DNA of 32,452 nt, taken from contig JAADIO010000024.1 in NCBI GenBank assembly GCA_013151235.1, forward strand, positions 1-32,452, read 5' to 3'. This document shows, one piece after another, positions 1-32,452 of this stretch (position 1 is its first letter; every line of letters starts with the position of its first letter). The position numbers and the translations under genes are program-made. Origin of the DNA: Deltaproteobacteria bacterium. GTDB lineage: Bacteria > CG2-30-53-67. The notes under the pieces were generated by a model. It was not told where the DNA came from and ran no database searches. It saw only the letters and a program-made list of their open reading frames with translations.

Positions 1-765
1 TTCAGCAAACTTCTTCTGAATATACCCCTTTCACTTACTGTGCATGCCCATGAGTTTTTCACAAATCCGAATCCCCGCCTTTTCAGGCATGCTCTCGGCA
101 AATGCGACCGTATTTTCCCGATCGCCGAGAAGTGGTCCTCTTTACTGAACAAGGAGTACGGCGTGCCCGCGGAGAAGATCTTTCTTAACCGTCTCTTTGT
201 GGACACCGACAGGTACCGGCCTTTGAAAGACCGCTTGGTCCTTTCTGTCGGGCGCTTTACCGAACGAAAGGGATTCCGGTATCTTATGCAGGCGGCCTCG
301 ATTCTGAAGGATGAGCCTGTGCATTTCGTTGTTGTCGGGTTCGGGCCCCTGGATGTCGGGGCGCTTGCCTACGAAATGGATGTTGAAGAGAAGGTTACGA
401 TTTTCCATAAACTTAATCAGGAACAACTAAGGTTGTTGTATCAGAAAGCCGATATCTATTGCTTGCCCTCCATCACTACAGATGAGGAAGGAACGGAAGG
501 CATTCCAGTTGTGCTTATGGAGGCCATGGCATGCGGCCTGCCTGTTGTCTCCACACGGTGTGGTGCCGTGGAAGAACTGGTGGAGGAGATCCTTGTTCCT
601 GAGCGCGACCCCGCAGCGCTGGCCGATGGGATAAGGCAAATAATCGGTTCGGACGAACTCGCCGACCGGTATGGCAAACGAAACCGCGAGATTGTGATGG
701 AGAAGTTTTCCGAAGATAATATCCGTCTTTTCATGTCGAATATACTGTCCATGCTGAATCCTTGA
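1..765 (+). CDS. Glycosyltransferase family 4, C-terminal part (5' truncated by window edge)
   Basis: The frame is open from base 1, so the gene begins outside the window; an in-frame GTG at 40 lies in the middle of a typical GT4 linker (HAHEFF) and is not a credible start. The visible part is the C-terminal Rossmann domain of a GT-B enzyme, which binds the nucleotide-sugar donor. SVGRFTERKGFRYLMQA is the usual domain opening, and EGIPVVLMEAMACGLPVVST contains an intact E-x7-E donor-binding motif. It should transfer a sugar in polysaccharide or O-antigen assembly at the cytoplasmic face of the membrane. It is on +, converging with the minus-strand glycan operon with only 12 bases between stop codons, so it belongs to a separate transcription unit. 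Sugar specificity cannot be read. Confidence 0.9.
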   Translation, partial: FSKLLLNIPLSLTVHAHEFFTNPNPRLFRHALGKCDRIFPIAEKWSSLLNKEYGVPAEKIFLNRLFVDTDRYRPLKDRLVLSVGRFTERKGFRYLMQAASILKDEPVHFVVVGFGPLDVGALAYEMDVEEKVTIFHKLNQEQLRLLYQKADIYCLPSITTDEEGTEGIPVVLMEAMACGLPVVSTRCGAVEELVEEILVPERDPAALADGIRQIIGSDELADRYGKRNREIVMEKFSEDNIRLFMSNILSMLNP

Positions 766-777
766 CATATGATATAT

Positions 778-1587
778 TCAGTGACGGTTTCCGGGCGGCA
801 ACGCAAGCCCATATTTGTGAAAGTATTTGATTAAACTGGCCAGGTGACGCCGCAGTGCAAGCGAAGGGAGCAGAAGCGGTCCCGATCTTGTACTCTCGTG
901 TTTTATGGCGTGGATGATCCTTGTTCCGGGGAAAAACTTGACTTTCCAGCCTTTCTGCCAGAACCGCCTGCACCAGTCGACATCTTCCATATACAGAAAG
1001 TAGCGTTCATCCATCCCTCCCGTATCCTCGACGGCTTCCTTCTTTACAAATACGGCGCCGCCTATAGCCCAGTCTATATCCCGTATGTTTTTTCGGTCGA
1101 AGTCCTTCATAAAATAGCGTCGATGTTCTTTCTGTTTCCTGTCCAAGACCTTGCCGATAAATGTGCGGACATACAGGAAGGTGTATATGTGAGGAAAACG
1201 TCTGCATACTTCCTGCCTGGTGCCGAAATGATCGGTAACTTCCGGTACGATCAGACCGATATCCTTGCCGGATGACAAGTAATCAACAGCGGCCTTGACC
1301 CCCGGTTCATCCAGGCGGGCGTCGGGGTTCAGTATCAGTATTGCAGGTGCCCGGGCAATGCGAAGGCCTGCGTTGACTCCCCCTGCGTAGCCCCGGTTCC
1401 TGTCCTGTAGTATCACTCTTGTATTTTTCAGCTTTTGCTTGAAAATCGCGGCTCTGTCAGGGTCGTATACGGAGTTGGAAACCACAATGGTCTCGTATGG
1501 AAGATCGCAATAGCGTTCTATGCTTCCAATGCATTCCAATACGTCGCCGAACGACTGATATTCCACGATGATGATTGAGAGGTCCAT
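778..1587 (-). CDS. Glycosyltransferase family 2 (rhamnosyltransferase-like)
   Basis: A 269-residue GT-A glycosyltransferase. It opens with MDLSIIIVEYQS, the usual GT2 beta strand, followed by NRGYAGGVNAG (about 64-74), the DxD-equivalent NPD (87-89) in LNPDARL, and the MDERYFLYMEDVDWCRR block (about 190-208) typical of WbbL/rhamnosyltransferase-like GT2 enzymes. It would transfer a sugar from an NDP donor to the growing lipid-linked repeat unit in the cytoplasm. It is the last gene of the minus-strand operon, 9 bases after the stop of the preceding GT4 gene; AAAGG lies a short distance before the ATG at 1587. The rhamnose assignment is a family tendency only. Confidence 0.9.
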   Translation of the reverse strand: MDLSIIIVEYQSFGDVLECIGSIERYCDLPYETIVVSNSVYDPDRAAIFKQKLKNTRVILQDRNRGYAGGVNAGLRIARAPAILILNPDARLDEPGVKAAVDYLSSGKDIGLIVPEVTDHFGTRQEVCRRFPHIYTFLYVRTFIGKVLDRKQKEHRRYFMKDFDRKNIRDIDWAIGGAVFVKKEAVEDTGGMDERYFLYMEDVDWCRRFWQKGWKVKFFPGTRIIHAIKHESTRSGPLLLPSLALRRHLASLIKYFHKYGLALPPGNRH

Positions 1588-1596
1588 ATTTGCCTT

Positions 1597-2706
1597 TTAT
1601 GTACGGTTACGGTTTTCCGAGAGTTCTCTGAAGATATCCATGTATTGGTCAACTATGTTATCCAGGTCGTGATATTTCTTTACATAGGATCGGGCGTTCT
1701 TGCCGTAGGCGATACGCAAGTCCCTGTTGCACATTAGGTCATTTATGTCGTTCAGGAACTGCCCGAATGTGCCGGAAACACGTCCCAGTCCGTGCTCTGT
1801 TATGACGTTGTCCGGGTCGACGGTAAGGCTGACGACCGGTGTCCCATGTTGCCATGCCTGGATGAATGTGTTCGGGAATCCCTCGTGAAGGGATGTGTTT
1901 ATGAGGAGGGCGGCGTTTGCGAAGTATTCATGTATTTCTTCAAAGGGCACATATCCGCGCAATGTCAGATTTTTTGTTCCATCTGCAGCGTAATTTTCAT
2001 GTTTGCCGGGGGCATAGTCCGCCACTATCATGTTGAAACGCAGTCCGGGAAGTGCTTTTGCCGCCCCGGGAACCAGCCAGGGGCGCTTGTCTTTCTGGTT
2101 GTTGCCGACCCAGAGCACTGATCCGTCATCTTTGCCGCTGTCTGAGGATTGCATGGAGTGTGCGTTACGTATAACGGTCACCGGACAGTTTGCCATGTTT
2201 CTGAATCCCGTCTTTTGCCTCAGGTTCTGGGCAACGATATAGTCAGCCATTTTCAGGCCGATGCGATAGGATATATAGTTGAACCAGTGGGCATGCTTCT
2301 TGAGAAAGACCACGTCCACATCTGTATCTTTCTGTCCTACTTGAATAAGTTTGCTTCCGGTCTTCCTGCAGAAGATCCCTAAAGGCATGAGTATGTTTCT
2401 CGGTATCTTGATGATGTGAATATCCGCCCCGATTCTTCGAAGTACCCTCCAGAGCGTAAGGATTAAAAAGGCGAAGCGGATCTTCTGCCCTGAGATGTCG
2501 AAAGGAACCTTGTGTATGTGAATGCCCTCCGAATACTCATATGCAGGCTGGCCGAAGTCGTCAACCAGGAAATGCACATCTATTCCCCTGCGTGCAAAGG
2601 CAGAGCCTATGGTTTTCATCTGCAGTTCGGCCCCCCCGGTCAGTCTTTCGGCAGGTATGCCTTTCAGTAACGGGTAGGCGTTAGGGCTGATAATGCAGAC
2701 TTTCAA
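1597..2706 (-). CDS. Glycosyltransferase family 4
   Basis: A 369-residue GT-B glycosyltransferase. The N-terminal domain has MKVCIISPNAYPLL and the GGAEL loop (24-28) common in GT4 proteins. The C-terminal domain has VLWVGNNQKDKRP and the donor-site block HEGFPNTFIQAWQHGTPVVS. The second glutamate of the usual E-x7-E motif is Gln here, a small departure from the family. The start is TTG at 2706, chosen because GGGGGGA sits 6-7 bases upstream and the next residues match the normal GT4 N-terminus. It lies between a sulfotransferase (17-base gap) and the GT2 gene (9-base gap) and is probably co-transcribed with both. Linkage and sugar are not predictable. Confidence 0.9.
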   Translation of the reverse strand: MKVCIISPNAYPLLKGIPAERLTGGAELQMKTIGSAFARRGIDVHFLVDDFGQPAYEYSEGIHIHKVPFDISGQKIRFAFLILTLWRVLRRIGADIHIIKIPRNILMPLGIFCRKTGSKLIQVGQKDTDVDVVFLKKHAHWFNYISYRIGLKMADYIVAQNLRQKTGFRNMANCPVTVIRNAHSMQSSDSGKDDGSVLWVGNNQKDKRPWLVPGAAKALPGLRFNMIVADYAPGKHENYAADGTKNLTLRGYVPFEEIHEYFANAALLINTSLHEGFPNTFIQAWQHGTPVVSLTVDPDNVITEHGLGRVSGTFGQFLNDINDLMCNRDLRIAYGKNARSYVKKYHDLDNIVDQYMDIFRELSENRNRT

Positions 2707-2723
2707 TTATTATCCCCCCGTAG

Positions 2724-3560
2724 CTATAAGCTGTTTATATGATTGATCTGATGCAGGTATATCTGCACAATCGCTTTATGAGGCCATTTGAACTTGTTCT
2801 CCCAGTCACCTACGATCCCTTTACGGTAAAAGCTGTAGCCGCGTTTTTTGTTTTCCAGCCGGTAATGACTGCTTTTTATGCTGTAGAAGTTGGTTCTCAG
2901 ATTGTCGAGAAAGGAGTCGTCGTACGTTGTTTCCATAAAGTCGAATACACGGCCCATCGTTCCCTGGAAATCTTTTTTTATCTCTTCGTAATGGATGATA
3001 AGGCCGTCCTGCCCCTTTTTGATATCTTCGGCCCATTGTCTGTTCAGGATTATCCAATTACGGATGTGTCTGAGGAACAACAGAAAAGATCGTGGTGTGA
3101 AGGCCAGCAGGTTGTTCCGGACGTTTGTCTTCCATACGGAGAAGGATACGATTACATCGCGTACGTCTCTTACCAGAATGATTTTCTTGGATTCCGGAAA
3201 GTATTCCTGCAGAACCTTGAGATATGATAACTGTTCCGGGAATCTGCTTAGTGACTGCACAGCGGAGTATGCGGTTCTGTCACCGATATATCCTGTATAA
3301 TCGTTCGCTTCTTCGTCCGTCATCCCGACGTTGGCGGCCATCATTCGCCGTATCATGTCACGGGCACAGCTCCTGTACAGGCCTCTGTCCAACATGATCC
3401 CGTGGGAGATATGGTCGCCGGTTTTTATTCTGCTCATGTGCGTCAAGGCGGTGGAGGGTTTGAGTTCTCCGTTGATGCGTATTGACGTATGCTGGTTCAG
3501 GCATGTCTGCAGCCAGTTGGAACCTGAACGCTGCATGGAAACGACAAAAAATTCTTTCAT
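2724..3560 (-). CDS. Sulfotransferase (PAPS-dependent, Sulfotransfer_1-like)
   Basis: A 278-residue sulfotransferase that should move sulfate from PAPS to a glycan hydroxyl. FFVVSMQRSGSNWLQ (4-18) is the 5'-phosphosulfate-binding loop, KKIILVRDVRDVIVSF (125-140) is the 3'-phosphate-binding motif, and RKGIVGDWENKF near the C-terminus matches the RKGxxGDWKxxF signature of cytosolic-type sulfotransferases. I chose ATG 3560 because MKEFFVVS is the usual start for the family and leaves 26 bases after the upstream stop. A GTG at 3626 in frame adds 22 residues but has no ribosome site and would overlap the upstream gene. It is one of three sulfotransferases in this operon. Confidence 0.9.
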   Translation of the reverse strand: MKEFFVVSMQRSGSNWLQTCLNQHTSIRINGELKPSTALTHMSRIKTGDHISHGIMLDRGLYRSCARDMIRRMMAANVGMTDEEANDYTGYIGDRTAYSAVQSLSRFPEQLSYLKVLQEYFPESKKIILVRDVRDVIVSFSVWKTNVRNNLLAFTPRSFLLFLRHIRNWIILNRQWAEDIKKGQDGLIIHYEEIKKDFQGTMGRVFDFMETTYDDSFLDNLRTNFYSIKSSHYRLENKKRGYSFYRKGIVGDWENKFKWPHKAIVQIYLHQINHINSL

Positions 3561-3586
3561 ACCGGCCTTCTTTTTCGTGATCTGGA

Positions 3587-4768
3587 TTATATGCTCCGGA
3601 TAAAACGGAATATTTCTTTGCCCCACTTTATGTAGCCGAATGATCTTTCTACATGCAGTGAGGCTGCCTTACCCGTTTCTGCCGCCTTTCCCGGAGAGGA
3701 TAGCACTTCGGATATCTTCTTTGCAAAGCCTTCTATGGTAACGGTGTGATCGACGTAAGCGTTTATTCCGTCTGTGAAGTTATGTGCTATTTCGCCCACA
3801 TGTGAGGTGACGATAGGTTTCCCGAGGCTCATGTAATGCAGAATCTTCTGTGGAAATCTTCCCCGGTGCCTATCTGTGGATAAAAGCGGAAGTAGAAGCG
3901 CTGTAGATCTATGCTCAAGCCATCTGAATTCGGGTGGATTCAGGAAGCCGCAGAAAAAGACACGATCTTGTATGTCCAAATCCCTGGCAAGTAACATCCA
4001 GCCATTGAGTGCTTCCCGTGAATACTTGCCCGTAATGCAAAGCCTGAAGTTGTGTTTTACCAAGGCAAGAGCTCGCAAGGTGACCTCCAGCAGTTCTTTG
4101 TATTCTTTGCTGGCAGTGTATATCAGCAAAGGGGTGTCACCCAAGATTTTGTCAGCTATTGCCTGCGGCAGACGCACCTCAAGTTCCTGGTCTCCAGTTT
4201 TGGGGCCCCACAGAGCTGGGACATATAGAGTGCTCTTGAGTCTGTTCAGTTTGTGAAAGAGGAGATCGCTTATTACCATGAATGCATCCGATTCTTTCAG
4301 TATGTATCTCCATTGCCATCGTACAAGCGGGTTCCTTTTGTACGAAGGGAATGCGGGTGAGTATTCCATAATGTTTCCAATCATAGGAGTTTTCATCCTG
4401 TGTTTTATGATGACGGCGGGGATGAGTGTCTCGATCGCTCCTCTGAAAAGAATGATGACGCTTTCATCCTTTCCTGCAAGTTTTTTTAATACTCTGAAGA
4501 GCCGCCATGCAAGGCCGATGTTGTTCAACAGTTTGTCCAGTTTGTGGCTTCCCGCATAAAGCCGTCCTTTTGTGCCGGGATAGAGATCATAACGGCATCC
4601 TGACGGGAATGCCTCTTTATATGATTTATATTCTTCCGCCGTATGGCAGAGGTTTACCATGGATACCTTCATGCCGGCTGCAGCGATACCTTCCGCCATC
4701 CAATGTGCTTTCTCCATAACGGAAGGATTCCAACACGGCAGAACGATTATGCAATGATTAACCTCCAT
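3587..4768 (-). CDS. Divergent GT4-like glycosyltransferase
   Basis: A 393-residue GT-B-type protein. The N-terminal half has CWNPSVMEKAHWMAEGIAAAG, resembling the acceptor domain of GT4 enzymes. The C-terminal half has LLIYTASKEYKELLEVTLRA, FCGFLNPPEFRWLEH and LHYMSLGKPIVTSHVGEI. The donor-site E-x7-E motif is degenerate: the position usually held by EGFPxxxLEAM reads GRFPQKILHYM, lacking both glutamates. It may therefore use an atypical donor or mechanism. It overlaps the end of the upstream sulfotransferase gene by 11 bases, indicating translational coupling, and is followed by another sulfotransferase. It probably acts on the same glycan; specificity is unknown. Confidence 0.83.
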   Translation of the reverse strand: MEVNHCIIVLPCWNPSVMEKAHWMAEGIAAAGMKVSMVNLCHTAEEYKSYKEAFPSGCRYDLYPGTKGRLYAGSHKLDKLLNNIGLAWRLFRVLKKLAGKDESVIILFRGAIETLIPAVIIKHRMKTPMIGNIMEYSPAFPSYKRNPLVRWQWRYILKESDAFMVISDLLFHKLNRLKSTLYVPALWGPKTGDQELEVRLPQAIADKILGDTPLLIYTASKEYKELLEVTLRALALVKHNFRLCITGKYSREALNGWMLLARDLDIQDRVFFCGFLNPPEFRWLEHRSTALLLPLLSTDRHRGRFPQKILHYMSLGKPIVTSHVGEIAHNFTDGINAYVDHTVTIEGFAKKISEVLSSPGKAAETGKAASLHVERSFGYIKWGKEIFRFIRSI

Positions 4769-5696
4769 TTTTGGGAGACTCCATTATTGCTTGACCTGGG
4801 CTTATCCAACCTGCAAGGTCGATATCCAGAATCTTTTCCAGAAGCGCAATGTCAGGTGCGTAGAAATCTGCCAGTCTACAACGCAGGTCATTCGGCATGG
4901 GCGGCGGTCTGTACGGCTTACGGCTCCTCAGTGTGCCGAGCAGGAAATTGACTCCCGGTTTTATGATCCGGACATAGAATACTTGAGGCATATACCGGAC
5001 TATGAAAGATTTTATCCTGTCCCGGCCGGAAATAAACCCGAGAAGAAGGTGAATCGTCTTGTTTCTTGGTATGACGGAAACGTTATAATTCAATGATATG
5101 TCGGGCACGAACTCTGTGTCCACCGATAGGTAACTGAATATGTCCTGAAGAATACTTAACGGTTGAGTTTTGAAATGATCATACAGGTAGATTCTGAGCT
5201 GCTCTTTAGAGAAGAGAGCAAGGTACCTTTGGATCTGTTCGCCGTACAGCCCTCTTGCAAGGTATATGCTCTTTGTTGGGGCTGTATCCATTAAATATTT
5301 CTCATCCTGGATCACTTGGCGAAAGTCCGTCCTTTGCTCACGCCCTTCTCTTATCAGGAAAAGATATTGTGAATAAGCTCTTTCTATAGGGTTGCGAAGT
5401 ACAGCGATCATCTTTATGTCAGGGATATAGTGTTTGATTCTGGACGGTGCCTTGCGGCTGAAGAGATAATAGGTTGAGCCTTCCCCGACTGCTTTTTCGG
5501 ATTGCACGTTGTCAAAGAGTTTTTCATAGGTCTTGAGAGATGTGTAGGGATATCTGCCGCTCTTGTCTCCTTCGAAGGCAAAGAAACGCGGTTCTTTTTC
5601 CGGGCTCATGTAGATTTCGGGGTGCTGGCGCAGGTAGTGATAGAGGGATGTCGTGCCGGATTTCTGCGCCCCTATTATGAGAAAATTAGGCAGCAT
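4758..5696 (-). CDS. Sulfotransferase (heparan sulfate N-/O-sulfotransferase-like)
   Basis: A 312-residue sulfotransferase of the NDST/HS3ST-like type. NFLIIGAQKSGTTSLYHYL (4-22) is the PAPS 5'-phosphosulfate loop with the catalytic-type lysine at 12. EKEPRFFAF (33-41) is the acceptor-side motif of this subfamily, and MIAVLRNPIERAYSQY (96-111) binds the 3'-phosphate. The start at 5696 follows 25 bases after the end of the polymerase gene; the ribosome site is weak. It is clearly a different subfamily from the sulfotransferases at 2724 and 6986, so the three are not recent duplicates. It would sulfate a sugar of the cell-surface polymer before or during assembly in the cytoplasm. Confidence 0.92.
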   Translation of the reverse strand: MLPNFLIIGAQKSGTTSLYHYLRQHPEIYMSPEKEPRFFAFEGDKSGRYPYTSLKTYEKLFDNVQSEKAVGEGSTYYLFSRKAPSRIKHYIPDIKMIAVLRNPIERAYSQYLFLIREGREQRTDFRQVIQDEKYLMDTAPTKSIYLARGLYGEQIQRYLALFSKEQLRIYLYDHFKTQPLSILQDIFSYLSVDTEFVPDISLNYNVSVIPRNKTIHLLLGFISGRDRIKSFIVRYMPQVFYVRIIKPGVNFLLGTLRSRKPYRPPPMPNDLRCRLADFYAPDIALLEKILDIDLAGWISPGQAIMESPKNGG

Positions 5697-5721
5697 GGGT
5701 TAATCCATCAGCGGGCTGTTG

Positions 5722-6969
5722 TTATGCACTCTTGCCCATCGTCTTTTTAACGGTGTCCTTGTCATGTACTATCATGGAGAACATTATTCCAACCATGATG
5801 GCTATAAAGCGTAGGATTCTGCCCAAATCGGAGAAACTCCATGCCAGCAACAATACGCTCAGGGCCGTTACTGTTGCTTTACTGAACTCGGTGCGTTGTC
5901 CGGAGATGTTCAGGAATTTCCAAAAACTTCTCAACATGAAAAGCCATGCGGCGAAGCCTATGAGTCCGAGTTCCACGAGTATTTGCAGATATAGGTTGTG
6001 CGGCGGGAGAAGAATTCCCGTATGTTTGGCAAGTTGAAAGCGTGCGGTTTCAAAGCCGGTGCCCATAAATACATAGTATATATTGGAAAGGTATATTTTC
6101 TCTAATCCCAGCCAGATGGAGCTTCGTCCCGCCGAGATGGTTTTGACGTTGTTGCTGAAGGTTTGCTGGGCGATGCGGTCAAATGAGCTTCGAAGAATGT
6201 CATTGTGCACGAGAAAGCCTATAGCTATGAATACTGTACCGAATATGAAGAGAAAGGCAACTGTTTTGAAATCCTTGTGATGGATTGTAATCCATCCAAG
6301 AACAATAACCATTGCCAGAATACCACCTCTTGAGCCGGACATCAGTATGAATGCAATCTCTGAGGCGAGAGCCAGCATTTGCAGAGCTCCGGCTGTCTTG
6401 ATCTCCGCTGTCGTTATCATGTGATAGGTTATCGGCATGAGAAAACAGAAAAAGTAGGCCATCTGGTTGGGGTTTGCGAATGTGCCTGTATATCGTCCGC
6501 TGTAGAGATCTCCGGATACTGTCGGAAGATTGAGTACTCCGGCTCGCATGGCGATAAATGCCGCCACGTTTACAAGTACGAATAAAACAATCCCTGCCTG
6601 CAGGAATTTTCTCGCCTGTGATGCTGTGTCGATAAGCAGGAACATGAGGATATACAGCACCACAGGTTCTATGAAACGGTAGCGCAGTTGCCTGATCTGG
6701 TCGAAAAGGCTCATGTCCATGCGTCCCAATAAAACATTTAACGCTATGCTTACACAAAGTATTGTGAGAAAAATGAGCAGGCTGGATATGCACGGGATTT
6801 TTTTTCTATGCAAATTCTTTTTTGCGGCTTCGGAAAAAAGTATGTAAATAAGAATGGCATACATCAAAAGTGTCTTCGGTGTGATGCCTCGCATGATTCC
6901 CAGGTTGATGGGGTACAGCCCGCCTATAATTATTGCGAGGAGCAGCAGGATAAAGAGTGTATATTTCAT
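5722..6969 (-). CDS. O-antigen polymerase/ligase family membrane protein (Wzy/WaaL-like)
   Basis: A 415-residue polytopic membrane protein, hydrophobic from residue 1 (MKYTLFILLLLAIIIGGLYPI) with about ten to twelve predicted membrane segments. The large periplasmic loop lies in the second half. It contains GRSSIWLGLEKIYLS and PPHNLYLQILVELGLIGF, the hallmark of the Wzy_C/O-antigen ligase superfamily, where the PHNxYL..xxELGL block is conserved in both polymerases and WaaL ligases. Beside a Wzx-like flippase, polymerase is the more likely role, but sequence alone does not separate the two. It sits 16 bases after the upstream sulfotransferase, with GGTGA before the ATG at 6969. Confidence 0.87.
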   Translation of the reverse strand: MKYTLFILLLLAIIIGGLYPINLGIMRGITPKTLLMYAILIYILFSEAAKKNLHRKKIPCISSLLIFLTILCVSIALNVLLGRMDMSLFDQIRQLRYRFIEPVVLYILMFLLIDTASQARKFLQAGIVLFVLVNVAAFIAMRAGVLNLPTVSGDLYSGRYTGTFANPNQMAYFFCFLMPITYHMITTAEIKTAGALQMLALASEIAFILMSGSRGGILAMVIVLGWITIHHKDFKTVAFLFIFGTVFIAIGFLVHNDILRSSFDRIAQQTFSNNVKTISAGRSSIWLGLEKIYLSNIYYVFMGTGFETARFQLAKHTGILLPPHNLYLQILVELGLIGFAAWLFMLRSFWKFLNISGQRTEFSKATVTALSVLLLAWSFSDLGRILRFIAIMVGIMFSMIVHDKDTVKKTMGKSA

Positions 6970-6985
6970 TTTGTCACCGATGTGC

Positions 6986-7960
6986 TCAAAAATGCATGAA
7001 GAGATTGTGCTTTTCTTTAAAGTGCTGCCGTATTTTATCCGTTATCAATTTCATCTCAAATATGGTGTATAAATGGCATTTCGCAAGGTTAAAACGGTCG
7101 GCCAGGCTGCCTCTGCCGGTTGGTTGAAAAGAACGTATGTCATCTATTAGTTGTGCCATATCGTAACCGAAAGACCGTATTGTATTCTCTCCCAACCGTT
7201 GTATATATTTAAGCGCGTATTTTTGCCTGAATGGCGTGTTTAAGATTCTGCGCCATTTGTGCAGAGATTCTTCGCTTATATCCTCATATTTGGTATAGCC
7301 GACTTTGTCTCCCATCCCGGTAATAGGCACTTTTGTGAATTTTTCGATCATGGTTTCGCTGAACGGGATGTCCATGTACTCGCATATGGATTGGAGTACC
7401 GGCTCCGGAGTGCGGACAAGTTCTTCATACTGGATTGCTATGCTCTTGTTTTTTAATGTTGCCGATGCGCGTGATAAAAGAGAAGGCCCCTTGTATAGAT
7501 CAATCTTGTGCCACGGATCTCCGAGCCGGTTACCGTAGAAGGATGCTATGGTTGAGGCCAGGACAGAGATCGGGTTTCTGTACAGGAATATGAATTTACC
7601 GTTCGGGAATATTCGGGCAATATCCTCGGCTATTAGATAATAGCGCGGAGTCTTGTCCAGGAAGAAACGGGCGTTGTTCTTGTTCAGCTTGGAGTATAGC
7701 GTTTCCGAAAAGTTTCTTATCGCTTCATAGTAATCTTGCCTGCCGTTGGGCAGATTGTCCAACAGGTGTTTTACGGTACGCCGTAACGACATAAAACTGA
7801 ACTCCGCATATACCCCATGATCCTTGAGTGTATAAACAAGAGGGATCAGGAACCATGGCTCGGAGGTGGTTTCCACGTCAGGGTGTGCCGCCAACATTCT
7901 TTGAAGTAATGTAGAACCTGATCGTGGCATAGAAAATATGAAAACAGGTGTTGTTCCCAT
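6986..7960 (-). CDS. Sulfotransferase (Sulfotransfer_3-like)
   Basis: A 324-residue sulfotransferase. VFIFSMPRSGSTLLQRML (6-23) is the PAPS 5'-phosphosulfate loop. The TSEPWFL stretch (about 32-38), LDKTPRYY (101-108) and FIFLYRNPISVLAS (123-136) match the Sulfotransfer_3 type, in which the last motif binds the 3'-phosphate. It begins one base after the flippase stop codon, so it is almost certainly translated from the same message. The C-terminal third (from about 210) has no motif I recognise and probably forms the acceptor-binding lid. Its role would be sulfation of a sugar in the repeat unit. It is divergent from the other two sulfotransferases of the operon. Confidence 0.92.
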   Translation of the reverse strand: MGTTPVFIFSMPRSGSTLLQRMLAAHPDVETTSEPWFLIPLVYTLKDHGVYAEFSFMSLRRTVKHLLDNLPNGRQDYYEAIRNFSETLYSKLNKNNARFFLDKTPRYYLIAEDIARIFPNGKFIFLYRNPISVLASTIASFYGNRLGDPWHKIDLYKGPSLLSRASATLKNKSIAIQYEELVRTPEPVLQSICEYMDIPFSETMIEKFTKVPITGMGDKVGYTKYEDISEESLHKWRRILNTPFRQKYALKYIQRLGENTIRSFGYDMAQLIDDIRSFQPTGRGSLADRFNLAKCHLYTIFEMKLITDKIRQHFKEKHNLFMHF

Positions 7961-7961
7961 T

Positions 7962-9290
7962 TCAGGCAGCCTTCCCGGATATTGTTGTCAAATCGTTTTT
8001 GTATGTAATAAAGATTGCTCCGACTATGATGGATATCTCAACAAGAACATTCGCCGACACGAAGTAAGCGATCACATCTTCCGGTTTTCCCGTCAGCTTG
8101 TAACCAAGCCATATTGCAGATATCGACAGCAGGGCCTTTGCCAACGTGAAGAAAACTTTCATATGTTGCTTTTTGAAAACTTCATATGTCGTGTTGGCCG
8201 GTGCCACTGCGAACAAGACCAGAAACCAGGGAGACAGTATACGTACATATACGCCTGCCTGAAACCATTTTTTGCCGAAAATGGTTCCGAACAATGGTTC
8301 TGCATAGATCATAAGCAGAAGGAAAGGTATGCAGCCGGTTATGAATAAGACGCCGGTCGTTTTTATGAGTGACGGCAATATACGGGCACCATGATTGTAT
8401 TCATGTGCGATCCGTTGAAAAAATACATTCTGAACGGACATGGACATAATGTTCAACGGTCTTCGTATAATGCGGTTCCCCAAACTGTACAGGCCAACTA
8501 TTACAGGAGAGAAGATTATCGAAAAAACCAGTACTATCAGATTTTGTGTAATGACCGTTAATATGGCGTTGCAAGTAGCATATAGCGGGAACTGTATATA
8601 TTCCACGGCCACGGCTTTTATTGATTTGCTGTTCAGTGATCTCCTGATTTCGGCAAAGTGGAAAAGGTCGGGTGATCGAATTATTATCGCCAATGATACC
8701 ATGAAACCTGTTATAGTGCCTAATATTAGGCCTCCAGCCGTAGCGCCGGCAAAGAGAGCTATTGCGATCTTTGCAACAGAGGCCGAAGCCGCTTCCCCGA
8801 TTCTGGCAAATGCAATAGAGCGAAATCCCTTCTGGCGGATGTGCAACGATTTCACGATATTGAAAATGCCTACCAGCAACAATCCTGCGGGGACCCAGTA
8901 TAACCACGATATGGTGTATGCTCCTTTCAGGAGTGATAGTAACCTGCCGGAAAAAGCGAATATAAGCGATGTTGAAAGCAAGGCTATAACAAGAAGGATT
9001 ATTAATGACAGAAATGCTATATTGTATGCGCTTGAATTGTTTTTGGGTAAGATGATTGCGCGTTCATAGCAAAGTGTGCCGACTTTGGAAACTATGTTGA
9101 CGTATGATAGAAATAGTGCGAATAAACCGAAGTTCTCAGGTGTATATAATCGCGTTAATATAGGCGAGGCCGCAAAGGATATTACCTGTGCGATGAAGGC
9201 TCCACTTACAAGTGCAAGAACGTTTTTTGAGAACCGCGATGTGATCAGTTTTGACGTCGCATTTATCATAGGGGTCACCCAAGGGGTCAT
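7962..9290 (-). CDS. wzx: Polysaccharide repeat-unit flippase, Wzx/PST family
   Basis: A 442-residue integral membrane protein with 12-14 hydrophobic segments. The N-terminal block ALVSGAFIAQVISFAASPIL followed by TRLYTPENFGLFAL is the classical opening of PST/MATE-like Wzx flippases, and the YSLGNRIIRRPLNI region is also typical. It would flip undecaprenyl-diphosphate-linked repeat units across the inner membrane. It is the first gene of the minus-strand glycan operon. Two starts are possible: ATG 9290 and ATG 9269. The seven extra codons of the longer form are encoded by a small direct repeat (GGGGTCA twice), which makes 9269 slightly more attractive; neither has a good ribosome site. Confidence 0.9.
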   Translation of the reverse strand: MTPWVTPMINATSKLITSRFSKNVLALVSGAFIAQVISFAASPILTRLYTPENFGLFALFLSYVNIVSKVGTLCYERAIILPKNNSSAYNIAFLSLIILLVIALLSTSLIFAFSGRLLSLLKGAYTISWLYWVPAGLLLVGIFNIVKSLHIRQKGFRSIAFARIGEAASASVAKIAIALFAGATAGGLILGTITGFMVSLAIIIRSPDLFHFAEIRRSLNSKSIKAVAVEYIQFPLYATCNAILTVITQNLIVLVFSIIFSPVIVGLYSLGNRIIRRPLNIMSMSVQNVFFQRIAHEYNHGARILPSLIKTTGVLFITGCIPFLLLMIYAEPLFGTIFGKKWFQAGVYVRILSPWFLVLFAVAPANTTYEVFKKQHMKVFFTLAKALLSISAIWLGYKLTGKPEDVIAYFVSANVLVEISIIVGAIFITYKNDLTTISGKAA

Positions 9291-9530
9291 GCGCTATAAT
9301 TTTGTCAAGCAGAAAATTTAAGAGAAAGTTCTTCCCCCAACCCCGAAGAGGGGTCAAGTCTGCTCTTGGCTCTTCTTGCCGGGGGGGGACACTCCAGGGT
9401 CCCCCCTCACTCCTTCGGTACACTCAGGCAGGCCTGACCCTCTCCCCGAGGGGTGAGAGGGAACAGAAAATGGGAAGTTCGAATCTTCCCCCTCTGCTCC
9501 CCCTTCTTCGAAGGGGATGGGATCTCTACG
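9291..9530. other. Repeat-filled intergenic region between wzx and the HEPN gene
   Basis: About 240 bases with no credible gene. It holds copy A of the recurrent intergenic repeat (9341-9430), a hairpin built from CCCTCTCCCC and GGGGTGAGAGGG (9438-9461), and a second hairpin CCCCTTC-TTC-GAAGGGG (9500-9516). The last lies just downstream of the minus-strand HEPN stop codon and could stabilise that transcript's 3' end, but there is no T-run, so I do not call it an intrinsic terminator. Confidence 0.6.
9341..9430 (+). repeat. Intergenic repeat copy A
   Basis: About 90 bases sharing the core AGGGGTCAAGTCTGCT, then TTGCCGGGGGG, ACACTCCA, GGTCCCCCCTCAC and TCCTTCGGTACACTCAGG with copy B at 10417. 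A CCCC-GAAGA-GGGG hairpin opens it, and a G-run/C-run hairpin (GGGGGGA...TCCCCCC) follows. It has the same orientation as copies B and C. No protein can be read from it. Confidence 0.8.
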
Positions 9531-9935
9531 TTATTTTTCCTCTTCTATGTGGGTTTCCGCCCAGGCGACTACCAATTCGGCCTTTTGCAAGGCGTCTCTG
9601 AATTCGTCTTCGGTCACGGGTTCAGCAGGGCCGGGGTAACGGGACTCGACTGCGTAGTTTGTTAACTCGGCCGCAGCGTGGATATTGTCGGGTATAGGGA
9701 TTCCATGATTTGTGATTGAGGTCAATAACTCAGCAAGATCATGTACGAACCGGAAGGGGATGTCATGTGCAATCAGTATGGCCTTCAGGGATTTTTCGGC
9801 GGCCTGCTGGGCGTCAAAGCAGAGATCTTCCCAGAAGATCTCTGCTGTCTTGGGCTGTTTGGCACGGGCGAGGTTGCTCTTGGCTCGCTTGATCCATTCC
9901 CGAGCAGATCCGATCCCTTCGGAGTCAGGCGGCAT
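9531..9935 (-). CDS. HEPN domain protein (partner of MNT nucleotidyltransferase)
   Basis: A 134-residue all-helical HEPN domain protein. AREWIKRAKSNLARAK opens the first helix, DAQQAAEKSLKAILIAH is the central helix, and VHDLAELL and ESRYPG are conserved in HEPN proteins that pair with minimal nucleotidyltransferases. The start is ATG 9935, because GGAGGT lies seven bases upstream of it. An in-frame ATG at 9950 would use part of that ribosome site as its own codon. It overlaps the MNT gene by 11 bases. HEPN-MNT pairs are known toxin-antitoxin modules in which MNT modifies the HEPN partner. The canonical R-x4-6-H RNase motif is not seen here, so RNase toxicity is not assured. Confidence 0.9.
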   Translation of the reverse strand: MPPDSEGIGSAREWIKRAKSNLARAKQPKTAEIFWEDLCFDAQQAAEKSLKAILIAHDIPFRFVHDLAELLTSITNHGIPIPDNIHAAAELTNYAVESRYPGPAEPVTEDEFRDALQKAELVVAWAETHIEEEK

Positions 9936-10248
9936 AGAGCAACCTCCCATTTTTCAATGCAGGTTGGATGATCATGCCGACGTGATCCTTGAATTTCTCA
10001 ATATCATCCTCGGTGACTACGATAATGTCTGCGGCAAAGCCGACTCCCACCAGGTTACGGTAAATCTTCTGAGCGCTTTTCCGCCTATGCTGACCTGAAG
10101 CGACTACTACCAAAAGATCCAGATCACTGTTCGGTCCCATTTCGCCACGTACTGCCGAGCCGAAAAGAATAATTTTTCTGGGATTTGCTGTGCTGATAAT
10201 ACGTGCAACTATTTGGTCTATAATTCTCTCTATAGGCATATTCTTCAT
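9925..10248 (-). CDS. Minimal nucleotidyltransferase (MNT, MntA-like antitoxin)
   Basis: A 107-residue polymerase-beta-like nucleotidyltransferase. The catalytic G-S-x10-D-x-D motif is complete in FGSAVRGEMGPNSDLDLLVV (about residues 29-48), and a third acidic residue follows in FAADIIVV. In characterised MntA/HepT systems this enzyme adds AMP to the HEPN protein and neutralises it. By analogy it is the antitoxin of the overlapping HEPN gene. The ATG at 10248 is preceded by GAGAG at five bases; an ATG at 10239 is an alternative. It is the first gene of a two-gene minus-strand operon with its own promoter at 10297-10324. Confidence 0.92.
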   Translation of the reverse strand: MKNMPIERIIDQIVARIISTANPRKIILFGSAVRGEMGPNSDLDLLVVVASGQHRRKSAQKIYRNLVGVGFAADIIVVTEDDIEKFKDHVGMIIQPALKNGRLLYAA

Positions 10249-10296
10249 GGATGCTCTCTTCTCATCGTCTGGAATCTCATCCGGAACTTTTGCATT

Positions 10297-10324
10297 ATTG
10301 TAATGTACTTTTTATAATAATCAA
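10297..10324 (-). promoter_or_regulatory. Sigma-70 promoter of the MNT/HEPN operon with -10 inverted repeat
   Basis: On the minus strand, TTGATT (10319-10324) is followed 16 bases later by TACAAT (10297-10302). The -10 box lies inside the inverted repeat CATTA-CAA-TAATG (10293-10305). Predicted transcription start is near 10290, about 40 bases before the MNT ATG. The inverted repeat is a plausible autoregulatory operator; this is inference. Confidence 0.6.
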
Positions 10325-10416
10325 GCCTTTTCCGCGAGGGATGAACCTGGGGCCGGGCTTTTATGTTCAAAATCCGGGAAAGTTCCATTGTCTGGCAATT
10401 GGAGATATGTTATATT

Positions 10417-10515
10417 GACCCCGAAAGGGGTCAAGTCTGCTTTTGACTCTTCTTGCCGGGGGGAACACTCCAAGGTCCCCCCTCACTCCTTCGGTACACT
10501 CAGGACAGGCCCTTC
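10417..10515 (+). repeat. Intergenic repeat copy B
   Basis: The best-preserved copy. It opens with a perfect hairpin GACCCC-GAAA-GGGGTC (10417-10432) whose loop is a GNRA tetraloop, followed by AAGTCTGCT and a second hairpin of GGGGGGA (10458-10464) against TCCCCCC (10476-10482). It then runs into CTCCTTCGGTACACTCAGGA. It matches copy A over nearly its whole length in the same orientation. Confidence 0.82.
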
Positions 10516-10532
10516 GGCGTTTCGTCCGATCT

Positions 10533-10565
10533 CCGTTCACCCTTCGACCGGCTCAGGGCGAACGG
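10533..10565. repeat. Palindromic repeat of the PEPVEG-encoding type
   Basis: CCGTTCACCC (10533-10542) and GGGCGAACGG (10556-10565) form a ten-base stem with one mismatch around TTCGACCGGCTCA. Translated on the minus strand it gives PEPVEG, the recurrent spurious peptide of such intergenic palindromes in many environmental bacterial genomes. Confidence 0.8.
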
Positions 10566-10608
10566 TGTAAGTGATTGATATTCCGTTCGTGTGGTTCAAC
10601 CGGCTTCC

Positions 10609-10691
10609 GAGCATGGTGAGCTTGCCGAACCACATGCTCAGGACAGGCCCTTCGACCGGCTCAGGACAGGCCCGCTTTTCTTTCCCGGCGG
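10609..10691. repeat. Palindrome plus tandem and dispersed direct repeats
   Basis: GAGCATG (10609-10615) pairs with CATGCTC (10633-10639). CTCAGGACAGGCCC is then present twice (10637-10650 and 10660-10673) around another TTCGACCGG core. Bases 10662-10691 form a 30-base unit repeated exactly at 11440-11469, beyond mazEF. Confidence 0.78.
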
Positions 10692-10752
10692 AGGAGAAGG
10701 AAGAGTAGATCGGAAGATTGAGCCTCTCCTCACCAAAAGATATTTTTAATCC

Positions 10753-10791
10753 TTGACATCCTGTACTTTCGTAATTACAATGTAGATACAT
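10753..10791 (+). promoter_or_regulatory. Strong sigma-70 promoter of mazEF with operator-like inverted repeat
   Basis: TTGACA (10753-10758), exactly 17 bases, then TACAAT (10776-10781). The -10 box overlaps the dyad ATGTA-GA-TACAT (10780-10791), and a GTAATTAC palindrome (10771-10778) abuts it. Transcription should start near 10788. MazE-type antitoxins repress their own promoters, so these dyads are the natural operator candidates. Confidence 0.75.
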
Positions 10792-10812
10792 GCCAGATAG
10801 GGGAGCTGAATC

Positions 10813-11067
10813 ATGAGAGCACGTGTTGTGAAAATAGGCAATTCCCAGGGGATCCGCATTCCGAAACCCATTCTTGAGCAGACAGGAATCATGGAGGATG
10901 TTGAGCTTAGGGTTGAGAAGGATCAGATTATTATTCGTCCGGTCCCGGATCCAAGGGCCGGTTGGGATGCGGCTTTCAAATCAATGTCCGAGAAAAATGA
11001 TGATGTGCTGATTGACGGGGACGAAAATATCTCACATTCCTGGGATGAAGAAGAATGGCAATGGTAG
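10813..11067 (+). CDS. mazE: MazE-like antitoxin (AbrB/MazE/SpoVT family)
   Basis: An 84-residue protein. Residues 1-45 form the swapped-hairpin AbrB/MazE DNA-binding fold: ARVVKIGNSQGIRIPKPILEQ is the family signature, followed by VELRVEKDQIIIRPV. The acidic C-terminal tail (DGDENISHSWDEEEWQW) is the disordered toxin-binding segment that in MazE proteins wraps around MazF. GGGGAG lies seven bases before the ATG. The stop codon lies inside the toxin gene (13-base overlap). It should neutralise MazF in the cytoplasm and repress its own promoter at 10753-10781. Confidence 0.94.
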   Translation: MRARVVKIGNSQGIRIPKPILEQTGIMEDVELRVEKDQIIIRPVPDPRAGWDAAFKSMSEKNDDVLIDGDENISHSWDEEEWQW

Positions 11068-11384
11068 TCAAGAGGTTTGATGTCTATTTGGTCAATCTCG
11101 ATCCGACGGTTGGATCTGAGATCCGGAAAACCCGGCCCTGCTTAGTGATCTCACCTGATGAAATGAACAGACATATCCGGACCGTCATTGTTGCTCCGAT
11201 GACTACGGCAGATAAGGACTATCCCACACGGGTGCCATGCAGGTTTCAGAAGAGAAATGGGCGAATCGTCCTGGATCAGATTCGAACAATAGACAAGACA
11301 CGACTTTTGAAAAAGACGGGTTCTATTAATGCCGATACCCAGGTAGAGGTTATTTCCGTTTTGCAACGGTTATTTGCATTTTAG
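11055..11384 (+). CDS. mazF: MazF/PemK-family mRNA interferase toxin
   Basis: A 109-residue toxin of the PemK/MazF family. RFDVYLVNLDPTVGSEIRKTRPCLVIS (about 7-33) carries the conserved GSEIRKTRPCLV core, with the arginine used for catalysis in MazF proteins. VIVAPMTTADKDYPTRV carries the second conserved strand and threonine. VLDQIRTIDKTRL is the third signature block. It is predicted to be a sequence-specific endoribonuclease that cleaves mRNA when freed from MazE. It overlaps mazE by 13 bases and starts at ATG 11055; ATG 11061 is possible. Length and motifs are complete, so it is probably active. Confidence 0.95.
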   Translation: MAMVVKRFDVYLVNLDPTVGSEIRKTRPCLVISPDEMNRHIRTVIVAPMTTADKDYPTRVPCRFQKRNGRIVLDQIRTIDKTRLLKKTGSINADTQVEVISVLQRLFAF

Positions 11385-11393
11385 TGGCGGAGG

Positions 11394-11469
11394 CAAAGGG
11401 GTCTGCTTTTGGCTTTTGTTGACGGTACTGAACCCAGATCAGGACAGGCCCGCTTTTCTTTCCCGGCGG
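11394..11469 (+). repeat. Degenerate intergenic repeat copy D and 30-base direct repeat
   Basis: AAAGGGGTC-TGCTTTTGGC is a shortened version of the core found in copies A-C. Bases 11440-11469 repeat 10662-10691 exactly. The mazEF pair therefore lies between two copies of this 30-base unit in direct orientation. Confidence 0.72.
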
Positions 11470-11475
11470 GGAGAG

Positions 11476-11572
11476 GGGGCGAAAGGGGTCAAGTCTGCTC
11501 TTGACTCACATTGCCGAGGGGGATACTCACAAGCCCCCCTCATCACGGCCTTCTCCCCGGCGGAGAGAAGGA
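11476..11572 (+). repeat. Intergenic repeat copy C
   Basis: GAAAGGGGTCAAGTCTGCTC then TTGACTC, TTGCCGAGGGGGATACTC and CCCCCCTC, in the same orientation as copies A and B. The second hairpin survives although its arms differ from A and B (GAGGGGG against CCCCCTC). It ends in a hairpin CCTTCTC-N7-GAGAGAAGG. Confidence 0.75.
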
Positions 11573-11889
11573 GCAACCGAACGGTCCAGGTGATCTTCCC
11601 TCCGTACCCCTGCCGGGAGCACGCGGCGCTCAACCTCCTGGATCCTGCGATGTTCCATCCACCTTCTTTTCTATGAAAGGTTGTCTCGGTATTGGGATCC
11701 ACTTCACAACCGAACGGCCCCTGTGCCTGTTATGAGCAAAGCAAAGGATTATGGGATCGATGCCGAGGGCAAACAGGCGTTATTTGCCGGGCGATCTATA
11801 AAAGTATGGCAGCTCACACATCGGTTCCACGCAGCCGAGGATCACGGCTTTCTTCCGGCAAAAACGTCAAAAATACTTCTAACAATTTC

Positions 11890-11918
11890 TTGAATCTTTC
11901 TTCCCTTTTTGATACATT
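11890..11918 (+). promoter_or_regulatory. Sigma-70 promoter for the kinase/regulator module
   Basis: TTGAAT (11890-11895), exactly 17 bases, then TACATT (11913-11918). It is the best promoter match in the 640-base gap upstream of the first kinase. The start would be near 11925, leaving a 5' leader of 100-175 bases depending on which start codon is used. Confidence 0.55.
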
Positions 11919-12026
11919 GTAGATAACCCGAATTTGCAGAGTGTGATCTTGCTTCCGGTTTTATGTATTGATCAGCAACCAGTTTTAGGCGGCCCTTTGG
12001 GGCAGGATTCTGACGTGTTCTGATCC

Positions 12027-14024
12027 ATGCAAAACCGGCAATCCCCCCGGGTTTTTGAGCGTTCTGATGTGATAAGTTTTCCACGGAAGGTTTTTCTCTT
12101 GGAAAAAACCAGGATCGCCCATTATATCAAACCGAAACATCTGCAGGATCTTCTACGGAGGAATGCTGCTTTTCTTGAGGTTCCCCTCGTCCTGCGCGAT
12201 GACGATGGAAATGTGATTGCCGAATTTCCCGACAATGCCTTTTCCTCTTCGAATGCCGAATCCATGGAGATCTGTCCCGTTTCGGTGCGGGGGAAACTGC
12301 TCGGCACTCTGTCGGGGTACGGCAATCCGCCTTTTACTGGTGAACGTCTTCGGAAGGCGCTGAAAAACGTTGTGGCGCATCTGACCGATCTGATCCTCTG
12401 TGAGGTAAAACTCGACAGCATGTCGGAGGAACTTCTCCACAACTACAAGGTGTTAAATCTTTTTTATAACGTCAGCAACTCTTTGGTCAATATCCTGAAT
12501 GTCCGGAAGGTCTGTAATATTATTCTGGAGCGGATTGTTGCAACGATCGGGCTTTCCAAGGCCTCGGTCCTTCTTCTGGACAAGACCCGGGAAAACCTTA
12601 TGGTTGTGGCCCATAAAGGACTTCCCGAGGATGAGGTGGAAAACATACTTTTTCCGTTATCGGAAAGTGTCTGCAAGGATGCGATCCTGAAGGCCAAGCC
12701 GCTCTTTATCCAGAACATTGATCACTATCCGGGGTTGAAGGATCGATCCCGGGGGGAATACCGTTCCAACTCTTTTATCTCCGTACCGATCCTGAAGAGC
12801 AGCCGCCGGGAGAGCCAGGAGGTTTTAGGGGTGATCAACGTGGCCGACAAGTCTTCCGGCGACCCCTTCTACTCGGGCGACATGAAACTGATCGTTGCCC
12901 TGACTTCTCTGGCTGCCATGTCGATCCAGAATGCCACGTACTTTGAGGAGGTGGCGCGCACCAAGGAGGAGTGGGAAAGTACTTTTGACGCGATTACCGA
13001 TGCCGTCGCAATTCTGGATCACCGATTTCATCTTGTGAAAGTCAACAAGGCCTACCGGAACAGCGGGTTCGGGGGCGGAAAGAACCTGGCGGAGAGGACG
13101 TGCCATGAGATCTTATATCACAAAAAGGCCCCCTGTGCCGGTTGCCCGGCGACGGAAACCCTGAAGAAGGGGAAACCGGCTTATGCGGAAAAGAAGGTGG
13201 GCAGCCGGATCTACCGGCAGTGGACCTATCCGATGTTTGACGACGAAGGAAAGTGTTTGTCGGTGGTCATGTATACCCGGGATGTGACGCATCTCAAGAA
13301 GCTCAAGGAGCGGCTCATCCAGTCGGAGCGGATGGCCTCTATCGGCCAGATTGCCGCAGGTGTGGCCCACGAGATCCGAAATCCCCTGGGCTCCATTGTG
13401 ACGGCGGTGGAGGTCCTCTCGTCTGAGGGCGGGACGGATGAGGAGAATGCCTTTACGTTGACGGAGGTCCTCAAGGTGGAGGCCCGGCGGTTGAACGATA
13501 TTATCTCCGAGTTCCTGCTCTATGCGGCTCCGCAGCAGCCGGTCCTCAAGGAGAATCATCTCAATCGTGTGATCGGAGAGGTGATCCGGATGGCTGAAGG
13601 TGAAGCAAAAAAGAACGGCGTTGCCATTGTCATGGATCTGGATGACCGGATTCCTTCCACCTCCTTTGATGCCGGAAAGATCAAGCAGGTGATCTGGAAC
13701 CTCGTCATTAACGGGATCCAGGCGATGCGGGCGGGGGGCACACTGAAGATCAGCTCTCACCGGAGGGCCGACGGAATTGAATTTCGTGTTTCCGACGAGG
13801 GGGAGGGGATCCGGCAGAAAGACGTCACCCGAATCTTCGATCCTTTCTATACGACCAAGTCTTCGGGAACGGGTTTGGGGCTTTCGATCGTGAACCGGAT
13901 TGTTGAAGACCATCACGGAAGGATTGAGATTGAAAGTGAAGAGGGAAAAGGCGCGGAATTTATCGTACAGCTTTTGCTGGGGAATGAAGAATCGTATCTG
14001 GAAACGGTGGGAATGAGAGGATAG
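12027..14024 (+). CDS. GAF-PAS sensor histidine kinase
   Basis: A soluble sensor kinase of up to 665 residues with no membrane segment. Residues 30-120 form an unassigned input region (LRDDDGNVIAEFP). A GAF domain spans about 150-310, with a PAS domain at about 320-425 carrying a CAGC cysteine pair. The HisKA H-box has His448 in AAGVAHEIRNPLGS. The HATPase has the N box NLVINGIQAM, the G1 box DEGEGI and the F/G2 boxes FDPFYTTKSSGTGLGLSI. It autophosphorylates on His and should feed the downstream regulators; the gap to the next gene is five bases. ATG 12027 has no ribosome site, whereas TTG 12099 has GGAAGG eight bases upstream, so the true protein may be 24 residues shorter. Confidence 0.9.
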   Translation: MQNRQSPRVFERSDVISFPRKVFLLEKTRIAHYIKPKHLQDLLRRNAAFLEVPLVLRDDDGNVIAEFPDNAFSSSNAESMEICPVSVRGKLLGTLSGYGNPPFTGERLRKALKNVVAHLTDLILCEVKLDSMSEELLHNYKVLNLFYNVSNSLVNILNVRKVCNIILERIVATIGLSKASVLLLDKTRENLMVVAHKGLPEDEVENILFPLSESVCKDAILKAKPLFIQNIDHYPGLKDRSRGEYRSNSFISVPILKSSRRESQEVLGVINVADKSSGDPFYSGDMKLIVALTSLAAMSIQNATYFEEVARTKEEWESTFDAITDAVAILDHRFHLVKVNKAYRNSGFGGGKNLAERTCHEILYHKKAPCAGCPATETLKKGKPAYAEKKVGSRIYRQWTYPMFDDEGKCLSVVMYTRDVTHLKKLKERLIQSERMASIGQIAAGVAHEIRNPLGSIVTAVEVLSSEGGTDEENAFTLTEVLKVEARRLNDIISEFLLYAAPQQPVLKENHLNRVIGEVIRMAEGEAKKNGVAIVMDLDDRIPSTSFDAGKIKQVIWNLVINGIQAMRAGGTLKISSHRRADGIEFRVSDEGEGIRQKDVTRIFDPFYTTKSSGTGLGLSIVNRIVEDHHGRIEIESEEGKGAEFIVQLLLGNEESYLETVGMRG

Positions 14025-14029
14025 CCGGA

Positions 14030-15769
14030 ATGGGAAAGATTTTACTGGTGGATGACGATCAAAGCGCTCGGGTGACACTCTCCATTGCACTGAAAAGTGC
14101 GGGGTTCTCCGTCGAGATTGTCGATAACGGACGCAAGGCTCTGCAGCGGCTCGGTGAAGACAGTTACGAATGGGTGATTTCCGATGTCAACATGCCGGAT
14201 CTGGACGGTGTGGAACTGGTCCGAAAGATCCGGGAGCAGGATCACGAGATCCGGATTGTTCTGATCAGCGCCTTCCGCTCTCCCGATGAGATTCAGGGAT
14301 TGCAGATTCAGGGGTTTCTCGAAAAACCGATCAACGTCCGGAAACTTTATGCAATTCTGCGCAATGAACCGGTTTCGGAGGAAGAGGAGTTTGCACCCCG
14401 GATCAATCGGACGAGCAGTGAGTTCCTGCATGAAGAAGACCGGAGGTCGAAAGATCCGGAAATCATTCAGTTCAAGGATGAGATGGAAAAACAGGAGTTC
14501 GAAAAGATGAGTTTTAATGTCTACGAACTTCTGGAAAAGAAGGTCGAAGAACGAACGCAGGAACTCTTAGAAAAGCAGCGAAATCTCGAAGACGCCTATT
14601 ATGAATTGCGGAAGACAAAGCGGTATCTGGAAAACCTGATTGATGCCTCTCCGAATTGCATTATCTCTACGGATATCGAGATGGGAATTCTCAGTTGTAA
14701 TACGGCGGCCGAAGAGACCTTCGGCTATACCCGGGATGAACTCTTGGGACAGAGCATGGCCGCCCTTCGAGCGCCGGAGGCGGAAGAGATGAGTCATGAA
14801 ATTTATGCCCGGACTCTGGAGGCGGGGAGCTGGACCGGTGAGATCGCGGGGCGACGGCGTGACGGAGAGGTTTTCCCCTTGTCCCTCGTGACCTCCCGGG
14901 TTGTGGATGAAGAGGGAAGAATCATCGCGATCCTGGAGATGTCCCGGGAGATCACGGAAGAGAAAAAGATGGAGCAACAGCTCCTCTATGCGGAAAAGTT
15001 GAGTGTGTTAGGGCAGCTCGCACCGAAGATTGCTCATGAAATTAATAACCCGCTCCATGTGATTTCCGCGAATGCCCAACTCGGTTTGATGGTGATCGAC
15101 GACAAGGAAAAGGTCCGGTCCTGCCTGCACAAGGTCTTCAACGAAACGGATCGAATCGAGCATTTGACCCGGCAGTTAATGGATGTTGCCCGGCCCACGG
15201 AATTGAACATCCGAGAACTCTCGGTGGTGGATCTTCTCGAAAATGCGCTCCTTTTTCTGAGGGACGTGGGGGAAATCAAGCGGTTGGAGGTTCACAAAGA
15301 GTACAGTGAGAGGCTTCCGAAGATCCATGCCGATCAGGCCCAGATGGAGCAGGTTTTTCGAAATCTGATACTCAATGCTTCGCAGGCGATGGAAGAATCG
15401 GCAGAGAAGTGTTTGACGGTGGCTGTGCGTCCGGCGGAGGATTCAGACTTTATTGAGGTTCTGATTTCCGATACGGGGTGTGGGATCCCGGAAGAATACA
15501 GGGAACAGATCTTTGAGCCCTTTTTTACCACGAAAAAAGTCGGCAAGGGGAACGGGCTCGGTATGCCGATCATCCGGGGGATTGTCCAGCGGCATCAGGG
15601 ACGGATCGAGGTGGAAAGTGAAGTGGGCGCCGGTTCGACGTTCCATATCTTTCTTCGAGTGAATTGCAGCGGGCGGGCGGACCCATTGTCCGCCGGAACG
15701 CATCATGGCAGGATGCCGGATGCCGGCGAAGAGAAGGTGGGAGCAGGGATCGGATGGAACCGGGAATGA
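14030..15769 (+). CDS. Receiver-PAS-histidine kinase hybrid
   Basis: A 579-residue cytoplasmic hybrid. The N-terminal receiver (1-115) has the acidic pair D8/D9, the phospho-acceptor Asp52 in SDVNMPDLDG and the EKP lysine. A charged coiled coil (about 150-195) joins it to a PAS domain (about 200-310). The HisKA domain has His336 in APKIAHEINNPLHV, and the HATPase has the N box NLILNASQAM and G1 DTGCGI. The G2 box reads GKGNGLGMPI, not the usual GTGLGL. A receiver in front of a kinase suggests its activity is controlled by phosphate from the upstream kinase. The last 40 or so residues (from NCSGRADP) look like a non-domain tail. It is co-transcribed with its neighbours. Confidence 0.9.
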   Translation: MGKILLVDDDQSARVTLSIALKSAGFSVEIVDNGRKALQRLGEDSYEWVISDVNMPDLDGVELVRKIREQDHEIRIVLISAFRSPDEIQGLQIQGFLEKPINVRKLYAILRNEPVSEEEEFAPRINRTSSEFLHEEDRRSKDPEIIQFKDEMEKQEFEKMSFNVYELLEKKVEERTQELLEKQRNLEDAYYELRKTKRYLENLIDASPNCIISTDIEMGILSCNTAAEETFGYTRDELLGQSMAALRAPEAEEMSHEIYARTLEAGSWTGEIAGRRRDGEVFPLSLVTSRVVDEEGRIIAILEMSREITEEKKMEQQLLYAEKLSVLGQLAPKIAHEINNPLHVISANAQLGLMVIDDKEKVRSCLHKVFNETDRIEHLTRQLMDVARPTELNIRELSVVDLLENALLFLRDVGEIKRLEVHKEYSERLPKIHADQAQMEQVFRNLILNASQAMEESAEKCLTVAVRPAEDSDFIEVLISDTGCGIPEEYREQIFEPFFTTKKVGKGNGLGMPIIRGIVQRHQGRIEVESEVGAGSTFHIFLRVNCSGRADPLSAGTHHGRMPDAGEEKVGAGIGWNRE

Positions 15770-15843
15770 TTTTTCAACGGTGACGGGGTACGATCCGGAT
15801 GCGATGTGACGAGAAGCACAAAAACGGAGACCGGAGGAACAGG

Positions 15844-17244
15844 ATGAGCAAGGAAAAGATTCTGGTAGTGGATGATGAGCCGGGTGCGGTGGAAGTCCTG
15901 GTCGGAATGCTGGAGCAGGAAGGTTACCAGGTTGTGTCGGCACAAAACGGCGAAGAGGCCTTCGGGATTCTTCGTGAATCGGATTTTGATCTGGTCCTGA
16001 CCGACCTGAACATGCCCAAACTGGACGGGATCGAACTGCTGCAGAAGATCCGGGAAGTCAATTCCGGGCTGCTCTGTATTGTCCTGACCGGTTGCGGGAC
16101 CGTAGACAATGCCGTGGCGGCCATGAAGGCAGGCGCCTATGATTATATTACCAAACCGTTCAAGATTGATGAGCTCTCTCTTTCCGTGAAACGTGCTCTG
16201 GCGTTTCATACGATGAAACGCCAGAATCGGAACCTGAGACGGTTGGTCGGGAAAGAATACAAGTTCAAGAATTTTGTCGGGGATAGCGATGAAATGCAGA
16301 AGGTCTTCAGCCTCGTCGAGAAGGTCGCGGATACCGATTCCACGGTCCTGATCCAGGGCGACAGCGGTACCGGCAAGGAACTCGTGGCCCGTGCGGTTCA
16401 TTTTAACAGCCACCGTTCCGACGGTCCTTTCATCCCGATCAACTGCGCGGCGATTCCCCGCGATCTGTTGGAAAGTGAACTCTTCGGCCATGTCAAAGGG
16501 GCCTTTACCGGGGCGACCCTTTCCCGGCCCGGTCGTTTTGAGCTGGCCGACGGGGGGACGCTCTTCCTCGATGAAATCGGTGAAATGCCTCCGGAACTTC
16601 AGGTGAAACTCCTGCGAATTCTTCAGGATCAGCAGTTTGAGCGGGTCGGTGGCACCCGGACCCTCCATGTCAATGCTCGCATCATTGCAGCCACCAACAA
16701 ACACCTTGAAGAAGAAGTTGAAAAAGGAAGATTTCGGGAGGACCTCTTTTACCGGTTGAATGTGATCCCGATCCGGATTCCTCCTCTCCGGCAGCGGGTC
16801 TCGGATATTCCCCTCCTGGTTCATTTTTTCCTGGAACGATTCAACAAAATACGAAAAAGGAATCTCCATGGTTTTTCCAAAGATGCCATGCGGTGTCTGA
16901 CGAGCTATCCCTGGCCCGGCAATGTCCGGGAACTGGAGAACCTTGTAGAGAGAATGGTCATTCTGGCCGAAGGAGAGATCATCCGGTTGGAGGATCTCCC
17001 CGAGAAGTTCCATTCTCCCGTCAAGCCGCCGACTTCCCTGAATGCTTTTGCGCTGCCTGTCCAGGGCATTTCCCTGAATGATGCCGTAGAGGAATTTGAA
17101 AACGAGTTGATCCTCAAGGCGATGAATCATGTGGGGGGGGTCAAGAGCAAGGCCGCTAAACTCCTCCACCTCAACCGGACGACCCTTGTGGAAAAAATAA
17201 AGAAGAAAAAACTGAACGGTTGGGAGAGTGCCGAAACTGCCTGA
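15844..17244 (+). CDS. NtrC-type sigma-54 response regulator (first activator)
   Basis: A 466-residue activator. The receiver (1-115) has D10/D11, phospho-acceptor Asp54 in [10 protein letters not shown] and TKPFKID. The AAA+ domain (about 135-370) has Walker A GDSGTGKE, the sigma-54 contact loop GAFTGA (16499-16516), Walker [13 protein letters not shown] and arginine-finger region [16 protein letters not shown] Fis-type helix-turn-helix closes the protein ([20 protein letters not shown]). The start at ATG 15844 is supported by GGAGG seven bases upstream. All functional residues are present. It is the likely output of the two kinases upstream, and a sigma-54 promoter lies 200 bases downstream at 17450, making that a prime candidate target. 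Confidence 0.95.
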
Positions 17245-17249
17245 TCCCC

Positions 17250-17300
17250 GTTGTGCCCCGTTTTATGTCAAAGGAATGGCACAACCGCTCTCTTTGACAT
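17250..17300. promoter_or_regulatory. Two interleaved inverted repeats (enhancer site or pseudoknot)
   Basis: GTTGTGCC (17250-17257) pairs with GGCACAAC (17278-17285), and ATGTCAAAG (17265-17273) pairs with CTTTGACAT (17292-17300). The arms alternate a-b-a'-b'. As DNA this could be a pair of overlapping operators about 150-200 bases upstream of the sigma-54 promoter, the usual enhancer distance. As RNA it could form an H-type pseudoknot at the end of the activator transcript. Confidence 0.5.
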
Positions 17301-17329
17301 GAAGACCCTTCTCTGTCTGGTGCAAATCG

Positions 17330-17367
17330 ATCCGTCCCCATCATCTTTTCGGATTTTTCTTTTTTTT
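17330..17367 (+). terminator. Weak intrinsic terminator candidate after the first activator gene
   Basis: ATCCG (17330-17334) pairs with CGGAT (17350-17354), followed by a run of T broken by a single C (17354-17367). The stem is only five base pairs with a 15-base loop, so efficiency is doubtful. The position, between the activator gene and the next promoter, is right. Confidence 0.35.
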
Positions 17368-17449
17368 CGACCTGTCCTAACTATCAATAAACACAATAGA
17401 AAAAGAGAAACCTTCAAAGATCCTTTCGTTCAAGCCTCTTTGCCTGCTC

Positions 17450-17466
17450 TTGGCACACATCTTGCT
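17450..17466 (+). promoter_or_regulatory. Sigma-54 (-24/-12) promoter of the TPR-fleSR unit
   Basis: TTGGCACACATCTTGCT matches the YTGGCACGN4TTGCW consensus at all but one defined position, with the required ten bases between the invariant GG (17452-17453) and GC (17464-17465). Transcription should start near 17477. It drives the exported TPR protein gene and probably the kinase and activator genes beyond. Confidence 0.82.
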
Positions 17467-17559
17467 CCTTGACTGAATGAATTTCGTCCGCACCGGGATT
17501 ATTGCAGCTTGCGTCCGGGCAAAACAGCTTGTTTCATCTTGATGGAAGTGAAGGAAGAT

Positions 17560-19599
17560 ATGCGATTGATCACGGGGATCTTTTTCTTATTGGTTTTTGC
17601 AGGTGTCCTCCTCCCTTTCTCAGGCCGCCCTGCCTGGGCCGCCTCGGAGACGGAGGCGGGTCATCCTTTTGTTCCGGTACACGAAGGGGACCTCCGTCCA
17701 GGACAGGATATCCTTTCTCTGGCCTATGACCATTATCGTGCAGGTCGTTTTGAAAAGGCTGCAGCACTCCTCGAACCTTTCGTGGAGAAAGTGACCGATG
17801 CCCGAGCCAAAGAGGCGGCGCTGCTTCTTTTGAGCAACTGCTATTATCGAAGGAATGCCGGGGATCCGAAAGTCAATATGCAGATGACCCTGAAAACGGA
17901 TCAGAAATTGCTAGTACTTTTTCCGAATTCCATTGTCGTTCCGAGAACGCGTTACCGAATGGCGGGGATTTATTTTCGACAGAAGATGTTTCGACAGGCG
18001 ATTTTTCAGTATCGGAAAATCCTTCATGACTTTCCGGGCTTTCCTGATTCTGCATCCGTCATGTTTGATCTGGGGAAATCGATGGTTGCCGCCCGGAGAG
18101 TGAAAGAAGGATTGAAGTGGATCGAGAACGTGCCGGCGCAATATCCGAAGGATCCGGTCATTATAAAAGTTTATGCCTATCTGATTCGATATGACATGAA
18201 TCGGAAGCAGTATCGTCGGGCACTCAAGAGGTTTGCCTCCTTGACAACCGATCAGATTATGTTTCATCCGGGACTTCGAAAGATGTACCCCGAGTTGTTA
18301 TATCAGTTGAGACGCTATAATAAAGCCCGGAATTTTTTCTTCAAGGTACTGAATGTCTATCCGGATGATCCCGATGCATCGCTCTGGTCCGTCCGGATTG
18401 GGGATATCTACCATTTGGAAAACCGGAACCGGGATGCCCTGAAAATCTATTACCAGACCCGGGAACGTTTTCCCGGTAGTGAAGGAGCCATCCTGGCTCG
18501 AGCGGGGATTCTCGATGTCCGCAATCGTGATCAGGCATCTCCCTTATCGTTCAAAAAGGTTATCGAAGGATATGACAAGCTTCTTACGGAGGTGCCGGAA
18601 GGGCCTCTCCGGGGTCTGGTACTGATGCGAAAAGCGATCTTCCTGTCCCGCAACCATGCCCTGCGGGAGTCACTTGTACTATTTCATCAATTTTTCAGTG
18701 AATATCCTGAGAGTCCCTATCGAAAACAATGTGAAGAAATTTATCGCAAGGCCTTTGACGATCGGATCATCGATTTGTACAAGCAGAGCGGTTATCCGGA
18801 GATCGTCGAGCTGATGCAGCAGCATAAACATCATCTGACCTTGAAGAGGCTTTCACCCGGTGTTCTCTGGAAGATTGCGGACAGTCATTATCAGGTTGCC
18901 TTTTTTCATACCGCAGTGTCGATGATGGAAGAGCTTGTCCGCGTCGATGCGCCTGCCCGGAAGAATCAAACACTCCTCTTTGAGTTGGGGGAAAGCCATC
19001 TCGAACTGGGGCAGATCAAGCAGGCGATGCAGGTATTACAGGGACTTCTGAAAAGGTTCCCGAAGGGTCCTTTCGCCGGTGATGTCTACGTGTTAAAAGG
19101 ACGGCAGGCCTTCCTTACAGGAGATCCCGGTCATGCGATCGCCTATTGTACGACTGCTCTTCGGAAGGGGTGTCGGAGACGATCCGTGGAAGCCTACTAT
19201 TTTCTTGGATGTGCCTACCGCCAGACGGGGAATGTGAGGCATGCCCGGAGAATGTTTCAGAAGGTGCTGCAACAAGGGTCCCGGAATCTTTCGACATGGG
19301 AACGGCAGCTTCCGCAGGGCGCCCGTTTTGCACTGGGTGATCTTCTGTATGACCAGGGGAAAAAAACGGAAGCGATGAAGGTCTATCAGGAAGCGGTTCA
19401 GCTTTATCCCGGCGATCAGAATGCCGACTGGGCTCGATACCGAATGGCCTTGATCCAGTCCGACCGGGGAAACCCGGAGGCGGCGCTGACAACGCTCGAA
19501 GGGATCCGGCGGGAATCCAATGAAGACCTGCTGGGGCTTTTGATCCGGACGGCGATCGGAGAGATACGGTGGCATCAGAAAGTTGCCAAGGTGTTGTGA
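17560..19599 (+). CDS. Exported tetratricopeptide-repeat protein
   Basis: A 679-residue protein with an N-terminal signal peptide (MRLITGIFFLLVFAGVLLPF, cleavage likely after AWA or AWAA). The rest is almost entirely helical TPR-like repeats, for example DILSLAYDHYRAGRFEKAAALLEPF, MAGIYFRQKMFRQAIFQYRKI, LGESHLELGQIKQAMQVL and LGDLLYDQGKKTEAMKVYQEAVQLYP. No catalytic motif or outer-membrane domain is visible. ATG 17560 was chosen because AAGGAAG precedes it and the signal peptide starts there; in-frame TTG 17509 and ATG 17542 lack ribosome sites. It is the first gene after the sigma-54 promoter and lies 25 bases before the kinase gene, so a periplasmic scaffolding or sensing role linked to flagellar assembly is plausible but unproven. 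Confidence 0.85.
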   Translation: MRLITGIFFLLVFAGVLLPFSGRPAWAASETEAGHPFVPVHEGDLRPGQDILSLAYDHYRAGRFEKAAALLEPFVEKVTDARAKEAALLLLSNCYYRRNAGDPKVNMQMTLKTDQKLLVLFPNSIVVPRTRYRMAGIYFRQKMFRQAIFQYRKILHDFPGFPDSASVMFDLGKSMVAARRVKEGLKWIENVPAQYPKDPVIIKVYAYLIRYDMNRKQYRRALKRFASLTTDQIMFHPGLRKMYPELLYQLRRYNKARNFFFKVLNVYPDDPDASLWSVRIGDIYHLENRNRDALKIYYQTRERFPGSEGAILARAGILDVRNRDQASPLSFKKVIEGYDKLLTEVPEGPLRGLVLMRKAIFLSRNHALRESLVLFHQFFSEYPESPYRKQCEEIYRKAFDDRIIDLYKQSGYPEIVELMQQHKHHLTLKRLSPGVLWKIADSHYQVAFFHTAVSMMEELVRVDAPARKNQTLLFELGESHLELGQIKQAMQVLQGLLKRFPKGPFAGDVYVLKGRQAFLTGDPGHAIAYCTTALRKGCRRRSVEAYYFLGCAYRQTGNVRHARRMFQKVLQQGSRNLSTWERQLPQGARFALGDLLYDQGKKTEAMKVYQEAVQLYPGDQNADWARYRMALIQSDRGNPEAALTTLEGIRRESNEDLLGLLIRTAIGEIRWHQKVAKVL

Positions 19600-19624
19600 A
19601 ACGCAAGCAGGCGGGAGAGGATAG

Positions 19625-20911
19625 ATGAAAAGTAAATCGGACAAGGAACTGGAACTTTTAAGCCGTGCCCTGGAGACTTTTCACCAGGCTTCGGGGCAAT
19701 TGGAACAGTCCTACAGCCAGTTGGAAGAGAAGGTCGAAGTCCTGACCCGGGAATTGGAGAAGAAGAACCGGGATCTGGTACGAAACCTGGAAGAAAAAGA
19801 AAAAATGAAATGCTATCTCCACAACATTCTGGAGAGTCTGCGAACGGGCGTGATTGTCCTTGACCTTTCTTGCCGGATTACCGTCTGCAATCGTGCCGTG
19901 GAGGAACTGATCTGCGAGTCGCCGCAGACAATCCGCAAGAAGGGGTTGGCATCTGTTCTCGGGACTGCGGGACGCGGTTCCAAAGATCAGGAAGATTTGA
20001 GATCTCTGATGAAGATGCTCGACCAAACGTCGATCGTACGGGTCAATGGACGGCAGGAACGGACCATCCATCTCTCCACCTCCGTGCTGAACGACGAAGA
20101 GGAGAACGTGATCGGCGGGATTATCCTCCTGAAGGATGTCACGGAGATTCGGAGACTGGAAGAGGAGGCGGCCCGGCGCAACCGGTTAACCTCCATGGGG
20201 GAGATGGCCGCAAATATTGCACATGAGATCCGTAATCCCCTGGGGGGGATTGAACTCTTTGCTTCTCTGCTGAAGGAAGAACTGAAGGATGATCCCGATC
20301 GTGCAGTTTTGGTCAGTAACATCAGTGCCGGTGTGCAAAGCCTGAATCATATTCTTTCCAACCTGCTCTACTACAGCCGGCCGTTGCGACCGGTTTTTCT
20401 CCCCCTGTCGGTGCAGGGGATCCTGGATGAGTCCCTGGTCTTTGCCGGGCATCTGTTGGGGCAGAAGGGGATCCGCTGGAGTTGTGAGCATGCGGGAGAG
20501 GACCGGGAATTGATCAGCGATGGGGAACTGCTGAAACAAATTTTTATGAACCTGATCTTAAATGCGGTACAGGCAATGCCCGGAGGAGGAGATCTGCGGG
20601 TGACTTCTGAGATCGGAGAAAAGGAAGTGGAATTCCGTATTGCCGACAACGGCCCGGGGATTCCGGAAGAAAGCCTTCAGAGGATCTTTCATCCCTTTTA
20701 TACGACACGGCCCAAAGGAACCGGGTTGGGGCTGGCGATTGTCCACCAGTTGGTGGAGACCCTCGGCGGGAAGATTTCCGTGGAGAGCCGCGTCGGCGAA
20801 GGGACCACTTTTTTTATTGTTTTTCCTTTGGCCGGCGGTTCCTCAGGGTCGGGGATGGGCATCCTGACATCCCGGATACGGGAAGTCCCGGGCGTTATAT
20901 CGGCGTCATGA
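19625..20911 (+). CDS. fleS: FleS/FlrB-like soluble sensor histidine kinase
   Basis: A 428-residue kinase without membrane segments. A coiled coil (about 5-65) leads into a PAS domain (about 66-180). The HisKA domain is RLTSMGEMAANIAHEIRNPL with His200, very like FlrB/FleS/FlgS kinases of flagellar cascades. The HATPase has the N box NLILNAVQAM, G1 DNGPGI and FHPFYTTRPKGTGLGLAI. In Vibrio, Pseudomonas and Campylobacter such kinases phosphorylate an adjacent sigma-54 activator that turns on hook and basal-body genes. The same arrangement is seen here: the activator gene follows after 111 bases and flgB comes next. GGGAGAGGATAG precedes the ATG. The symbol reflects position and architecture, not proven orthology. 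Confidence 0.85.
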   Translation: MKSKSDKELELLSRALETFHQASGQLEQSYSQLEEKVEVLTRELEKKNRDLVRNLEEKEKMKCYLHNILESLRTGVIVLDLSCRITVCNRAVEELICESPQTIRKKGLASVLGTAGRGSKDQEDLRSLMKMLDQTSIVRVNGRQERTIHLSTSVLNDEEENVIGGIILLKDVTEIRRLEEEAARRNRLTSMGEMAANIAHEIRNPLGGIELFASLLKEELKDDPDRAVLVSNISAGVQSLNHILSNLLYYSRPLRPVFLPLSVQGILDESLVFAGHLLGQKGIRWSCEHAGEDRELISDGELLKQIFMNLILNAVQAMPGGGDLRVTSEIGEKEVEFRIADNGPGIPEESLQRIFHPFYTTRPKGTGLGLAIVHQLVETLGGKISVESRVGEGTTFFIVFPLAGGSSGSGMGILTSRIREVPGVISAS

Positions 20912-21022
20912 ACCCCGTGGTTCTTTTCGGGAATACGGCAGTCTGCCGCGTCGGGGCAAGTCTTTCCCGGTAGGTACGGTATTTGCGAACAGGAACACTC
21001 AGCAAAACTTTCAGGAGTACTC

Positions 21023-22453
21023 ATGGGAAAATTAAAGATTCTTGTCGTGGATGATGATGGACAGATGCGATCGGGACTAAAAGAGGCGTTGACCCGCTAC
21101 GGATATTCCGTGGATCCCTGCGTCTGTGTGGACGAGGCATTAAAAGCCATGGCAAAGACACGCTATGCAATGGTGATCACCGATATGCGGATGCCGGGAC
21201 AATCGGGACTGGATCTGCTGACGGAAGTTCAAAAGAGATTTCCGGAAACTCCGGTGGTTGTTATGACCGCTTTCGGGACCATTCAGGATGCCGTGGATGT
21301 GATGAAGGGAGGTGCCTTCGATTATCTGATGAAACCCTTTGACCGGGAAATCTTGGGAAAAGTGGTTGCCCGGGCACTGGGAGAGACGACGAAGCCGACG
21401 CGTAGAAAGCCTTCTCGTTCTTGTGGGTGTCGGCATAAGGTGGAGAAGGAATTCGTGACACGGGACCCTGCGATGATCAAGACCTTGCGGTTCATCCGTG
21501 AGATCTCAACCAGTGATTCCACGGTCCTGATCCAGGGAGAGAGCGGGACAGGCAAGGAGTTGATTGCCCGTATGATCCATCAAAACAGCTCCGTTGCTTC
21601 CGGTCATTTTGTGGCGGTTAATTGTGCGGCCATTCCGGAGGGGCTGCTGGAAAGCGAACTCTTCGGTTACGAAAAAGGGGCCTTCAGCGGCGCGCATACG
21701 CGGAAAATCGGAAAATTCGAGCAGGCCGACGGCGGGACCCTGCTCCTTGATGAAGTGGGTGAGATGGACCTGATCCTGCAGGCGAAACTTCTCCGGGTTA
21801 TCCAGGAAAGGGAGATCGACCGTATTGGAGGGAGCCGGGCAATTCCGGTTCATGTACGGATTCTGGCGACCACCAATCGGGACCTGCGCCGGGAAGTGGA
21901 GGAAGGACGTTTTCGTGAGGACCTCTTCTATCGTCTCAATGTGGTCCCGTTGCGGATTCCCCCGCTTCGGGAACGTCCCTGCGATATCCTCCCCCTCTGT
22001 GAATATTTCATCCGGCGCCGCGATGTCGGTGGACGCCGGGGGACGCGACGACTTTCCCCCGAGGCGGTGTCCTTCCTGAAGAAAAAGAACTTCCCCGGGA
22101 ATGCTCGTGAACTGGAAAATCTGATTGAGCGGGCGATGCTGGTTGCCCGGGGGGATGTGATCGGTGTGGATGATCTGACGGTACCGGACTGCGGTGTCCG
22201 TCCGACGGAATCGATCCGAGTCTTGCCGGGCAAAGGGGGATCGGTAAAAGACATGGAGCAGGAGCTGGTTCTGCAGACCCTGCGGGAGGTTCATGGAAAC
22301 CGGACGCAGGCCGCAGTCCTGCTTGGCATTAGTATCCGTACTTTGCGGAATAAGCTGGCGGAGTATCGCAAGATCGGGATTACGGTGCCCGACTATGAAC
22401 CGGCGCGGCATGCAGGGAAGAGGGGGGCGGCCCTTCGATGTGCACAAGGGTAG
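21023..22453 (+). CDS. fleR: FleR/FlrC-like sigma-54 activator
   Basis: A 476-residue NtrC-type response regulator. The receiver has D10/D11/D12, phospho-acceptor Asp54 in TDMRMPGQSG, and MKPFDRE. The AAA+ domain has Walker A GESGTGKE, Walker B GGTLLLDEVGEM and [17 protein letters not shown]. The sigma-54 contact loop is GAFSGA rather than GAFTGA (21677-21694). The C-terminal Fis-type helix-turn-helix (GNRTQAAVLLGISIRTLRNKL) is close to FleR/FlrC. AGGAG lies five bases before the ATG. The last 20 or so residues after the helix-turn-helix look like a low-conservation tail. It is expected to activate the sigma-54 promoter 165 bases downstream, ahead of flgB. Confidence 0.9.
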   Translation: MGKLKILVVDDDGQMRSGLKEALTRYGYSVDPCVCVDEALKAMAKTRYAMVITDMRMPGQSGLDLLTEVQKRFPETPVVVMTAFGTIQDAVDVMKGGAFDYLMKPFDREILGKVVARALGETTKPTRRKPSRSCGCRHKVEKEFVTRDPAMIKTLRFIREISTSDSTVLIQGESGTGKELIARMIHQNSSVASGHFVAVNCAAIPEGLLESELFGYEKGAFSGAHTRKIGKFEQADGGTLLLDEVGEMDLILQAKLLRVIQEREIDRIGGSRAIPVHVRILATTNRDLRREVEEGRFREDLFYRLNVVPLRIPPLRERPCDILPLCEYFIRRRDVGGRRGTRRLSPEAVSFLKKKNFPGNARELENLIERAMLVARGDVIGVDDLTVPDCGVRPTESIRVLPGKGGSVKDMEQELVLQTLREVHGNRTQAAVLLGISIRTLRNKLAEYRKIGITVPDYEPARHAGKRGAALRCAQG

Positions 22454-22455
22454 GA

Positions 22456-22495
22456 GCATCGTGCCGATGCGGGAAAAATTTGCCTACTTTCCCGC
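22456..22495 (+). promoter_or_regulatory. Paired hairpins directly after fleR
   Basis: GCATCG-TGC-CGATGC (22456-22470) is a perfect hairpin. GCGGGAAA (22469-22476) pairs with TTTCCCGC (22488-22495) across 11 bases, sharing two bases with the first, so both cannot be fully formed together. No T-run follows. They may slow transcription from the fleR side or, as DNA, serve as activator sites 120-190 bases upstream of the flgB promoter start. Confidence 0.45.
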
Positions 22496-22616
22496 AGGGG
22501 TCAGCAGGTGCAGAAGGTCAATGAACAACATGAAGCAAACAACGTAACTGTCGGAATTATGATCGATCACCGGGACCCTGTAAGAGTACTTTTTGGAGGG
22601 GACCGTCCGGATCGTT

Positions 22617-22633
22617 ATGGCATGCAACTTGCT
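22617..22633 (+). promoter_or_regulatory. Sigma-54 (-24/-12) promoter of the flgB operon
   Basis: ATGGCATGCAACTTGCT carries GG (22619-22620) and GC (22631-22632) separated by the obligatory ten bases, with TTGCT at -12. One C-to-T change occurs in the -24 box. Transcription should start near 22644, 48 bases before the flgB ATG. Confidence 0.78.
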
Positions 22634-22691
22634 TATAGGGTTGTCGGAGTATCTCCGCAACGGAAAGTTTTGAGATCGGGAGGAGAAGACA

Positions 22692-23099
22692 ATGGCGGAT
22701 CTTTTTGGAAACGAATTTCAGGTACTGGCCCGCTCCCTCGACTTCTGCGCAGAGCGCAATAACCTGATTACGGCAAATTTAGCCAATGCCGATACTCCCG
22801 GTTACAAGGCGGTGCGGATTGATTTTGAGAAAACACTACAGGGAATGCTCAAGAAACAGGGAGGAGAAGAGCTCCGGAGGACCGATCCGAAACATTTTTC
22901 CATGGACCCGGCAGCAACGGTGGCGGGACCGAAGATTACCATCCGGGAGGACTCCCTCAAACAGGATGGCAATTCCGTTAATATGGACGAAGAAGTTGCA
23001 AGGATGTCCATGAATCAAATCCGGTACAACGCCGGTGTGGAGGTACTGAATAACCTTTTCAAGAACCTTGAGTATGCGATTCAGGAGGGAGGACAGTAG
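22692..23099 (+). CDS. flgB: Flagellar proximal rod protein FlgB
   Basis: A 135-residue rod protein, normal length for FlgB. The N-terminal rod signature is NNLITANLANADTPGYKAVRIDFE (about 20-43), and the C-terminal amphipathic helix (NQIRYNAGVEVLNNLFKNLEYAI) completes the coiled-coil core of axial proteins. FlgB is exported by the flagellar type III apparatus and forms the proximal rod with FlgC and FlgF in the periplasm. The start is fixed by GGAGG eight bases upstream. It is the first gene of the sigma-54-driven operon, one base before flgC. Confidence 0.97.
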   Translation: MADLFGNEFQVLARSLDFCAERNNLITANLANADTPGYKAVRIDFEKTLQGMLKKQGGEELRRTDPKHFSMDPAATVAGPKITIREDSLKQDGNSVNMDEEVARMSMNQIRYNAGVEVLNNLFKNLEYAIQEGGQ

Positions 23100-23100
23100 A

Positions 23101-23538
23101 ATGGATTTTTTTGATGCAATGAACATCAGCGCGTCGGCGCTGAACGCACAGCGAGAAAGGATGAACGTTGTGGCGAGCAACCTGGCGAATATTCACACCA
23201 CCCGCACGCCCGATGGGGGTCCTTACCGTAAAAAGAGCGTCGTCTTTGAAGCGCAGAGCCTCGGCAGCCCCTTTGACAGTATGCTTCAGGACCGGCTGCG
23301 GGAACAGGTGCAGGGGGTCCGGGTGGCTGGAATCGAGTCGAGCAATAAACCCCCGCTTCGAGTCTACGATCCCTCCCATCCAGATGCGGATAAAGATGGG
23401 TATGTACTGAAACCGGACATCAATCTGATGTCGGAGATCGTCGATATGATTTCCGCTTCCCGTTCTTTCGAGGCGGATGTCAGCGCGGTGAAAACCTCCA
23501 AGAACATGGCGTTGAAGGCCTTGGAAATAGGTCGTTAA
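23101..23538 (+). CDS. flgC: Flagellar basal-body rod protein FlgC
   Basis: A 145-residue rod protein. The N-terminus MDFFDAMNISASALNAQRER and the following RMNVVASNLANIHTTRTPDGG are the FlgC signature, YRKKSVVFEA follows, and the C-terminus MISASRSFEADVSAVKTSK matches the conserved axial-protein end. It assembles on FlgB in the periplasmic rod. ATG 23101 is one base after the flgB stop codon and uses GGAGG in the end of flgB (GAGGGAGGACAGTAG). An in-frame ATG 33 bases earlier lies inside flgB and gives a non-FlgC start. Confidence 0.97.
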   Translation: MDFFDAMNISASALNAQRERMNVVASNLANIHTTRTPDGGPYRKKSVVFEAQSLGSPFDSMLQDRLREQVQGVRVAGIESSNKPPLRVYDPSHPDADKDGYVLKPDINLMSEIVDMISASRSFEADVSAVKTSKNMALKALEIGR

Positions 23539-23557
23539 GAATCTGTAGGAGAAGATT

Positions 23558-23860
23558 ATGCAAAAGATCGGCATGGAACAGCCTCTTTCCATTCTCCGGG
23601 GAGATTCGCCGGCGGGGAAAGCGGGGAAGGAAGTTCAAAAAGGCACTTTCGCTGATTTGCTGAAGCATTCGATTCACGAGGTTGATCAGGTGCAGAAAGA
23701 TGCGGTCCGGGCCGCCGAGAACCTGGCCGTGGGCAAGACGGAGAATATTCATGAAACCATGATTGCTCTGAAAAAGGCGGAGCTCTCTTTCAAAATGATG
23801 ATGCAGGTACGCAACAAGATTGTGAAGGCTTATGAAGAGATCATGCGGATGCAGGTCTGA
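23558..23860 (+). CDS. fliE: Flagellar hook-basal body complex protein FliE
   Basis: A 100-residue protein, standard for FliE. The central TFADLLKHSIHEVDQVQKDA and the C-terminal ENIHETMIALKKAELSFKMM followed by MQVRNKIVKAYEEIMRMQV are the family signature. FliE is exported first and joins the MS-ring protein FliF to the rod. GTAGGAGAAGATT precedes the ATG. The position between flgC and fliF is universal in this operon type, and a 59-base gap separates it from fliF. Confidence 0.96.
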   Translation: MQKIGMEQPLSILRGDSPAGKAGKEVQKGTFADLLKHSIHEVDQVQKDAVRAAENLAVGKTENIHETMIALKKAELSFKMMMQVRNKIVKAYEEIMRMQV

Positions 23861-23919
23861 GAACCGGGCACATGTTTTTGAAGGTGTTGTATTAAGACAA
23901 TATCGGCAAAGGAGAAACG

Positions 23920-25500
23920 ATGGCGGAATCCAAGAGTAATTTTCTTGCCGGCCTGGGAGAACTTCCCACGCCGAAGAAGATCCTGATTCTGGGGCTCCTC
24001 GGAACGGCGGCCGCCGGATTCATCTTTTTCATTATTTCTCTGCAAAAGCCTTCCTATGTTCTTCTTTATTCCGGGCTGAATGCAACGGATGCATCGGCGG
24101 TCGTGGATGAGCTCCGGAAGGAACGGGTTCCCTATGAAATCGGTGCGGAAGGGGGGAGCATCCTGGTGCCGGGAGACAAGCTTTATGAGGCCCGGCTTTC
24201 CCTGGCCGGGAAAGGGTTGCCGCAGAACGGTGTCGGTTTCGAGATTTTTGACAAGGTAAATATTGGGACGACGGAGTTCGTCCAGAAAATGAATTATCAG
24301 CGTGCCATGCAGGGCGAACTGGCTCGTACGATCTCTCAGATCGACGGCGTGGAACGGAGCCGTGTTCATATCTCCATTCCTCAGGAATCGGTCTTTGTCG
24401 AAGATCAGCAGAAGACGACGGCTTCGGTTTTTCTCAAGCTCAAACCGGGATTCAGACTGGTGGACAAACAGGCCAAAGGCATCTCTTATCTTGTTGCCGG
24501 TGCGGTGGAAGGGCTAAGTGCGGAGAATGTTACGATTATGGATACCGAGGGCAGGATCTTGAGCGGCCCCCAGGATGAAGACTCCGCTCTGGGACTCTCC
24601 AGCTCGCAAGCCGAAATGCAGCGGAACCTGGAAAAGCATCTGGAGAAGAATATCCGGACCATGCTCGAAAAGGTGATCGGTCCGGGCAAAGTCGCCGCTC
24701 AGGTCAGTGCTACGCTGAATTTCAAACAGGTACACAAGACGGAAGAGATCTATGATCCGAATGTGACGGCCGTCCGGAGTGAACAGACGAGCAAGGAAAA
24801 AACAAGCGGACAAAATGCGGTGCCTTCGGGGGTCCCCGGAGTGGCGTCCAACGTTCCGGGGCAGGGCGGCGGTGCTTCATCCGGGTTGAGCAGTAAGACG
24901 TCTCAGCGGCAGAGTGATACCGTAAATTATGAAATCAACAAAGTCACCCGGCAAGTGATCGATCCGGTGGGCACGATCAAGCGTCTTACCGTGGCCGTCC
25001 TGGTGGATGGGACCTACAAAGCGGTTAAGGGCTCCAAGGAGTTGCAATACACTCCCCAGACCAAGGAGCAGATGGCCAAATATGAGACGTTGATCAAGGG
25101 TGTGGTAGGCTTTGACGCGTCTCGGGGAGATGAGATCCACATCGAGAATATTCCCTTCCAGCGCGGCAGCGATGAAGCCTGGGTCGACAAGGGGGATTCA
25201 GGAGGCATCATCAGTCCGATGATGATCATTGTTCTGCGGTATGTTCTTGTCCTGCTTTTCGGGATCCTCTTCCTCCTCTTCTTTGTGAAACCGCTTGTGA
25301 ACTGGCTGACCGCACAGTCTACGGGGGGGGGCTATCCCGCGACGGTCGGGGAGTTGGAGTCGGCCTTGAATGCAAAGATGCTGCCGGGGATGAATGCCAA
25401 TACGCAGGAAAATATGAAAGAAGAAATTCATCAACTGGTGAAGGACGATCCTGCGTTGGCGACCACCCTGGTTCGTGAATGGTTGAATGAGAGGGGATAG
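23920..25500 (+). CDS. fliF: Flagellar MS-ring protein FliF
   Basis: A 526-residue MS-ring protein with two membrane segments, one near residues 20-45 (ILGLLGTAAAGFIFFIISLQ) and one near 428-455 (MMIIVLRYVLVLLFGILFLL). The periplasmic ring-building motifs include YVLLYSGLNATDASAVVDEL, GSILVPGDKLYEARLSLAGKG and NYQRAMQGELARTISQI. The C-terminal tail (ENMKEEIHQLVKDDPALATTLVREWL) is the FliG-binding region, complete here. The hypervariable glycine-rich stretch near 305-325 is normal for the family. AAAGGAG lies before the ATG. It forms the inner-membrane platform on which rotor and export gate assemble. Confidence 0.97.
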   Translation: MAESKSNFLAGLGELPTPKKILILGLLGTAAAGFIFFIISLQKPSYVLLYSGLNATDASAVVDELRKERVPYEIGAEGGSILVPGDKLYEARLSLAGKGLPQNGVGFEIFDKVNIGTTEFVQKMNYQRAMQGELARTISQIDGVERSRVHISIPQESVFVEDQQKTTASVFLKLKPGFRLVDKQAKGISYLVAGAVEGLSAENVTIMDTEGRILSGPQDEDSALGLSSSQAEMQRNLEKHLEKNIRTMLEKVIGPGKVAAQVSATLNFKQVHKTEEIYDPNVTAVRSEQTSKEKTSGQNAVPSGVPGVASNVPGQGGGASSGLSSKTSQRQSDTVNYEINKVTRQVIDPVGTIKRLTVAVLVDGTYKAVKGSKELQYTPQTKEQMAKYETLIKGVVGFDASRGDEIHIENIPFQRGSDEAWVDKGDSGGIISPMMIIVLRYVLVLLFGILFLLFFVKPLVNWLTAQSTGGGYPATVGELESALNAKMLPGMNANTQENMKEEIHQLVKDDPALATTLVREWLNERG

Positions 25501-25506
25501 CGGCGG

Positions 25507-26511
25507 ATGGCTGAGAAACTGATCGGACCGGAAAAAGCGGCATTGTTGGTGATGGCTTTGGGGGAAAACTTCGCCCAGGTCCTGCAGGGACTTGAGAATT
25601 TCGAAATCCAGAAACTGGGCGCCTACATGACCAAGACCAAGGATGTATCCATGGAAGATCTGGAAAGAGTGATCAGTGAGTATCACCAGAAGGCCTTTCA
25701 GTCCAAGGGGGGACTGCCCATCTGCGATGAAGGGTACGTAAAGCGCCTGATTCTTTCTGCGCTTGGGGAACAGCGGGCACGTCCGATCCTGGACAAACTC
25801 TCTTCCTCTCATACGGAGGTTGATCTCTCGTTCGTCCGCGAAATCGAACCTCGAAGCCTGGTGAACTTCATCAAGCTGGAACACCCCCAGACCATTGCCC
25901 TGATTGTCTCCAATCTTGGTCCTTCTCAGGCGGCGGAGGTTCTTTCCCTCCTGCCCGATGCCCTTCGTGCAGAGGTGGTCATGCGGATGGCCGGAATCAA
26001 GTCGGTCGATACCAGTATGATCAGCGAAATTGCCGGGGTCCTGGAACGGGAAGTGAAACTGTCCGGAGGTTCCACCGGGAGCCAGGAAATCGGAGGACTC
26101 CAGACCGTTGCCGAGATCATGAATAATATCGATAAGTCCGTCTCGGGTGAGATCTTTACCTACCTGGAGGAAAAAAACAAGGACCTTTCCGACGGGATTC
26201 GCGAACTGATGTTTGTCTTTGAAGATATTGCCATGATTGATGATCGCGGCATTCAGGCGATCCTGAAAAATATCGAGAACGACAAGCTGATTATCGCCCT
26301 GAAAACGGCCGATGACAATCTGAAGGAAAAGATCTTCCGTAATATGTCGACCCGTGCGGCGCAGATGATTGAAGAAGAAATGGAAGTGATGGGGCCCGTC
26401 CGGATCAGCGAGGTTGAGGAAGCACAGAAAGAAATTGCCGCGGCCGCCCGGAAGCTTGAAGAAAGCGGTGAGATCGTCATTTCCAGAGGAGAAGGGGATA
26501 TCGTTGTCTAA
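25507..26511 (+). CDS. fliG: Flagellar motor switch protein FliG
   Basis: A 334-residue rotor protein of normal length. Near the N-terminus KAALLVMALGENFAQ begins the FliF-binding domain. The middle domain has LVNFIKLEHPQTIALIVSNL (the EHPQTIAL signature). The C-terminal torque domain has DDRGIQAILKNIENDKLIIALKTA, then MSTRAAQMIEEEMEVMGPVR with the charged residues that interact with the stator. It sits six bases after fliF. It couples ion flow through the stator to rotation and, with FliM/FliN, switches direction. Confidence 0.97.
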   Translation: MAEKLIGPEKAALLVMALGENFAQVLQGLENFEIQKLGAYMTKTKDVSMEDLERVISEYHQKAFQSKGGLPICDEGYVKRLILSALGEQRARPILDKLSSSHTEVDLSFVREIEPRSLVNFIKLEHPQTIALIVSNLGPSQAAEVLSLLPDALRAEVVMRMAGIKSVDTSMISEIAGVLEREVKLSGGSTGSQEIGGLQTVAEIMNNIDKSVSGEIFTYLEEKNKDLSDGIRELMFVFEDIAMIDDRGIQAILKNIENDKLIIALKTADDNLKEKIFRNMSTRAAQMIEEEMEVMGPVRISEVEEAQKEIAAAARKLEESGEIVISRGEGDIVV

Positions 26512-27244
26512 GTTGTCCGCGGAAGAAGACAAGATCGTCCGCTGGAGCCCGCAGGAGGTCCGGGGGATCCCCGCGGCACAATTGCGGTCGGTTGTTGTGG
26601 ATCCGCAGTCTCTTTTTGAAGTTTCCGGTTTTCTTGCGGGGAAGGAGGCCTGTGAAACTCGCCTTTCTCCGGAAGAGGTGATTTCCAAGGCAAAACAACG
26701 GGCCGATGAAATCGCCAAGGAGGCCTATAACAAAGGCTTTGAGCAGGGGGAGCGATCCGGATTCGAACTCGGCAACAAGAAGGCGGAGGCGGTGGCGGAG
26801 GCGTTTATGAATGCCGTTGAGGAGGTTCGGCATTGTCGGGAAGAACTCCTCCGGCAGGCGGAGACCGAAGCGGTCCGTCTGGCCATGGTGTTGGCGGAAA
26901 AGATTATTTATCGGGAGATCTCATTACAGGAAGATGTGATTATCGATGTGGCCCGGGAGGCGCTGGCCGTTTGTGCCGAGGATGACCGTATTCGGATTGA
27001 GGTCAATCCGGAAGATTATTCCTTTCTCGAAGGATGTGGGGATCGTTTCCGGAAGGAAGTCGGTGCGGCCCGGAAGATTGAAATTGTCGCCAACCCCGCC
27101 GTACGGAGAGGGGGATGCATTGTCGACACGGCATTAGGGAAGATTGATGCCCGTATTGAAGAAAAGATCGGGAGACTATTCGGAAAGCTCAGGGAAAAGA
27201 CCGGAGAATCACCACCGGAAACGGAGGAGGGGGAGAGCGTATGA
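26504..27244 (+). CDS. fliH: Flagellar assembly/export protein FliH
   Basis: About 246 residues. The central part (AKQRADEIAKEAYNKGFEQG, then ERSGFELGNKKAEAVAEAF) carries the small-residue heptads of the FliH/YscL coiled coil. The C-terminal part, VRLAMVLAEKIIYREISLQE then IRIEVNPEDYSFLEG and RGGCIVDTALGKIDARIEE, is the conserved FliI-binding region. FliH regulates the export ATPase FliI in the cytoplasm. No ATG fits: the proposed start is TTG 26504, preceded by GGAGAAGGGG and overlapping the fliG stop by eight bases. TTG 26513 is possible, and an ATG at 26414 would overlap fliG by nearly 100 bases. It shares ATGA with fliI. Confidence 0.88.
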   Translation: MSKLSAEEDKIVRWSPQEVRGIPAAQLRSVVVDPQSLFEVSGFLAGKEACETRLSPEEVISKAKQRADEIAKEAYNKGFEQGERSGFELGNKKAEAVAEAFMNAVEEVRHCREELLRQAETEAVRLAMVLAEKIIYREISLQEDVIIDVAREALAVCAEDDRIRIEVNPEDYSFLEGCGDRFRKEVGAARKIEIVANPAVRRGGCIVDTALGKIDARIEEKIGRLFGKLREKTGESPPETEEGESV

Positions 27245-28557
27245 TTGCTCTCGACCTGGCATCCTACAGGGAAATTGTACAGGAGGCGTCCGTTCTTCAG
27301 GCCAGCGGCACGGTTGCCCGTGTGACCGGACTCTTGATCGAAGCCGATGGTCCGGCGACCCGGCTTGGGGGACTGTGCGAGATCTTCCCAAGCAGTGGAG
27401 ACGAACCGATCCGAGCGGAGGTCGTCGGATTCCGGGAGCATAAGATTCTCTTGATGCCTTTCAGCTCGAGCCTCGGGATTGGTCCGGGCGACCGGATTAC
27501 CGCCATGCAGTCGGTCGGGACGGTGCGGGTGGGACCGCAACTGTTGGGCCGCGTGATCAATGGTTTTGGAAACGTGATCGATGGGGGGGAAGAACTTTCC
27601 TGCCGGGAGGAGGCCTTGCTCCATACATTGCCCCTGAATCCCCTGTCTCGCAAACGGATCCGGGAACCCCTCGATCTTGGAATTCGTGCGCTCAACGGGT
27701 TGCTTACCTGCGGAAAAGGACAGCGTCTCGGGATTCTGGCCGGAAGCGGCGTCGGGAAGAGTATTCTTCTCGGGATGATCGCCCGGTATACCCGTGCGGA
27801 GATCAATGTCATTGCCCTGATCGGCGAGCGGGGGAGGGAGGTCCGTGAATTCATTGAGAAAGACCTGGGCCCGGAAGGGTTGAAGCGTTCGGTCGTGGTG
27901 GTCGCTACCTCCGACCAGTCCCCTCTCCTTCGTATCCGGGCGGCCTATGCGGCGACGGCCATCGCAGAGTATTTCCGGGACCGGGGCCGTGATGTCAACC
28001 TGATGATGGATTCCGTGACCCGGTTTGCCATGGCGCAGCGTGAAATCGGACTGGCCGTGGGGGAACCGCCGACGACGAAAGGATATACCCCGTCCGTTTT
28101 TGCACTGCTTCCCAAATTGCTCGAACGCGCCGGGACCTGTTCGGGCAAAGGGACCATTACCGGTCTCTATACCGTTTTGGTGGAAGGGGATGATATGAAT
28201 GAGCCGATTGCCGATGCGACCCGGGCGATCCTGGACGGGCATATTGTTCTTTCCCGGGCACTGGCGGCACAGGATCATTATCCTGCAATCGACGTTCTCA
28301 GCAGTAAAAGTCGGGTCATGATCGATGTGGTGGACCCGGAACACCGGGCACTGGCAAACCGGATGATTGCGACACTGGCTACTTATAAGAATGCCGAAGA
28401 CTTGATCAATATCGGTGCCTATGTAAGCGGCAGCAATCCGAAAATAGATGAAGCCATCGGAAAGATTGATGCCATTCAGGCCTATCTTCAGCAAGGGATC
28501 GGTGAACAGGTTGTTCTGGACGAAAGTGTGGCCGGCCTGAGAAAAATATTTACGTAA
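27241..28557 (+). CDS. fliI: Flagellum-specific export ATPase FliI
   Basis: A 438-residue ATPase of the F1-beta-like family. Walker A is AGSGVGKS (near 175-182), IALIGERGREVREFIE is the GERGRE signature, and VNLMMDSVTRFAMAQREIGL carries the Walker B aspartate and the FliI/YscN motif. EPPTTKGYTPSVFALLPKLLERAG is diagnostic for type III export ATPases. It energises unfolding and delivery of rod, hook and filament subunits at the base of the export gate. It overlaps fliH by four bases (ATGA) and is followed by fliJ. Confidence 0.98.
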   Translation: MIALDLASYREIVQEASVLQASGTVARVTGLLIEADGPATRLGGLCEIFPSSGDEPIRAEVVGFREHKILLMPFSSSLGIGPGDRITAMQSVGTVRVGPQLLGRVINGFGNVIDGGEELSCREEALLHTLPLNPLSRKRIREPLDLGIRALNGLLTCGKGQRLGILAGSGVGKSILLGMIARYTRAEINVIALIGERGREVREFIEKDLGPEGLKRSVVVVATSDQSPLLRIRAAYAATAIAEYFRDRGRDVNLMMDSVTRFAMAQREIGLAVGEPPTTKGYTPSVFALLPKLLERAGTCSGKGTITGLYTVLVEGDDMNEPIADATRAILDGHIVLSRALAAQDHYPAIDVLSSKSRVMIDVVDPEHRALANRMIATLATYKNAEDLINIGAYVSGSNPKIDEAIGKIDAIQAYLQQGIGEQVVLDESVAGLRKIFT

Positions 28558-28606
28558 CCGGATGTTTCCGCCGGGAAGGTTGCCCCGGAGACCTGTGGAG
28601 CATGAA

Positions 28607-29107
28607 ATGTATCGTTTTCGATTTGAGTCGGTTCTGCGATACCGGCAACAGGCCATGGACCAGGTCCGAAGGGAGTTCTCCGAGCTGCAACGAAAACTGG
28701 TCACGGAATATTCCCGGCTCGATCTGCTCGAACAGACCGGGCGGGAGTATGCCCGGCTCTTCCATGAACGACAGGGGGAGGGAATCGCGATCCGGGAAGT
28801 CGGCCTGTTTCAATCTTTCTTCCATCGGCTCCATTTCGAGACGGATGCCCAGCGAAAAAAACTTTATTCCTTGAACCAGCGTGTCGAAGGCAAGCGGCAG
28901 GAACTGCTCGATGCTTCGAAGAAAAAAAAAGTTCTGGAGCGTCTCCGTGAAGTTGAAGAAGATCAGTATCGTGAAGAAGAGCGAAAACGGGAGCAGCGTC
29001 AATATGATGAAATTGCCGTGAACAAGATTACCCGGGCACAGGCGATCTGGAGGGCGCCCGGGACGGATGAAGATCTCGTCCGGACCGGGGAGAAGGGAGA
29101 GAGATGA
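28607..29107 (+). CDS. fliJ: Flagellar export protein FliJ
   Basis: A 166-residue, highly charged coiled-coil protein, the expected size and composition for FliJ. It begins MYRFRFESVLRYRQQAMDQV, the family N-terminus, with GGAG six bases upstream. An in-frame ATG at 28562 has no ribosome site and adds a non-conserved proline-rich leader. FliJ sits in the FliI hexamer like the gamma stalk of F1 and recycles chaperones. It shares ATGA with the next gene. Confidence 0.93.
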   Translation: MYRFRFESVLRYRQQAMDQVRREFSELQRKLVTEYSRLDLLEQTGREYARLFHERQGEGIAIREVGLFQSFFHRLHFETDAQRKKLYSLNQRVEGKRQELLDASKKKKVLERLREVEEDQYREEERKREQRQYDEIAVNKITRAQAIWRAPGTDEDLVRTGEKGER

Positions 29108-29646
29108 AGGGAAAGAGAATAACGTTGTGCATGCTTTGTTTGATGACCTGGATGGCCATGCCGGCCTCTCTCTCCGCTGCGGAGAAGAACGCCGGGGAAA
29201 TGATCTCGGACAAGACTGCGGGGACGCCCGCCACCGTTGCGGAAGCGGATCAACAGTTGATCCGGACCGTTGCCATGGAGCGGGTTAATCTTGATATGAT
29301 GCGGCGGAATCTTATTCTGAGACAGAATCGTTTGAAGCAGACACGAAAGGAGATTGAAGGTCGAATTCAAGATCTTCTCCAACTGCGCAAAGAGGTGGAC
29401 GCCAAAATTCAAACCTTGCAGAACGTGGGGCAGAAGGAAATGCAGCATCTGGTCAAGGTCTATGAGGCCATGAGCCCGGAAGAAGCGGCACCCCTGATGG
29501 AAGGATTAAAGCAGAACATCGCCGTGGAACTGCTTTCCCGTATGCGGGACAAAAAGGCCGGCAAGATCCTGGAGTTGGTCCAAAAAAAGAAGGCGGAGGC
29601 ACTCACGGAGGTCCTGGCCAGAAGAAAAAAATTAAACAGCAAATAG
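29104..29646 (+). CDS. motE: MotE-like periplasmic flagellar protein (MgtE-N-like domain)
   Basis: A 180-residue exported protein. A hydrophobic N-terminal segment (about 5-26, LCMLCLMTWMAMPASLSA) is a signal peptide or anchor. A long coiled coil follows (about 60-115, ILRQNRLKQTRKEIEGRI), and the C-terminus has YEAMSPEEAAPLMEGL and AVELLSRMRDKKAGKILEL, the MgtE N-terminal-like fold of MotE/FlbB proteins. Family members are periplasmic partners that help recruit or stabilise stator (MotA/MotB) components or scaffolds. Its place between fliJ and fliK is common in non-enteric flagellar operons. The ATG overlaps the fliJ stop codon and has GGAGAAGGGAGAG upstream. Confidence 0.85.
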   Translation: MKGKRITLCMLCLMTWMAMPASLSAAEKNAGEMISDKTAGTPATVAEADQQLIRTVAMERVNLDMMRRNLILRQNRLKQTRKEIEGRIQDLLQLRKEVDAKIQTLQNVGQKEMQHLVKVYEAMSPEEAAPLMEGLKQNIAVELLSRMRDKKAGKILELVQKKKAEALTEVLARRKKLNSK

Positions 29647-29656
29647 ATCCGGATTC

Positions 29657-29681
29657 CCCGACGGTGTGATGCCGGTTCGGG
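29657..29681 (+). promoter_or_regulatory. Hairpin in the motE-fliK gap
   Basis: CCCGACGG (29657-29664) pairs with CCG...TCGGG (29672-29681) with a two-base bulge and a seven-base loop. No T-run follows. It sits 13 bases ahead of the very strong fliK ribosome site and might be an RNA-stability or processing element. Confidence 0.35.
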
Positions 29682-29693
29682 ATTGATCCCAAC

Positions 29694-29707
29694 AGAAAGG
29701 AGGTGAT
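29694..29707 (+). promoter_or_regulatory. Extended Shine-Dalgarno of fliK
   Basis: AGAAAGGAGGTGAT is fully complementary to the 3' end of a 16S rRNA ending ATCACCTCCTTTCT. GGAGG is eight bases from the ATG at 29712. It decides the fliK start in favour of 29712 over the in-frame GTG at 29703, which lies inside this element. Confidence 0.85.
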
Positions 29708-29711
29708 ATCC

Positions 29712-31337
29712 ATGAAAACGATCAGTATGGAAATGCTGGTCCCAGCAGCATCGCAGGCAGGGCCGCCGGAGGCCGCTGCGGCGCCGGAACAGGGTTCCTC
29801 CTTTCGGAAAACGTTTGCATCTGTACGGGAGAAAGCCGGAATCGGGAAGAACGCGTCCACGGTTCGCGCCCACGTGCATCGAGACGATAAAACCGCCCGG
29901 CAGTCGAACCATGCAAGAAAAACCGGTGGGAAGAGAGAGAATGCCGTTCATGCAGAGGGAGAAACCGGGAATGCCGGGACATCAGGGAAGGTGCATGCCC
30001 AGGAAGGGAAACAAGCGAAATCCTCCGGAGATTCAGCGACCGGGGGAAAACCCCGTGCGAAGAAAGGGCACGCAATGAAGGCCTCGGACAAAGTTCCGGG
30101 AGGCAATGTTCCTGTTGCGGCTTGCCCGGTCCGGGCGGTTCTCGGGAGCCGGATTCCCCGGCCGGAGATCCCGCTCCTTCCGGGGTCTGAGAAAAATCCT
30201 GTTGAAACTACGGCACGTTCGGGAAGCCCGCCGGGCGAAGAAAATGACGATATGAAGATCCCGGTTTCTGTAAAGAGTGTTTCTCTTCGCTTGTTGGAAG
30301 AAGAGAAGACGGCCGGGATAAAGGAAAGGCACACGGCATCGAAAATCGAAACGGCGGAGGTCCGGACAGAGAACCTGCAAAAGGAATCTCTTCCGCTCTC
30401 TGCGGCACATTCCCCTGGGACCGGAAAGAAGGACCTTCCGATTCCGAAGGTGGTACCGGCCTCCGGAAAGGACCCGGTTCGGCATGACAGTCTTTCTCCG
30501 GTTCGCCCTCTTTCCGCAGATAAGGTGTCGGAGGTTTCGGGAGTTTTTAAGGGGACCCTCCGAACGCCGGGGAATACGACGGTCCGTACGGAGGCGGGAA
30601 ATCTTCTCTTCTCCGAAAACCGGAAGTTTTCCTCTACGCAACGGCGGAAAACTCCCTTGACGAAAAAGGTGTCATCAACGGGGATGCCGCCGCTGTCCGA
30701 CAAAGTGGTCCTTCTCAATGGAGCAAAGCCGGTCCAGCGAAAGGATTCCGGATCTTTGTGGTTTTCGGAGGCCTTCGCGGAAACACCGACGCAGCATTTC
30801 TTCTCTTCCGGGGGAGCGCTTTCCACAGCAGGTCCCGGAAAGAGTCCGGCCGTCGTTGTTCCGGACTTCGGCAAACAGTTGACTCCGGGTCTCCTCGCGC
30901 AGGTGCAGTCACAACTGCATCGGATGGCCCTGCGGGGCAGAGAGAAAATCACCCTTCATCTTCATCCGGATGTGTTAGGAAAACTAAAGATGAATATCTC
31001 TTTGCAGAACCATCATCTTGTTGCGGAGGTGACGACCGATTCATCAATGACCCGGGAGATTCTTTCCAGTCATGTGCATACCCTGAAAGCGGCTCTCCTT
31101 GATCAGGGGATTCGGCTGGATCGATTCGATGTACAGCTTCAGGATCACACTGCCGACGGAGGGTACCGTCAGTCCGGTCATGCTTTCCGGGAACAGACCC
31201 GGCAGCAGCGTCAGGAACGAGGCTACCCCGGGGCCTTCCCTCCGGAGGAGATCCCGGTGGCTTCAGGGATCTCAGAGGTCTCATCGGGCAGACCTCCGAG
31301 GGGGGCCTTGAGTTCTGAAATTAACCTGTTTGTTTGA
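29712..31337 (+). CDS. fliK: Flagellar hook-length control protein FliK
   Basis: A 541-residue FliK, long but within range. The first two thirds are low-complexity, rich in Lys, Ser, Pro, Glu and Gly and apparently disordered, as expected for the molecular-ruler part that is exported during hook growth. The C-terminal Flg_hook domain (about 385-475) has LTPGLLAQVQSQLHRMALRG, the LxLxPxxLGxLxxxIxxxxxxLxAxxxxxxxxxRExL pattern, and LLDQGIRLDRFDVQL. This domain switches the export gate from hook to filament substrates. It is co-transcribed with flgD, which starts 18 bases later. Confidence 0.9.
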   Translation: MKTISMEMLVPAASQAGPPEAAAAPEQGSSFRKTFASVREKAGIGKNASTVRAHVHRDDKTARQSNHARKTGGKRENAVHAEGETGNAGTSGKVHAQEGKQAKSSGDSATGGKPRAKKGHAMKASDKVPGGNVPVAACPVRAVLGSRIPRPEIPLLPGSEKNPVETTARSGSPPGEENDDMKIPVSVKSVSLRLLEEEKTAGIKERHTASKIETAEVRTENLQKESLPLSAAHSPGTGKKDLPIPKVVPASGKDPVRHDSLSPVRPLSADKVSEVSGVFKGTLRTPGNTTVRTEAGNLLFSENRKFSSTQRRKTPLTKKVSSTGMPPLSDKVVLLNGAKPVQRKDSGSLWFSEAFAETPTQHFFSSGGALSTAGPGKSPAVVVPDFGKQLTPGLLAQVQSQLHRMALRGREKITLHLHPDVLGKLKMNISLQNHHLVAEVTTDSSMTREILSSHVHTLKAALLDQGIRLDRFDVQLQDHTADGGYRQSGHAFREQTRQQRQERGYPGAFPPEEIPVASGISEVSSGRPPRGALSSEINLFV

Positions 31338-31339
31338 AG

Positions 31340-31351
31340 GAAAGGAGGTGA
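31340..31351 (+). promoter_or_regulatory. Extended Shine-Dalgarno of flgD
   Basis: GAAAGGAGGTGA offers 12 continuous pairs to a 16S 3' end of TCACCTCCTTTC, with GGAGG seven bases before the ATG at 31356. Confidence 0.82.
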
Positions 31352-31355
31352 AGCG

Positions 31356-32015
31356 ATGTTGAATTCAGTCAGTTCGGATTCAAATATTCTTTCGTCGGTT
31401 TCTACGAATGGAAAGGAGGAAGCGACACTGGAGAAGGATCAGTTTCTGAAGATTCTGGTCGCACAGATGAAGTACCAGGATCCGATGAACCCGGTTCAAG
31501 GGACGGACTTTACCAATCAGCTTGCTCAGTTCTCGAGTCTGGAGCAGCTCATCCAGGTGAATTCCAACCTGGGATCGGTCCAGTCCGGTCAGAAGGAGCT
31601 GGGAGAATTGTCGATGTCGAACTATCTCGGGAAGCATGTTTTAAGCAAAGGCTCCGAAATTTCCGTTACGGATGGGACGCCGGCTGCGGCAAGCTATGAT
31701 TTGCAGGGGACTGCGGCAAGCGGGACCCTTACGGTGTTTGATGAGGAAGGTTCCATCGTCCGGATTATCGACCTGGGGAAGAAGGCTCCCGGACGCTACG
31801 ATGTCACTTGGGATGGGAAAGACATGCAGGGGAATCTCGTATCCGATGGGATGTACCGTTTTCAGACCGACTTCTATGATGCAGAGGGAGGCTATGTGTC
31901 TTCCGAAAGTTATCAGACCGGAAAGGTCCAGCGAATCATCTTTCAGGACGGCGTAGCCTCTTTTGATCTCGGCAATACGCAGGTTCCGGTGGAAAGTGTG
32001 GTCGAGGTCTACTGA
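31356..32015 (+). CDS. flgD: Flagellar hook capping protein FlgD
   Basis: A 219-residue hook cap protein. The N-terminal domain has KDQFLKILVAQMKYQDPMNP and GTDFTNQLAQFSSLEQL (about 26-70), the strict FlgD signature. The C-terminal part carries the FlgD Ig-like/Tudor fold (GTLTVFDEEGSIVRIIDLG, then DVTWDGKDMQGNLVSDGMYR). FlgD sits at the tip of the growing hook and allows FlgE to polymerise; it is lost when the hook is complete. The start is fixed by the strong ribosome site upstream. It is followed by a 51-base gap and a flagellar operon protein, as in Bacillus-like and deltaproteobacterial operons. Confidence 0.97.
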   Translation: MLNSVSSDSNILSSVSTNGKEEATLEKDQFLKILVAQMKYQDPMNPVQGTDFTNQLAQFSSLEQLIQVNSNLGSVQSGQKELGELSMSNYLGKHVLSKGSEISVTDGTPAAASYDLQGTAASGTLTVFDEEGSIVRIIDLGKKAPGRYDVTWDGKDMQGNLVSDGMYRFQTDFYDAEGGYVSSESYQTGKVQRIIFQDGVASFDLGNTQVPVESVVEVY

Positions 32016-32066
32016 GAGGATTTAATCCCAGGCGTGAACGAAGCCGTTATTCCAAGAGGCAATCCA

Positions 32067-32452
32067 ATGATTGACAGACTTTTACAGCATCCGTCTTCGG
32101 TATCCCGGGCTGGGGCGGATCGAGTGACACGGACCGGGAATCCCATGCCTCCGGCAAAGGGGGCGGGTACGGCGCCGTCGGGAAGTCCTTTTGATGCCGC
32201 TTTGCAAAAGGCAATCGGAAGCCGGGAAATTCGTTTTTCCCGTCATGCCATGGACCGGATGAACCGTCGTAATATCAACCTTGATCCCAGTGAGATGGCC
32301 CGGCTGGAAGGTGCCATCGATCGTGCGGAGAAGTCCGGGATGAAGGAGTCGCTGGTCATTTTCGATCAGAATGCGCTGATCGTGAGTGTTCCCAACCGGA
32401 CGGTCATTACCGCCATGGACCGATCGTCGATGCAGGACAATCTGGTAACCCA
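32067..32452 (+). CDS. Flagellar operon protein (TIGR02530/flg_new family), 3' truncated by window edge
   Basis: Open from ATG 32067 to the end of the window (128 codons) with no stop codon. The first 45 residues are low-complexity. Residues 53-128 match the small flagellar operon protein family found between flgD and flgE: REIRFSRHAMDRMNRRNINL, then ESLVIFDQNALIVSVPNRTV followed by ITAMDRSSM. Its biochemical role is not established. AAGAGG lies six bases before the ATG. Family proteins are about 120-140 residues, so only the last few residues should be missing. The next gene outside the window is expected to be flgE. Confidence 0.88.
   Translation, partial: MIDRLLQHPSSVSRAGADRVTRTGNPMPPAKGAGTAPSGSPFDAALQKAIGSREIRFSRHAMDRMNRRNINLDPSEMARLEGAIDRAEKSGMKESLVIFDQNALIVSVPNRTVITAMDRSSMQDNLVT

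Follow-up and report, generated by a model that had tools for sequence, protein, structure and literature searches.

The contig C24 (32,452 bp), analysed at full length and referred to here as the window, belongs to a genome of 2.62 Mb in 73 contigs that is listed as 99% complete and 0% contaminated. Its minus strand carries a glycan operon of eight genes (9290–778), with gaps of –40 to +25 bp between neighbouring genes. The operon opens with a Wzx-type flippase (7962..9290; PF13440, 65.5 bits, and PF01943), which has ~10 hydrophobic segments and a weak NCBIfam match to MOP flippases. There follow ST-C, a Sulfotransfer_3 protein of CurM/TPST-like character (6986..7960; PF13469, 126.5 bits), a Wzy_C-family membrane protein that is either a polymerase or possibly a ligase (5722..6969; PF04932, 50.5 bits), ST-B, an NDST/HS3ST-like sulfotransferase of the 3rnl group (4758..5696; PF13469 and PF00685), a GT4-type glycosyltransferase (3587..4768; PF00534, 55 bits) and ST-A, a sulfotransferase with a C-terminal RKGxxGDW motif (2724..3626; PF00685, 73.7 bits). 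A second GT4-type enzyme (1597..2706; PF13692, 42.9 bits) and a rhamnosyltransferase-like GT2-type glycosyltransferase (778..1587; PF00535, 48.3 bits) complete the operon; the latter scores 48 bits with TIGR01556, under that model's cut-off of 200. Intact ORFs, domain matches and gene spacing thus bear out the earlier note's description of three complete sulfotransferases in one operon with Wzx, Wzy_C and glycosyltransferases.

On the far side of the operon's last gene, a GT4-type glycosyltransferase gene on the plus strand (1..765; PF00534, 116 bits), its 5′ end open at the contig end, converges on the operon and probably belongs to a neighbouring glycan cluster. A search for a contig joining at base 1 matched the first 150 bases of C24 in no other contig of the genome. 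Directly upstream of the operon lies a HEPN/MNT-type toxin–antitoxin pair, consisting of a HEPN-domain protein (9531–9950, minus strand) and a nucleotidyltransferase (9925–10248, minus strand), and a MazE-like antitoxin with a PemK/MazF-like toxin (10813–11384, plus strand) is located between the operon and sigma-54/flagellar genes. Around both pairs, a dispersed repeat family (GGGGTCAAGTCTGCTCTTG... and CTCAGGACAGGCCC...) occupies 9345–11539 in two to four copies up to ~1 kb apart. The remainder (12027–32450, plus strand) encodes two sets of histidine kinase and sigma-54 response regulator, after which comes a flagellar cluster with rod proteins, FliF, FliG, a FliI-like ATPase, FliJ, FliK and FlgD. 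An Rfam search of the window gave no match, and a promoter and terminator scan gave a signal near shuffle background.

Each of the three sulfotransferases passes the curated Pfam cut-offs of both PF00685 and PF13469, with respective scores of 73.7 and 64.5 bits for ST-A, 41.8 and 42.9 bits for ST-B, and 40.6 and 126.5 bits for ST-C; none of them shows a sign of membrane segments. As the earlier note had claimed, motif positions and alignment reveal an intact 5′-phosphosulfate loop and 3′-phosphate motif in all three: QRSGSNW (residue 32), LVRDVRDVIVS (151) and RKGIVGDW (268) in ST-A, QKSGTTS (11), EKEPRFF (33) and LRNPIERAYS (100) in ST-B, and PRSGST (12) and YRNPISVLAS (127) in ST-C. The nearest solved relatives in the PDB are members of the SULT family for ST-A (3.7e-8), 3rnl (6.5e-57) and then NDST (NDST1, 8.2e-14) and HS3ST for ST-B, and CurM/OLS sulfotransferases (3.9e-18) and then TPST for ST-C, matching the three subfamily labels assigned previously. 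ST-C additionally has a partial NoeE match in NCBIfam. The description of the three as unrelated goes too far: by sequence they are remote members of one superfamily, and ‘distantly related’ is the better term. Pairwise BLASTP returned only partial alignments, with no full-length match in any pair (the best, ST-A/ST-C, spans 148 aa at E=2e-4, and ST-B/ST-C aligns over just 28 aa).

In an alignment of ten relatives, K34 and E35 of ST-B are invariant, E35 being a candidate catalytic base; E34 of ST-C (SEPWF) aligns near this residue and is a candidate for the same role. For ST-A, the catalytic base could not be placed by alignment, and a single-sequence AlphaFold model computed without alignment had a pLDDT of 43, too low for use. 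The annotated start of ST-A, a GTG, gives a 40-bp overlap with the upstream gene; translation could equally well begin at an internal ATG ~23 codons further in. The best relative of ST-A in 327 genomes has only 30% identity over 189 aa, and no match was found in plasmids. Neither ST-A nor ST-B matched anything in the one available congener, where ST-C has only remote matches (29% and 26% identity). In our survey, ST-C has its closest relative in L216, a glycan cluster from a cyanobacterium (3e-50); on plasmids, its best relative lies in a small-molecule-like cluster. Structural kinship does not settle the acceptors: the likeness of ST-B to NDST/HS3ST shows neither N-sulfation nor a glucosamine acceptor, and that of ST-C to CurM leaves room for a different acceptor.

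Sulfotransferases of this kind draw on PAPS, and the observation that the window holds no PAPS synthesis genes is correct for C24, which is cut at base 1; the genome search located them on contig C26. There, a bifunctional ATP sulfurylase/APS kinase, the PAPS synthase Sat-CysC (NF004040, 825 bits vs. the NCBIfam equivalog cut-off of 669), is directly preceded by CysQ (TIGR01331, 306 bits vs. a cut-off of 229). The polysaccharide locus that contains both genes also encodes a small sulfotransferase, a polyprenyl glycosylphosphotransferase and an UpxY antiterminator, and it includes genes for GDP-mannose, GDP-fucose and dTDP-glucose. Further left on C26 are an OPX protein, a PCP, a second initiating transferase and a tyrosine autokinase, so that the initiating transferase, PCP and OPX missing from the window are present in the genome. 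By contrast, no PAPS reductase (PF01507) was found in this 99% complete genome, while the same search was positive in 14 of 14 control genomes. Assimilation therefore does not explain PAPS, whose presence is most simply explained by a role as sulfation donor. This PAPS-pathway test had been set beforehand, and its outcome, with Sat-CysC and CysQ in another polysaccharide locus and no reductase, favours the reading of the operon as one for a sulfated Wzx/Wzy glycan.

A stand-alone second Sat adjoins qmoC on contig C55, an arrangement that fits dissimilatory sulfate metabolism. Sat-CysC itself recurs among relatives: the congener has a copy at 85% identity, two of four further family members have one at 73%, and each of the two remaining class members has one at 54%. 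CysQ lies beside it in the congener and in both family members that bear it. A lasting PAPS module combined with changing sulfotransferases and glycosyltransferases would be the expected look of variable surface-glycan loci. Elsewhere in the genome, contig C28 encodes a further PF13469 protein (L037:4164-5099, minus strand), whose neighbours include a ketoacyl-synthase/acyltransferase multidomain protein and an HlyD-like protein; the product in this case is possibly not a glycan but a sulfated lipid or polyketide.

On this evidence the operon very probably builds a sulfate-decorated surface polymer. More specifically, we hold with good confidence that 9290–778 supplies the strain-specific part of a pathway for a surface polysaccharide of the Wzx/Wzy type, whose repeat unit is sulfated in the cytoplasm. 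An initiating transferase encoded on C26 would load undecaprenyl phosphate and start a lipid-linked unit, which the GT2 and the two GT4 enzymes would extend. ST-A, ST-B and ST-C would then move sulfate from PAPS to different hydroxyls of the repeat unit, the acceptor of ST-B perhaps being an amine; sulfation is placed in the cytoplasm, the compartment that contains PAPS. Wzx would flip the sulfated unit, the Wzy_C protein would polymerise the flipped units, and the PCP and OPX proteins would provide length control and export. Sat-CysC would make the PAPS, with CysQ clearing the inhibitory by-product PAP. The flippase and the Wzy-type protein are encoded in the cluster itself (PF13440 and PF04932, both above cut-off), and the PAPS, OPX and PCP genes on a different contig; we infer that the genes of C26 and C24 share one polymer, as we do the order of steps, the acceptors and the activity of the enzymes. 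Up to three sulfates per repeat unit would follow from this scheme, and three distinct sulfated positions are plausible, although the number of sulfotransferases need not equal the number of sulfates.

A pathway in which only one or two of the three enzymes modify the glycan, another having a lipid or small-molecule acceptor or being redundant or inactive, is a possibility to be taken seriously, albeit one we doubt. ST-C resembles CurM/OLS sulfotransferases, of which CurM acts on a polyketide intermediate; the PF13469 protein on C28 shows that the genome has another such enzyme near a polyketide or fatty-acid-like synthase; and deletion of xssE barely changed synechan accumulation and bloom formation in the cyanobacterial system discussed below (PMC8205485). 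Against this, all three proteins are intact, retain their PAPS motifs and are embedded within the glycan operon, and the nearest relative of ST-C in the survey likewise sits in a glycan cluster.

Membership in Wzy_C does not tell polymerase from ligase, as the family covers both, and the protein at 5722..6969 is, from its domain match, a putative polymerase or possibly a ligase. A product that is a sulfated glycan but not a polymer, with this protein acting as a ligase or O-oligosaccharyltransferase that transfers an oligosaccharide onto lipid A core or onto a protein, possibly flagellin, nevertheless appears improbable to us. The protein does match PEP_O_lig_1 and TfpM weakly, and flagellar and sigma-54 regulatory genes share the contig with the operon. 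Yet the ligase models score far below cut-off (PEP_O_lig_1, 49 vs. 188 bits; the other, 25 vs. 600 bits), the PCP, tyrosine kinase and OPX proteins of the genome fit polymer export, and 2.7 kb of toxin–antitoxin genes and repeats lie between the operon and the regulatory and flagellar genes, which are encoded on the other strand. Finally, an assembly or annotation artefact, be it P-loop proteins of other function or a chimeric contig, is conceivable for a 73-contig assembly with a contig cut at base 1, but is highly implausible given that each protein passes two curated cut-offs and carries sulfotransferase-specific 3′-phosphate motifs, that the operon genes overlap or abut, and that contamination is listed as 0%.

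Several known systems resemble the sulfated Wzx/Wzy pathway proposed here. One is the synechan (xss) cluster of Synechocystis sp. PCC 6803, a Wzx/Wzy-type locus in which glycosyltransferases are accompanied by two sulfotransferases from distinct subfamilies; its polymer is chemically sulfated with approximately two sulfates per eight sugars (PMC8205485), and here, the numbers of enzymes and of sulfates roughly fit (PMC8205485). In this locus (L157), XssA resembles ST-B (5e-17) and XssE resembles ST-C, and we found no counterpart of ST-A. It differs from the present operon in having two sulfotransferases rather than three, and an initiating transferase and PCP in the same cluster. Its authors also noted that the polysaccharide clusters of cyanobacteria contain many sulfotransferase genes (PMC8205485). 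The wps-1 cluster of Actinoplanes missouriensis likewise combines Wzx/Wzy/Wzz with two sulfotransferases of different families (PMC13390465), but again lacks a third, is actinobacterial and is known from its genes (PMC13390465). Structurally proven cases are two sulfated capsules. In Vibrio sp. KMM 8419, for which the sulfated structure was solved, the capsule locus holds three sulfotransferase genes and cysNDC (PMC11641403), and the authors regard PAPS and sulfotransferase genes in one locus as a hallmark of sulfated polysaccharides (PMC11641403); the sulfated capsule of Cobetia marina KMM 1449 is associated with a locus containing cysN/C, cysD and cysQ (PMC11766843). Unlike the operon described here, the Vibrio and Cobetia systems rely on ABC-transporter export and on an ATP sulfurylase of the separate-subunit CysND type instead of a fused Sat-CysC, and their loci are much larger.

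To gauge recurrence, we surveyed genomes for similar loci. PF13469 and PF00685 were matched in 116 and 107 of 386 sampled genomes, respectively. ST-B alone as query retrieved no relatives in the genome scan, which was repeated with an ST-B alignment and then, across the named genomes, yielded 78 loci. By ORF calling and phmmer, 19 of these have three or more sulfotransferases within ~10 kb and 37 have two or more, figures that describe recurrence and not general frequency, the sample having been picked by similarity to ST-B, being rich in cyanobacteria and containing some genomes twice. Those loci that were checked with Pfam carry three or four sulfotransferases. For instance, L196 of Xenococcaceae cyanobacterium MO_188.B29 has Wzx, Wzy_C and glycosyltransferases, as our operon does, along with three sulfotransferases from at least two subfamilies; these enzymes are consecutive there instead of alternating with other genes. 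L176 of Gloeocapsopsis crepidinum LEGE 06123, on the same contig as L137, encodes a PCP, Wzy_C, glycosyltransferases and three sulfotransferases; no ST-A-type enzyme was found in L196 or in L137/L176. L216 contains an ATP sulfurylase, an APS kinase, four sulfotransferases, an ABC exporter and glycosyltransferases. Another four sulfotransferases occur in L136 (G046 C44), which also encodes a MurJ-type flippase, a protein that matches Wzy_C weakly, a GH79-like protein and a dockerin-bearing sulfatase; this locus may both build and trim a sulfated glycan. Overall, clusters of two to four sulfotransferases are a common feature of cyanobacteria, Rubrobacter, Chloroflexi and other groups. In class relatives (L042, L045 and L046; G001 C206, G007 C30 and G007 C2), sulfotransferase domains were seen in frames of 560–750 aa, three of them in tandem in G007 C2, and these domains are possibly fused to others.

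The genome and locus surveys thus rule out that three sulfotransferases per locus are rare, and the earlier note's view of this arrangement as distinctive gives way to these counts and to the published cases (PMC8205485, PMC13390465, PMC11641403). The operon is a solid but ordinary example of known multi-sulfotransferase loci. A bolder reading, in which a lineage whose sulfate genes are of the dissimilatory type (Sat beside QmoC) keeps a PAPS synthase solely for surface-glycan sulfation, and ST-A represents a new glycan sulfotransferase subfamily adding a third, chemically distinct sulfate per repeat unit, strikes us as speculative and on balance unlikely. Among relatives of ST-B, two to four sulfotransferases per locus are to be expected and are not exceptional. 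A dedicated PAPS synthase without PAPS reductase constitutes a clean genomic signature of sulfation, and the genome, which is probably that of a sulfate-metabolising anaerobe, adds one more organism predicted to make sulfated surface glycans.
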